Below, one piece after another: positions 1 to 64,000 of a stretch of 64,000 nt of DNA. The notes below the pieces were generated by a model. The model made no database searches. It worked only from the letters and a program-made list of their open reading frames with translations, and had not been told where the DNA came from. The position numbers and the translations under genes are program-made. Every line of letters begins with the position of its first letter. Within the stretch, counting starts at the first letter, position 1. The stretch covers positions 3,723,042 through 3,787,041 of the forward strand of contig JAPNXP010000010.1 in assembly GCA_028753945.1 (NCBI GenBank), written 5' to 3'. The DNA is from Hexactinellida sp. DTS-2022. Taxonomy: Eukaryota; Porifera; Hexactinellida.

Positions 1-169
1 AATAGAGCCACCGGTTAATCGGTTTCTCCGCTTAATCGGGTCAAATTTCACAAGATCTATAGGACAGAATTACAGTTTAGCTTACAATATTTTCGGTTAA
101 TCGGTTTCTCCGCTTAATCGGATCATAACAACCTGGTCCCGAGGTGGTTCTATTAAGCGGAGTCGACTG
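1..169. mobile_element. Tc1/mariner-type MITE, cut by window edge
   Basis: The right end reads TTAAGCGGAGTCGACTG followed by TA. The interior holds repeated GGTTAATCGG and CCGCTTAATCGG blocks. The same terminal and internal blocks occur in the complete element at 12679-13225, so this is the right part of a sibling copy whose left end lies outside the window. A TA target site fits Tc1/mariner or pogo-like non-autonomous elements. No transposase is present. Confidence 0.75.
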
Positions 170-1055
170 TATATAAAAAATAATCACAAACTGGATTTAA
201 CTTAAACTAAGTCTTGACTTAATTTAAATTTAATTTTAAGTTTGAGCAAAAGTTAAGTCTGAGAAAACTTAGCCAAAACTAAGTCAAGACTTAGTTTGGG
301 CTAAGTTTAAGTTTAGTGAATAACCCCCAAGGTCGGGATTAATTCAGTTTGAAAACAAACAGGAAGTTGGAGTTATAGTGGACAATTTTGAATACCATGT
401 TAAGGTTGCAGTATACTTTTAAGCACTTTTTCTAAAGTTTTTTGCAGATTTGAAAGATCTTTTTTGTTTTAGATTCCCTGCTGCGAGATCTATCCAAAGA
501 TGCAATAATATTCGACCTTGGTAACATGGAGAAAATTTAAATTTTTTATAAACACACTTTCTTGGGATACACAAGTTTTTTCCTCTTAATGATTAAGACT
601 TGTTTCCTGTTTTATTACATAGAGAAGCTTCTAATATATCATGTGAATGTACAACTTCTTTTTGATTACTTATGAGTCCAATTTTTCATCAATAACAGTC
701 GACATCACTTTTTTTATCATTAGGAAATATAATATAATTAGAAAGAAAAGTCACAAATGAAATTCGCTACATAGACAAGATAGAACTAATTGAGAGCTGT
801 CCAAAACCGTTGAGATTTTGTTTCTAGGTTGTATATGAAGGCAAAATGTGTTTCCCAAATTGACAAAAGTTGCGGCTGGAGATGGCGGTGTCAGAAAAAA
901 ATGAGCCCCTACAGGAGTGGCTTAGGTGGAGGTCACAAAAAAGTCGGTATTATTAAAAGTTTTCTATATTTTTCTACAAAGTTTGGAATAGAGATGCGGC
1001 ATAGGCTGTTCTATCCAGAAATGAAATAAAACCTATAAGTGGCAAAATACCCGAA
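170..1055. other. No gene seen; low-complexity stretch
   Basis: Positions 174-320 are a degenerate self-complementary run built from AAGTC and CTTAG words, similar in style to the interior of the MITE at 25234-25559. The rest, including two short open frames near 829-1029, shows no domain I recognise. Confidence 0.4.
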
Positions 1056-1059
1056 ATTG

Positions 1060-1257
1060 GTAAATTTAAAGGTATACTGCAACCTTAATCCCCTACTTGC
1101 TCCGGAACAAATTTCGTCTATGAAAGCCCTACTAAAGAGATGGAAGACTGTTTGGATAAATCCCAAGAGCCCTCGGGTAATTAAAACCGCAGAGCATTGT
1201 ATAATATTGATCGATGAACGCTCAACACGGCATAGAGCCATAGACCTATCCGTATAG
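1060..1257 (+). pseudogene. Possible Gypsy-like pol fragment
   Basis: The frame reads LNPLLAPEQISSMKALLKRW, then a KTAEHCI segment. This resembles the linker before the reverse transcriptase in Ty3/Gypsy polyproteins (leader L-x-PEQ-x-LL, then a conserved H-x-I about 25 residues on). The expected TGDARPI core is not clearly present, and the frame stops at 1257. No LTR, reverse transcriptase or protease was found around it. The assignment rests on a short motif and could be chance. Confidence 0.35.
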
Positions 1258-1447
1258 CACCATTCCTCGACAAATTGACGAAATGTTAGAAAATTATCTC
1301 TATCTGTATTTTGCTAATTCTGAGTTAAATTAATCCATAAAAGTGTGTAAGTGTAATTAAATTGTTCATTTTGAGTTAGCTACGTAGCATTACTGTTGTA
1401 GTTTTTGACAAGGAAAATGCATTAGGAAAAAACGGCTAAGTTATATT

Positions 1448-1741
1448 TAGGGCTGAAACGAATGTACCGAATATTCGTTCATATTAGATTGAAATGGTTA
1501 TTCGTAGACTACTTATGGAAAACAACATGACTTTGTTTAGCTTGGAGTAATCATAAATATAAATTCCTACCTAAACTAGCTGATTATTAGCTAATTTGTG
1601 TCTAATACACTTTGTAACTATTCATATTAAACCATTGTAACATTAACAAGAACCTATTTATTTAATGTATTTGTGTCTTGAAAATGATTTAATGCTTAGT
1701 CATCCAAACGATCGAATATTCGAATATTCGTTTCAGCCCTA
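1448..1741. mobile_element. hAT-like MITE (TAGGGCTGAAACGAAT family)
   Basis: The ends are matching inverted repeats TAGGGCTGAAACGAAT and ATTCGTTTCAGCCCTA. Flanking octamers GTTATATT (1440-1447) and GTTCTAAT (1742-1749) agree at 6 of 8 positions, as expected of an aged hAT target duplication. The interior is non-coding with GAATATTCG blocks near both ends. A partial relative lies at 3535-3650. Confidence 0.75.
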
Positions 1742-1791
1742 GTTCTAATCTCAAATTATCAAAAAAAATTGACATTATTTATTTGAAATTA

Positions 1792-1955
1792 CTTATATAG
1801 AGCTCAGCTCTAGTAGAGTTCAGTTTTTCACTATGTGTATTCAGGCACTGAGAAAGGTAAGCTTCTCCAAGCTTTGAAATTGACCTTTAGAAAGTAAGCC
1901 AGGGCTTTTAGTATGGGAAAAAATCTGAACTCTACAAAACTCAGCTCTATATAAG
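1792..1955. mobile_element. MITE with CTTATATAGAGCTCAG ends
   Basis: The ends CTTATATAGAGCTCAG and CTCAGCTCTATATAAG form an inverted repeat. TA precedes the left end, but the right flank is GA. A 138-bp relative with cleaner TA flanks sits at 51639-51776 inside the large hAT element, so this is a dispersed non-autonomous family. Confidence 0.65.
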
Positions 1956-3534
1956 GATTCTCTATTTATTTAACGTCAATGCCATAGGAGTATTTATATT
2001 TGATTACGTCATGTGGTTAAATCCGATGAGAAATCATTCTCAAAGTATTTTAGGTGTTACTAGCGTATTTGAAAAACTAGGTTTAAATTATTCCATGACA
2101 ATAGGTAATTTCATTTAAGAGCAATTATAAAGTAAACTGGCATGAAATGAAGCGAGCAAATACTTACTTATCCAGCCGTATAATTTAGTCGACCATGATA
2201 CAACTTGTGCATTTCAACGACTTGTTGTTGTTGTTATTATTGATTATTTCATATTTCAGTGAGGATTTAATAATAGTTCTAACAACCAATGAATTAAACA
2301 ATTTCAATAATTAGCTAAATTTGTTGGTTTATTTTTCATCCGTTATTGAGCTTACAAGCCTCAAAACCTTATGTTTTTGTCAAGTTTTCCCATAAGTTTT
2401 ATATGATAGCATTTTTTATTCTCCATTTCATGAAGCCAAATCTGCATTACGAAATTTCCGATAACTTAGTTTATTCACCTCGAACATACTGGATTACTAA
2501 AAACTTACAAATTCCAAATTCGAAGTTGTATGCAAACATTGTGGATACTTGGCTGATTTATTCGCTTTCGATTTATTATCATATGTTTCTCCACAATTTC
2601 TTTAAGAATAATATTCCTTAAATAATTTTAAACATATTTACAAACCATTCAGTGTACTGATCAACTTTTGTCCTAAATGTGGACCAAATATTCGCAGGTA
2701 TAATTAAAATTCATCTTATATAATCAACATTTAGTAGGTACTGTATTTTTATGTTTACAAGCGCGCTTCGCTTGCTAGGTCGCCTCGCAGCAGAACAAAA
2801 CCACAACCAACCGCAAAGCGGTTGGTTGTGGTTTATACTTCTAACATTAATTATATAGCGTAATAGCCATAAAATAGTCAAATTGATAATTTGAATTTTT
2901 ATGGTTACGTCTTCGTGCGGTAATGATTATTCATATAGATAATATGTTATGACCAAAATGTCTGCAGCATCATTTATGTATATGCTCTATTTTATTTTTA
3001 TATTTATATACGTAAATGGTGCGAATTAGGTCCGATTAAGTGATTTGTCACAAATCTTATTCTCATTATGACGTATTATTTGATAATTAATAATCATACT
3101 CGTGATTTGGGTGAGGTTAAGGGCACAATTAATATATTAATGTAATAAATATGGACAAATTAGATTGATTTTCACATTTACAAAATGTGACGATTACGTC
3201 ATACCTCTCACATGTGAAGCCATTGAAAAATTCTAATTGTGCCAATGGATTCTATGGATAGGTTTCCCAAAAAGTTTATAATATAGTTTAATCCGCTATT
3301 TCATAACCAAATAGCTACTTGCAGGATTTGACCATTTCGTGCAACTGTGGATTAGCGAGGGGGGTACTATTCGACCTTATGTTAACTAACTGTTTAGATC
3401 AAACTTTAAATGGAGTGCTAAATTAAAGCCAGTTTTCATTAATTGTATCTTAAGTAAGGGTGGGTTTGATTAACCGTTCTGAGGTTACGATTCTATTTCT
3501 CGCCACGGTTGATACTAAATTATAGAGTTAATAA
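1956..3534. other. No gene seen apart from one hairpin
   Basis: This AT-rich stretch has a 91-codon open frame at 2346-2621 with no recognisable motif and a composition typical of random AT-rich DNA. The only structured feature is the hairpin listed at 2798-2834. Confidence 0.4.
2798..2834. repeat. Perfect hairpin with 17-bp arms
   Basis: The arms AAACCACAACCAACCGC and GCGGTTGGTTGTGGTTT are exact complements separated by AAA. It lies next to GC-richer DNA at 2760-2790 and could be the core of a decayed fold-back element. I saw no other copy in the window. Confidence 0.7.
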
Positions 3535-3650
3535 TAGGGCTGAAACAAAAGTAATGCTGTTGTAAAAAGTAGTCAACGAATATCCGTTTCAATCTAATGT
3601 TATTCCAAACGATTATTCGTTTCGAAACGTATGATTCATAGACTACTTTA
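3535..3650. mobile_element. Fragment of the TAGGGCTGAAAC hAT MITE family
   Basis: It starts TAGGGCTGAAACAAAAGTAA and shares TAGTC, CGTTTCAATCTAATGT and TAGACTACTT blocks with the complete element at 1448-1741. The right terminal repeat is missing, so it is truncated. Confidence 0.55.
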
Positions 3651-4599
3651 ATAAAGGACTGTAGGCTGCCAGCTAGGGGTCCTGGAACTTGGGTCCATTG
3701 TGTACTCTTTGAAATCTCGTAATCTGCTAATGCTAGACAGGAAATGTATTATAATCATATAGGGAGTCATATTGTTGGAGTACATTGGTCATATTTCCTT
3801 ATCTCAAATAGTTGTGGAATGTGAGTTTTTTGGTTCTCACACCTTTTCCAAGTATGGTAATAATCTCAAATTCTCGACTTCAGTTAGAGTTAGACATAAG
3901 AAATGCATTATTGTCGAATAGGAAGTCATATGTAAGGAGTCATTTAGTCAATATTGGTTAGCTAATATATCTATGGAATTGGAGTTTAGATTTTCAAACA
4001 CTTCCATATATAGTAAATTATATATTAAGGTATTCCCCGGGAGAAAATTTGTTGATTATGTAAGAAAAAAAATTATCCCGATTTTGTTTTCTTTTTCCAA
4101 ACAGTAGAGACGGACAATATATAAAGTTTGCAAACAGTTTTGACTCTTTTCCATAATTATTTTGAGAGATATAACGTATTTGTTTAGCGGTAGATTGGAT
4201 TTCACCGTTTCCATCGATTGTCCATAGTTTATTCTCCAATATTCGACAGACTGGAGTCAACATAACTTATTCCATGTTTTGTCTGACAAAAATAATCAAC
4301 AATTGATCAAAAAAATAGTTTAAAAGTGAAAAGTTGAAACTTTTTGGGCTATAATCCCATTCGAGGGTACGTTTTCTTGTCAATTTTTTTCTCAGACATC
4401 CGAGGTGCTACAATCAAAATCCACGTCTGAAAATACTCGTAATACCCGACTTCCCATCCGTCAATAATACATTTCGTGACCCTAACACGCATTTGCGTAG
4501 GGAGGGGGAGATAGGGAGTGGCTGTTGCCCCCCACCCCCCCTAGCTCAGCCATTTTCACCCCCAGACCCCCCTTTAAGTAGGACGCTACGCTCGCTGGT
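3651..4599. other. No gene seen
   Basis: Two open frames here (4018-4263 and part of 4482-4778) lack recognisable motifs; the second is created largely by the repeat array at 4620-4710. G-rich and C-rich runs at 4500-4570 adjoin the MULE left end. Confidence 0.35.
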
Positions 4600-4619
4600 T
4601 GTACGTTTGCCCGGTAAAC

Positions 4620-4710
4620 GGATGTTTCGTCGCTGATGTTTCGTCGCTTGGATGTTTCGTCGCCGGATGTTTCGTCGCCGGAGGTTTCGTCGCCGGGCGT
4701 TTCGTCGCTG
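4620..4710. repeat. MULE A left terminal tandem array
   Basis: About six units of roughly 14-16 bp share the core TTTCGTCGC. The complementary array is at 7032-7180. Reading through it produces an artificial acidic protein repeat on the minus strand. Confidence 0.8.
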
Positions 4711-4925
4711 TCTCTTCGATTAAGATTATTAATTACTCCAAAAATTTTTAAGCCCTTTCTAATGTTATTGTATATCACGTATGGTTTCTAATTTCTATTT
4801 TTTGTCACATATTGTTATTATTTGGCTTTATATTCACGCCAACACTTGTCATTAAATAAAATAGGATTCGAAACAGTAGGTCAGAAAAGTATAAATGGCA
4901 TATCTGTATCCGAATTATCATAACT

Positions 4926-6338
4926 ATGGCCACTCCGTTATTAGCAGAAACTATCCGAAGCAAGCGAGGTAAAGATAAACTTGTAATCCTAGGATTCATT
5001 TATACATTAATAAATCAAATGATGAATTATATCACTGGGTCTGTGAGAATCGTGGTCATTGCAAAGCGAGATTAAGCACCAAAATTAACTTATCTATCGT
5101 AAAACCAAAGGATTACAACGAAATCATAGACACTCATACTCATGGGCCTGATATGTCACGCATCGAAATGCTCAAAGGCTATGATTTGATGAGAGAGCGT
5201 GCTGATCACATTTCAGATGAAACAAGGGCTATATTTGCTTCCGGAGTTGAAACAATGTCAGATTCGAGTATTAATCAACTTCCAAAGACAGAATCAATTA
5301 AGAGGATGATCCGTGTACATAAAAATGGACCTGATAGAATCATTAACTCAGCATCGGCTTCAGAAATACATATTCTGGAGAGATATCGTGTAACTCCTAA
5401 GGGGGAACCATTCCTACTATTTGATTCTGGTGTGGGAGATATTAGCAGAATTATCATCTTCGCTACACCAAAAATGCTTTCAATATTAAGGGAATCTCAA
5501 AATTGGTACGCAGATGGAACGTTCAAAGTTGTCCCCCAACAGTTCTATCAGCTATACACCCTCCACGCTGACAAAGAAGGTTATACATTTCCTTGCAATT
5601 TATATACTAACTATCAACAAAAATCAAACCACGTACAACAGAGTATTCAGAAAGCTTTTGGAAATAGAACCCGCATTAAACCCTTCTCACATCATGGTAG
5701 ATTTCGAGAAAGCTTCACTCAATGTACTTGAAGAACAGTTTTTGGCTGTTGTGTCTGGATGCTTCTTCCACGTATCACAAAATATTTTTAGGAAGATCCA
5801 ATCAAAAGGATTAACAAATCGATACCTTGAAGATCCTGAATTTGCCATTACTATGAGAATGCTCCCAAGTCTGGCTTTTGTTCCAGAACATGATGTATCC
5901 TACTCTTTCACAATACTCATGACGAATTTCCCCCAATGTGCACTAGAAATTGGTGAATATTTCGAACAAACCTACATTGGCAAGAGATTGACAGACCAAA
6001 CCAGGAGAAGACCACAATTTCCCATTAGGTTTTGGAACATGCATGATCGCGTAATCAACAAAAGAGCTCGGACCAATAACGTTGTTGAGGGATGGCATAA
6101 CGCTTTTCAGTCAAGCATTTCATGTTCCCATCCAAGTTTTCCCAAATTCGTAAAACTTTTACATCGGGAGCAAGGGATACAAGATGTTAATTATGCAAAA
6201 TGGGAAGGAGGGAATATTCATCTACCTTCAAAATTAAGCATCAATCGTGATGAAAGGATATACAATTTAGTTGCAGATTATCCTAATCGTGACATACTTA
6301 TATATTTAAGAGGTATCGCACATAATTTTTCTTTATAA
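4926..6338 (+). pseudogene. MULE transposase with FLYWCH-type finger, frameshifted
   Basis: The N-terminus starts MATPLLAETIRSKRGKD, followed by a FLYWCH-type finger (HWVCENRGHCKARL, then THTH). The MULE catalytic region follows: WYADGTFKVVPQQFYQLYTL holds the first Asp, IMVDFEKA the second, GCFFHVSQNIFRK the CxxH-like helix, and NNVVEGWHNAFQ the downstream Glu region. At least two frameshifts break the frame, near 5020 and near 5600-5640, so it is unlikely to make a functional protein. Copy B at 22202 is open through the finger but breaks later, so the two copies decayed independently. The start was chosen because copy B has the matching methionine. Confidence 0.85.
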
Positions 6339-6499
6339 TATTTATTTCAGCTTCATTTTCAGTAATACAGGTTATAGAATTAAATAATATTCTCAATACG
6401 TATATCTAGATTAATATAACTGGATTGTTGTGTGTTTGTAATGTGAACCTTTCTTATTGTGGTTTATTAAAGGAGATAAACAATTCTATTAAACTAGTA

Positions 6500-6670
6500 C
6501 AGTAAATGTCGGATATAAGCACACCGGTTATAAGAACATATCGGATATAAGCACACTATGTTGGAAAACGTTTGCCATCTAGACTATAATTATGTCGGTT
6601 ATAAGCACATGCCGGTTATAAGCACCATAAGTGCAGTCCCCGACGATGTGCTTATAACCGGCATCCATTG
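6500..6670. mobile_element. 171-bp Tc1/mariner-type MITE
   Basis: The ends CAGTAAATGTCGGATATAAG and the complement of CAATGGATGCCGGTTATAAG are imperfect inverted repeats, flanked on both sides by TA. Internal blocks repeat CGGTTATAAGCAC. It is inserted between the MULE A transposase and its right terminus. Confidence 0.8.
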
Positions 6671-6826
6671 TAATCTTAAAAAATAATGTCTAAAGTATTA
6701 ATTAACTGATTATTGACTCCAGAAATTCTCTATTCTAAAATAACAAAGATACCAAAGTTAACAATACTAATTCCTGGTACCGTCGCGTCAATTCCAAAAA
6801 TACCAAACCAACAAAATAAAATTAGT

Positions 6827-6912
6827 GGGGAGTAAGGCCACATAGCTCCCGAACTTGAAGTGCGTAGCACCGATACGTCGCAAAGCGACCGAGACCGTAG
6901 GGGTCGTGTATT
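6827..6912. repeat. Interspersed repeat shared with 28333-28436
   Basis: Both copies contain GAGTAAGGCC, a TCGCAAAGCGACC block, AGACCG and GGG-TCGT in the same order. Copies are diverged. The nature (SINE, LTR piece or DNA element) is not clear. Confidence 0.6.
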
Positions 6913-7031
6913 TATAAATAATAAAGTATTGAGATATTGTTGCTAATTTATATCAATATTGTAAATTATGTGCGGCATAATCCCTTATACTAATAGAGTA
7001 GAGTTAAACTTGCACTATAATAGAGTAAATA

Positions 7032-7180
7032 GCGACGAAAAATCCAAGCGACGCAACCTCCGACGACGAAACATCCAAACGACGAAACATCCGCGACGAA
7101 TAGTCCGGCGACAAAACCTCCGACGACGAAACATCCATGCGAAACATCCGCGACGAATAGTCCGGCGACGAAACATCCGC
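7032..7180. repeat. MULE A right terminal tandem array
   Basis: About nine or ten units of GACGAAACATCC type, some diverged to GACGAATAGTCC or GACGCAACCTCC, form the inverted counterpart of 4620-4710. The array is longer than the left one, suggesting that unit number changes independently at the two ends. Confidence 0.8.
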
Positions 7181-7199
7181 CATTCACATTTGCCCCCCC

Positions 7200-8144
7200 C
7201 CTAGATTTTGGCCAGGCTACGCCCTTGCTAACACACACCGTTTTCAAAATGATCCATATATGGGCATGTAATGTTCCCATTTTTGATGATGTGGAGTTTA
7301 AATCTCCTTTAGTATAAACTCTTGAGCTTAGCTCTACCCAACTAATCACATCAATATCCCATAACTAATTCATTGGAAGATCAAATGAGACCATTATCCT
7401 ATAGGTAGCAATCCTATAAATTTGAATGCCCATAAATGATGGTGTCATTTCTTTGATGTCACCATAAGATTGAAATTAAAAAAAGTAGCTAGAGCTTAGC
7501 TCTAACTTTCCAGTCATATCAATGATCCATTTTAACCAATACCCGAAAACTAATGGGGATAAAATCCCCAAAGTTTCGGAAACAATAATATTAATAAACT
7601 TTGCAATCTACTTTATCAGAATATTATTGTTGACCATAGTGACGTAGACGGGGTACATCAACGGGACCACAATAGAGTACTTAGAGTTCTGAAAATTTTC
7701 GCACATATTCTTTTTGAACTGATCGACCGCTACGAATCTTAAATTTCAAATTTTTCACCCGGGGGTGCTTGTTTAAATTTGAATTAGATAATAAATCCAT
7801 GGTATTTCAAACAAATTTGGTAAAATAAATAAAAAAATCCAGGGCCCAGGCAGATATCTGAATTGATTAGTGAGCTATCTAACAAATTTCATTAAACTCT
7901 AAACTAGTTGTATAGGCATTACTGAAGTTAGTAAATAAATTGATTATGAATCCATACTGATGGAAACTATGTTCGCCTATGAAGCTCTAAAACGTAATTT
8001 TAAAAATATCTCAATACCTCAATTATAACAAAGGCTTAAATCAATTTCACAGTTCTAGTTGCTCAATTTTTTCTTCATCTTTTTGGGGATTAGTGAAAAT
8101 TATGCCTAAGCTTTGATTGAAGCCATAGATTAAGCAGCTTTCAT
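7200..8144. other. No gene seen
   Basis: The start (7200-7225) has a CTAGATTTTGGCCAGGCTACGCC segment resembling a hAT terminus of the GGCGTAGCC type. GAGCTTAGCTCTA blocks at 7324 and 7492 resemble the CTTATATAGAGCTCAG MITE family. No coding signal was seen. Confidence 0.35.
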
Positions 8145-8836
8145 CTGGGGAATACCGTTAATCTCTAATTGTGAGACATCAATCCCTATACGATAGAAAG
8201 CAATAAGCCAAAAAGAAAATGTCTCTATCTATTCTTCTTTTTATTATTTGTGGGTTTCAAATTTGGCTAATACAAATAATCCCTTTAGGGGCCTTTGATA
8301 AGTAGTGTTTTTAAAAACACTGTATTTTGGCAATCTGGCAATCAATGTTTGTTATCAGAATCAATATTTAAAGATTATAAGCGTACGGAGAAGGTAGACG
8401 GTTTACATTCTTGATTTAAGAATTCAGTATTTTTTTAAACCATTTAATTAAATATATAATATCCTAAATGACCTTTTATAAAAATTTTTGGTTCAAAAGG
8501 TCACTATTTTTTAAATTAGATTAATCAAATTCTAAACCAGTCACCTTTCGCCCATAATGTTTATCAATGTACCACATAGCTCAGAATATGTCTTTAGCAA
8601 ATAGTGATTCTCAAATCCACATTTCTATCAGGTGGAGTCTGAAGAAATCCCCCTATGGGATTTAATATTAGCATAAAAGTACACGGCCCATAAAATCGAG
8701 GTTATACAATATAACTTGATTTCGTATTCAGTTTGGATCTAGCTATAATGACTTCTATTATATATGTGAAAATCAAACAACTAACTTCAAAACGAAATTA
8801 GTGTTTTTTTTTGGCTGAACTGCAGTAATTTTAACC
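8145..8836. mobile_element. TTAA-flanked MITE family, copy 1
   Basis: It is the reverse complement of the 720-bp element at 39947-40666 over most of its length: shared blocks include TTTGTTATCAGAATCAATAT, GATTATAAGCGTACGGAG and TTCAAAACGAAATT. The right end, GTAATTTTAACC then TTAA, is preserved; the left terminus is degraded near 8150-8160. No coding capacity was seen. Confidence 0.75.
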
Positions 8837-9120
8837 TTAAGGCCCCTCTCTGAACATTTCATAAATTGAGATTAGAGTATTTTTGAACAGTATACAATAA
8901 GTAGTAGCTTCACTGAAAAATTTCAACTCAATCGGGACTATACTTTTAATGTAATAACCTTTTGAAGATTCTTACGTCATTTGTCACCATGGGAGGTCCC
9001 TTCTTTAAACTATTTTTTTAAGGAATTTGAAGCATATCTCATCCTATATACATGCAATAACCTTTTAACTCGCTATGTACTATGTCTCCATGTAAATCTC
9101 GGTAATAGAACTAAATTTAC

Positions 9121-9196
9121 CACTTTCCAGAGCGGCATGGGAGCTTAAATCGCGAGTTATATCCTAAAGTATCAGAATCAGGCATAAAACTTAACT
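9121..9196. repeat. About 70-bp repeat shared with 20966-21037
   Basis: The core CTTTCCAGAGCGGCATGGGA through AATCAGGCATAAAACTTAAC is nearly identical in the two places. The surrounding 9197-10074 stretch has no gene I can identify. Confidence 0.75.
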
Positions 9197-10074
9197 AGCC
9201 AGAGGTTGGTCACGTAACCTTAATTTTTGACCCCACTATATGTAAAGTAGGCTATGATATTATAAATTTCTAAAGCGAAATTCGTAATCAGCAAACTTGA
9301 TTACCTAAATAACATTTTATAGTTAGTTACTATCTCAATGTTAATTGCGGTTTCTATTCACCCATCACTTTGATGCAATCCGGACATACAAACACAAACA
9401 CACACCAATCGAGTTTTAAAAATATAGATATACAATTTGTCAGGTGCTTGAACCTTCGCAAAAATATCACCCTAAATTTGAGAATCAATGATAATAAAAA
9501 GTATAATGGTATCCCCGACAACAGCTTTTTGGTTTCTAATGCTACAATTGATCAAAAATAATAAAAAAACATTTCAAGATAATAAAATTACAAATAAATA
9601 GTCATGATAAATATTGTTTTGATTGAATCATTTGATTTCTATTCCACTGAGAAGACATTATTAGAAAAAGCATTTGATTGTTCATAGGAAATAGAGTTAT
9701 TAATAGTAAGAATTCATACTCAATGTTATAATCATTATATGAATTTGATGGTATTTTGGATAGAAAGAATGGCTAGTGATAATATGAAGCATGGTGCAAT
9801 GAAAGGACGTATAGAGGTTCTTCTATAAACAAATAGTCTCACAAGGGCGCATCGTATTACAGTATTAATAATACATCAAAAGTATTATAAAAGTACAATC
9901 TTATTCACAAGCAAATCTATAAGTTAGATTAGATCCATTAGAACGAATAGTAATCAATTGGTTATTGAGTTTTGAACTTGCATGTTTCCTCAGTCAAAGG
10001 TAGTGTAGGAATTTAATTAGTTCTTCTAATGATGAAGAAAAAATATTCCCAGAGCCATAGCAAACCCTTCCGGA

Positions 10075-10257
10075 CAGGGGTGGATCTAGCCACTAAAATT
10101 TGGGGGGGTGCAAATTTTGGATGAGTTTTTTTCATTAAATATTATCGGCCAAGTGTTCAACAAAATGGGACTACAATTCAAAATAGAATGAAATTTTCTA
10201 ATAGGATAAACAAATTTTTGGGGGGTGGCCGCACCCCCCCCCCTAGATCCACCCCTG
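10075..10257. mobile_element. 183-bp hAT MITE with exact TSD
   Basis: Inverted ends CAGGGGTGGATCTAG and CTAGATCCACCCCTG are perfect. The flanking octamer CTTCCGGA occurs at 10067-10074 and again at 10258-10265. G-rich and C-rich tracts lie just inside the termini. Confidence 0.93.
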
Positions 10258-11850
10258 CTTCCGGAGCCTAAGAAATAGCAATTATAGATTATAAACAGCG
10301 AAATTATTACTATGAATGACTATAAATAATAAATAACAATAGATAGTAAGCTGAAAAATCTCAGTGGGGTATTAAAATCTAAATATCTAAATTAAAATAA
10401 TCGTCTAGCCAACTTACCAGAGGAAAAGGAGGGTTCTCGTTTTGAAATTTCGCAAGCGGAAATCTGAGTCCGCTAGAGCTCTGCGCGGGTCCCACATTCG
10501 CACTGCCCTGTAAGACACATTATGTATGATTGTAAAGGCATAATTATGTACTTTATCTTTGTTTTGAACCTCTTAAAATAATTCCTAATTAATTAATATC
10601 TAGTTATTGCTCTGCTATGTATACGTAAGTATTTATTATCCACAGATAAGAAAATAATTGTATAACGCTAGTGCATTCGACTTTTTTTTTTGAGTCGGAT
10701 ATCAATTTTGAATCAAATTTTTTCAAATCTTAATCAAGGGTCTGAGGATGGATTATATGTAAGCCCTGAGAAATTTTTGTAACTTTCTGATACTTATTCT
10801 TGGTGTAATAAGCATTCTAAGGAAGCGGCCTACGAATTTCTCCGAATTTCAGGATTAAATGAGGCGATAAAATTCTTCACTGTCATATATTGCGTCCCAA
10901 AATCGAGAAATTCGCACTATCCAGGTCAAAATATTTAGGTTTACGTCAAAAAATTTAGGAATATGTCAAAGATTAGGAAATTAGGGGCATAAAAGAAGAA
11001 GAATGCTATGGCAGTACCCGGTGATCTTATATTACTGTGGGACATTGGACTGCAGTTATGGGTGCTACATCACCAGGGCCCAGTGCCTGAGATCCATTAG
11101 GGCCCGCATAGCGGCCTTCCGAGTTCTCCCCTATAGATTCGCAAAGAGAAAATAGAAAGGGCCAAGCACAAATCGCACAGTAAGATAAGGAGGTTGCACT
11201 ACACTATATATATACTGGATTATACTGTACCAGGGTTCCCGATCCCGGGTAATTACTTCAAAATGGGATAATATGAGGATTTTCGAAGGGTAATGGGGGT
11301 GCTTCATTAGATCAAAATTTGTTCTCGTTAGTTCGACAGTAAATTCCAAAAACGTTGTTTGTTTTTTTGCTAACTAGTCTAGAAAATGTGAAAATGACAA
11401 CATTTATTAGAATTTTTTCATGATGGGTCATTAATAATTAAATGTTTTAACTACTCTAAATTCCTATGCTAGTTGGTAAATACATCATGCATGGAATCGC
11501 ACTAGCTGCATTATTTCTATGGCAACAATAAAGAGAAGAATATATCTAATATGCTATTAAGAAATATATCAGTAATTACATAAATTGTAACCTCGAATCA
11601 ACGAACTCTTCAATCAACCGAATGCCCCTCGCTGATCCCAAAATTACTGCATCAAATAGTTCAACCTTAAATCATCCGAACTGTAGATTATCTGAACCTT
11701 TTTTGAATAATTCCAAAAAGTTAGGGTAATCAAGGTTGCTCAGTAAAACTATCCAATTTTGGTAATTTGGAACATTCCCAAATGTTGATAATATTTTACA
11801 TGGTATCTAGGATGTTGTTTGTATTTACGCCTTGATTCACTCTGTGTAAC
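10258..11850. other. No gene seen
   Basis: This is AT-rich DNA with a short T9 tract at 10682. Open frames such as 11131-11349 have no recognisable motif. Confidence 0.35.
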
Positions 11851-12035
11851 CAGGGTTTCATCCAGGCGTATGCGACGCGCCTACAGGCGCGTAATTTCAA
11901 AGGAAAACTTTTCTAGGCGCGCGGAAATCGAGAGATGCTCCCATAGACGTAATACAAAATGAGTATTTTAGGCGCGTGTGAGCGAGCTAAAACTTAATCT
12001 AGGCGCGCGGGAAATTTTGCCTGGATGAAAGCCTG
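11851..12035. mobile_element. 185-bp hAT MITE with exact TSD and GC-rich repeats
   Basis: Ends CAGGGTTTCATCCAGGCG and TGCCTGGATGAAAGCCTG match as inverted repeats at 16 of 18 positions. The octamer TGTGTAAC flanks both sides (11843-11850, 12036-12043). The interior repeats TAGGCGCG words, making it strikingly GC-rich against its surroundings. Confidence 0.93.
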
Positions 12036-12204
12036 TGTGTAACCATGAAATAATTTTCTACAAGTACATGGTAACTATTACACTTTAAACGGACTGATAT
12101 ATCATGCACATTCTCTTCAAATGACGTCTTGCGAGCTTAATTTTTACGAAATCGCCTAATATATTTGTTACATGCTTCCATACACTCTTCTGAAATATTA
12201 TTAC

Positions 12205-12350
12205 AGTACACCCTCGCTAATCCGAACAGAGATTTTCCGATTTAAAAATCTTCTGTTCCGATCAGGGACGTCCCCACGGGGGGAGCATAGGGGGTAATGC
12301 CCCCCCTGGTAGAAATCCTCTCCCCGAACAATGCCCCCCCTGGTAAAATA
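12205..12350. repeat. Fragments of two MITE termini
   Basis: CAGTACACCCTCGCTAATCC after TTA at 12203 looks like the left end of a TA-inserting MITE without its partner. It is followed by a G/C-tract segment with AATGCCCCCCCTGGT twice. Boundaries are unclear. Confidence 0.35.
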
Positions 12351-12414
12351 TATTGATCTATTTTATTCCTCTGATTCATTGATGCTATTGAATTCAATTT
12401 AAAGAGTTAACACT

Positions 12415-13444
12415 TTCCAATCCATTTGAATCATATCCCTGACGAGGCTCCAATTTTCCCCTGTACATTGGTCAAGATCCCTAGACACCTCAAATTTTTT
12501 CTCGCTCGCTTCGCTCGCTCGTCTAAAATTTAAATCTACACTTATATTGAAACGAATTACACTAACCAAAGCATTTTATTATGTGTGTCAAGATATACAT
12601 ACGACACATGTTATTTATTCTTATTAAGTTTGACATAAATCAAAATAATGACTTAGGAACGCAGATAATATTGCAATACAGTGTACTCCGCTTAATTGGG
12701 ACACCGGTTAATCGGGACAGCCGCTTAATTGGGACAACTCCCCAAGAACAGAATCCTTTCCATAGAAGCTAATACTAAAATATTCGGTTAATCGGGACAA
12801 ACTTCGCTTAATTGGGACAAAATCAACAAATTGGGTACAAAATTGTGCTCGAAAAATATAAAGTTAATATTGATCAAAACAAATTTAAATAATCTTGGTC
12901 AATTCTCATTAAGGCATGACAAAATATCTAAATAGGGCCAATTATATTATTGAATTGTGTAAATCGAAATTCACATGGGATTATGAACTTTGGTTCAGGC
13001 ATAATTTAAAACGGTCCACAGAATATTAAGGGTCATACTATGCGTTTGAGTAGAATCAAGTTTCCGCAGGCATTGGTGGAATAGTTATAACATGTTTAAA
13101 ACTAAAATTGTTGTAAATCGTAGGTAGATCACTACTTTACAGAATATTTTCGGTTAATTGGGATCTCCGCTTAATTGGGACAAGAGGCCTGGAACAAACG
13201 TGTCCCAATTAAGCGGAGTAGACTGTATATAGTTTTGCACAGAGAATTCCTGTACGCTTGAATAGGGCATTAATTTACACAAAACAAAATGCTACATTTT
13301 GGGTTAGACATTTTTTAGGTATTATTCGACAAACGATCAATTATTTATCCAAACTAGTAATCCATATACAAATTTATTACATCCCTGCACGCCTGGACAG
13401 ATCCAAAATGGTTGAAATCCCTGTATGGTTGACAGGAATGGACT
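12415..13444. mobile_element. TGCCAAC-family element, copy A, interrupted
   Basis: The two halves, 12415-12676 and 13228-13444, match the uninterrupted copies at 24144-24490 and 26420-26866: CATATCCCTG, CTCCAATTTTCCCCTGTACA and CTCGCTCGC blocks on the left, and CCTGGACAGATCCAAAATGG then CCCTGTATGGTTGACAGG on the right. The TA-flanked MITE at 12679-13225 splits it. No protein is encoded. Confidence 0.75.
12679..13225. mobile_element. 547-bp Tc1/mariner-type MITE nested in a TGCCAAC element
   Basis: Ends CAGTGTACTCCGCTTAATTG and CAATTAAGCGGAGTAGACTG are inverted repeats, flanked by TA on both sides. Internal GGTTAATCGGGACA and CCGCTTAATTGGGACA blocks repeat near each end. The truncated copy at 1-169 belongs to the same family. 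Confidence 0.9.
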
Positions 13445-14515
13445 GTTAGTAATCTAGTTTCGCCTTGTCGGATATTCCTAGTTATTTTGGCAACTTTTGT
13501 TCTAACTTCTAATCAATTGTTTTACAAACCCAATACACCTTTACTTTAGACCTGTCATGTTACATGTCAAAATTTACTTTTACTGTCATTATATCTAGTG
13601 GTTTAGCTGTAGTATTTGCTAGGGTTGCAAAAATTATTGTCAATGTATTGATTTTTGTAGGCTACTTTTCATACTTTGCAGGACATTAAATGAGAAAGCT
13701 TTCTTTATAATATAAAAATTTGGAATTTTGTATCTGATGGTTCCACGGGCGATGCGTGGGCATCAAGAATATCTCCGATTGGACTGATGTCGATTATTTC
13801 TGCGAGGAGTGTGAAGACTCCTAACAAGTGTCCGACCTTCCTTTATCTCTTTCTTTTTTATAATTTGTCCTTCTTATATTGTCTTGACTCTTGATGATGG
13901 GGAAGAATCGTTAAAAACTTTGAAATGCGTTTTCTCTATAGTTTTACAGGGTAAAATCCGAAATATTTAGAGTCACACTGAGTTGTTTACTGAAACTAGG
14001 ATGCTAAAATACAATACAAATAAGCAAGATATAGTGAACTAGATATTCACCAACCCGATTTCATAATTTCCTAAAATTGTAGAAATTACAGGGGTATTAG
14101 CATAAAAATTCTGTCATAATAGAGAAAATTCGGTGAAAAAGTAAGAGATATCAGAATTCTGATCATAATATTTGTCGAAGTAAGCATTTCCTCGCTAAGA
14201 GTATTATAATACAACAATTGAAACTATTGAGAACATAGTACCATAATTCCTACTTGGGTGTTCTCCACACATTTCGAGATGCATAGTATTATAGTCAATG
14301 GTTGCCAAGAATAGAATTTTCTATAACTTAAAGCCTTTATAATTGTGATTAGTAAGTGCTGATACTTGTAAAACATTCGAACATAACTCTTAGTAGCTTA
14401 GAAATCCTAAGAGTTACGTAAGTGAAGCCATTTACAATTCACCATATTAAATAACTATTGTATGTTGGTGCGCTAGCGCTAAACCACTAAGACACACCCT
14501 GAGAATGTTCACAAC
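13445..14515. other. No gene seen
   Basis: A TGATGATGGGGAAGAATCG motif near 13895 recalls 3' regions of some non-LTR or Penelope-like elements, but it is too short to call. Nothing else stands out. Confidence 0.3.
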
Positions 14516-14611
14516 ATGGCATTTGAAGAGATTAATGAACTTGATGATGAGGACTTCAGCGAGGATGATATAGACTTGGAAGATATACAGCGGGAAAAAC
14601 GTAGAAGATGA
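14516..14611 (+). pseudogene. Short acidic open frame, possible coding remnant
   Basis: ATG at 14516 opens 31 codons with an unusually acidic composition (EEINELDDEDFSEDDIDLED). A further frame past the stop gives SSGDLEGSETEETPRLPKRR, so the region to about 14735 has coding-like composition over two frames. Acidic N-termini of this kind occur in piggyBac-type and other transposases, but no catalytic part follows. I do not recognise the gene. Confidence 0.25.
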
Positions 14612-14739
14612 AATGTCTAAGGGAGAGCTGGAGTTCATTCGTCAGGAGTGCGGAGCGGAAATATTTCTTCGGGTGATCTTGAGGGATCCGAAACCGAGGA
14701 AACACCGAGACTACCGAAGAGGAGGAAGAAAATGTAGCA

Positions 14740-15466
14740 AAGCTTTGGGGTAGTAAGTAACCTTAGTAATAGTTTAGGGACGCATTTTAGAGATTTTGCG
14801 TGATACCGAAGTATTTATATTGTATTTATGTCTTGAAAAGTGTCGTATTTAACAGCCGGCGTTTTGCCGTTTTCTGAAATTTATCGGTCGATGAAGCCAA
14901 GTACGGGGCCGGCCAAATGTGGCCCATAACATGGCTTAGAGGGAACTCTGATCTCTGCCCCCAAAATTCTCATTGCCCCATCTACTATCTGTTTCTGGCA
15001 ACGGGCTTAATAAGTATACATAGTGCTTTCCGCAGTTATTACCAGTGCTGGCGAATCACCAATTTATCGAACCGAACGCACACAAAAATTGACAGTCATC
15101 ATATTCGGTTAATAAGCCATATTATATATGATGGCCCGCAATCAGTTAAGGTGATACAATATCGCATTTTCAACACCCACAATTTTTATTGCGTTTTTAG
15201 ACATGACTTTTTAGTAGAAACAAATAACAGTATTATCACAATTCTCTAAAATGAAGATTTGAATTAGATATTGATAGTTTAAAATAGTGTAATAGTAAAT
15301 CTAGCCCATATAAATTCCAGCTATTTACTCTATTTGGCGCAAGTTCTATTGTAGTGCAATTTTAACTTTACTCTATTTGTACAAGGGATTTCGCCACACA
15401 GAATTTTCGAAATCGATTTTTCTTTTTTTCTATCGATTTTATAAGAATTTTGGCATTTTATAATTA
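14740..15466. other. No gene seen
   Basis: An open frame at 14917-15249 has no recognisable motif. Confidence 0.3.
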
Positions 15467-15650
15467 CAGGTAAACCTCCCAAAGCGGCACCCATCGGGAG
15501 AATGATTTTGTGCCGCTTCTCGGAGGTTGCCGCTTTAGGAAGTTGCTCGTAAGGTAAAACTCCCAAAGCGGCACTCATCGGGAGAATGGTTTTGTGCCGC
15601 TTCTCGGAGGTTGCCGCTACTCGGAGGTGCCGCTTTGGGAGGTTTACCTG
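15467..15650. mobile_element. 184-bp TA-flanked MITE, copy 1
   Basis: Perfect inverted ends begin CAGGTAAACCTCCCAAAGCG and end in the complement, with TA on both sides. The interior carries repeated GTGCCGCTTCTCGGAGGTTG segments. An almost identical copy of the same length is at 46661-46844. Confidence 0.95.
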
Positions 15651-16033
15651 TATTAACTCTATAACTTTGTATTAAAGTTGAAAATCGACACGGCGCAATT
15701 TTAACTACTACAGATAAGGATCATTTTAGGGATATATATTTTTCTCTCCGACTTATACTTTTGAGATATGCTAGTTATACAAAGGTCACTATCCGGAAAT
15801 TCGTGCGGGTTTGTTTTTACAAAATGACAGCGACTTTGACCTTTAGTGATGTCAAAAAGGAAAAAATGTCAGATTCCAATTTTTCTTCCTGAATTGGTTA
15901 GATATATTTCAAAGTATAGTTGGGAATCTTAAACAAGAATTTGGCAATTTTCAACAATATACATAAATGCAATATCGATTCTTCTGAAACTGTTTCTAGT
16001 TCGGCCCGTAAAGAGAAAAGGTTGGACAAGCCT

Positions 16034-16303
16034 GATCTATGTGATATATAGCACAAAATAATTATTTAGCAATTAATGATCTTGAAATCCACACACCTAT
16101 GAGGTGGATTCTGAACAAATCCACCTATGGGACTTTTGTATTAGCACAAAACTGAACCCCCCTTAAATCGAGGTTAAAGAAGATAATTTGATTTCGTCTT
16201 CAGTTTGGATCTAGCTATAATGATATAAGTGAAAATCAAACACCTAACTTCAAAACGAAATTTATGTGTTTTTTGCCAGAATCTGCCGTAATTTAACATT
16301 ATT
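16034..16303. mobile_element. TTAA-flanked MITE family, truncated copy 2
   Basis: It matches the inner half of the element at 39947-40666 in reverse orientation: GATCTATGTGATATAT, TGATCTTGA, ACCTATGAGGTGGATTCTGA and TTCAAAACGAAATTTATGTG. The outer half is missing and the TTAA end has changed to TTTAACATT. Confidence 0.65.
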
Positions 16304-16316
16304 GCCCATATGCTAC

Positions 16317-16573
16317 TAGTTAGTACTAACTATATACTCATTAACATCGCATTGATAACTGCCCAAATTTCTGTTACAACTTTGTTTATAGTCAAATCTA
16401 AATTAGTGTTACATAATAATACCGCGTCATTAGGTTCCATATTCAAATATTTGACTGTAACTTGGAAAGTATATGAGCTAGAGAGTCAAACTTAGTCTTG
16501 AATAATTTCTAATATAGAGGGGTTTAATATATAAGAGTAAGTAAGTATAAATTGCAGGGGAACCCTCGCCTTA
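16317..16573. repeat. Single arm of the 24-26 kb fold-back family
   Basis: TAGTACTAACTATATAC, CATCGCATTGATAAC, GCTAGAGAGTCAAACTTAG and GCAGGGGAACCCTCGCCTTA follow the same order as the right arm at 25760-26015. Only one arm is present. Confidence 0.65.
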
Positions 16574-16700
16574 AGATGATATCAACTTTCAATTCGATGT
16601 TATGGCGATGACTTGGCTGAATTTTGGAAAATCTGATATGACTTTCAGAAAATTCTGCCAATTCATCGCCATAACATCGAATTGAAAGTTGTTATCATCT
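16574..16700. repeat. Fold-back hairpin, about 38-bp arms
   Basis: AGATGATATCAACTTTCAAT and its extension to TTATGGCGATGA are repeated in inverted form as TCATCGCCATAACATCGAAT through TTATCATCT. The loop is about 50 bp. It adjoins the single fold-back arm immediately upstream. Confidence 0.85.
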
Positions 16701-16908
16701 AAAAATATGATTTGGTCCCAAGAGCAAAGTCCATTGAAGTATTGCTAATAGTTAAACTCTTTTATATCAAGCCATATAGCTGAATCACCAGCCGAATCTT
16801 CAATTCTCTGACTTGCATTAATCGTGATACAAATATATAAAATAGTTCCAGTTTCACAAACAATTTTATATTAACTAAGTTAACTACTTTGATTACAAGG
16901 TTTAGTGT

Positions 16909-17055
16909 TTAATGGTGTTCAAGCTGGATATTTTTAGCAGCTAACGCCTGTTTATGAAGCATACAATGGATAAAACTGCATTGCGGAACTTCACTTTTGA
17001 AACTTCCCCAGAATCCAGTATCTCTACCAGTCATATTTCGAACTCCATCTGACTG
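16909..17055 (-). pseudogene. hAT transposase fragment (GTF2IRD2/ZBED5-like)
   Basis: The minus-strand frame gives QSDGVRNMTGRDTGFWGSF, then CSFIHCMLHKQALAAKNIQ. This is the block around the second catalytic Asp (TDGAxxMxGxxxG) and the IHCxxHxxAL segment of hAT transposases. The frame stops at 16909. It is an isolated piece in opposite orientation to the larger hAT remnant at 17405-19219. Confidence 0.7.
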
Positions 17056-17151
17056 ACACTAACAATTGGCTTAGCTTTATTTCATGCTAGTCAAAATAGG
17101 ATCTCAGCAAATTGAATATATCTTGTCCAGTGCAACGACATTCAAATTATA

Positions 17152-17253
17152 AATAATAACTAATATGACAAATAATAACAATCTAGATCCAATAGTATAA
17201 ATTTATACTATTGGATCTAGATTGTTAACATTTGTCATATTAGTAATATTATT
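17152..17253. repeat. Long fold-back hairpin
   Basis: About 50-bp arms meet with almost no loop: CAATCTAGATCCAATAGTAT and its inverted copy are exact in the inner part, and the outer part matches with small differences. It lies 150 bp upstream of the hAT remnant. Confidence 0.85.
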
Positions 17254-17404
17254 TGTCATTCTTCAAAATTTGTAATCCTACAAGAATAGGATGTTATAGC
17301 AATATGATCGTAATTCTGGGTATTAAATAGCGATTCGTTTCCGAACAATGAACTTAATTATTAATTAATAGTATTTATATATTTTCTTAGTTATTTCTTA
17401 TTGA

Positions 17405-19219
17405 ATGGTATCAAGACCCGTAAAGAAAAGGAAAGTTCACTGATGAAGGAAGAACTTTTAATCAAGTGTGGACATTAGAGTACTTTTTCATAGAAGACAA
17501 AGGAAAACCAATCTGTATTATTTGTAATCAGAGTGTAAATGTAATGAAAGGCAGTAATGTATCCAGACACTACGACACTATGCACAAAGATAAATTTTAA
17601 CAACTTCATGCCGAGGCCAGGAAATAAAGACTCGGCAAACTAATGAAGGGACTGAAAAGTCAACAGGATTCAATTTTTAGGGTTACAATTGACAAAGAAA
17701 AAGCTATGCTTTCTAGCTACATTGTATCACAGAAGATCGCCGGAAAATGCAAACCATTTTCAGATGGCGAATCTGAACAAAGAATGTGCAATGAAACTTT
17801 TCCCGAAGGAAAGCAGAAGTTCGAAAATGTCAGTTTGTCCCGTCAAACAGTCACTCGGAGAATTGTTAATATGGCTGATGATAGTAGAGAACAAGTGAAA
17901 ATTGTTAGCAAGAAGTTCGAGTATTTTAATCTTGCTCTTGACGAGAGCACGGATATCTCTGATACATCAGAGCTTTTGATCTTTGTTCGTGGAGTAAATG
18001 CTGACTTAGCAATAACAGAATAATTGATAGAAATGCTTTCGATGATGTGTGCCACAACAAGAGCGGAAGTTGCAGCAGAAACAATCAAAGGGCTTGAAAA
18101 CATAGGATTAGGTGGTGCATGGGGAAAACTATGTGGAGTAACTACTGATGGTACCCTGCCATGATCGGCACAAGGGTAGGAGCAGTGACAAAACTGCCTG
18201 AGCATGCAAAAGAACAGGGTAAAGTTTGTATGGGTGGAGTTTTGACATCTGAATCCCATGAAATAATGAGGTATCACTGCATTATTCACCAAGAAGCACT
18301 ATGCCCCAAAGCAATTGGTTTTGAAGAAGTCATGTCAGCTGTGTTTAAATACGTGAACTTCATCCGATCACATGCTCTCAACCACAGACAATTCAAGATT
18401 GTCCTAGATGAGTTTAACGCCGAGTATTCCGACATATGTTTCGATACAGACGTTCGATGGCTTAGCCATGGGAATGTTTTGGAACGTGTCTTTGAGTTAA
18501 GAAATGTCATTGCGGAGTTCTTGCTGAGCAAAGGCCGTGAATGCCTTTTGACAAATCCGGAGTTCGTGTCAGATGTTGGGTACCTCAACAGTCTCAACAC
18601 TCAACTGAAGGGGAAGTCAAGGAACATTTTGGATATGATTGCCAGTGTCGAAGCTTCACTAACAAATTGAGAATTCTAAAACGACAAATGGCACGAGAAG
18701 ACATCACCCATTTCCCTTTGCTAAAATCTCTGGGAAAAGATTTCGATCAGCACAAGAATACATTCCGTCAATCGATCGCCTGATAGGGCAATTTAAAGAA
18801 CAGTTCGTTGATTTTCGTAGGTATCTGTCTGATTTTGACTTGATATCCAATCCAATTATATTTGATATTGATACTGCATCTGCAAACCTACAGCTCGAAC
18901 TGCTATCTCTCCAGAGCCATCCAATCATCAAAGCGGACTTCCAAACTCAAATCAGTAAAGGGATTTGTTTGCATTCTACAAAACACTTCCACGCGAACAT
19001 TATCCAAATTTAAGGAGACGTGCGCAGAGTAGGTTTTCTCTCTTTGGTAGCACCTATATCTGTGAGCAAACCTTTTCAATGCTGAAGCTTACAAAATCGA
19101 AAGTACGATCAAGACTAATAGATGAACATGTTGCAGCATCACTTCGGTTGAGTACGGCAGAGCTAAAGACAGACCTTATGAAACTAGTCCATCAAAAACA
19201 ACCTCAAAAGTCACATTAA
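17405..19219 (+). pseudogene. hAT transposase (GTF2IRD2/ZBED5-like), decayed
   Basis: Domains are in order but in shifting frames. A BED zinc finger lies at about 17440-17600 (CIICNQSV, then SRHYDTMHKDKF). The FENVSLSRQTVTRRI and LALDESTDISDTSELLIFVR block holds the first catalytic Asp. CGVTTDG holds the second Asp near 18145, and IIHQEAL, VNFIRSHALNHRQFK and DVRWLSHGNVLERVFELR follow. The C-terminal dimerisation block is at 18965-19219 (FSMLKLTKSKVRSRLIDEH). Damage includes a one-base shift after the initial ATG, an in-frame TAA at 18021, a shift near 18160 and shifts between 18670 and 18965. The downstream tail (19290-19372) keeps GGCCCGC words typical of the termini of this hAT group. Confidence 0.85.
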
Positions 19220-19395
19220 TCTAATAATTTTATGTACAATAAACGTTTGTTCCCCTTGCCATAATTTTATGTATGAAAATGTTAAACATATTGGGCCACT
19301 TGGACTAGTGAGGCCCGCCGAGTTCTTCAAATTACCTGAATACGGCCCGCAGGGTGTAAAAGGTTGGCTTAGAGAAATTTTAGAGAATTTAGAAT

Positions 19396-19608
19396 CTAAA
19401 TTCTCAGAAATTTCTCTAATCCTCCTTTTACTGTTTCAATAGAAAAGGGGATTTTCTTTAGTTTCTCAGCTGCTTCACTTCCCAGAACATGCTTGGCACG
19501 AGCCAGCATTGAAGGCTTGATTAGAGTTTCTCCATCAGTGTGAGGTTTTTTATGGGGCGTCTTAAGTGAATTTTTGAATATCGAATATGAGAAATTTGAA
19601 ATAGCCAT
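19396..19608 (-). pseudogene. hAT transposase fragment (ZBED5/SCAND3-like)
   Basis: The minus-strand frame includes HTDGETLIKPSMLARAKHVL and EAAEKLKKIPFSIETVK. This is the segment after the BED finger in ZBED5/FAM200-type proteins (HTxGExLIKP, then a VPLS-type motif before TVxxRI). The motif end is altered to GGLEK. It is short and faces the larger remnant at 17405-19219. Confidence 0.65.
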
Positions 19609-19722
19609 TAATTTGATCTATATCTATGTAGTTTATATCCTTAATACTAGAAGTTAAAAATTCATATAACCTAGGTTATAGCTTAATCAAATTTCTATAC
19701 TATATTGATCCATACTAGACAA

Positions 19723-20256
19723 CAGTGCACGACAAAATGAAATTTAGATGGTGGCTAATTAAGCCACCACCTCACTTTTTCTGGTGGCTAAAGAATAATC
19801 AACGGCTGGTTTAACAAACCACTGATGGCTTGACAAAATTCTGATGCCGTAAATAACACTAATATTCATAACCAATAATTCAACGAACAATTTAATCTAC
19901 ACAACATCAAATAATTCCACAATTAATGGTGGATTAGTTGGTATGCTGGAAATGTTCGAAAAACCAAAACTGAAATTGTTCGAAAAACCAAAACTGAAAT
20001 TGTTCGGAAAACCGAAACCGGAAATTGTTCGAATTTTTTAGTGTTGCTGCACCATGGATATGAGAAAATCCCGGCTTGAATCCATGGTCCAAAAATACAA
20101 AAATGAAATTCGAACTATTTCCTTTTTTGTTCGAACTATTTCCTATTTTGAAAAATTCGAACCATTTCCGCTTTACCGATTAGTTAAGCAACCAAAGTGG
20201 CTTAAGAAAGATTTTTGGTGGCTAACGCCACCAAGCACCTAATTTGTCGAGCACTG
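19723..20256. mobile_element. 534-bp hAT MITE with exact TSD
   Basis: Ends CAGTGCACGACAAA and TTTGTCGAGCACTG are inverted repeats. The octamer CTAGACAA flanks both sides (19715-19722, 20257-20264). The interior has GTGGCT blocks near both ends, and a GAAATTGTTCGAAAAACC tandem array (about 19949-20035) with inverted counterparts at 20105-20170. No protein is encoded. Confidence 0.93.
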
Positions 20257-20264
20257 CTAGACAA

Positions 20265-20965
20265 GAAAAGTGATTTCACTATCTAGATTTAGGATTTCGA
20301 ATAGAAACCTCAATTATAAAATGTTATTTACTATATTTAGCTGCTGTTTGTGCTGTAAGGAATTTTCATTTTGGGTTTCCAATTTTCTAAAAAACATTTT
20401 TGGACATTTTGTCGAAAATATTCTTACTTTTCCTTCTAAAAATTAATTGCTTATTAAAACATAAAACATTTGAAATTCCATAAGACTAGTACTTGCAATT
20501 ATCGATGTTTTTTTCAATGAATATCCGGTTCAAAAATGATATTTTCCCCCTTTATCACTTTCTGCAAAGTGTCCTAAATTATGTATTCTATTTTATTTTA
20601 TTTCAATAAGTTCATAATAATCATTAAAAAAAAATTTGATGCAGAAAAAATAATTCTAGCATTTGGGAAGTACTCTGAATTTCTATAATTGTATAACACA
20701 ATTTAGGTCACTTGGAATCACAGTTTTCATTTCAGGGTATGTTACAGAGGGGGGGAGCCCTTGGATCCCCCCCCCCCCCCCCCCCGAAAAAGATGCCCCT
20801 CCCCAGGAAATGTCTCAACTTTGCCTCATAGTTATCAAATACAGGATAAGTAATTCCTAATATAAGGCTATTCAATATCAGCAAAAAATTATGGTTTGTG
20901 CTTAATTTTTCAAAATGATTGCCGGAGGCCCTTTGAATTTGTCGCTATAAAAAAGTTTGCCCAAA
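20265..20965. other. No gene seen; homopolymer C tract
   Basis: A run of 19 cytosines occupies 20767-20785, preceded by G7 and GGATCC. Such tracts are prone to sequencing error. The rest is AT-rich without coding signal. Confidence 0.45.
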
Positions 20966-21037
20966 CTTTCCAGAGCGGCATGGGAGCATAAATCGCGAGT
21001 TATATCCTAAAGTATCAGAATCAGGCATAAAACTTAA
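20966..21037. repeat. Repeat shared with 9121-9196
   Basis: This is a near-identical copy of the 70-bp segment described at 9121. Flanks differ, so the unit is a dispersed fragment. The following 21041-21816 has no recognisable gene. Confidence 0.75.
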
Positions 21038-21816
21038 CGCTTAAACGATACAGACCAAAATGGTACTCTAGTGGGTCTGCTGTAAGAAAGATGTTTAGAG
21101 ATAAAAATATTCACAATTTTCTACCAGATGGTTAGTTATTTGAGGTAAGGCAACACAAGCATGTCCTAAGCTTGTAAAAGTTTGGAGACTTAATTTCCTT
21201 TCCTTTCCAGGGAGTGATCTCCAGGCTTATAAACAATAGACAACTTGCCTCAAAAATGTTAAGCGTGGTGCAAGTTGGCTAAACTATGTTTCTCTGATTT
21301 GTAAAGGACTCTGACACCCCGAAACGAAGCTGAACATAATCTCAAAGGAAAGGAACAGTAATTTGTGTGAAAATTGTCTAAATCAGGATAAACGAACGTT
21401 TTGCATAGTTCGAATAGTTTTTAGAATGTGGACAAAATCAAATGTAAGAAAAAGTGGCCTGTTTATATCATAAGAATAAGGTACTCGAGTCTCTAGCTTA
21501 CCAACAGGGAAAACAGTTTGAAGAGTTTCACATTTAGAGGATAGTTATCAGTTGATATTACCTAGTAGTCCACAAGGCTCAATATCTTCATACAAGATTG
21601 TATAACAGAAAATATCTTTTCAGCAGAAATAGACGCTCATGGCAAAAAACGGACAATGCAGGACCATTTTTTATGAATACTAGATACCATGATAGCAAAT
21701 ACTGTTTTGGGTGGATCACTGGATTTACATTAGAACCAACTAGTTTCCTCCTTTGTAAGATACGTCCGATTTGATGTGTATTTCATCCATTTGATAATGA
21801 TATGCTTTTGGGTATG

Positions 21817-23786
21817 CTTTCGTCGCGGAACTTTCGTCGCCGGAACTTTTACTCCTGAATTTGTCTTGGGCCTGGGATGTTTTGTCTAAATTATTGATTT
21901 ACATGATAAACTGTTAATTTCATTCCCCTATTAGCAACCAGATTTAGTGGCAAACACGTATGCTATCAAGCGAACTCCACTGTATTTTCATTTAAATTTC
22001 TATATTTATTTACCTGGAAAAGAATCTGTTGCAATCTCTATGCTATTTCCCTCAACTATTATAACTTATTGATATTGCTTCTATTATTATTAACACTATG
22101 AAGTTTGAATATACTATTGATCTTGATCAATATAAAAGGGTTATAAATGGCATGTTTACATCTTCCTGATTCTACGTATAATATTAAATGTATTCTACCA
22201 TATGGCGTCTCCTTTAATTGCCGAAACAATCCGAAGCAAGAGAGGTAAAGATAAACTTGTTATATTCGGATTCATTTATACATTAAATAGAGCTACTGAA
22301 GAATTCCAGCACTGGGTGTGTGAGAAACGCGGGCAATGCAAAGCACGATTGACCACCAGCTATGAATTAGCCATCGTGAACCCTACTGATATTATAGAGA
22401 TTCAAGAAAGTCACACGCATAGTTCTGACAAACCACGCATTGAAATGCTGAAAGGGTACAACCAAATGAAGGAACGTGCTAGCCAAAATTCCGAGGAAAG
22501 TACTCGATCTATTTTCGCTTCTGGCGTTTCAACAATGGAGACTTCAACCCTTGTCCAACTGCCGAAAACAATTCGATTAAAAGCTCAATTCGTAAGCATA
22601 AAAATGGTCCTGAAAGTTTGGCTAATCCAGCATTTGCTTCTGAGTTACAAATTCTCGATCTGTAGAAAGTAACTTCAAAGGGTGAACCGTTTTTACTGTT
22701 TGACTCAGGTTTTGGAGATAACAACAGATTACTTATGTTTGGCACACCTAAAATGATTTCAATTCTCTCGGCTCTCAAAGTTGGTATGCCGATGGAACAT
22801 TTAAAGTAGCACCTCAACAGTTCTATCAACTTTATACCATTCATGCCGAAAAGATGGGTTTATCTTCCCTTGCATATATGCACTGCTAACATACAAAAAC
22901 GAATTTACTTACAACAGGATGTTCAAAAGTTAGTAGAGATTGAACCAGAATTGAATCCAGCGTATATAATGGTAGATTTCGAAAAAGCAGCCATCAATGC
23001 ATTGGAGGAACAATTCATTGCTGTATAATCTGGTTGTTTCTTTCATTTTCCCCAAATATCTTTAGGAAAATACAATCATTGGGGCTAACAACACAGTATA
23101 TGGAAGATCCAGAATTCGCTATATATATGAGAATGCTTCCCAGTCTCGAATTTCTTCCGGAAAATGAAGTACCGTATGTGATTGTTTCACTGAATTTCCG
23201 CAAGCGGCAATAGAAGTAGCAAACTATTTTGAAACAAATTACGTCGGCAAAAAGTTACCTGACAAAACTAGAAGGCTTCCTCCATTTCCAATGAGGTTTT
23301 GGAATATGCATGCACGCGTATTGAATCTAACAGCTAGGACAAACAATTATGCTGAGGGATGGCATAACGCATTCCAATCTGGCTTTTCTATTCATCATCC
23401 AAGTTTCCCTAAATTGATTACTTGCAACGGGAACAATCGCTTCAAGACGCTAAATATGCAAAATGGGAGAGTGGAGTTATACCTAAGCAATCCAAATTTA
23501 GTAAGGAAAGGACTGAAAGACTGTTTAATTTAGTATCAAATTATCAAAATCGAGATACCATTACGTATTTAAGAGGCATCGCTCATAATTTTACATTCTA
23601 AATAATACTTGCATGTTTCTAATTATTTTATTTATACTCATATTTAATTATTATATCCTCATTTCCTATCTAGTTAATTATTATACAGTTCACTGTTTCC
23701 CTCAACTAAATTTGTTAATTACACTAACTAAACATTGGGCGACGTAAGTTCCGTGAGACGAAATTCCCGGCGACGAAAGTTCCGCC
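21817..23786 (+). mobile_element. MULE DNA transposon, copy B
   Basis: A second copy of the FLYWCH/MULE transposase is bracketed by CTTTCGTCGCGGAA and CTTTCGTCGCCGGAAC at 21817-21850, and by inverted units GGCGACGTAAGTTCC and GGCGACGAAAGTTCCG at 23737-23786. The motif carries the same TTCGTCGC core as copy A but is followed by GGAAC rather than GGATG, and the arrays are much shorter. Confidence 0.75.
22202..23601 (+). pseudogene. MULE transposase with FLYWCH-type finger, copy B
   Basis: The frame is open from ATG at 22202 through the finger (HWVCEKRGQCKARL, then SHTHSSD) and linker to about 22570, then shifts. A stop lies at 22670-22672. The DGTFKV catalytic block is present near 22790 in another frame. 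YIMVDFEKAAINALEEQF, with the second Asp, ends in a stop at 23026-23028. NNYAEGWHNAFQ lies near 23345. The end RGIAHNF before TAA matches copy A. Several frameshifts and stops show that it is inactive. Confidence 0.85.
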
Positions 23787-23879
23787 ATTCCAGTTAGAAT
23801 TAGTGGGGGGTGCAAATTTAAACAATAGGTAATTATCACTATATTTTAGCTATCTGTGAAATGTTACAGTCTCTTAGTC

Positions 23880-23939
23880 CAATCTCATGAAGACTTGGGG
23901 GGCGCACCCTCGGGTGGTTCCGTGCCTGTATTAGAGGTA
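23880..23939. repeat. 60-bp direct repeat flanking the fold-back, left copy
   Basis: CAATCTCATGAAGACTTGGG through CCTGTATTAGAGGTA recurs in the same orientation at 26016-26074, with a few mismatches. Each copy touches one outer end of the inverted-repeat element. It could be a very long target duplication or part of an older element. Confidence 0.75.
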
Positions 23940-24143
23940 GGATAAGGTTGCCCTGGAAATGAAAACAGTACTTTGGCATGTTAGATTTACCAATATCCTT
24001 TCGTATTAGCTATTATTCAAGACTAAATTTGACTCTCTAGTTCAGGGATGGGCAAACTACGGCCCGCCTGCGATATTTTACCGGCCCGATTGACCTCAAC
24101 AGAAGTCCATATTTTTGGTAGTCTAGTCCACATAAATCATACC

Positions 24144-24490
24144 TGCCAATCTATTTGAATCGTATCCCTGTACAGGGCTCCAATTTCCCCCTGTACATTG
24201 GCAAAAATCCCTGTACACCTCCCAAAAAATAACTCGCTCGCTCAGCTCGCTCGTTTAGGAATTACTTTACACTTGAATAAATATAGAAACAAAGTGGTGC
24301 CTTAATGTAGTCAATGCATAATGCATGGTAGAATATAATATCACATCTGTAGACATTTTTAGGCATTATTTACTCATAATTAGTAAATTAAAAATCCCTA
24401 TATAAATGGAATAAATCCCTGTACGCCTGTACAGAATGGCCAAAATGGTTAAAATTATTTACTGTACAGGGATCCCTGTACGATTGGCAG
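24144..24490. mobile_element. TGCCAAC-family element, copy B
   Basis: Ends ATACCTGCCAATC and GATTGGCAGGTAT are inverted repeats. Internal blocks are CCCTGTACAGGGCTCCAATT, CTCGCTCGCTCAGCTCGCTC and a palindromic CTGTACAGGGATCCCTGTAC close to the right end. It sits inside the hAT remnant and matches copies at 12415 and 26420. Confidence 0.8.
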
Positions 24491-24495
24491 GTATG

Positions 24496-24636
24496 ATAAA
24501 GTTTATCAAAAATATGTCAAGATCAATATTGACAGATGAATACCTTTCTCAGCTTATGTGTATTGCTACTTCAGCCAGAGAACCAAATTTTGATGAACTA
24601 ATAAAAACGCTGGATCAACTGCAACACTCCCACTAG
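24496..24636 (+). pseudogene. hAT transposase C-terminal tail
   Basis: The frame after the nested element reads SRSILTDEYLSQLMCIATSA and ends at TAG (24634-24636) after LQHSH. This matches the tail following the dimerisation domain of GTF2IRD2/ZBED-type hAT transposases (SRLTDEHL, then a final hydrophobic and basic stretch). It proves that the surrounding 780-bp element derives from an autonomous hAT by internal deletion. Confidence 0.65.
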
Positions 24637-24836
24637 TTCTTTATACTTCCTAATATGTCATTAAATTAGTTTATACTTCCTCAGTATCATAGTTTATTTC
24701 CCATTAATGCTACTGCAAATAAAATACAAAATGTGTTAAATAGGAAATGTTCACTCTCAGGCCCGCAACACTATGACATTTATCCATTTTGGCCCGCGGC
24801 CAAAAAAGTTTGCCCACCCCTGCTCTAGTTTATATA

Positions 24837-25079
24837 CCGTATTTACTCGAATAGTAGCCTAGGCGATTATTGTTTTTTACTCCATTTTTCGACCAATAAT
24901 TTTGAGCAATTTTCTAGAATATCACATTTTATTACAATTTAATTATGATAATCGGTTGATAATCGTATTGTGAGTTATATTAGATGTAAATGTTTACTCC
25001 GGGTAGCAGTAATAAATTTTTATTTGCTACTTTAGGGGGGCGATTATTCGAATAGAGGCTACTATTCGAATAAATACGG
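24837..25079. mobile_element. 243-bp TA-flanked MITE (CCGTATTT family)
   Basis: Ends CCGTATTTACTCGAATAGTA and TACTATTCGAATAAATACGG are inverted repeats with TA on both sides. It is inserted 12 bp from the hAT right end. Relatives are at 46110-46351 and, truncated, 30677-30843. Confidence 0.9.
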
Positions 25080-25233
25080 TACTTTCCAAGTTACCGCAAG
25101 GTATGTGAATCTGGAACTAAATGAGACATCATTTGCTTTAACATTCATTGAAATTAAATTATAAACAGGGTCAGATCTGAAAATTTGGGTTAGTATCAAT
25201 GCGATGTTAATGTCGATATAGTTAGTAGTGACA

Positions 25234-25559
25234 CAGGCATGGGGCCAAGCCCTTTGGACTTAAGCCCATTTTTGAGAGGGCTTAAATCCGGACTTCAAGT
25301 CCTTTATTAAAAAGGCTTAAGTCAGGACTTGGACTTAAGCCCTTTATAGATGAGTTTCAAGCCCTTTTTCAAGCTCTTCAAGCACTTATTCAATAAATAC
25401 GATATGGATTTATAAATAATTATAGTAAAAGACTTAAGTCCGGACTTAAGCCCTTTATTAAGGGCTTGAGCTTGGACTTAAGCCTTTTTTCAAAAAGGGC
25501 TTAGAAAAAGGGCTTGGGCTTAAGCCCTTCTGATTAGGGATGGGCTTGACCCATGTCTG
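25234..25559. mobile_element. MITE rich in AAGTCC words
   Basis: Ends CAGGCATGGGGCCAAGCCC and GGGCTTGACCCATGTCTG are imperfect inverted repeats. The interior is a degenerate tandem of GGCTTAAGTCC and CAAGCCCTTT words in both orientations. I do not see a clean target duplication. It disrupts the fold-back arm. Confidence 0.7.
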
Positions 25560-26015
25560 AAATTTACTTACTACTAAGTAATAGCTTCCCTCAAATAATG
25601 AGCTTTTTTTTATCTATTGTTTACTTTTCACACTAATGGAGTGACTATTAGGAATTTTTTGGAATGATGCAACATTCCAGAAAATTCCGACTGATCACTT
25701 CCAGTAGTGTGAAAAGTAAACAATAGATCAAAAAAAGCTCTCTATTTGAGGGATCTATTACTTAGTCTTAGTACTAACTATATCGACATTAACTTCGCAT
25801 TGATAATAACCCAAATTTCAGATCTGACCCTGTTTATAATTAAATTTCAATTAATGTTAAGTTAAATGATATGTCATTTGTTCCACATTCACATACCTTG
25901 CTGTAAGCTAGAGTCAAACTTTGTCTTGAATAATAGCTATCACGAAAGGGTATTATGGATAAATATAACATGCCAAAGTACTGTTTCCATTTCCAGGGAA
26001 ACCTTAGCCTTAGTT

Positions 26016-26074
26016 CAATCTCATGAAGACTTGGGGGCGCACCCTCCGGTGGATCCGTTCCTGTATTAGAGGTA
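26016..26074. repeat. 60-bp direct repeat flanking the fold-back, right copy
   Basis: This is the counterpart of 23880-23939 in direct orientation, beginning right after the end of the right arm. Confidence 0.75.
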
Positions 26075-26419
26075 TTAGAGGAGCTAGGCTGGTGAGAAAA
26101 TTCAGAAATTTCACTTAAAATTGACTCAAGCAGTCTTGTTTCATTTAGGAACATGTAGAGCATGGTTCCGCAAACTAGGTTTTTCAGGCCGCATGCGCCC
26201 TGTAACAACCTTATGTGTGGCCTGATAGCCCAATGGAAATTTGTATCACGTGTGGCCTGAGAGACATTTCTAATTTTCTTCTGGTATGTACACATATACA
26301 CACTGATTCATGTACTATTAAACAGTAAATTGATGACTTTTTGCTTAGAAATTAGTATAGTTCTGTGATGAGCATGAGACTCCACAACGGGATCACACAA
26401 CCATCAGGAGTAGCTCGTA
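26075..26419. other. hAT-like non-coding remnant, unsure
   Basis: CAGGCCGCATGCGCCCTG and GTGTGGCCTGA words near 26180-26260 recall subterminal sequence of the ZBED-type hAT elements. A long minus-strand open frame (25840-26301) crosses the fold-back boundary and direct repeat, so it is not a gene. Confidence 0.3.
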
Positions 26420-26866
26420 TACCTGCTAAGTGCCAACCTATTTGACTCATATCCCTGTACAGGGCTCCAATTTCCCCCTGTACATTGGCCCAAATCCCAG
26501 TGCACCTCCCAAAGATTTTCTCGCTCGCTGAGCTTGCTCGTCCAGGGAATTATTAATTTACTATACTTACATATCAAAATTAGCACTTTGGAAAGGAGAA
26601 AGCATTGAACTATATACTGTACAGGTGCCCCCCCTGTACCTTAAATAAATATCTAAACCAGTTGTTTCTTTGTGTGGTAAATGCAGAATGCATGGTAGAA
26701 TATACTATCATCACTATATACATTTTTAGACATTATTTTACTCATAATTAGTAAATTAAAAATACCTGTACAAGTGGAATAAATCCTTCCTACCCTGTAC
26801 AAAACAGCCAAAATGGCTAAAATCCTTGTACTGTACAGGGAATCCCTGTACGGTTGGGAGCTATGT
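26420..26866. mobile_element. TGCCAAC-family element, copy C
   Basis: It starts ATACCTGCTAAGTGCCAACC and ends CGGTTGGGAGCTATGT. Shared blocks are CCCTGTACAGGGCTCCAATT, CTCGCTCGCTGAGC, TAGTAAATTAAAAAT and AGCCAAAATGGCTAAAAT. It is longer than copy B by about 100 bp in the middle. Confidence 0.75.
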
Positions 26867-27434
26867 ACTCGTGAAAGGTAGTGGTTTCCTCATATTACAA
26901 GGACTCATTAGGAGGGTAACAATCCAGTGAATCGACCACCTAGAACTTAGCCCGTCCGTCCCTAGTTACCACCGTACTGCCGGGAGCCCTACCATTGGTA
27001 CGCTCATCCCCCTACTGGCGATACACTAAACTCCCTCTAGTGCACTCCTGTCACCCACCGTCACAGTTCTAGTATTACAACGACATAATAGTTCTGTTAT
27101 AAATTTCGAAAAATTTCTCGATATCGTTTGCGGCCTGAGGAAATTTTTAAAAGATTATGTGACCTGATATAAATGAAAGTTTGCGGTACCCTGATGTAGA
27201 GATAGGGATAACATCAGTGTTATGCTTTATAGACAAATCGGATTCAACTATCAAGTAAACATCGACCAAAATATTTGAATTCAGCAAGAGAGGACGCATA
27301 AAAATTAGACTCTGCTCATTCGGAACCATAATGACCAATTAGGTAAATAAATAAAAATTTAAAATCCATATAACTGTGTACCAAATACTTCTCTTATCTC
27401 TGCGATGTCAAGCTAAGTGCCACAGCCTGCAAGA
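26867..27434. other. No gene seen; hAT-terminus-like words
   Basis: The GC-richer part at 26930-27060 has no motif I know. At 27115-27195, TTTGCGGCCTGA and AAAGTTTGCGGTACCCTG resemble a ZBED-type hAT terminus. Confidence 0.3.
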
Positions 27435-27831
27435 GTAGTTCATCTTTCAAATTGAAGGAGAGACGTCTGCTTTTTGTAGTAGTCTGTGAAGAGTCGTATG
27501 ATGGACAACCTGGTAAGTAAACTTGTACTCTCCAATCTTTTAACTTGGGATTTTGTGTGGAAGCTCGCGGAAAGTCCCATCTCCGTTAGGGATTTCGTGG
27601 GTGTACTCAATATCCTCTTCTCTAAAAGTTTCACGCATTCAAAACAGTTTTCAGATTATCTATATCTTCTCTATGCACAGCTCGAATCCAAGACTCATAG
27701 TTCATCCGGCTGTTGAGGCATTCAGAATACAGGAAGAGGATCTTCTGGATTATAGTTACTCTTACACCCGGGGGGCAGAGCATATATTCGGCTTTCTAAT
27801 TGTTGTAGTAGATAACATTTATCAGAACTAA
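27435..27831 (-). pseudogene. Unrecognised coding remnant
   Basis: Three consecutive minus-strand pieces in different frames look protein-like: KCYLLQQLESRIYALPPGCK (about 27810-27740), NYESWIRAVHREDIDNLKTV (about 27700-27625) and FREEDIEYTHEIPNGDGTF (about 27625-27550), the last continuing to RELPHKIPS before a stop. Overlapping plus-strand open frames read as shadows of this. I do not recognise the family. It could be a decayed exon or transposon piece. Confidence 0.35.
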
Positions 27832-28016
27832 TCTTAAACAATTAGTTTTGGGAGTGGAATGTTGAAAAGTGACTAGAAAGATTAATACTATAAGAAACAA
27901 ACAAATAAAATTTATTGTTGGATATCATACATATAATGCAACTCGTATTCAAATATTATGGTTTATTGTAAATAAGTAAATCATAGCAGAATATTGTGGT
28001 TACTTAAAATTCCCCA

Positions 28017-28085
28017 TCTTCGACCGCATCCATGGTACCAAATTAGCAGTTTACTGTTATGCTTTGTGTATAGTAGGCTATGATA
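28017..28085. repeat. Repeat shared with 59935-60003
   Basis: CGACCGCATCC, TTACTGT and TGTATAGTAGGCTATG occur in the same order and spacing in both places. It could be the conserved part of a SINE or element end. A GTTGTTGTT run follows at 28098. Confidence 0.55.
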
Positions 28086-28332
28086 ATGTGAATATTTGTT
28101 GTTGTTGTTGTTGTTTACACAAATAGGTAAACAAATTAATAAAAATTCAAAATCAACCTAGAAGTTAGCTTTCAACGGTTATTATAGGTAAACAAGTATG
28201 GTGAACACGAATTTCGCATTTATAATTATGATATAGATATTTGTTGTTGTTGGTGTTAAGAAATAGGTAAACAAGCCAAAACTATGGAAAATTGTAGAGT
28301 GGGATTTATAATACGTCCCTCTCTTATTTCCA

Positions 28333-28436
28333 TAGTAGAAGGGGTGAGGAGTAAGGCCGAATAGCTGCCGTTGACTTGAGGTGTGTTGTATCGATCCATC
28401 GCAAAGCGACCTAGACCGAAGGGCTCGTTTACTTAT
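28333..28436. repeat. Interspersed repeat shared with 6827-6912
   Basis: GAGGAGTAAGGCCGAATAGC, ATCGCAAAGCGACCTAGACC and GGGCTCGT match the earlier copy in order. Similar AAATAGGTAAACAA words occur twice upstream (about 28120 and 28260). Confidence 0.6.
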
Positions 28437-28453
28437 ATCCAAATTCTCATATA

Positions 28454-28643
28454 CAGTCAGGTTCTTTTTTTATGAACATTCAAGGGACCAAAAATTATGT
28501 TCATAACAGATATACTTCATAATAAGCGATCTCAACTTTCATCCCTATGAAAGTTGTCAAATTGAGACCTTAGGGCTTGTTCATAATAAAAAATCTTCAT
28601 ATTAAGTAGACGAAATCTTGTTCATAATATTCAGACCTGACTG
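28454..28643. mobile_element. 190-bp TA-flanked MITE
   Basis: Ends CAGTCAGGTTC and GACCTGACTG are inverted repeats and both ends are flanked by TA. TTATGAAC and GTTCATAA words recur inside near both ends, a layout typical of Tc1/mariner-derived MITEs. Confidence 0.85.
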
Positions 28644-28875
28644 TATTTAATTTACAAATCGTCTATTAAATATGCTTTTTCAATACTAATAACAACTAGG
28701 TAAGGTAGTTTTGCTACGTCTACATCCATGACGCAAACCCATTATGAAATTTTATAAAACAATTTACTGAGTAGTTAGAGTCAATTCTTTGCATTTTCCC
28801 CGGTTTCTCTGGCGTATGAAAACACGCATAAAAATTCAAATGAATCGGTCCACTAGTTTTGTATACATTTATTAA

Positions 28876-29033
28876 CATAGGCGCAAACTTTTGACCTGTA
28901 GCCAAAAGTGCCAGTGGTGCACCTCAATACAAAGTACAGGTGGACCTAGCACCACCTTGCACCACCAGCACTTCTATCGCTGAGTGCCGGGGGTGCACTT
29001 GCACCACCTGCACCACCGTACTTTGCTCCTATG
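28876..29033. mobile_element. 158-bp hAT MITE
   Basis: Ends CATAGGCGCAAACT and TACTTTGCTCCTATG are inverted repeats. Flanks TTTATTAA (28868-28875) and ATTATTAA (29034-29041) agree at 7 of 8. The interior is GGTGGTGCA and TGCACCACC in both orientations. A piece of similar sequence (CACTTGCACCACCTGCACC) is at 39349-39370. Confidence 0.85.
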
Positions 29034-29041
29034 ATTATTAA

Positions 29042-29870
29042 TATCCTACCCTTATATTTGTTCAATGCAATAGTTTTCGGGTTTTTTTCGTTTGTAATAT
29101 ACCCTAAACCGTTGGGTTTTCGAAATTCTCTAGTGGTCGGAATATGTTTAATGATGTCATTTATAATATTTTCTAGGAAGCTTTTAATTAATTTCCCTTG
29201 TTCAAATATGAGATGAATAAGCAGTGTATAATAGAAGATTGTTAATTTACAAATAAATCAAATTTTAGAAGGATCTTCTTTGATTTGCACTTAAGAGCTT
29301 GAGAGAGTATTTGCTCTTTTTTTTTAGTCAAAACCACTCGCCAGATTGATCTAAATTTCTCACTAAATTAAATTCAAGACTTGCAGCTTGCTCGAAGTTT
29401 GTTACATAAGAATTTGTAGAAAAGTCCATTCACAGTTGTGGAATTTCTGGATGACTTAACTTGGAATTCTCTGACATTATTTAATTATGAAATGATTTGC
29501 AATTAATTGTAATTACTCTTCATTCTTGTTTAGCTTTCTTTTTATTAATTACTACCAGCTCATGTCTAACAACAAACTTAACAGATATGAAAATGTTCCT
29601 AATGATCAACTTGATCACTGGAGAGCACAACATGAACCACTTTTTGGGGAGGAAAGGAGTAAGGCAGGTTTATTATTCATTATTTTAATCTAACATTGAT
29701 TTATTCCTGTTTCTTTCCTTGAATTCTTACCTTTATTAATATAGTTAGTAAGCTACGAATAGTTCGTACTTTTGAATTCTTAAAAAACTAATACCCTTTG
29801 TTACTAGTAAACAAAACGTCTATATAATGCTAATTTATAATTATTTTAATGATTGAGACACGATGCATTT
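29042..29870. other. No gene seen
   Basis: Open frames at 29031-29216 and 29497-29688 are AT-rich, hydrophobic by composition, and lack recognisable motifs. Confidence 0.35.
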
Positions 29871-29881
29871 CACTGTGCCGA

Positions 29882-30148
29882 CTATACTATACTATAGTTT
29901 GACTCTTCAATAATCTTTTTCACGTTTGGCCTCATATCTGTTAGAAGCAATCGTAAATTACCACTCTTTGGAATATCCAGCCTATTTCTTTGTTTCGTTA
30001 ACAGTTGGGTAACGGCACTAAAGCCCCTCTCCACGAGATATGATGTGGGGAAAGCCAAAGTCAGCAATTTCACCACCTTCCACATATTTGGGAACTTGTT
30101 TCGTGTTGACATTTCCTGCCAAAACCGTTTATATCCCATCATTTTCAA
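29882..30148 (-). pseudogene. hAT transposase C-terminal dimerisation fragment
   Basis: The minus-strand frame contains FPTSYLVERGFSAVTQLLTK, then QRNRLDIPKSGNLRLLLTDM. This is the conserved C-terminal block of SCAND3/ZBED-type hAT transposases (FPTSYxxERxFS, then NRLxxxxxxxLRLxLT). The catalytic core is absent. The fragment lies between the two halves of a palindromic ACTATACTATAG motif (about 29873-29895 and 30285-30300), which elsewhere forms the terminus of a dispersed repeat, so it may have been inserted in that hairpin. Confidence 0.8.
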
Positions 30149-30284
30149 ACTAACTTTTTTTCACAGTTGTTATGCATATCGCTTAATTCTTTTTACAATT
30201 CTAGTGAAATTTTGCTACTAAATGTTCTCGATGAACGACGCAGTGCACGGCTAAAACGTCAGGTACAACATTTTTCAAGTATGC

Positions 30285-30670
30285 AATAGTATAGTATAGT
30301 AGCCCAGTTCTAATATTACTACTTTGGTATACGATTATTTCCTTCCGTATTCTCTACGAAGAACAGTGTTTTATTAACATTAATAAAAAAAGCAAAAATA
30401 CCAAAGAAAAATTGTTCTAGACCGATTTTCGAATTTTTCTTTTGGATCTATATACTACATATATAGAAGTAGTGTTTAATGCAATAAACTGTAAAATTTT
30501 GTATTTTAGTTTGTAATATTTCTTTTAGTTTCTGATATTAATTAGCCTTAACTAAGAGGCCAAATTTTCGGGATTTGTGTCTAATGGGTTCCAGATGTGC
30601 ACCTGTCAGGATTTTTTATTGCATTCTTTTGGACACGTTTTTCACATGTTTAATGTTACAAAAGTAACAT
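30285..30670. mobile_element. Fragment of the ACTGTGCCGAC element
   Basis: ATAGTATAGTAGCCCAGTTC, CTTCCGTA, GTTCTAGACCGATTT and GGATCTATATACTACATATA match the start of the element in the same orientation at 49416-50582. The extreme terminus is displaced to 29873 by the hAT fragment. Confidence 0.7.
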
Positions 30671-30676
30671 TAAATA

Positions 30677-30843
30677 CCGTGTATACTCTAATAGTAGCCC
30701 CTATTCGAATAATTGCCAGACTCCATTAAACCCCCTCCCCCCCCCCAATTAGCAAATACAAATTTGCTTCGGTCACCTGAGTAAATCTCTTTATCTAATA
30801 TTAGTCGCAATACGATTATCAACCGACTATACTAAATACATTG
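30677..30843. mobile_element. Truncated CCGTATTT-family MITE
   Basis: CCGTGTATACTCTAATAGTA after TA, and GCAATACGATTATCAACCGA internally, match the element at 24837-25079. The second terminus is missing, replaced by the THAP fragment. Confidence 0.7.
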
Positions 30844-30849
30844 TATCAA

Positions 30850-31030
30850 CATGTGTATTATCAATTATCAAAAGTCACAAATATTGTGTGTCTGAAACAC
30901 TTCCATGATGAAGATGTGGAAACACACTTTTTAATTCCTCACTCCGATGGAACTAAGTTGGAAGTCAAAGGTAGCATGCCTAGACTTCACCGAGATGCTG
31001 TTCCAAAGCTCCTACCTGGTTATCCTAATC
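30850..31030 (+). pseudogene. THAP zinc-finger fragment
   Basis: The frame reads NIVCLKHFHDEDVETHF, then GSMPRLHRDAVPKLLPGYP. This is the second half of a THAP domain: the CxxHF pair that binds zinc, followed by the conserved AVPxxxP ending. The N-terminal CxxC half is lost at the MITE junction. THAP domains form the N-terminus of P-element and THAP9-type transposases; C-terminal pieces of that family occur at 40.9-42.0 and 58.0-59.2 kb. The rest of the open frame to 31218 shows no motif. Confidence 0.65.
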
Positions 31031-31236
31031 ATCTCTCTGTTTTAACTAGACACAAAAATCGTTTAGATCGTAGTACTGTTGAGTCTGATTTTAACTCGCG
31101 TCTGATCTTAACTCGTTACTATAGCTATACCATGGATACTATTATACCGTCTGATTTTGACTCGTTCTTGATAACATTAACTGTCCCTATGTTGAATAGT
31201 GGTCTCATTGAATTATAATGTATTGCACAAAACTGC

Positions 31237-31363
31237 AAAAAATCCAAAATTGCAGCCTGTGCCGACGCATGTTCCTTTGGTGGCACTATATTTTGTTGGT
31301 GGTTTATAGATAGTGCCTCCAAAGGAACATGCTGTTTGGGCAGGCTGCAATTTTGGATTTTTT
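31237..31363. repeat. Fold-back hairpin, copy 1 of 3
   Basis: AAATCCAAAATTGCAGCCTG and its inverse form the outer stem; CATGTTCCTTTGG and CCAAAGGAACATG form the inner stem. Copies 2 and 3 are at 32949-33073 and 51119-51232. Confidence 0.9.
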
Positions 31364-31620
31364 TCGCCAAGTCATCAACACCCAAGGTGTGAAGAACCAT
31401 TTGTTTATTGGTCGGAGTCACAAGGAACGGTAGATAAATTTGGAGTTAGTTTCTACTGTAAACCACGACAGAACAGGTTAAGTGTACGCATAAGAATTTG
31501 AATGGACTAGTTAAATTAAGAATTATGCAAAAATAAGTAGTCTCAAATATTAAAACTCAAGGATGTTAATGCTACACTGAATGCTTAGTTAATATTACAC
31601 TGAACAAGTTAATGTCAAAT

Positions 31621-32500
31621 TGTACAGGTTAAGGTACGCCAACAGTTTAATAGGTACGCCGAAGAGGTTAATGGTACGCCAACAGGTTAATGGTACGCCA
31701 AACAGGTTAATGGTACACCGAAGAGGTTAATGGTACCCTAAGAGGTTAATGGTACGCCGAAGAGGTTAATGGTACCCTAAGAGGTTAATGGTACGCCTAA
31801 GAGGTTAATGGTACACCGATAGGTTAATGGTACGCCGAAGAGGTTAATGATACGCCGAAGAGGTTAATGGTACGCCGAAAAGGTTAATGGTACGCCGAAG
31901 AGGTTAATGGTACGCCGAAAAGGTTAATGGTACGCCGAAGAGGTTAATGGTACGCCGAAGAGGTTAATGGTACGCCGAAGAGGTGAATGGTACCCTAACA
32001 GGTTAATGGTACGCCGAAGAGGTTAATGGTACGCCGAAGAGGTTAATGGTACGCCGAAGAGGTTAATGGTACGCCGAAGAGGTTAATGGTACGCCGAAGA
32101 GGTTAATGGTACGCCGAAGAGGTTAATTGTACGCCAACAGGTTAATGGTACGCCGAAAAGGTTAATGGTACGCCAAGAGGTTAATGGTACGCCAAGAGGT
32201 TAATGGTACGCCAAGTGGTTAATGGTACGCCAAGAGGTTAATGGTACGCCGAAGAGGTTAATGGTACGCCAACAGGTTAATGGTACGCCGAAGAGGTTAA
32301 TGGTACCCTAACAGGTTAATGGTACACCGAAGAGGTTAATGGTACCCTAACAGGTTAATGGTACGCCGAAGAGGTTAATGGTACTACTCTGAAAAGGTTA
32401 ATGGCACGCCAAACAGGTTAATGGTACACTAAAAAGGCTAATGGTACACTAAATAGGTTAATTGTACACCGAAGAGGTTAATGGTACTCTGAATAGGTCA
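31621..32500. repeat. Minisatellite 1, 18-20 bp unit
   Basis: About 45-48 units of AGGTTAATGGTACGCCGAAG type. Variants include TACCCTAAC, TACGCCAAC and TACACCGAAG. Both edges fade gradually into degenerate copies, so the array probably grew from an older seed. The same unit in the same orientation forms minisatellite 2. Confidence 0.97.
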
Positions 32501-32948
32501 ACGACACACATAACTAGTAGATGATATACAGTACTGACCAAGTTAATCGCAAATTACACAGTTTAATGGTACACCAAATACGTTTCAGTACGTTTCAGTA
32601 ATCTCAGTAATCTTCAGTAATCCTCTCAATGAAACCTCACACTTCTCTAAATAAATTATTTCATCTGCATCTTATATCACACTTTCTATTCTTAATTTGG
32701 CAAATTGCTGACAAATTTTCTCTATTCTGATTTGCTCTCCTATCTGCACTTGTATTTTTCGTACTTCTTCTTTCCTCCTCCTAAATAAACAACAATAAAA
32801 TTTTACTTTACTTCATTCTGTCAACATACGTACGTACATTAAACGTTTTTAAATTATACTTATATTATTAATTGCTACCGCTATCGTACTATGTAATGTT
32901 AATATGACCAATCCGAAACAGGAGAAGATTATACATTGACTAAATAAA

Positions 32949-33073
32949 GAAAAATCCAAAATTGCAGCCTGTGCCGACGCATGTTCCTTTGGTGGCACTG
33001 TATTTTGGTGGTGGCTTATTGATAGTGCCTCCAATGGAACATGCTGTCGGCACAGCTGCAATTTTGGATTTTT
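32949..33073. repeat. Fold-back hairpin, copy 2 of 3
   Basis: It has the same stem as 31237-31363 with minor differences, followed as there by TTTTTTCGCCA and a GTCATCA segment. Confidence 0.9.
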
Positions 33074-34574
33074 TTTTCGCCATGTCATCATCACTATGAA
33101 GGTGTTAAATTATTTCAGAAAGGTGTTCCTTAAGGCAATGACCCTTAGTGAGTTGGAAGTTTCGTTTTAGCTCACTTAATTTAAAAGATATTCAAGTTTC
33201 AGTAGAATATAATAAGTGATGAGTCAGCATTTTTTATGTGCGTGTTGGGTGATCACCCAACACCATTACACCAACCAACCCATTCGAAATATAGAATTCA
33301 CAAAATTGCTAAGACACATTTTTTTACGATGTCATCATCACCTCAAGGTGTCAAGACCCATTTGTAGAGGTGTTATGTGGCATAAGGATAATTTAATAAA
33401 TTGGAAGTTTGTTTCCATCTTGTATCATCTCTGAGATTTATGATATTTGATTAATTAGTATAAATAATTATTAATATTATTTATTATATAACACCAATTT
33501 CAATGTCAACTTACAATTATTAAGTTAAATTATTTTGTCATAAATAATTAATTAATTAATTTGGCTATCAAATTTCAATTCCGCACACTCGATGACCCCT
33601 AATAAACAAATTGGAAGCATCTCCATAAGTCATAGACTGACTGAATTAATTATAATTAATTACGTCATTATATTAACAGTGGAATAATATTCTCGCAGAA
33701 GTAAATATAATCACATAATCTGTCGTTGTTATGAAATATATAATCTTAGTTTTCAATTAGAAAATAGAAGCCTACTCGATCTCACAAGTGGAATCAATAT
33801 AAGGCCGTATAAATAAATTACTTGTTTATCATCCCCGCCCGCCCCAATTTTTACTATCCGTCCGGATCTATTTTATTATTATCTTATGAACATAATCGTA
33901 CAAAATATAAGCAATAAACTTGTGTAAAGTACCTACTATGCATAAATTTTTAATAAGTCCTATATTTTAGAGCATTACTTAAATTATTTGGGCATTGTCA
34001 TGTTACTTTCTAATTAAATTAAATATTAGATATTTTTTTTGGCATAGGGTGATGTTATTTGCATATTAATGGGATTAAAAAATAAAAATAAAATCCCGTC
34101 CGCCATCCCAATTTCTCGAAAAATATGGATGATAAACAAGTAATTTATTTTATGTGGCCTAATTATCACAAGTTGAAACAATAGAATTAGATTTAACACT
34201 TTCAATTGAACTGAAGTGTTAGTAAACAAAGGGAATTTGCAACTCAATAGTGGCACAAATGAAAGGCAATTTGAAAATTCGTGCACTGTGAAAAGGTGTA
34301 GAATTTAATTCTCTATCGAAAGCATATAAATTTAATTTTCGGGTACTATTTATTGTTCCTGTTTCAATATTAAACAGGTGCAAATATGTGTCAAAAAAAA
34401 TGTAATAAAAAATCGTGACCCCAGGTGCACATCTGTAACCCATGAGACACATATCCTGAAAATTTGAGCTCTTAGTTAATTAAACTCTGTTCTGTGGAGT
34501 GGCTACGGAACTAATAACTAACCAAGGCAGTAAGATTAGAACTGGGCCACTATACTATAGTATAGTCGGCACAG
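33074..34574. mobile_element. ACTGTGCCGAC element, fullest copy
   Basis: The segment 33211-34574 is the reverse complement of 49416-50582: shared blocks include GATGAGTCAGCATTTTTTAT, AATTAATTAATTTGGCTATC, GGTGCACATCTGTAACCCAT and the terminal ACTATACTATAGTATAGT then CGGCACAGTAA. The segment 33120-33210 (CCCTTAGTGAGTTGGAAGTT) also occurs at 51237-51310. No protein is visible. The terminal 18-bp palindrome recalls Helitron-like 3' hairpins, but there is no CTRR end. Confidence 0.7.
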
Positions 34575-34734
34575 TAAAAATGGAAATAGAAAGAGAAATA
34601 CATGAAAAAAGGAAATAAAAGCCAAAGAACATGGAAAGAACAAAACTCATTTAGTATATTAAGAAATTATATACAAAGAACTAATTAAATTACGAAAAGG
34701 GAAAATAAGGGGACGGTAAATTAGTCCAGGATAG

Positions 34735-35560
34735 GCCGATAGGTTAATGGTACGCCAACAGGTTAATGGTACGCCGAAGTGGTTAATGGTACGCCAAACA
34801 GGTTAATGGTACGCCGAAGAGGTTAATTGTACGCCAAAAAGGTTAATGGTACGCCGAAAAGGTTAATGGTACGCCGAAGAGGTTAATGGTACGCCGAAGA
34901 GATTAATGGTACGCCAACAGGTTAATGGTACGCCGAAAAGGTTAATGGTACGCCAACAGGTTAATGGTACGCCTAAGAGGTTAATGGTACGCCAAGAGGT
35001 TAATGGTACCCTAACAGGTTAATGGTACGCCTAAGAGGTTAATGGTACGCCGAAGAGGTTAATGATACGCCAACAGGTTAATGGTACGCCGAAGAGGTTA
35101 ATGGTACGCCAACAGGTTAATGGTACGCCAATAGGTTAATGGTACGCCAACAGGTTAATGGTACGCCAACAGGTTAATGGTACGCCAACAGGTTAATGGT
35201 ACGCCGAAGAGGTCAATGGTACGCCAACAGGTTAATGTTACGCCGAAGAGGAGAATTGTACGCCGAAAAGGTTAATTGTACGCCGAAGAGGTTAATGGTA
35301 CGCCGAAGAGGTTAATGGTACTCCAACAGGTTAATGGTACGCCAACAGGTTAATGGTACGCCGAAAAGGTTAATGGTACGCCAAGAGGTTAATGGTACGC
35401 CGAAGAGGTTAATTGTACGCCAAAAAGGTTAATGGTACGCCGAAAGGTTAATGGCACGCCGAAGAGGTTAATGGTACGCCGAAGAGGTTAATGGTACGCC
35501 AACAGGTTAATGGTACGCCGAAAAGGTTAATGGTACGCCAACAGGTTAATGGTACGCAGA
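34735..35560. repeat. Minisatellite 2, 18-20 bp unit
   Basis: About 43-45 units of GGTTAATGGTACGCCAACA or CGAAGA type, in the same orientation as minisatellite 1. It starts 160 bp after the end of the element at 34574. The junctions are sharper here than in minisatellite 1. Confidence 0.97.
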
Positions 35561-35773
35561 ATATTTGAATCGATTCTTTAATTTGATTTTAATTTGATTT
35601 TAATTGCTTTGATTTTTCCTAATTGATTTTGTCCTTTGATTTAATTCATTTACCCTGCGTACCTTTAACCTGTTTTGAAGAGGTTTCCTAACATAAACCA
35701 TCTTGAGTTTAATGCCATTCATTCATTATGTATTGATAATAAGTTATATTATTAGTTATTTATTTGTGGGGGG

Positions 35774-35942
35774 CGTCGTTAGTCCAAATTCATATGTATG
35801 CATTAGTCCAAATTTGTTATGTTTCGTTAGTCCAAATTTTAAAAGTGTCAATATTCCAATAACTCTGGATGTTGTCGTTAGTTCAAATTTCAAATTTGTC
35901 ATTAGTCCAAAAATGTAGGATATTGTCGTTCGTCCAAAAATA
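35774..35942. repeat. MULE C terminal array, left
   Basis: About six diverged units of GTCGTTAGTCCAAATTT type, with variable spacing. The open frame reading through it is an artefact. Confidence 0.8.
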
Positions 35943-36149
35943 TTGGGCTTAATTTAATATGTAAATTGTTGTTAATTAGTTCACATAGGAAAAGAATTGT
36001 GACATTTATCTGAAAAAGTTTAATTGATGCTTGTTGAAAAATAATAATGAATAAAATTGGGAAATTCAAAACTAAAATGATGAAAGTATATTTAGAAATA
36101 GAAAATAAATTAAGAAGGAATATAAATTGAAACGATTAGATAAAATTGG

Positions 36150-38331
36150 ATTTTAGCTGAGGAAAATTTGAAATGTGTCCACGATTGGAGTTCTGCATGT
36201 TGGACAAGTATTACCATTTGTGTAATGGTTTGGGTACATAGCTCACAGCAGTTTGCGTGTTTACATGGAAGGAATATCCATGTATTTTCCCGTGCACCTA
36301 GACAAACCCACATGAATTGAGATTATGTAACTCCTGTTCTGGCTCTTCTTCACTTACATCCGAATCATCGGAGATATAAACAATAGTGAATCATCTAAAA
36401 TTGTTTTCGATAATGATCGGCTTATGGAATTCAAAAATTCCCATGGAGTATAGATTCCATTCATGAGCTTTTCTTTACACTTTCTATACTCCATGTTACC
36501 CTGACGTGTATTTTCCTCGATCAGTAATGTCTTTTCCTTGCTCCAATCGAGAGATTTCATTGTCATAATCTGCAATTGTAGTATTAAGTGTATCCAGAAA
36601 TTTCCATATTTGCGGGTGACTTGTTTTGAATAAACATTTTAGGCGTGCGTGGTAGCTTTCTGCCCCGTTGTTTGTAACATTCTCTAAATCAAAAATTGAT
36701 AATTCATTTGATTTAACTTCAATTAACCAAGATCTTTTAAAATATTTGAGAAAGTCATCAAGTTTTAACTTTTCTATCATTGGTAGTGCTGGAATTTGAA
36801 GGAAAGAGTAGGTGGAATGGATCAGATCACCTGGTAGGAAGGGAATTGCCATTATTTGCCGCAAGAATGATTCGAGTTCTGTCATACTTGTATGTCGATA
36901 ACTTGATGCCAATCCATATCTGTGTATGTGTTTCCATATCGCTTGTGTATAGTGGAACCAGCATCCATGAAGTTTGGTTCCTGGATAAACATGCTTGAAT
37001 GCATTCCGTGATCCTCTTTCCCAATCAGACATTGTGCTTGTAGGTTGTAGTTGAGGAATAAGTTCTTTTAGCTTTAGGATTACTGCCGTATAAAGTTGCT
37101 CATCTTTATTTGTCATCAAGCAGTGTATAGCTGGAATACTGTGTCTTCCAACTGTGAGGAAAATCGTAAACAACTGGTAATATAGTTTGGAAACAACATA
37201 GAACGTGCCGTCATATTGAATATCATGGATATCTGCCATTAACAGGCCTGGGGTCAATTACTCTAAAATGTAATATATTACTATTACTATTACTTATATT
37301 TCTTCCTATTACTATTACTATTACAATTACATTATTATAATATGTAATATATTACTATTACTATTACTTTTATTATTACTTTTACTATTACTATTACAAA
37401 TTACTAGACATTTACTAAGACTTTGCTATGATTCAGAGTGTCTGAAGTTATTATTTTAAATGATTATCCCACACAAACAAAACCAAGGTTCTCGCTAGGC
37501 CTCTATCAAAAGGTGCATGCCCTTCTTGAATGCTATTGTACCCTTTATTCACATGTCGTAAGTGGGCATGTGCCCTTCGTGCCTTAATTTTATTTTAACA
37601 ACTTCCTATTTCTTCACGAAAAATCAAATAAGCCAGTCCGAAGTTATAGAATTGTAAAGGATAATTCCTATTACAATAGGTTCTATTACTATTACTATTA
37701 CTATTACATCCTATTTGAAACACTATTACTTATTACTATTACTATTACTTCTAAAATGTAATCGTTACTAATACAATTACTATTACATATTACTATTACC
37801 CCAGGCCTGGCCATTAACGTGAATATTTTTCAGAGAAAAATATAACCGCTATCCGCTCGTCTAATTTGATAATAGCTTTTAAATTTGCAGCAAAGTTTGT
37901 TGTCGGTAACATCTCGCAAAATTCAACTGCAGACTTAGGGAGTCTAGGTTGCGAGTCACATCTTGCTCTATACACCATAGATTCACATTCTTTGAAAGTG
38001 ATTTGATGAGCTGATTGATCTGTCCTAGTAACATTGTTGAATATTTTCTCGAAGATTATCCTTAGAAGAGCTTGCACTTTTCCTGAATTTAGCTTTTAGC
38101 AAAAACTTCTGCCTTGTATTCTTCTACTTCATGATTATGTTCTTTTTTAGGAAATATTAAATTAACTTCAGGAATCAATTTAGCGGACCCTTTGCAAGCT
38201 TTCCTGAAAAGCACGCATTTTAAGTAAATGTAAGTTGATGTCGGTCGGCTGTTCAAGAAATATTTGTACCCATCAGGGGTGGAAGCAATCTTACCTCCCT
38301 TGCGTTGATATTCTTCAATCTTGTATTCCAT
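36150..38331 (-). pseudogene. MULE transposase with FLYWCH finger and C-terminal RING
   Basis: The minus strand, from ATG at 38331, encodes a FLYWCH-type domain (YKYFLNSRPTSTYIYLKC, then KEHNHE). The MULE catalytic core follows: IQYDGTFYVVSKLYYQLFTI, TMSDWERGSRNAF, GCWFHYTQAIWKH and NNGAESYHARL. An acidic linker (SDDSDVSEEEPEQE) leads to a RING-type finger: a CxxC pair (one-base shift inside), FLPCKHANCCELC, and NTCPTCRTPI in a shifted frame. It ends with TAA near 36157. Frameshifts occur near 38090, at the MITE insertion, and in and before the RING. The RING belongs to the gene because the linker runs into it in one frame. MULE copies A and B have no such extension. Confidence 0.75.
37243..37809. 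mobile_element. 567-bp hAT MITE with exact TSD inside MULE C
   Basis: Ends CAGGCCTGGGGT and ACCCCAGGCCTG are inverted repeats. The octamer GCCATTAA flanks both sides (37235-37242, 37810-37817). Subterminal regions are long runs of TATTACTATTAC. The insertion lies just upstream of the DGTF catalytic motif. Confidence 0.95.
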
Positions 38332-38542
38332 AATAGTTACTTATTTTAGTTATATTGTAAATTCTCATGTTTTTATAAGAAGCATTTAGTATTCAATAGC
38401 TACTGTTATTGATAAACAGTTATATTTAAACACTCTGTGGTAAGTATAAAAGCGGCAACTTGTATACGATAAAACCACAATGGGACATACTAATAAATCT
38501 TTAACAAGTATTGGTGAATGTTTGGATTTTGAAAGAATTCCA

Positions 38543-38710
38543 ATATTTTTGGACTAACGACAACTTTGAAATTTGGACTAATGACAACTTTGAAATTTGG
38601 ACTAATGACAACATAGCAAATTTGGACTAACGACAACATCCTACATTTTTGGACTAATGACAACTTTGAAATTTGGACTAACGACAACATAGAAAATTTG
38701 GACTGATGCA
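38543..38710. repeat. MULE C terminal array, right
   Basis: About seven units of TTTGGACTAACGACAAC type with variants TTTGGACTAATGACAAC, the inverse of 35774-35942 and better conserved. Confidence 0.85.
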
Positions 38711-38869
38711 TGCGCCTCATTTATTTTAGCAATGTTATCCATGGTTGGTTGAGTTGAGTCAACAAATTCCTTATATTATATTATTTTATTTAATGTATAG
38801 TAATACTAGAATTAAATAGAAGCCAGCTGGAATTTATAAGTTAAATCAATATAATTATCGAAAGTTGAA

Positions 38870-39345
38870 TTGCTAGAGTAGGATTTAACAAGTTAAATCA
38901 ATATAATTATTACAAGTTGAAACAATCGAATTAGATTTAACACTTTAATGAAATTTAAGTGTGAGTAAACAAAGAAATTTCAACCCCCATTTATGGCATA
39001 AATTGACCCCTTTATTGAAAAATTTCTTCTCCCATCAGACGCAGAATTTTATGGTGAATCCAAATATGAAATAAAATTTGGGGGTTTAGTAAAACATCAT
39101 TTTAGTTATGGACCAGACAAATTTTGAAAGGTGTCAAAAATGTGTCCAAAATTGGTTAATCAAAAATCGTAACCCCAGGTGCAAATTAGACGGTCCAACC
39201 GCACCTACATGCCAAGTTTCAGCCCATCAACTATAAAGCTCTGGCCAGGGTACCGTCTACGGAGAAATAATAATAATAATATCGATAATAAAGGCAGTGA
39301 TTTCAATACTGGGCCACTATACTATACTATAGTCGGCACAGTAAT
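38870..39345. mobile_element. Fragment of the ACTGTGCCGAC element
   Basis: ATAATTATTACAAGTTGAAA, AATTAGATTTAACACTTT, AAAAATCGTAACCCCAGGTGC and the terminal GGGCCACTATACTATACTAT then AGTCGGCACAGTAA match 33.9-34.57 kb in the same orientation, with diverged middle sequence. GGTGGATCCGTGC at 39385 recalls the direct repeat at 26050. Confidence 0.65.
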
Positions 39346-39364
39346 AATGCACTTGCACCACCTG

Positions 39365-39942
39365 CACCTCCGAACTTTGCGCCCCGGTGGATCCGTGCAT
39401 GGTTGTACTGCACTTCACTGTGCTTCTAACTTGATTAAGACATGACAATAGTTAGACTATGTTAATAAACAAACATATACAATTATATATAGTGTTATAA
39501 CATCATTTGAAACAATGCACTTCCTTTTAACCATGGTGCAGGAAATTAGATTGTTGAACAGGCCTTATATAACGTAGGTCACCACTATTCCTAATAGTGC
39601 AGCGGCACAACCATACAATACTTCATTTTTTTAATAAAAGCACCAAATTTGTACACATACTTTGATGTAGTGCGAACATTTTTGGATATTGAGGAAATTG
39701 AAAGAGTGTATATCGGCCATGACAGCTCGTCAAAGTTAACACGTCCGATAGTGTTCGCCGGACTTGTTTCCCATAAAACTTGTTCAAATTAAGCTACATC
39801 GTTTTTTTATTGTTGAATTCGGTTTCCAAGTAAAATTTCCAATAATTTGATATATCACATGACCATATTTGGAAGAATTTTTGCATGGCAACGGTGGAAT
39901 GTACAAGGAATTTGTCAAAAATTCCATTCTCCAATTGTGTCC
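39365..39942. other. No gene seen
   Basis: Apart from a GCACCACCTGCACC piece at 39350-39370 shared with the MITE at 28876, no coding or repeat signal was seen. Confidence 0.35.
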
Positions 39943-39946
39943 TTAA

Positions 39947-40666
39947 GGTTAAATTACGGCAGATTCATGTAAAAAAACACATAAATTTCGTTTTGAAGTA
40001 AGATGTTTAATTTTCACATATATAATAGAAGACATTATAGCTATATCGAAACTGAAAACGAAATCGAATTATTTTGAATAAATTCGATTTTATGGGGAGT
40101 GCAGTTTTATGGTAATACAAAAGTCCCATAGGGGGATTTCTTCAGACTCCACCTGATAAGTGTGTCGATCTCAAGATCATTATTAGCTAAAGACATATTA
40201 TGTGCGATATATCACATAGATCATCGTTATATGCTGTAGGTGACTGGTTTAGAATTTTGATTTGACCTAAATAAAAAAAGTTGCGACCTTTTGAACTAAA
40301 GAAATCATTAAAAAGGTCATGTTTTTTATGAGATATTTGATAAAATGTTTGAAAAATAATTTCAGAGTCATAATTCAAAAATGTAAACCGACTACCAACT
40401 CCGTACGCTTATAATCTTTCAATATTGATTCTGATAACAAACATTGATGGCCGCATTGCCAAATTACACTATAATATCGACCACCACTTTTTGAAATCGC
40501 CCTATGGGAGATTTGTATTAGCCAAATATTGAAACCGACAAAAAATAAAAAGTATAATATATTGAGACATTTTCTTTTTTGTTTATTGCTTTGTATCGTA
40601 TCTTGATCTATTTCTAACAATTACAGATTAATACAAGAGATTTCATTCCCGTGGGGTAATTTAACC
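39947..40666. mobile_element. 720-bp TTAA-flanked MITE, complete copy
   Basis: Ends GGTTAAATTAC and GTAATTTAACC are inverted repeats. TTAA lies outside each (39943-39946 and 40667-40670), the target used by piggyBac elements. Two related copies are at 8145-8836 and 16034-16303. The interior is non-coding with CCCATAGGGGGATTTC and GTCCCATAG blocks. Confidence 0.85.
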
Positions 40667-40743
40667 TTAACCAATCGAGTGACCCCTATTTCGACTCCAC
40701 TCAACTACCTGAGTATAATTATATACCTACCGATCCCAGGGGG

Positions 40744-40812
40744 GATACGAACAGTTCGGTACATGGACATTTCGGTACAGACAATTCGGTACAGGACAGT
40801 TCGGTACGAATT
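40744..40812. repeat. Short TTCGGTACA tandem array
   Basis: Four units of ACAGTTCGGTACA or ACATTTCGGTACA type. The style (short spaced units) resembles the MULE terminal arrays, but no partner array or transposase was found nearby. Confidence 0.7.
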
Positions 40813-40907
40813 TTTCTTTTGATATGTAATTAACGAGAGATAATCCAGTTGAATTAATGAAATATTGAGTAATAATATGAAGAATTATATATAATGGTAT
40901 AGATAAT

Positions 40908-42005
40908 TATGAGGCGTTGATTCCAATCCAATGAGCCACACCCTGTAGAAACTCTATAGGTTGCCTATGAAAGTAACTATGTATTAAATTTTTAAGACCC
41001 TCTTCATTGGCGTTGTCTTTTCGACGTTTAGTTGGCTTATCTCCAGAGATTTGTAGGCTTGAAGCCTACAAACAAACTCCAGACATCTACGCACTGTTTT
41101 AGGGTCATGATGATTCGCCATACGAGGACGATTGAATTGAAGACGGTATCCGACGGCCATTTCAATGATCCTCGATCCGTAATATCAATAAGTTTATATA
41201 TCGTCGTTTCTTCAGGATCAAACAGTAGTTCTTTGTCGACAGTCAGAAAATTTCGACAAGAGCGACAATTTTGAGATCTCTTGATATATTGGTGAACACA
41301 GTAACCAGCAATAAAAGCTAAATACTGTATGGTTTGTTTATCAAGTACGATATTAGAAAGATCTTGAAGCTTTGATAGAAAAGGTTCCAAGTCAACTTGG
41401 TTATTATCATGATCCAGCTCAATGGAAAGAAATATTTAATAAAATTGTGTAAATTACTTTCTTTGAAAGAGGACTGTTGTGAAAATAATTTAAGTATACT
41501 GGAAATCTTTAGTCGACGTTCAGTTTCGAGGATCTGAGAATAAGACACATGATAATTCGATCCAGACATCATCCTATACAGTCCACAATGATGTTCAAGG
41601 GAATCAGTCTGTAAGAAATAATTTAGAACGTAGGCGACATAGGCGTCGTAAACCGCCCGGGTGCCCGGAAATGTCCGGGCGGGCCGAAGGGATTGTCCCC
41701 ATGCTACTAACACTATACTCCGAGTTTACCCGGACATTACCCGGAATTTCCGGGCGGCCCGAAGGATTGACCTTTGCATTTACGACGCCTATGGTAGGCG
41801 AGTACGCACTGGGAGGTTAAATGATTAACTTAGATGGGAAGGGTAAGACATGTGTGTTTGAAGTTGCTAAACGTTTGTGGGCTTAACTTCCCTTCTTTAC
41901 CTGGTAATGATCTCCACACATCAATCCAGTTAACAATTTGGTCACACAGATCAAATCTTGGATCATTGAGGAATAGTTGTTTTGAGTATTCGTCTTATAG
42001 AGGTG
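40908..42005 (-). pseudogene. P-element/THAP9-like transposase, C-terminal part
   Basis: The minus strand reads DPRFDLCDQIVNWIDVW and GKLSPQTFSNFKHTCLTLP, then after a nested MITE FLQTDSLEHHCGLYRMMSGS and ILETERRLKISSI. Next come YLAFIAGYCVHQYIKR, NCRSCRNFL and DRGSLKWPSDTVFNSIVLVW. This is the conserved C-terminal region of P-element and THAP9 transposases (PLExHFGxxRxxxGxN, then AGYxxxxxxxxxxCxxC, then GGLxxPS). The tail ends at TAA (40908) in a shifted frame. There are several frameshifts. The THAP finger and N-terminal catalytic half are not adjacent. The homologue at 57985-59194 aligns over the same span. Confidence 0.85.
41638..41793. mobile_element. 156-bp hAT MITE with exact TSD inside P-like remnant
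   Basis: Perfect inverted ends CATAGGCGTCGTAAA and TTTACGACGCCTATG. The octamer GTAGGCGA flanks both sides (41630-41637, 41794-41801). The interior has CCGCCCGG and CCGGGCGG blocks. Removing it rejoins the P-element-like frame. Confidence 0.96.
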
Positions 42006-42510
42006 ATAAACTCATAAACTATATAATGAGCTAATTAAATATTAAAATTCGGATAATTTTGACGCAATTAAAATTTACAAATTCTGATTTCGGATTTGAA
42101 TTCCTCACAATCGAACTACTCTAGGTGCTAAATATCTAATAATTACGATCATTTTACACTGAGATACAGCCTCATTCCCATTTATGCTGCTTGCGCCGCA
42201 AGTGTCACATGGCAACGACACTGGCACTTGATGGATATTTTTTGAAAATCCCTAATTAAATTTTTTAAAATTTATAATTATAGCACTAAATGTAAAGTCA
42301 TTGTAGGGTATTTTAAATAGCCTGCATGAAATCCTTAAAATCAGGGGTGGCGAGTACGATATAAGTTTCGAGTTAAATTGAGAATTGATCAGTATAGGAA
42401 TACATTTACAGTAATAATAATTTTCCATCCATCCTTAAATCAGGAAAAATTGATTCGAATGTCAAAACCTACTAGAAAATCGAAAATGATATGCTACCTG
42501 CAATGCACGA
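42006..42510. other. No gene seen
   Basis: ATCAGGGGTGGCGAGTACG at 42341-42359 could be a hAT terminus belonging to the transposase remnant that follows, but I could not find a convincing matching right end near 45.6 kb. Confidence 0.35.
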
Positions 42511-44026
42511 TTAGTTAGGCCCAAACATATTCATTCTTTGAGAATTCCATTCCGCAAATTCATCTTTTATTCCATCAAGTTCCACTTCACAAGTGACGTC
42601 CCTATGAGCTAACAATATTGCACAGTGGTTAAGACGCTGATGTGTTTGGCTGTTTCGCATGTATGTGTCGATTCTCCTTAGCATGCTGAATGAACGCTCA
42701 GCTTTGGATGTGCTCACTGGAAGGGAAACGTACGTCACGCATAGAGCCTGCATGTTTGGAATCATCCACTTTAATGCGGTCTCATCGACAAGTCTCCTTC
42801 TAAATGTGGTGATTGTTGCAGGCTCATCGACTTGTCGGCACCTTTCAAACCACATGTTCTCTCATACCGCAAGTTGTCCAGGGTGACGTCTCCTTCGTAG
42901 AAGTGTGCCATGTGGTGAGATAATAATCGGCCATATCCTCGACCTCAAGTGCACTACGGAGCAATCCAACCATCTCAAGGTCTTGTTTGGAATAACGCTT
43001 AGTAATTGACCTCGCTGCGGTGGTCATAACAGCGAGATAGATATGACATAGAATTCCCGAATCTGTTCGTGGGTCAGTATAGCGATCGCCCCTCTTTATG
43101 CTCTATTCGCTCTTGGCAGGACCGGGAGATCGAGCTGGAGAGTATCTAAGGCACTAAGTTTGACACAGTTGTATAAACTCTCGGATTTCGCTAAATTGCC
43201 TCCTGCAGACAACGACACAGCTAAAGAGTTAACCCAGCCTTTCACATCTCCAGTTGTTGCTTGTCGACTCTGACACGTCTTGTGGATCGGACTGACTACC
43301 TGAAGAAACTTCTGAATTATTCGGAGACAATAATATGTTTGAAATTTCTCAAGGTTTTGCAGGAAGCTGTCCGCAGTGGTTCTATTGACGGCAGGTTCAG
43401 AAGCATCATCTTTTAGAGCCTCCAAGAACTCAAGAATAGAACGATAATGTATGAGGAACGCTTCCACGGCTGGTAGGTGCATTACCCACCGTGTGGGACA
43501 TAGGGGCCGTAGGTTGTGGTTCTCTCTCTGTCCAATCTGAGCCAAAATTGCATTGAATCGTGCCCACTTTGATGGTGAATTTTTGATTAACTTTACATCA
43601 CCATTCATTCTTTCAAGTGCTAGAGAAGCCTGGGTGATGCCATTCAAAGATTCCTGCACAACTAAATTGAGCTCTTGACCGAAACAGTATATGTAGGTAG
43701 ATTGCCTACTATTTTCTTTGAGAATCTTATCGTATACTCCATCGTATCCTTGGTCTCTAATCCCGTCGATTGGCAAATCAAAACTCATCAAAGATGTCTT
43801 TACAAAGTTAAGAAGCGTTCCTGAGTCCGTACGAGCGGTGCTGTGAAAACCCCAAATACTTCTTCGCTTTCCATATGAACATCGCAAAAACGCAAACACA
43901 AAGAGACTTGCTCTGTCGAATTGATATCCGTTGTTTCATCAATTATGATCGAAAACAAGGGAACTTTTGCCTTCCCAATGGATTCATTTCTGATTATTTT
44001 GATCAGATCTCAGAGTAGAGGGTGAG

Positions 44027-44274
44027 CTGGGGCGCCGGCGATGCGCCGGAGCTACGGGTGCACAAGTAGAAATGATAAACCAAAACCAGGGGGGCAAAGC
44101 CCCTGCACCCCCCTTCATGCACCGTTTAATAATATATTTATTGATTTAATATTTTGTTGAATTATATAAGAGTTATTGATTATTATGGTAGTTGGTTAGT
44201 TAATTTTGAGTAATATTTTTTTGGGTGAAAAAATTGACCGGAGCAACGGGTGCACCCGTGCCGCCGGCGCCCTA
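44027..44274. mobile_element. 248-bp MITE with GC-rich ends
   Basis: Ends CTGGGGCGCCGGCG and CGCCGGCGCCCTA are imperfect inverted repeats. GGTGAG flanks both sides (44021-44026, 44275-44280). CGGAGCTACGGGTGCAC and GGAGCAACGGGTGCACCC lie just inside each end. It interrupts the hAT gene upstream of the DETTD motif. Confidence 0.8.
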
Positions 44275-44357
44275 GGTGAGATATACATTTCAATACTTCG
44301 TTCTGTATATCCTTGGAGCAGAATTTGAACTTCGCGGACGAAGAAAGATATTTAGAG

Positions 44358-44549
44358 CAGGGTATATTATAAGCCCATTTTTTTATTCCTAGCCCATTTT
44401 TTTATTCCTATTTTCATTTTTTTACTCCCTTGAATAATGAGTTTTTATCGTCTGATATCCATTTCAAGATTCCATTTCTACCGAAAATCCATTTTTTTAT
44501 TCCACGAAAACAATAAAAAACATTTTTTTATTCCTTATAAAATACACTG
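44358..44549. mobile_element. 192-bp hAT MITE with exact TSD
   Basis: Ends CAGGGTATATTATAAG and CTTATAAAATACACTG are inverted repeats. The octamer ATTTAGAG flanks both sides (44350-44357, 44550-44557). The interior repeats CCATTTTTTTATTCC four or more times. Confidence 0.93.
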
Positions 44550-45243
44550 ATTTAGAGACCTTGGAGTCGAACTTTGCAATGAGATTCATTAAACAATTGA
44601 AATTCGCAGTATGCTCCTCATCACGATACCCTCTAAGAGCCATTCCTTGCTAACCGCATAGTATTACGCTTTCGAATATAGCTCTTAATTCCGTTCTGTT
44701 GACTAAAAATTCTTCTTTGATCGTGTTGTCAACCGTAACTCTGTGCTCAGCCAATTTCCATGCACATCTAAGGGCGGATTCTACATCTCGGTGAATGCGA
44801 CTCTCGTTGTGTTTCTTGATGCTTTCTTTACCTTTTTTGAATGTATGGAAACCTTCGTCCTTATTTATCCAGGATAGCTTCGTATTCTTGAGGATGCTCA
44901 TGTCGCTTACATTCAGGCGTCGGTTTTTGTATGACCAATGACAGCTACCGCAGTAGATTGATGTCTTGTTTTCAGCCAGTTGTAGCCATGGGAAATCCTC
45001 AAACCACTGCTTCTGGATAGAGTGACCAGTTGCTGATTTAGCAAACTGATCGGGGAAGGTGCACAGGGCAGGCTTTAGAGGAAAAGGAACCTCGATCTCC
45101 AGCATATTTGTAGTATGTGAAGATGCGAACGCGTCGGAGCTTGTTGCATCTTCAACGAACTTTGATTTCTTTTCGAAGTGAGCCAAAATGGAAGGCTGAC
45201 TATCATGAGTAGGTATGTCCAAAGAGCGTTTGGAAAATGACAT

Positions 45244-46107
45244 AACATAAAGGGTAATCTACGTGAAAGTAAAACGAAAATAATTCCAAAAGATTTTCAG
45301 TAGGTAATTAAGTGGATAATGTTTAGATCCCAAATTTATATGATATTCTCAATTCAACACTGACAACACATCTTATATTACTTGACAGTAATGGTTTACT
45401 TGACAGTTGTGGTGTTCTTAACATTTAACAGGTCAGATGGCTTCAATCATTGGGTCACAATTAGATGTATACAATAATTCAAAAATAATCGCATCGTATA
45501 TGTATTATGACTAATATGTAGATATCGTTTACAAATGTAGTAGCAAAGACAGAAATATTTATAAAATCTGGGGTGGCCCGCCACCCAGCCACTCCTAACT
45601 CTCCGCCTATGCTTGAATGGATTGCTCCCTCTTTCGAGTGGGAACATATTAATTAAAGTAAAAGTCAGTGCTGTTTCAACTGACAGCGATTTTGATTTGG
45701 TTTTAAATTGTAAAACACTCCAAATTTAAATCTCAAATTAATTTCAGAGATGGTGACCAATGGGTCATGGAGTTTTAATTAAGTCGAAGAAAAAAATTCG
45801 AGATGTTAGTAACGAGGAAGAATCTAAATATATTTGACGAGGGAGGAAAATAAAAATATTTCAAACAAAAGTAAATTTGATATAGTTTTGACGGACGAGT
45901 TGAAGAATTCAAATTTTGAGATCTCCAGAATTAGACATCTTTCGTTGTCCGTGAAGAATAAATTCTTAGACTAAAGATTGTTAGAAGGATCACTACCGAT
46001 AAAAGCTAAAAACATTGAGATTATACTTGATTTAGATATAATTCGTTTGGTACAATTGACATTATGACATTACTTTTTAATCATCTCTCACTCTTAAGTC
46101 AGATTAA
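45244..46107. other. No gene seen
   Basis: A GGGGTGGCCCGCCACCC palindrome at 45570 may be a decayed hAT end. No coding signal was seen. Confidence 0.35.
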
Positions 46108-46109
46108 TA

Positions 46110-46351
46110 CCGTATTTTCCCGAATAAGCGCCCCGGCGCTTATTGTTTTTCGTGGGCCAAAATTATCCTGAAATTTTTGTGAAAAATACAGAATATAATA
46201 TTTAGGTCGGATCTAATGGTTTCCACCAACAGTATACCTACCGAAGTTGCCAAAATCAACGGAATTACATTACAGTGATTAACTAACGTGTATATATTAT
46301 TTCATACCAATGTCATTTTTATTGACCCGGCGCTTATTCGGGGAAATACGG
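46110..46351. mobile_element. 242-bp TA-flanked MITE (CCGTATTT family)
   Basis: Ends CCGTATTTTCCCGAATAAGC and GCTTATTCGGGGAAATACGG are inverted repeats with TA on each side. Its termini share CCGTATTT and CGAATA with the element at 24837-25079, of almost equal length. Confidence 0.92.
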
Positions 46352-46660
46352 TATTTGTAATTGCTTAGAACTGCCTGTAGTATATCCATTATCTTGTAAG
46401 ATTAATTCCGCTAGTATCTATATCGAGAAAGATATCCATTTAAATCAATTAGTTCCATCTTAACATTCTAGTATATTCCTGGTGATGGAAATTGTTTATT
46501 CTCAACTCTCTCATATTTAATTACTGGAAGCACTAGCTAAAACTATATAATGCGCAAGATAGTATCTGACAACATAATGGGAATTTATGCCATATTTGTT
46601 TGAATTCCATACAGAAAAAATTCCCACCTACATATCACAACACAAGGGAGTTTATAAGTA

Positions 46661-46844
46661 CAGGTAAACCTCCCAAAGCGGCACCCATCGGGAGAATGAT
46701 TTCGTGCCGCTTCTCGGAGGTTGCCGCTTTGGGAGGTTGCTCGTAAGGTAAAACTCCCAAAGCGGCACTCATCGGGAGAATGGTTTTGTGCCGCTTCTCG
46801 GAGGTTGCCGCTACTCAGAGGTGCCGCTTTGGGAGGTTTACCTG
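46661..46844. mobile_element. 184-bp TA-flanked MITE, copy 2
   Basis: It is the same length as 15467-15650 and almost identical, with only a handful of substitutions, and has TA on both sides. This similarity over 31 kb of separation suggests recent spread. Confidence 0.95.
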
Positions 46845-46846
46845 TA

Positions 46847-48652
46847 ATTCAAAATATATTTGGACAAAACCTGGGGTGGAGACATTGAATTATTTTCAAT
46901 TGCTTTGTTAATAAACACATATGTATATGGGTAAATACTACAGAAATGAAAAATAAATGGATGCTATATTCTGAAAAAGTTGTTAGTTTGGAGCAAATAA
47001 TGGATAGCCAGCCTCCATCTAATGATCCTGGATCCTTCTATATAAATCATGCAGTGGACTATTTTGAAACTATATTGGAATGACATCATATTACATCTGA
47101 TAATTTATCAAATTAATAATAATAGTATAAAAATACTAATACATCAAAAATCAAAAAATAGGAACATATTTTCAAAAGTAAATAAAAAGAATTCCTAAAA
47201 TTATATTTAACTTAATCTATTTGTAAGTTTATTTAATTGGAATGTAATACTGATATAATGCTACCTGAAGGATTTTCTCCGGCCTTCATTTAATCAAAAA
47301 CCCTTCCATCAATCACCAATTCTTCTCAACACATAATATAATTGTTATATTCCTGTTATAAACATCTCCACAGCTATTAGTTCATTTACAACAATAAGAT
47401 CGATTATTCTTCAAACTATTCAGCTCATCAAAGACGCTTCTATCAATCATCAATTCTTCTCAGTCCAGAATATACAAGTAATAGTTTTATATAGTTGTTA
47501 ATTGAACATTCAGTTTGAGTAATTTGAAGTAGTAGTGAAAATGTATTCACTTCACCGAGGATGGTCTCAACTTGGCGAGTGTCAATAATAAAAATTCGCG
47601 AGATCGGAATGGTGACATTTTTATTATCAAATGTCTTGATGTACAAATCATCGTTAAAGGCTCTTTGATTTATGTGTAGACAGTATACACTCCCCACCTA
47701 GAGTATTCGTAACCCAAAAATCTCCTGTGCAAATTAGTACTATATAACTCTAATATTTATTGCTAATGTATCAAATTATATGAGATGTCGCCACTTAGGT
47801 TTCAGAATCGTATTTTACGCCACCGAATTGACCATTGTAGAAGCTTTCAACTAAATTACATATTGATTAGTTTGATAATTATCATCCAGTACCACTTCTT
47901 CCAATTGCCCCCATGCTACAAGATGTGAATAAGTGAACATGGTGGCATTCGATGATAATTTTCAACCTTATCAATGGCCAATAGAGTTCAAAGCTTCTTC
48001 AATGTATATTTCGAATGCGTAGATTACGAATATGAAATCTAAATTGCAATATCTCATGTATTTGTATTACAATACACATTATTATCGACTCACTATATTG
48101 CTATTTTCTATGGGACTACTGATGGAGTACGAATACTTTTGGTAGGGGAGTGTATGGCGCTTAGTTATGTTATTCCTATTTTTATTTCTAAATCTTAAAA
48201 AGATATCAAGTTTGCTCCAAAGACAAAACTTCTCCATCATTAGCGAATCATATCTCCCACAGACTCTCTGCCAACAATTCTTGTATATCTTTGCTGCCAT
48301 AATCTGTGAACTACATGGCCACAGTTAAAGCAACGACTGTACCCTTGCCCCAAAAAGCGACAAGCTTTCACCCAATCTGCGCCTCAGCCCCTCACTCAAT
48401 ATCAAAATTCCACGGTCTGCTATTGCTTATAAAGCTCACAGGCCTCTGTCGAAAATTTGGCCGTCCCCTTAACAGGGTTCTAAAAAATGATTGTTAAAAT
48501 TAGGCCGCATTAATTTTGGTCATCCATATCTACTCGCCATATATTTTTTTTTCGTCCTAGCTCCTATTGATTTACTAGCCTTAGTTTTTTTTCGGTCATT
48601 CCCCAATTGATTTACTCGCTGAAGTTTTTTTCAACATAGCCCATTTGGTATA
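46847..48652. other. No gene recognised
   Basis: An 84-codon minus-strand open frame (47443-47697) has no motif I know. At 48530-48652 about three degenerate units of roughly 55 bp containing TTGATTTACT and TTTTTTTCGGTCAT form the target of the large hAT insertion. Confidence 0.35.
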
Positions 48653-49415
48653 CTCGTCATCAGTGGCATAGCCAGGCCCGGGCCTGGGGGGCACAGGCCC
48701 GGGAAACTTCTCTCTGTGCCCGGGGAATATATTTTGAATGAGGTTATATTTAGTGTATTATTATTAAGTTATTCACTATTATTGACGAATCATCTAATAG
48801 TTTATGCTTCGATTTCTCGATATTCTATTGTTCAGCCTGAGCATTTATGCCTATCTACGGTTATTCAAAAATCCAACCATTATTTTGAATTATTCAATTA
48901 ATCAATTTCTTATTTGTTCATTTGATTATCTATTCTACAATAGATTATATATATTTATTTTCATTCACCTATGTCTCGAAGATCTAAACCTACGAACAGT
49001 TCTCAATTAACTTTGTTTGATACTTTCAAGAGAATGTGGCAGGATTCTGAAGATGATAATGATACCATCAATGAACATCAGCTAATGCAAGACTGTGACC
49101 CCTTACTTGAACTATCATTGGATACTACAAACTATGTTAGTTCTGGTACAATTGCCGAAACAACGCTCCTCAGCAGTACACAAACGCAAGTTTCAATTTC
49201 AGTTGTTATTCCCAATTCTAATCTACAGTCACCGTCATATATTGCTCAAGGGCCTAATGATAAGCCTGTTCAGCCCAATCTGTATACTTGTAGTTTTCCC
49301 TCAACACTAGTGGGAACTAAGAAAAGATCATTCAATCCAGAATCGTTAGCTAAATATCGTTGGTTGGAATACTCAGTAGAAAGAGACGCTGCTTTTTGTT
49401 ACCCATGTCGTTTAT

Positions 49416-50582
49416 TACTGTGCCGACTATACTATAGTATAGTGGCCCAGTTCTAATCTTACTACTTTGGTATATTTTCCTTCCGTAGATCGTCCACAGA
49501 ACAGAGTTTTATTAACTAAGAGCACAAATTTTCACGATATGTGTCTCATGGGTTACAGATGTGCACCTGGGGTAACGATTTTTGATTGCATTTTTATGGA
49601 CACATTTTTGCACCTGTTTAACATTAAAACAGGCACAATAAATAGTACCCGAATATTCAATTTATATGCATTCGATAGAGAATTAAATTCTAGACCTTTT
49701 CACAGTGCACGAATTTTCAAATTGGCCCTAGTTTATACCACTTTTGAGTTGCAAATTTCCTTTGTTTACTAATACTTCAGTTCAATTGAAAGTGTTAAAT
49801 CTAATTCTATTGTTTCAACTGGTGATTATTATATTGATCAACTTGTGAGATCGAGTAGGCTTCTATTTCCTATTGAACACCGAGATTTTACATTCCATAA
49901 CAACGAAGATTATGTGATTATATTTCCTTCTGCAAGAATACTCTTGCACTTTAATAATTAAAAAAAAAGCAAAAATACCAAAAAATTTAGTTCTAGACCG
50001 ATTTTAGTAATTTTTTTTTCTGGATCTATATACTACATATATAGAAGTAGTTTTAATGCAATAACCTGTAAAATGAGTGTATTTTAGATCATAAATATTT
50101 ATTTTAGTTTCTGATATTGATTAGCCTTAATATACTGACGTAATTAATTATAATGAATTCCGTCAGTATATGACTTATATAGATGCTTCCAATTTGTTTA
50201 TTAGGGGTTATCGAGTGTGCGGAATTGAAATTTGATAGCCAAATTAATTAATTAATTATTTATGACAAAATAATTAAACTTAATAAATATAAGTTGACTT
50301 TGAAATTGGTGTTAAATTACAAATAATATTAATAATTATTTATACTAATTAATTAAATATCATAAATCTCAGAGATCATAGAAGATAGAAACAAACTTTC
50401 ATTTATCAATTGGTCCTTATGGCACGTGCCACCTATACAAGTGGGTCTTGACATCTTGAGGTGATGATGACATCGTTTAAAAAATGTATTTTACAATTTT
50501 GTGAATTCGATATTTAAAATGGATTGGTTGGTGTTGGGTGATGACCCAACACTCACATAAAAAATGCTGAGTCATCATCTTG
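49416..50582. mobile_element. ACTGTGCCGAC element piece inside the hAT gene
   Basis: It begins ACTGTGCCGACTATACTATA and runs to AAAAAATGCTGAGTCATCAT, the reverse complement of 33211-34574. It splits the transposase right after the CYPC finger motif. TTATT precedes the terminus here, and T-rich sequence precedes it in the other copies. Confidence 0.8.
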
Positions 50583-51118
50583 CTTTCCTCTTATGATTCA
50601 TCTGCAAGTAGAGAAAAAAAGTTCACTCTTCATACATTATCACAAATTTGTTTTCTAAGCATGTTACCCATGATATTCAATAATATATTCTGAACTTCTG
50701 GTGAACGATAAGTTGCATTTTGTGGGCCTGATTCGATAGAGTCTATATTAGATAATTGGGTCATATTTGCCAATAACTTGCAATATTTCAATAAAATTTC
50801 CTTTGTTTAGTCAATTTTCGGATTCATCATGTCCTCGAAAAGAATTTCAAAACGATGCACAAAAGTATGACTTCCGATACACTCTAAAATATAATGCCTG
50901 TTCAGGCGGATTTGCTCACTTCTTGCAGACTTGATACGATTCACAACAGATGTACCAAACTCTTCATTCTGCTTATATTCATGCCACGAAGTCGTTGCGT
51001 TGATGTGTGTAAGGCATTTTGCATGACAGTGGAGAATACCTTCTTTGCCTGTTGCATGCTTCCACTTTCTAAATCCCACAATAGTAAACTTTTCCTCAGT
51101 TCTACCACTCACAGTATT
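50583..51118 (-). other. Inverted central segment of the hAT transposase
   Basis: On the minus strand it encodes GFRKWKHATGKEGILHCH, TSWHEYKQNEEFGTSVVN and NRHYILECIGSHTFVHRFEI. This is the W-x-KA-x-H and post-finger region that should lie on the plus strand between the CYPC motif and VRYVDEEA. It is bounded by the two parts of the ACTGTGCCGAC repeat, which suggests an inversion associated with that repeat. Confidence 0.75.
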
Positions 51119-51232
51119 AAAAAAATCCAAAATTGCAGCCTGTGCCGACGCATGTTCCTTGGTGGCACTATATTTTGATGGTGTTTTATTGATAGTCAGC
51201 ACAGGCAGCACAGGCTGCAATTTTGGATTTTT
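51119..51232. repeat. Fold-back hairpin, copy 3 of 3
   Basis: It has the same outer stem AAATCCAAAATTGCAGCCTG as the 31 and 33 kb copies but a shortened, altered inner stem. It is followed by CCCTTAGTGAGTTGGAAGTT as at 33120. Confidence 0.85.
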
Positions 51233-51638
51233 TTTACGACCCTTAGTGAGTTGGAAGTTTCCATTTAGTTCACTTCATTTTAGAGATATTCAAGTTTGAG
51301 TAGAATATAATAATGGCTATCATTGTTAGGTACGTTGATGAAGAGGCAATAATTCACGAGAGATTCCTTACATTTGTTGAGGCAACAAGTCTAAATGCTG
51401 AGAGTTTGACAACTTGCGTGATCTCAACTCTCAATGAATCCGGCATGTATCGTATCTCAAGCATATGATTGAGCTGCAGACTGCAGTCATGAGTGGAAAC
51501 TGTCACTGTATGCAGCAGCGAATCAAAGAGATATATCCTAGTGCATGTATATACATTGCTATGCACACAAACTAAACTTGGTTCTAGTTGATTCAGCAAA
51601 GAAAATTCAACTCGCTTGGGATTTTTTCATACATATTA

Positions 51639-51776
51639 CTTATATGGAGCTCAGTACTGGTAACTGAACTGCCATATAAGGAAGTGTTTCAATTCTAAAA
51701 GACCCATAAGCTCTGAAATGAAATTTAAACATAAATATAAACCTACTTCAGTACCAGTAACTCAGCTCCATATAAG
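51639..51776. mobile_element. 138-bp MITE with CTTATATGGAGCT ends and TA flanks
   Basis: Ends CTTATATGGAGCTCAG and CTCAGCTCCATATAAG are inverted repeats, TA flanks both sides. It falls inside the hAT transposase between AWDFF and LLESTYV. It is related to 1792-1955. Confidence 0.8.
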
Positions 51777-52871
51777 TATTTTGTTTTTCATATTGCTTGA
51801 GTCTACCTATGTTTTAATTTCTACCTCTAAAGCAAATATTATCTTCGTAGCAAAGCAAAAGGAGCTTCACCCAGAAAAACAAGTTCGTCAGCTACCAAAA
51901 CTTTCAGATGCAAGATGGTCTTGCAGACAAGCTGCTGTTAGTGCAATTTGCTACACTTACTATTCGTTGATTGCTACTTTGGAAGAAGTTTCTGAGAAAA
52001 TTAATCGAGCAAAAGCTGTTGAGGCAACAGGCCTTCTTCTACAGATAAAGAGTTTGAAGTTTCTTCTCTTACTCATCTTGTTTGATAGGATTTTGACCTG
52101 TACTAAGAGTTTGTCAGACTGCCTGCAAAATCCTAAAGTCAATTTAGATAGTGCAGCTGATTTAGTTTCATCAACAGTGTCAACACTTGAATATTTTCGT
52201 ACCGATGAAGAATGGGATAAAATATTAAACTATACTGAGAACATAGCCAGATCAAATCATATTGATAACACTAACTATAGACCACCGAGACAAAGTCACT
52301 TTCCCCAACACTTGAAAGATAGCAATATAGTTGCACCTACTGGACGAAGAGAACCCCTTTCAACCAATAAGCAATATAAACTCAATCTCTATTTTCCTAT
52401 GTATGGAATCAATACTAGCAAAGCGTACTCTAGGAAATGCAGAGATAAATGGTATAAATGATTTATTGCTTAAACTCAAACCAATAAGGGATGCATTCCC
52501 AACTTTGTTAAATGCCATCCAAATTTCCCTCACGATTTCAATCACCACAGCGGAATGTGAGAGGTCATTTTCAGCACTCAAATGTATCAAGACTTACTTA
52601 AGGTCGACAATGACTGAACAAAGGCTCACAGATCTTGCCATTCTTACAATTGAAAAAGAACTGACAAGTCAATTATCTTTAGATGATGTTGTCACTGGAT
52701 TTAGAAATTTGAATTAGAGAATTTTTCTAGCATGAACTATGTAGTTGTCTGTTTAGTGTATTACAAGTAGCATAGTGCCTTATATATAAATACTTTATGT
52801 TAATCTACTAATAAAATTTGAATCGTGTGCCCGGGCAATCACTCGGTGCTGGCTACGCCACTGCTCGTCAT

Positions 52872-54239
52872 ATAACAACCTTTAATCCAGTTAAGTATGG
52901 GCTACTATTCGAGAGAATAGCACTTTATTGTAACCTGCTTCCATTTACTTTGTCCCTGTGCGCAATTGGGTGGCTTTCAGCTCTCCCAAAACCTCAGCTG
53001 GATGATTTTTAGAAGATGAACTCCCGCGTTAAATAATTCCTTCATTCGCCTCTGATCTCTAATCAGTTGCTGATGGTGAAACCTGAAAATTCAATTATGT
53101 ATAGACAGGAGGTTTACATTAAATATTCCCGCCAATCATATTTACCTACTATATATAGTATTTTTTGTTTTGATTTAAGAGCGGCAGTATTATATAATTT
53201 TTTGACAGCTCACGTTTCGGACGATAAGTTGCTTATTTATTTTTAGCGACCAACAAAAACATATTAAGTAAGCAAAATTCCTATTGGCGAATTGTAAAGG
53301 TTATCTAACATAGAATTTGATTGTCCAAAATATCATAAAAAGCCCTTTTCAATTTTCCTGATCCAATGTCGCTTTCAAAATTAGCTGAGTTCAGTTTGAA
53401 AGTTTAGTATAGTCTGTTCAATATTGAATTTCTTGATTTAAATGGTATTTAATACTATTTTTTATATTTAGGATAAAGTTTTTGATATATTCTTCACACT
53501 AATAACAAGTTTTGTCCTATTTGTAAGTTTTTCTTGATTCTCCTATTAATACCATTTGTTTGTGAATTTTTCTTTGTATTTTCAACAAAAACAATTAATT
53601 TGGATACCACATATGCCATAATTAGTACCGAGGGACTCTCATTCAAAAAGAACATTTTATAATTCTTCATAATTACTAAAATATGGTTTTTAACACATTT
53701 ATTATTATTGAACCTGCTTTAAATATACATCTTATTATCACTGTATTTCATTTTTTAGGTTACGATTAACCATATATTTTAATCCTCCTTTTTGCATTCA
53801 TTTAGTGGTTACAACATTTGCGTCATCAAAGCAAGCTTTCGCCTATTATAATATAGAACGTTTCGCTGGTAATAAACGTTCATTTTACATTGCCTTAGTT
53901 ATTTCCAAACTCCATAATACCTTACATCAAACTTAAGGAAAATATACATACATACGTCTTAGCAATATTCATTTATTAACGTAGAAACACCTATTTGTGT
54001 AGATCAGGGGCGGCGAAAATTTTTAATCAAGTTTGCCAGTTTACTATAATTTCAACATATTTATGACCTTTTGCGCCAAAAATAATTCTCATAGTTATAT
54101 CTATGCATATACCCATTTACCCATTATTAATTATGATTATTCATGTTAGACAACTATTTTACTAAAGTAAACGTACACATTCACTTTTGTCATCGAAATG
54201 GTCAATATAATACGTATTAATATTTTTGCCATTCTATTA
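52872..54239. other. No gene seen
   Basis: The stretch is AT-rich. CAGGGGCGGCGAAAATTTTT at 54006 could be a hAT terminus linked to the fragment that follows. Confidence 0.35.
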
Positions 54240-54625
54240 ATTTGGATACCCATAGTGAGGATGCAATAAAATCGATTAGTTGCATTTCAAGTCCTCTATA
54301 TCCATCCACGCACTCATATGCAGATACATTTAAGTTCTCAAATTTATCCGGTTTGATCAAGTTTGATTAGAAAAATATAACATTGGACCAAATGCTTCAA
54401 ATCTTGGAATCTAATGGAGAACTTGGAATCGAATGGAGAACTTGCTCTCGCATATACACTCCGATGTCATCCCCATTAACATTGTGACGCGCTGTGAACT
54501 CCTTCAGATGTTTAAAGTAGCGGAAGGTTGCATTTTGGATATTTCCCGATAGTATACCTCAAGCTTGGATACGAAGGCCTCCCATGTCTCACAGAGATCC
54601 AACGCTGTTTCTCCCGTTCCCAGTG
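54240..54625 (-). pseudogene. hAT transposase fragment (SCAND3/ZBED-like)
   Basis: Pieces on the minus strand read CETWEAFVSKLEVYYREIS, YFKHLKEFTARHNVNGDDI, FSIRFQDLKH and LEMQLIDFIASSLWVSK. The FxxRFxDL then EMQLIDxQxSxLWxSK order is characteristic of the region before the dimerisation domain in SCAND3/FAM200-type hAT proteins. Frameshifts separate the pieces and no dimerisation block follows. Confidence 0.6.
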
Positions 54626-55449
54626 GCGGCGCTAGCGCTCCGTATTGAATGGGCTAACCCGGGACATGGCCTACTTAATATACGGCTATATATGTCGCCG
54701 AGAAGGCCATAAAACAAAGAGGCCAGTTTCTAATTTTCAAAATGGAGAATTGATCTTTATTCGAATAATTAGCAATGATAGAGCTGAAAAGTGTATTATA
54801 ACTATATAGGAATATGGTATCCAGGTATACATAACATCCTCCAGAATTGTGATATGTCATCATCTGATGACGTTATGGTTATTTTGGTTGCGAATTATCT
54901 TGTTTTTCTAGCATACTTTTAACATAGTTAAACGCGTTATAAATGTTCAAAATTGGAACATGGTTATACCCAGAAGTAGTAGAATAAATATATCGAAATT
55001 AGAAATGGAATGTTGACACATTCCTCGTTGCCATGGAAAATGTATATTTCCTAAAATGTGCCATAACTCAAAAATTATGAATGTTATGTAAACTAGGCTG
55101 GTACTGATCTATCCGGAATAGGTAACTTCCTATTCATCGATAATACATTTTCTATGCCTAACTTCAATAATATTTGATATAATGAGATAATTAACACTTA
55201 ATTCATTATTAGGTAATGCCCTAAAAATATATTTTTCCATGAAGTCACCTATGGGTTAGTATTCTTTAACACAGTTTTTCAGTTAATACAAGCGAAAAGC
55301 GAAAACCCGGTTGTTCCTAAATACGAAAATGTTGAACACATTAAGTCATGTTCTTATTACATTAAATATGGACTATTTCACACTAAAGTATAAGTTCTTA
55401 CACTAAATATAAAAAATTTAATTAATTATTCCCTAAATATTAAGTAAAT
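54626..55449. other. No gene seen
   Basis: CAGTGGCGGCGCTAGCGCTCC at 54621-54641 has the look of a hAT end. No partner was located. Confidence 0.3.
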
Positions 55450-57800
55450 CCCATGTTATTATTTTTGTTGATCGGATGCCATCATACTTGTACCAGGTCC
55501 CATTCAATTCCACGATCAATTAAAAGTGATCTTTTATGCTAATTTGCTGATTTGTAACAGATATTTTTCTTACGATGAGGTATGAATATCGACTAATCTA
55601 TTTTGTTTGCTGTTAGCTGTCGACTATGCCTGGAAGGTGACCAATTTCAAATGTGAGAATCGGTGGAACTGTTTAAAATACCCTTCAAGCTATCGAGATT
55701 TGAGTTTGTTGAGTTGCATGCTTTGCACTTGATGGGTTGCATCCGGGCTTTGAATCGTCAGTTGATTGTTAACTAATTATGGAACAAATGCTTCCGAGTT
55801 GAATAGAAGTTGTAAATATCTTATCACAGCTGGAACATTTAATAGTTTCCATTTAAATTTCGTTAGTGAGATCAATTTTTCTCCTTAATTAGGGGGTAGC
55901 TTCTAATCCAAAAAAATAAAAACAATTGAGGTTACAGTTGATACTAGTTTCTTTGGCAATTGATCATGTAATTGAGCGAATTCTTGACGATTAACAAAAA
56001 AGATAAAATTCGATAGACGTTCGTTTGTGTGTCCTCCCAGGTATATTGCTGTTTTTATATTATCATGATGTAGACTCAACAATGCAAGTATATTATCAAC
56101 TGAACATGTAGTTATTTGGTAATAGCTATATCGGTATATCGGGAATATATGGATATGAGTTCAGTTTTTTTTCTTCATGGGAATCTATATCAATTGTAGG
56201 GACAAGCGATTCTTCTATGATTTGAAGCAGAACCGGTAAAGAAAATTTAAAGGGTAATTCCTTTCTCTCTCTTTGTCGAGCAACATTCCAGTTTATTCTA
56301 AATACTCACTGCAAATATCTGTTGTGAAAATCGCGACCTCTTCTTTCAGCCAGAATGGGAGAGAAGTGTCTAGAAAATTTACAAACAGGTCTCGAAAGCG
56401 CATATGTTTCGATTTCTCGTCAAGAATTTTGTCTAAGTCAGATGGGAACTTATTGCTTGATAATGCATCAGGTACTTGATCTTTCAGAGAGTTTAGGAGT
56501 TACTTGTACCTTCTCCCATCTTTGGTAGCATAAATATCTTCAAATATTTCTTCAGTTGCCCCTAAATGTAGTAGATTTCCTGTTGCATCTCATCTATTAA
56601 TAACATATAATAACCTTCACATTTTATGAGTTAACAACAAGGCGTTTACCAATTGAACTTACATTGATCTTCAGTTGCAACTTGCAATCAATCCTTCATC
56701 CTCTTGTTGCACAACCTAACAAAACCAAGTTACCATGTCAATTACCCTTACTTCATGAATAGTTTTTATCCAAGTTTACCTTTGAATGCTTTGAATTTTC
56801 TAATCCAGGTGCTTGCTTCTTTTCCTTGAGGAGATTGTACTGGTTATGGATATTTGAAGGTGCATTTCAATTGGACTTCGTTGTTCAATTGAAAACTGTT
56901 GTTACATATATAGTAAAAAGATATTATTATTTTTTAGTCAAATGAAACGGGATATTTTTTTGATTCTTTCTTTCTGTTTCAACGTCTAGATTCCCTTTAG
57001 TTGTTCGCCTAATTTGGTAATGTCCGAGAAATTTAGCTTGTGACTTAGCATCAAGTAGTTTCTAAACCTTATAAACATTTCGTACTAGTATGAAATTCGA
57101 AAGATCGATTTCAGATCTAAGTAAGGAATTATTTCAAAAAAGTATTATATCACTTAGTAAGAAAGATATATGATTTATCCGTTATTCTGAACTTTTGCAT
57201 CGTAGATATTCTTTTGTCTTTTTGTTCAAATTAGGATATTAGAACGTGCCGCCGCTCTTTCTGCTATCCTATTTGATTCAAGTTCCTTCCATTTTTCATC
57301 ATTGGATCAATAGGTGGATCAAATACACTACTGGATTGTTCCGAATTCATTAGCAGATCTTCTGCATCACTCTCTTCAGTTGTTTTACTATATTGAAAAA
57401 TATTTACAGGGTACAACTTACAATCCCGACCAAACATTAGCCTAAATGGTGTTGACTGAATAGCAGTTTTGAAATACGTGTTGGCTGCCAGGCATGTAAG
57501 GGGTAGTTTCTCTGGCCATTCTGAATCTGATTGCGCTCGAAATTTATCATGTTTCCTAAAATTAATTTAATTATTTAATTTACTGCACATGGTAATTTTA
57601 AATTGAAACAAATGAACAAGTAGTATATGTATTAGAGTTTAAATTTATCTGACTTTATTTAGTTAGGTTGAACTTATGTTTTCAGGATTTTGTTCTGAGA
57701 TTCAATAAGGCCATTACTCTGAGGATGGTATGGTGGTTGCTCGATTATCTGTCTTGAGTTCTTGATGAAATTGCTTAAATTCCTGAAGATTTTATGTTTC
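55450..57800 (-). pseudogene. Decayed Ginger-like gene: integrase plus cysteine peptidase
   Basis: Minus-strand pieces in order are: the integrase core end (QPPYHPQSNGLIESQNKILK, about 57755-57675); the post-core segment (WPEKLPLTCLAANTYFKTAI, STPFRLMFGRD, about 57530-57420); a linker with LGATEEIFED near 56560; KEEVAIFTTDICSEYLE; and LPFKFSLPVLLQIIEESL. The peptidase follows: TCSVDNILALLSL with Cys at 56104-56106, CSSCDKIFTTSIQLGSI, KCKAC, LEGYFKQFHRF, and KDHF then NGTWYKYDGI with His at 55526-55528 and Asp at 55481-55483. Stops and frameshifts are scattered throughout. Introns probably separate the early pieces. Every peptidase block aligns with the intact gene at 62172-64000. Confidence 0.8.
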
Positions 57801-57984
57801 AATTGCACAATTCTTATTTAATTTACATATACCTTCATACAGGGTTTTTTTTAAGGTTGAGACCTTGGTGTAATTCAGGAGCGGCCGTGGTGTAACTCAA
57901 CACTGCAGCGGGTGCGGCCGCGCCCTTTATTGCTCAGAGAAGGAGAGTCTTGCAAAATTAGCCCCGCGGTTGACATTTAAATCA
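57801..57984. other. Junction between Ginger-like and P-like remnants
   Basis: It contains CAGGAGCGGCCGTGGTGTAA and GGGTGCGGCCGCGCCC, a GC-rich imperfect inverted pair at 57878-57926 that may be a small MITE. No coding signal. Confidence 0.35.
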
Positions 57985-59194
57985 TGTTATCCTTCTGTAT
58001 TGGAAAGGAAAATGTCAAATTATTCCTGAAAGTAATCCATGAGTCCACGATTAAAAGCTCTAACTCTCCAAAATGATCAACGTTGCAGTGAGTTGAAAAC
58101 AAACACATCTAGATTCGTCAAAATTCTACTCACGTTATGGAACATGTTTAATGTAAATGTTCCATATAAGTATATTCGTTTAAATGATTCTTCATGTCGC
58201 CCTTTCACAGTTAATGACGAACGCTTTATCTTTTTAACCAGGATAGTAAATTGGCTAGAGACTTTGGAATCACACTCTTTGAAAGATGGCAAATTGAGCA
58301 AGCAAACTTTACAAGCTTAAGACACGCGTGCATTGTATTCCCTCAAATAGTTAATTATCTAACTGGACAGTGTGGATATGCTTACATTTTAACACGTTTC
58401 TTACAGACAGATCCACTAGAGCACCATTTCGGACTTTATCGGATGATGCCTGGATCAAATTACCATGTTTCGTACCTTCAAATTTTAGAAGCTGAACGTC
58501 GTTTGAAGATCTCCAATCTATTAACTCTATTTTCTAATACCAACACTCAACCATCCAGCCAGATTTCTATGGAGGAATTTATTCTTTCTTTCTCTCCCAT
58601 TTATAGCGTACATACAGATACAGAAATTGACATTGATCCTTTTCTTGATGCTTTATCAGATGTATCAGCCATTGAGTGCGATACCCCAACACTCCAGTCA
58701 CTAGCTTTTATTGCTGGGTATGCTGCCTACCAATACCTTAAGCATTCTTCACCGTGCTTAATATGCCGAGATCTTTTAATTATCGACAAAGATATTCTAG
58801 TAGATGAATCCTTCGAATTCCGGTACCAACTACTGCAGCTTTCTGGTCGGGTGGTCTAAAGTATCCTTCAGAGCTTGCATTGGAATCTTTAATTATTGTA
58901 TGGAAGATTCTAACTATAATCCAAAGTAATAGTGAACTTATGTCCCTGTTGATAGAAGGTCAAACTAGAAAGATTTTAGTAACACTTGCTTTTGGCTCCC
59001 TAACTGGTCTTGATAGTGGTTTTGAAGGTTGGAGAACTACTTGTCCTTCTTGTAATGTGAAAGGTTCAACCATTCTATCAAGTCTCGTTCGGAGTGAAGC
59101 AAATTGTCTAATTGCAAATCTTGTCAAGAATTACAATTCGAGCCTTACTTTAAAGGGATTAGAAAAGCGGAAATTGAAAAAGTTCGATTCCTGA
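57985..59194 (+). pseudogene. P-element/THAP9-like transposase, C-terminal part
   Basis: Blocks in order are TSRFVKILLTLWNMFNV, DERFIFLTRIVNWLETLE, GKLSKQTLQA (shift near 58316), RHACIVFPQIVNYLTGQCG, FLQTDPLEHHFGLYRMMPGS, LEAERRLKISNLL, LAFIAGYAAYQYLKH, CLICRDLLI and, after a shift, GGLKYPSELALESLIIVW. The tail LKGLEKRKLKKFDS ends at TGA 59194. This is the same region preserved at 40908-42005, and it is longer and less broken here. The N-terminal half and THAP finger are missing; the THAP fragment at 30850 is the only finger seen. Confidence 0.88.
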
Positions 59195-59377
59195 TTATTT
59201 AGATACGAGTTAGTTGTCTTATGTGAAGTAACTATATCTACCAGAGTAAATAGAGGTTTTCTAGTAGTTTCTGTATTATGTATGTTATGTGACTGTATTC
59301 AAACTCACAAAGTAACAAGATTAATGGTATAATGAGAGTATACGTATTACTTTATTACAGTTGCTAGTTATTGAGAT

Positions 59378-59856
59378 CAGGGTTGTATCAACTCATTTTG
59401 AGTTGGCAGAATCAACTCATTTTCTTGAATGAGTTGAATGAGTTGGTGACAGCAAAATGAATGAGTTGAATGAGTTGGTAACAGAAAAATGAATGAGTTG
59501 AATGAGTTGGTAGACAAAAAATGAGTTGATACAACCCTACTTCCGACCATGGCCAGACAACTTTCACTTTGTCGTAACATTAATGCGTAGGGAGATCCAA
59601 ATTTGGCCGGATCACTTTTGAGAGCCGACCGACGCTGCTATAAATGTATTATTAAACTGAAGATTTAAGATATACGTTAGTACAATTAGTTTAATAAAAA
59701 ATGAGTTGGCAGAATCAACTCATTTTCTTGAATGAGTTGAATGAGTTGGTAACAGCAAAATGAATGAGTTGAATGAGTTGGTGAAGGAAATTTGAATGAG
59801 TTGGTAGACAAAAAATGAGTTGTTTTGCCAACTCAAAATGAGTTGATACAACCCTG
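59378..59856. mobile_element. 479-bp hAT MITE with exact TSD and 30-bp perfect ends
   Basis: Inverted ends start CAGGGTTGTATCAACTCATT and are identical for 30 bp. The octamer ATTGAGAT flanks both sides (59370-59377, 59857-59864). Subterminal TGAATGAGTTGAATGAGTTG tandem units occupy both halves. A distinct middle segment (about 59540-59700) may be a further insertion. Confidence 0.96.
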
Positions 59857-59934
59857 ATTGAGATAGCTGTTTTTAAGCAGTAAGCCACTATATTTGATCA
59901 GAAATTGCAACACCATAATTTTCGTTTCCCGGCG

Positions 59935-60003
59935 GCGACCGCATCCCTGGTCCAGATTTCATATTTTACTGTGAGGCCTTATGTATAGTAGGCTATGGTA
60001 CAG
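59935..60003. repeat. Repeat shared with 28017-28085
   Basis: CGACCGCATCCCTGGT, TTACTGTGAGG and TGTATAGTAGGCTATGG match the earlier copy in order. Confidence 0.55.
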
Positions 60004-60129
60004 CGTATATGTAGTCCTTAGCGTTGTAAAATGTTTTTGTGGTGTAACAGTTGCAACTTGCAATTATAACTTTTAGATTTAGAATATATAACTGTGTTGT
60101 AACTGTCATATTATTCGAGACCTGTTGCA

Positions 60130-60313
60130 TAGGATTCTGACCCGCGTAGGATTCTGACCCGCAATACAAAATTGTAATAGCAAATCCATGGTGCGGGTCA
60201 AAATCCTACGGTAGTCAAGAGCGTAGGATTCTGACCCGCAATACAAAATTATAATAGCGAATCCATGGTGCGGGTCAAATCCTACGATAGTCATCCGTAG
60301 GATTTTGACCCGC
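60130..60313. repeat. Duplicated inverted-repeat unit (GTAGGATTCTGACCCGC)
   Basis: The unit GTAGGATTCTGACCCGC, then about 35 bp with AATCCATGG, then GCGGGTCAAAATCCTAC occurs twice in tandem, with an extra half unit on each side. Each unit can fold on itself. Confidence 0.85.
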
Positions 60314-60960
60314 ATTGATTATATTATATCAATTATGATTGTATTATCGAGCCTATCTCGGTTTTCACAATAACATTATTGCATACTAGCTATGATTATT
60401 GAATTGCTATAGACGTAGCTTATTTTACGATATTTTTAGCTTGTCTAACTTGGATAATTTGTAAACTACTGAAGTCGATAATTATCCAACTTGTTTATGT
60501 GAACCAATGTTACTAAGATATTTCTAATTTTAGATCCATCCACTCTCTTTGTACGGAATACCTTTAGCAAAAGTAGTGATTCTATTCGCATTGTTAATCA
60601 GATTCAAATTAAGTTTAATTAATAAATAATAATACAAAATTCATTGACAAAGAAAATAGTAATAAATACATTACTTTATTAAGAATAAAGAAAATATAAG
60701 TTGGAGTAATAATTATTAAACTGTGTTGAATAGGATGTAAAAGTAGAAGCTTGTCCCTTAGGTTTCTGTAACCACAATCTATATTCATACGTACATCCAA
60801 CTTTCTAATTGAGCAATTAATGAATTTGTGAGGTATATCTTCTACACTATTTACCAATAACTCCATGTGAAAGACATATATTCTAGAAAGAAAACAAGTA
60901 ATGTGTGGCCTCCTCCTCCCCTACAGCCACAATCCAATCCTCTCCATTTATAATTTTATA
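60314..60960. other. No gene seen
   Basis: AT-rich sequence with no motif; the minus-strand open frame at 60615-60866 has no recognisable domain. Confidence 0.35.
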
Positions 60961-60962
60961 TA

Positions 60963-61148
60963 CAGTAGAACTCGGTTAGTTCGTACCTGGTTTAGTACGT
61001 ACTTCGGCTTAATACGCCTAACTTGTATGAACAAAGTTGTCAATTTATATGTATCTCTATGTAGTGTCAAATCTGTTCGTACGTACACTCCGATAATACG
61101 TACTAATTTCTCTTCTCCGAGGGGGTACGTACTATCCGAGTTCTACTG
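60963..61148. mobile_element. 186-bp TA-flanked MITE
   Basis: Ends CAGTAGAACTCGGTTAGT and ACTATCCGAGTTCTACTG are inverted repeats, TA on both sides. The interior has GTACGTAC and TTAATACG words typical of Tc1/mariner or pogo-type MITEs. Confidence 0.92.
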
Positions 61149-61162
61149 TATTATAAGAAAGT

Positions 61163-61716
61163 ACTACTATACTAACAGACCGCACTGCTATATTAACAGA
61201 CCGCACTAGTACATTAACAGACCGCACTGCTATATTAACAGACCGCACTAGTACATTAACAGACCGCACTGCTATATTAACAGACCGCACTGCTATACTA
61301 ACAGACCGCACTGCTATATTAACAGACCGCACTGCTATATTAACAGACCGCACTGCTATATTAACAGACCGCACTAGTACATTAACAGACCGCACTGCTA
61401 TATTAACAGACCGCACTAGTACATTACAGACTGTACTACTATATTAACAGACCGCACTGCTATATTAACAGACCGCACTGCTATATTAACAGACCGCACT
61501 GCTATATTAACAGACCGCACTAGTACATTAACAGACCGCACTGCTATATTAACAGACCGCACTAGTACATTACAGACTGTACTACTATATTAACAGACCG
61601 CACTGCTATATTAACAGACCGCACTAGTACATTACAGACTGTACTACTATATTAACAGACCGCACTGCTATATTAACAGACCGCACTGCTATTCTAACAG
61701 ACCGCACTGTTATACT
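61163..61716. repeat. 21-bp minisatellite
   Basis: About 26 units of CTGCTATATTAACAGACCGC-A, with a second variant containing CTAGTACATTAACAG and a third with ACAGACTGTACTACTATATT. Variants are interspersed in a higher-order pattern. It starts 15 bp after the preceding MITE. Confidence 0.97.
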
Positions 61717-62171
61717 AATAATTAGAACCTGTAAATAACGGCTACCCTAGGGACTGTTCAAAAATGGCCATTATGACAGATGACAGCTATATACAGAATA
61801 ATAATAATATGGGAAGTCATGTGGGGACCTATTCTAAGTGGCCGTTATACTAGACAGTTATAGAATATACTTTAATGTTATAGTCAATAAATTAGTCTAG
61901 AAACTCACTTACTTCTGGTTCCAATTTGTGTTTCGTCCCGGCCCGGACTCGTCAGTTGCGTTGCCTGTCACGCAATACACTTGGGTTGGTTGAGTGTTGG
62001 AAGTGTTACGCTGTCAGTCGCCACTGGGGACATGCCGTTGCAGGTCGCGTTACCATTATCTGGGCTCACCATGATAGGGATTGCGTAGCCTGACTAGCCT
62101 CTAGCAGAGGTCCCCACAAGGTCGATGTACCTTGCCTTTGAGCGCTTTCGACTGAATAATAAGAAGAAGAA
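61717..62171. other. Downstream region of the Ginger-like gene
   Basis: The 61900-62150 part is GC-richer than the surroundings and ends in AATAATAAGAAGAAGAA, which could be the tail of a short retroposon. GTGGGGACCT at 61824 and AGGTCCCCAC at 62106 are inverted. No Ginger terminal repeat could be proved here. Confidence 0.3.
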
Positions 62172-64000
62172 TTAGTCAGAAGAGTGCAAGAGGTAGAATA
62201 TAGTATTGAGTGATCCGATGAATTGGTTACAGTCCCATAGTTCGACAGTCGGGTTTCTCATGCCGTCATATTTATAAAATTGTCCGTTGTCACATAGGAT
62301 AGAGTAAAAGTGGTTGCTAACGAAGATGGAAAAGCCAGCTAGTTTATAATGTAATGTCTGTTGTTGATGACTGATGGTAAATTGTTGGTCGATGTCAGAT
62401 ATTAATACTTGTTTGCTTTGTGTTATAATGTGTCCAATTTCAATTGTTAGCAGTATAGGAATGGATTGAAAATGCCCAGATAACCTCTCACAGATTGCAT
62501 CACTTGATCCACAGGACTTACATTTAGTTGGAATTAGTTTTCGGTTTATAGAAGACTCCAGATTAGTGAATACGCTGCCAATATTTCCTATCATATTGGT
62601 GGTGTTAAAGATGTTGGTGCAGTGGTGGCATTTGAAGTTGGTAATGTATCTGTCGTTGCATAGGTCTTCTGCTCTTAGGAATTGAATGATGTTGCCTTCT
62701 GATCCAAAAAAATTGTATGATTGCATCAAACCAGTTGAATCATATTGAATATCCAGCCCGAGTTGTTTGGCGATATAATCTCGCAGTTCTTCGAATTTAT
62801 TAGTAGCAGCCAGTTTGAACAGATGGTAGAATTTGGTGTCAGTTGGTGAGGTTCCGATTAAGTTCAGTGCATCGAGTATGTTTGCTTTCTTAGAACTTAG
62901 GATGGCTAGGATGTTGTCCACTGAGCAGGTATTGGATTGCATGATGTCATTGTGCTCTCCCCCCCAAATAGGATATGCTATTGGTAGTGATGCAATCTGT
63001 GAGATGGTATTCAGATGGTTAGATGGTGATGGATTGGTATCGATGGTAATTATCTCTTCTAGTTGATGCTTAGGTGATATTAACTGAATCACAACAGGTA
63101 ACAGAACTGCGAGTGGATAATCATAGTCTTTTCTGATTTGTATTGGATCGTTACAGGGATGGCTATTGCGATATTCGTTGTACCAATTAGCGGTAGCGAT
63201 GGCGATCGATTCTTTGGTCGTAAAATCTAGTTCAGTCGATGGATGGTAATCGTATAGTGATTTTAGTGATGTTAGTGATTCAGCTTTGGTGGCGAGCGTT
63301 TTATGTAGTGGGGTTAGATAGGTACGGTTGTTAAGGGCTGTTAATACTTGAGGTTTTATGGTTGTTAGTGTAGCATCAATACTTTCTTCTGTTCCTCGTT
63401 GTTCAGGGATTTCATAGATTTCTTCAGTTGCTCCTAAAGTCAGGGTCTCCTCAAATGGTTCTAAATGAAATCAAATAAAGTGTGTTTAAAATTTTAGGAT
63501 TGAACTAGTTCGAATAGTATGTAGAAATATCATGACTAGTGTTGTTAATCAAATCAAATATTTCAAATATTTGATTTGATTTGAGATAATTTTGAGTGGC
63601 TAATTATTTGATTTGATTTGATTTGATTTGAAATGATTTGAAATCTAAAATGATTTATTTACAACGCTGCCAGTGTCTGATTCATAACCGTGCTTGGTAA
63701 TAACGTATTTTTAATAATAGCAGTAAACAATTGAAAATACTTACCAATTGCATGCGAAATAGAAAATCCGGTTGATGTGATGTCGGGTGTTTGATTCTTC
63801 GTTGGTGTAACCTAAATTGTAATAGGAATGAGTCATTAGTAAGAGGGTAAACAATCAACTAAAGTTAACTTACCGGTTGTTTGCGAGGGAAATATTTTCG
63901 AGAGAGATGGAGAGGTAATTTTGTTACTTTTGTGCTGTTGGGATCTTTTCGTGCTACGAGGTGGCTTGGTGTTACTTTCTCTACTGAATATGGGCCTAAG
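62172..64000 (-). CDS. Ginger-like integrase C-terminus plus USP-like cysteine peptidase (5' end outside window)
   Basis: Three minus-strand exons fit GT-AG rules: 64000-63874, 63811-63745 and 63460-62172. Phases agree (0, then 1), and the joined frame is open to TAA at 62172. Exon 1 holds LGPYSVEKVTPSHLVARKD, a GPY/F motif as in Gypsy and Ginger integrases. The last exon has a linker (LGATEEIYEIPEQ) and then a peptidase domain. Its blocks are NTCSVDNILAILSSKKANI (Cys codon 62925-62927), KCHHCTNIF and KCKSCGSSDAIC (zinc ribbon), LSGHFQSIPILLTIEIGHI, SNHFYSILCDNGQFYKYDGM (His codon 62310-62312, Asp codon 62265-62267). Family logic suggests a DDE transposase with a ubiquitin-peptidase-like partner domain. 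It is not OTU or Ulp1 by motif. Activity is inferred, not shown. Confidence 0.78.
63537..63674. mobile_element. Possible hAT-like MITE in the second intron
   Basis: AGTGTTGTTAATCAAATC and GATTTATTTACAACGCTG are imperfect inverted ends around a TTTGATTTGA tandem run. No clear target duplication is visible. It lies inside the intron between 63744 and 63461, which leaves the reading frame untouched. Confidence 0.5.

Follow-up and report, generated by a model that had tools for sequence, protein, structure and literature searches.

A Ginger1-like DNA transposon from a probable glass sponge with a transposase joined to a putative USP-like cysteine peptidase

Transposons are known that carry OTU, Ulp1 or VTD domains and, in one case, a C19 peptidase. 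Elements of the Ginger1 group carry C-terminal OTU or Ulp1 domains (Bao, Kapitonov and Jurka 2010, PMC2836005), in agreement with a preliminary description of the DNA analyzed here, and a role together with repair factors is suggested for these domains in that report. The same source gives Trichomonas vaginalis protein XP_001314237.1 as a combination of transposase_11 with Peptidase C19 (PMC2836005). Deubiquitinase activity is reported for a VTD domain encoded by a Helitron, and the authors of that work suggested that domains of this type keep proteins required for transposition from being degraded; an aromatic gatekeeper is given there as a feature of most deubiquitinase families (PMC9741609). 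No description of a USP-type domain in Ginger elements was found among the papers listed in searches of the open-access literature, and the papers on the genomes of O. minuta and A. vastus do not use the word Ginger in their main text.

We analyzed a 64,000-nucleotide stretch of DNA (hereafter, the window), which corresponds to C2:3723042-3787041 of a 112-Mb genome of 18 contigs. At its right edge, this DNA contains part of what is best read as an autonomous DNA transposon with one long gene, the product of which combines a Gypsy-type integrase, acting as the transposase, with a diverged C-terminal cysteine peptidase of the ubiquitin-specific protease type (USP, C19). On the same best reading, the union of a Gypsy-integrase-type transposase with a USP-like domain is a new addition beside the carriers of OTU, Ulp1 and VTD. 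The features of the element are listed in Table 1.

Table 1. Features of the transposon and its gene (window coordinates unless a contig is named; the window ends at 64000)
Feature	Position	Strand	Remarks
Whole element, 6365 bp	60123-66487 (in the window, 60123-64000)	minus	copy homology stops at the TIRs
4-bp TSD flanking the 3' TIR, GGTC as read on the minus strand	60119-60122		partner C2:3789529-3789532, past the window edge
3' TIR, ~40 bp	60123-60162	minus	TGTTGCATAGGATTCTGACCCGC and a second 17-bp unit
Subterminal repeat array	60144-60314		77-bp unit; contains the 17-bp motif of the TIR in direct and inverted orientation
Exon 8	62172-63460	minus	linker of ~165 aa followed by the USP-like peptidase domain; coordinates include the stop codon
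Putative USP-like cysteine peptidase domain	62175-62966	minus	
Asp of YKYDG	codon 62265-62267	minus	
His of NHFYSIL	codon 62310-62312	minus	
Second CxxC	codons 62520-62522 / 62511-62513	minus	
First CxxC	codons 62628-62630 / 62619-62621	minus	
Proposed catalytic Cys (NTCSVDN)	codon 62925-62927	minus	
Exon 7, 67 nt	63745-63811	minus	AG before, GT after; identical in 4 other copies
Exon 6, GPY/F motif (LGPYSVEKV...)	63874-64087 (in the window, 63874-64000)	minus	
Exons 1-5	64363-66301		past the window edge; locus L031

Five near-full copies delimit the element. The homology among them is bounded by inverted ends of the form TGTTGC...GCAACA, and a perfect 4-bp TSD flanks each of the five (GGTC, GTGC, GGCC, GCAC and GCAC). 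The longest blocks that align with the window copy span 5.1-5.3 kb, at 97.9-99.2% identity. Four of the five copies encode an intact 906-aa protein, which in the other three is 99.8-99.9% identical to that of the window; in the C18 copy, exon 1 is disrupted and the left end is shorter by one 17-bp unit. The 23-base terminus has at least 59 matches in the genome (two mismatches or fewer), compared with none for the reversed control pattern. These features suggest a DNA transposon with recent activity, and it probably moves by cut-and-paste. The reading as an LTR element was set aside in view of the TIRs and TSDs of the copies. The subterminal repeat array possibly provides binding sites for the transposase. 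Two more repeats are present inside the element, namely, a 21-bp tandem array of 26.6 copies (61163-61718), which is the source of many overlapping matches between copies, and a pair of 28-bp inverted repeats about 190 bp across (60960-61151) that resembles a small nested element; self-inverted matches are found at the place equivalent to the latter in all five copies.

The transposase gene, assembled from the window and the fetched neighbour locus, consists of 8 exons separated by 7 GT-AG introns and encodes a protein of 906 aa. The gene model was guided, exon by exon, by a tblastn search with the Oopsacas integrase protein P0019, which aligns in order over the exons of the window gene, the DDE region included. 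The H2C2 domain, the DDE core and the GPY/F motif are all present: the GPY motif was recognized by eye in the window, Pfam H2C2 and rve were scored on P0019, and the assignment of these two domains to the window protein follows from its exon-by-exon alignment to this Pfam-scanned relative. The preliminary description, made from the letters of the window, placed the last exon, its motifs and the GPY/F exon at the positions where we find them, and the two introns that it proposed are both of the GT-AG type; five more introns lie past the window edge. It further advised a leftward extension on the minus strand to recover the DDE core and the terminal repeats, and named the absence of an integrase core upstream as the result that would count against a fusion. 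The extension recovered the TIRs and located the DDE core upstream in the same gene, and in relatives of this gene the integrase core and the peptidase domain share one ORF. Between the stop codon of the gene and the 3' end of the element (60123-62171), no ORF longer than 112 aa was found.

The element resembles Ginger1, as described in PMC2836005, in its Gypsy-type integrase with H2C2, DDE and GPY/F, in the presence of a C-terminal ubiquitin-pathway peptidase, and in having introns, which some Ginger1 elements also have. The TIRs of Ginger1 are 40-270 bp long and those of the window's family about 40 bp; the TSD is 4 bp in length, in all five copies as well as in 9 of 11 distant loci; and the terminus of the window's family, TGTTG, fits the Ginger1 consensus TGTNR. 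In contrast, the distant families end in TGTTT or TGCTA, which do not fit TGTNR, and the TSDs reported for Ginger1, CCGG or CCGT/ACGG, occur neither in the window's family nor in the distant ones. Ginger1 carries OTU or Ulp1, whereas the domain here is USP-like; Ginger1 genes have at most 4 introns and encode about 500-800 aa, whereas the present gene has 7 introns and encodes 906 aa; and the host of the present element is a probable glass sponge (Ginger1 data from PMC2836005). In view of its unlike TSD sequences and C-terminal domain, we denote the element Ginger1-like rather than a member of the Ginger1 group. Ginger2 was set aside because it is described as lacking GPY/F (PMC2836005).

The fusion recurs beyond the window's family. 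In 11 of 13 further loci of the same genome (L041-L048 and L051-L053), a single ORF without interruption, 792-972 aa long, encodes both the integrase core and the peptidase domain; thus, the fusion does not depend on the predicted splicing. The exceptions are L049, where the ORF begins past the DDE core, and L050, where integrase and peptidase are found in separate ORFs. A Pfam scan of seven one-ORF proteins detected rve in all seven and, in five, Integrase_H2C2 too; P0032, with a late ORF start, has rve only, and the rve match of P0029 falls under the curated cut-off. In protein searches, which favour near relatives with shared 5-residue words, every relative that carries a species name comes from the glass sponge Oopsacas minuta, namely, P0013 and P0019 (2 of 24 and 2 of 49 matches) and P0037 (1 of 5); on this basis, the host is probably a glass sponge. 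P0019 spans the two integrase domains together with the beginning of the peptidase. TSDs of 4 bp were found in 9 of 11 loci of the distant families (CCCC, ATGG, TCCA, GAGC, TATA, GGAC, CTAT, CAAT and ACGT), where the inverted end matches are 56-234 bp long. At L051 and L045, no TSD was found; L049 and L050 show no inverted match at the ends and were left out of this count.

At least 107 matches to the peptidase domain were identified in the genome, fragments included, with 97 of 317 candidates scored. An alignment of 14 diverse rows has 24 invariant columns, which include NTC, DN, both CxxC pairs, HF and D; given this invariance and the number of genome matches, the domain is not a product of chance. 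Cys, His and Asp are kept in the triad order in all 14 rows, in line with a probable catalytic role, and C124, C127, C160 and C163 are likewise invariant, forming two CxxC pairs between the Cys and the His. Two such pairs in this position, which make up a zinc ribbon, are a feature of USPs. The oxyanion-hole Asn of USPs is located five residues before the Cys; no Asn was found at this place in the alignments of the domain.

The assignment of the domain to a peptidase family proved difficult. No Pfam match above the cut-off was obtained, the Pfam UCH models do not recognize the domain, and searches of Pfam, NCBIfam and PDB sequences returned no peptidase family at a useful E-value. Weak likenesses to Pfam zinc ribbons appear in 7-8 of 24 members (best E-values, 0.0035 and 0.008), and a PDB profile search gave two matches only, to unrelated proteins (E-values of 0.33 and 1). 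Profile-profile comparison was more informative. With a profile of seven long USP sequences, aligned from at least 61 Pfam UCH matches in the same genome, hhalign matched the first peptidase profile at a probability of 65.8% (E 5.7e-5), a version with 15 trimmed rows at 63.9% (E 6.6e-5), and a 28-row version at 82.7% (E 9.5e-6); the 28-row profile is restricted to rows with NTCxxDN and at least 225 aa from the motif, so that motif conservation in it is by selection. Compared with a score of 40.8, column shuffling, done 150 times for each profile, gives maxima of 26.7 (USP shuffled) and 24.2 (peptidase shuffled), and reversed profiles score 18.4 and 12.5; the score of the 28-row profile is 46.5 compared with a maximum of 29.8 in 200 shuffles. 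No match was obtained in hhalign to OTU, Ulp1 and C12 profiles of the same genome, which score 9.5, 13.4 and 16.8, respectively, against the 28-row profile, although these controls are weakened by the small size of the profiles (6, 3 and 2 rows). The hhalign probability for OTU and Ulp1 is 0.1-0.2%, in keeping with the initial observation that the domain fits neither motif set. C98/USPL1 had no match in the genome at E 0.1 and hence yielded no control profile. Across viral contigs, one or the other of two peptide patterns occurs in 30 stretches, no one of which was confirmed.

At default settings, the hhalign alignment extends over 129 columns, from the first CxxC to the Asp, leaving the Cys box outside, and pairs both CxxC pairs with those of USPs, IPPLL with LPxVL, HF with HY, and YDG with DD. 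At the permissive setting -mact 0.05, NTC is also placed on GNTC, and a C-terminal Tyr on a Tyr. The segments taken singly carry less signal: for the Cys part, 2 of 60 shuffles score as high and the best match lies elsewhere than the Cys box; the zinc part scores 16.3, barely above the 15.9 of shuffles; and for the His/Asp part, 1 of 60 shuffles scores as high. HMMER cross-searches of the peptidase profile and the USPs, in both directions, gave nothing above shuffled decoys, so the USP affinity is a result of profile-profile comparison. Thus, the USP-like identity proposed in the preliminary description is supported by profile-profile comparison and was missed by every sequence-to-profile search; the Pfam check that it advised found no family, and hhalign favours USP over OTU and Ulp1.

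The domain shares with the USP/C19 family (Pfam UCH, PF00443) the order Cys, CxxC, CxxC, His, Asp and the profile match to the seven USPs of the genome. It differs from this family in the Cys box, NTCxxDN compared with GNTCxMNS in several sponge USPs, in the lack of a Pfam UCH match and of the Asn five positions before the Cys, and in the fusion to a transposase. We considered whether the domain could instead be a papain-like deubiquitinase of another family, with UCH (C12) the nearest, or represent a family of its own. UCHL5 is the best PDB match for the C-terminal 96 aa, but at E 0.06 this match is not significant. The spacing between His and Asp is 15 in all 15 profile rows (10 by script, 5 by eye), which is compatible with a non-USP origin, as are the missing oxyanion Asn and the failure of the Cys box, taken alone, to support USP. 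On the other side, the two CxxC pairs between Cys and His align with those of USPs, and the C12 profile, made of two sponge sequences, scores 16.4 and is outscored by 19 of 21 two-row USP profiles, if barely by some of them. On this balance, we regard an origin outside the USPs as improbable. From the sequence comparisons, it appears probable that the transposase is Ginger1-like and that the peptidase domain joined to it is an active one of the USP type; our confidence in this identity is tempered by the Cys box, which enters the alignment with USPs at the permissive setting only. Read on its own, the His/Asp box (62265-62312) resembles UCHL5, whereas the profile of the whole domain favours USP.

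The VTD domain of Helitrons is similarly a ubiquitin-pathway peptidase encoded by a transposon. Membership in VTD was rejected by motif order: VTD is described with an Asp-x-His motif, whereas the Asp here follows the His by 15 residues, and Helitrons are rolling-circle elements (PMC9741609). The T. vaginalis protein XP_001314237.1 is also described as joining a transposase to a C19-type peptidase, unlike the present one with a transposase of another class, in a protist, and with a peptidase recognized by domain search (PMC2836005).

In 58 database relatives, counted over readable rows, the predicted catalytic residues are retained as follows: Cys, 52 of 57; His, 27 of 30; Asp, just 21 of 28. 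For the cysteines of the two CxxC pairs, the counts are 33 of 39, 34 of 38, 36 of 39 and 36 of 38. The aromatic gatekeeper of deubiquitinases sits after the His, and the residue at this place is a Phe in 29 of 30 readable rows. Between families, nonsynonymous divergence of the peptidase is much lower than synonymous divergence: in six diverged pairs, pN is 0.20-0.33 compared with pS of 0.69-0.80, and omega is 0.11-0.12 in the two of these pairs for which it was computable, with dS near saturation. Close pairs give peptidase omega values of 0.14-0.31 from few changes, and L041 and L042 have zero synonymous changes in the peptidase and hence yield no ratio. Alignment A1 was made without P0019, and alignment A3 without P0012, P0021, P0023, P0024 and P0025. 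The changes of triad residues in some of the database relatives would fit a catalytically dead module that binds ubiquitin or a partner protein, but the 14 diverse rows all retain the triad and both CxxC pairs, and many of the database rows are fragments or decayed copies, which makes loss of activity quite unlikely.

Across the same six diverged pairs, identity is 62-74% in the integrase, 51-66% in the peptidase and 36-57% in the 200 residues that precede the peptidase. The position of the domain behind a fast-evolving linker would also suit a processing protease for the transposase precursor, comparable to the protease domains of viral and LTR polyproteins, without any action on ubiquitin, but the profile match is to deubiquitinases and the Phe after the His is conserved, so we give this explanation hardly any weight.

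Under the preferred reading, an active USP-type peptidase, the domain would cut ubiquitin or a ubiquitin-like protein by means of the Cys-His-Asp triad and would act within the transposase complex. Ubiquitin might be taken off the transposase itself or, in the second option, off proteins of chromatin and repair, be it at the donor or at the target site. Cis-deubiquitination that would spare the transposase from degradation, the function suggested in the preliminary description, is rated the likeliest step, though by itself less likely than not; a role in chromatin or repair is rated slightly lower, and the remaining probability falls to other roles of the domain. If so read, one more transposon-borne domain, USP-like, missed by domain searches and present in intact, near-identical copies, would imply that deubiquitination rather than one particular fold is selected. 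The element would offer a way to switch off this activity by changing a single residue, the effect of which on transposition could be measured.

The integrases associated with the domain fall into three lineages. The first is the window's family and the second consists of the one-ORF families; the third, which has another integrase and additional Cys-rich stretches, is represented by L047 and L053 (972 aa; ORFs L047:1107-4022 and L053:836-3751), which have the same C-terminal domain. Pairwise identity between the integrase cores of the three lineages is 22-30%, compared with 20-30% to six control integrases of the genome; the controls were drawn from at least 150 rve matches in the genome, and P0019 was the one sequence compared from beyond it. 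In a second alignment, the cores are 25-34% identical between lineages, and the peptidase parts 29-34%. In the integrase tree, the lineages with the domain are not joined, although a single origin is not rejected by the AU test (p 0.117, 9 rows; p 0.374 without the long-branched P0029). It is conceivable that a glass-sponge deubiquitinase module of USP ancestry moved among DNA transposons whose integrases belong to three or more deeply diverged lineages; because a single origin of the integrases is not rejected, we treat such transfer as a possibility, one that we consider short of probable. Were it to hold, ubiquitin-cutting activity would have been repeatedly selected in integrase-type transposition, whatever deubiquitinase fold supplies it.

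Several other features were observed in the course of this analysis. In the lineage of L047 and L053, the best NCBIfam likeness is to IS481, as it is for P0026; the TSDs are GAGC and TATA, and the two extra Cys-rich stretches resemble, by eye, PHD and CXC fingers. Near the element, a remnant of another integrase (YHPQSNGLIESQNKILKT) is located on the minus strand at 57468-57730, and two plus-strand ORFs at 58218-59194 have no Pfam match and, by eye, recall what we take to be the C-terminal part of P-element-type transposases. OTU domains have at least 150 matches in this genome. Two OTU domains lie near the C-terminus of ORFs of 845 and 1077 aa, at L070 (C6:1161600-1164900) and L071 (C13:4677200-4681400), respectively, which are transposon-like and of a type other than that of the window element. 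Finally, nine near full-length USP (UCH) matches are clustered within 45 kb at C1:15023836-15068355, in an arrangement that resembles a tandem expansion.
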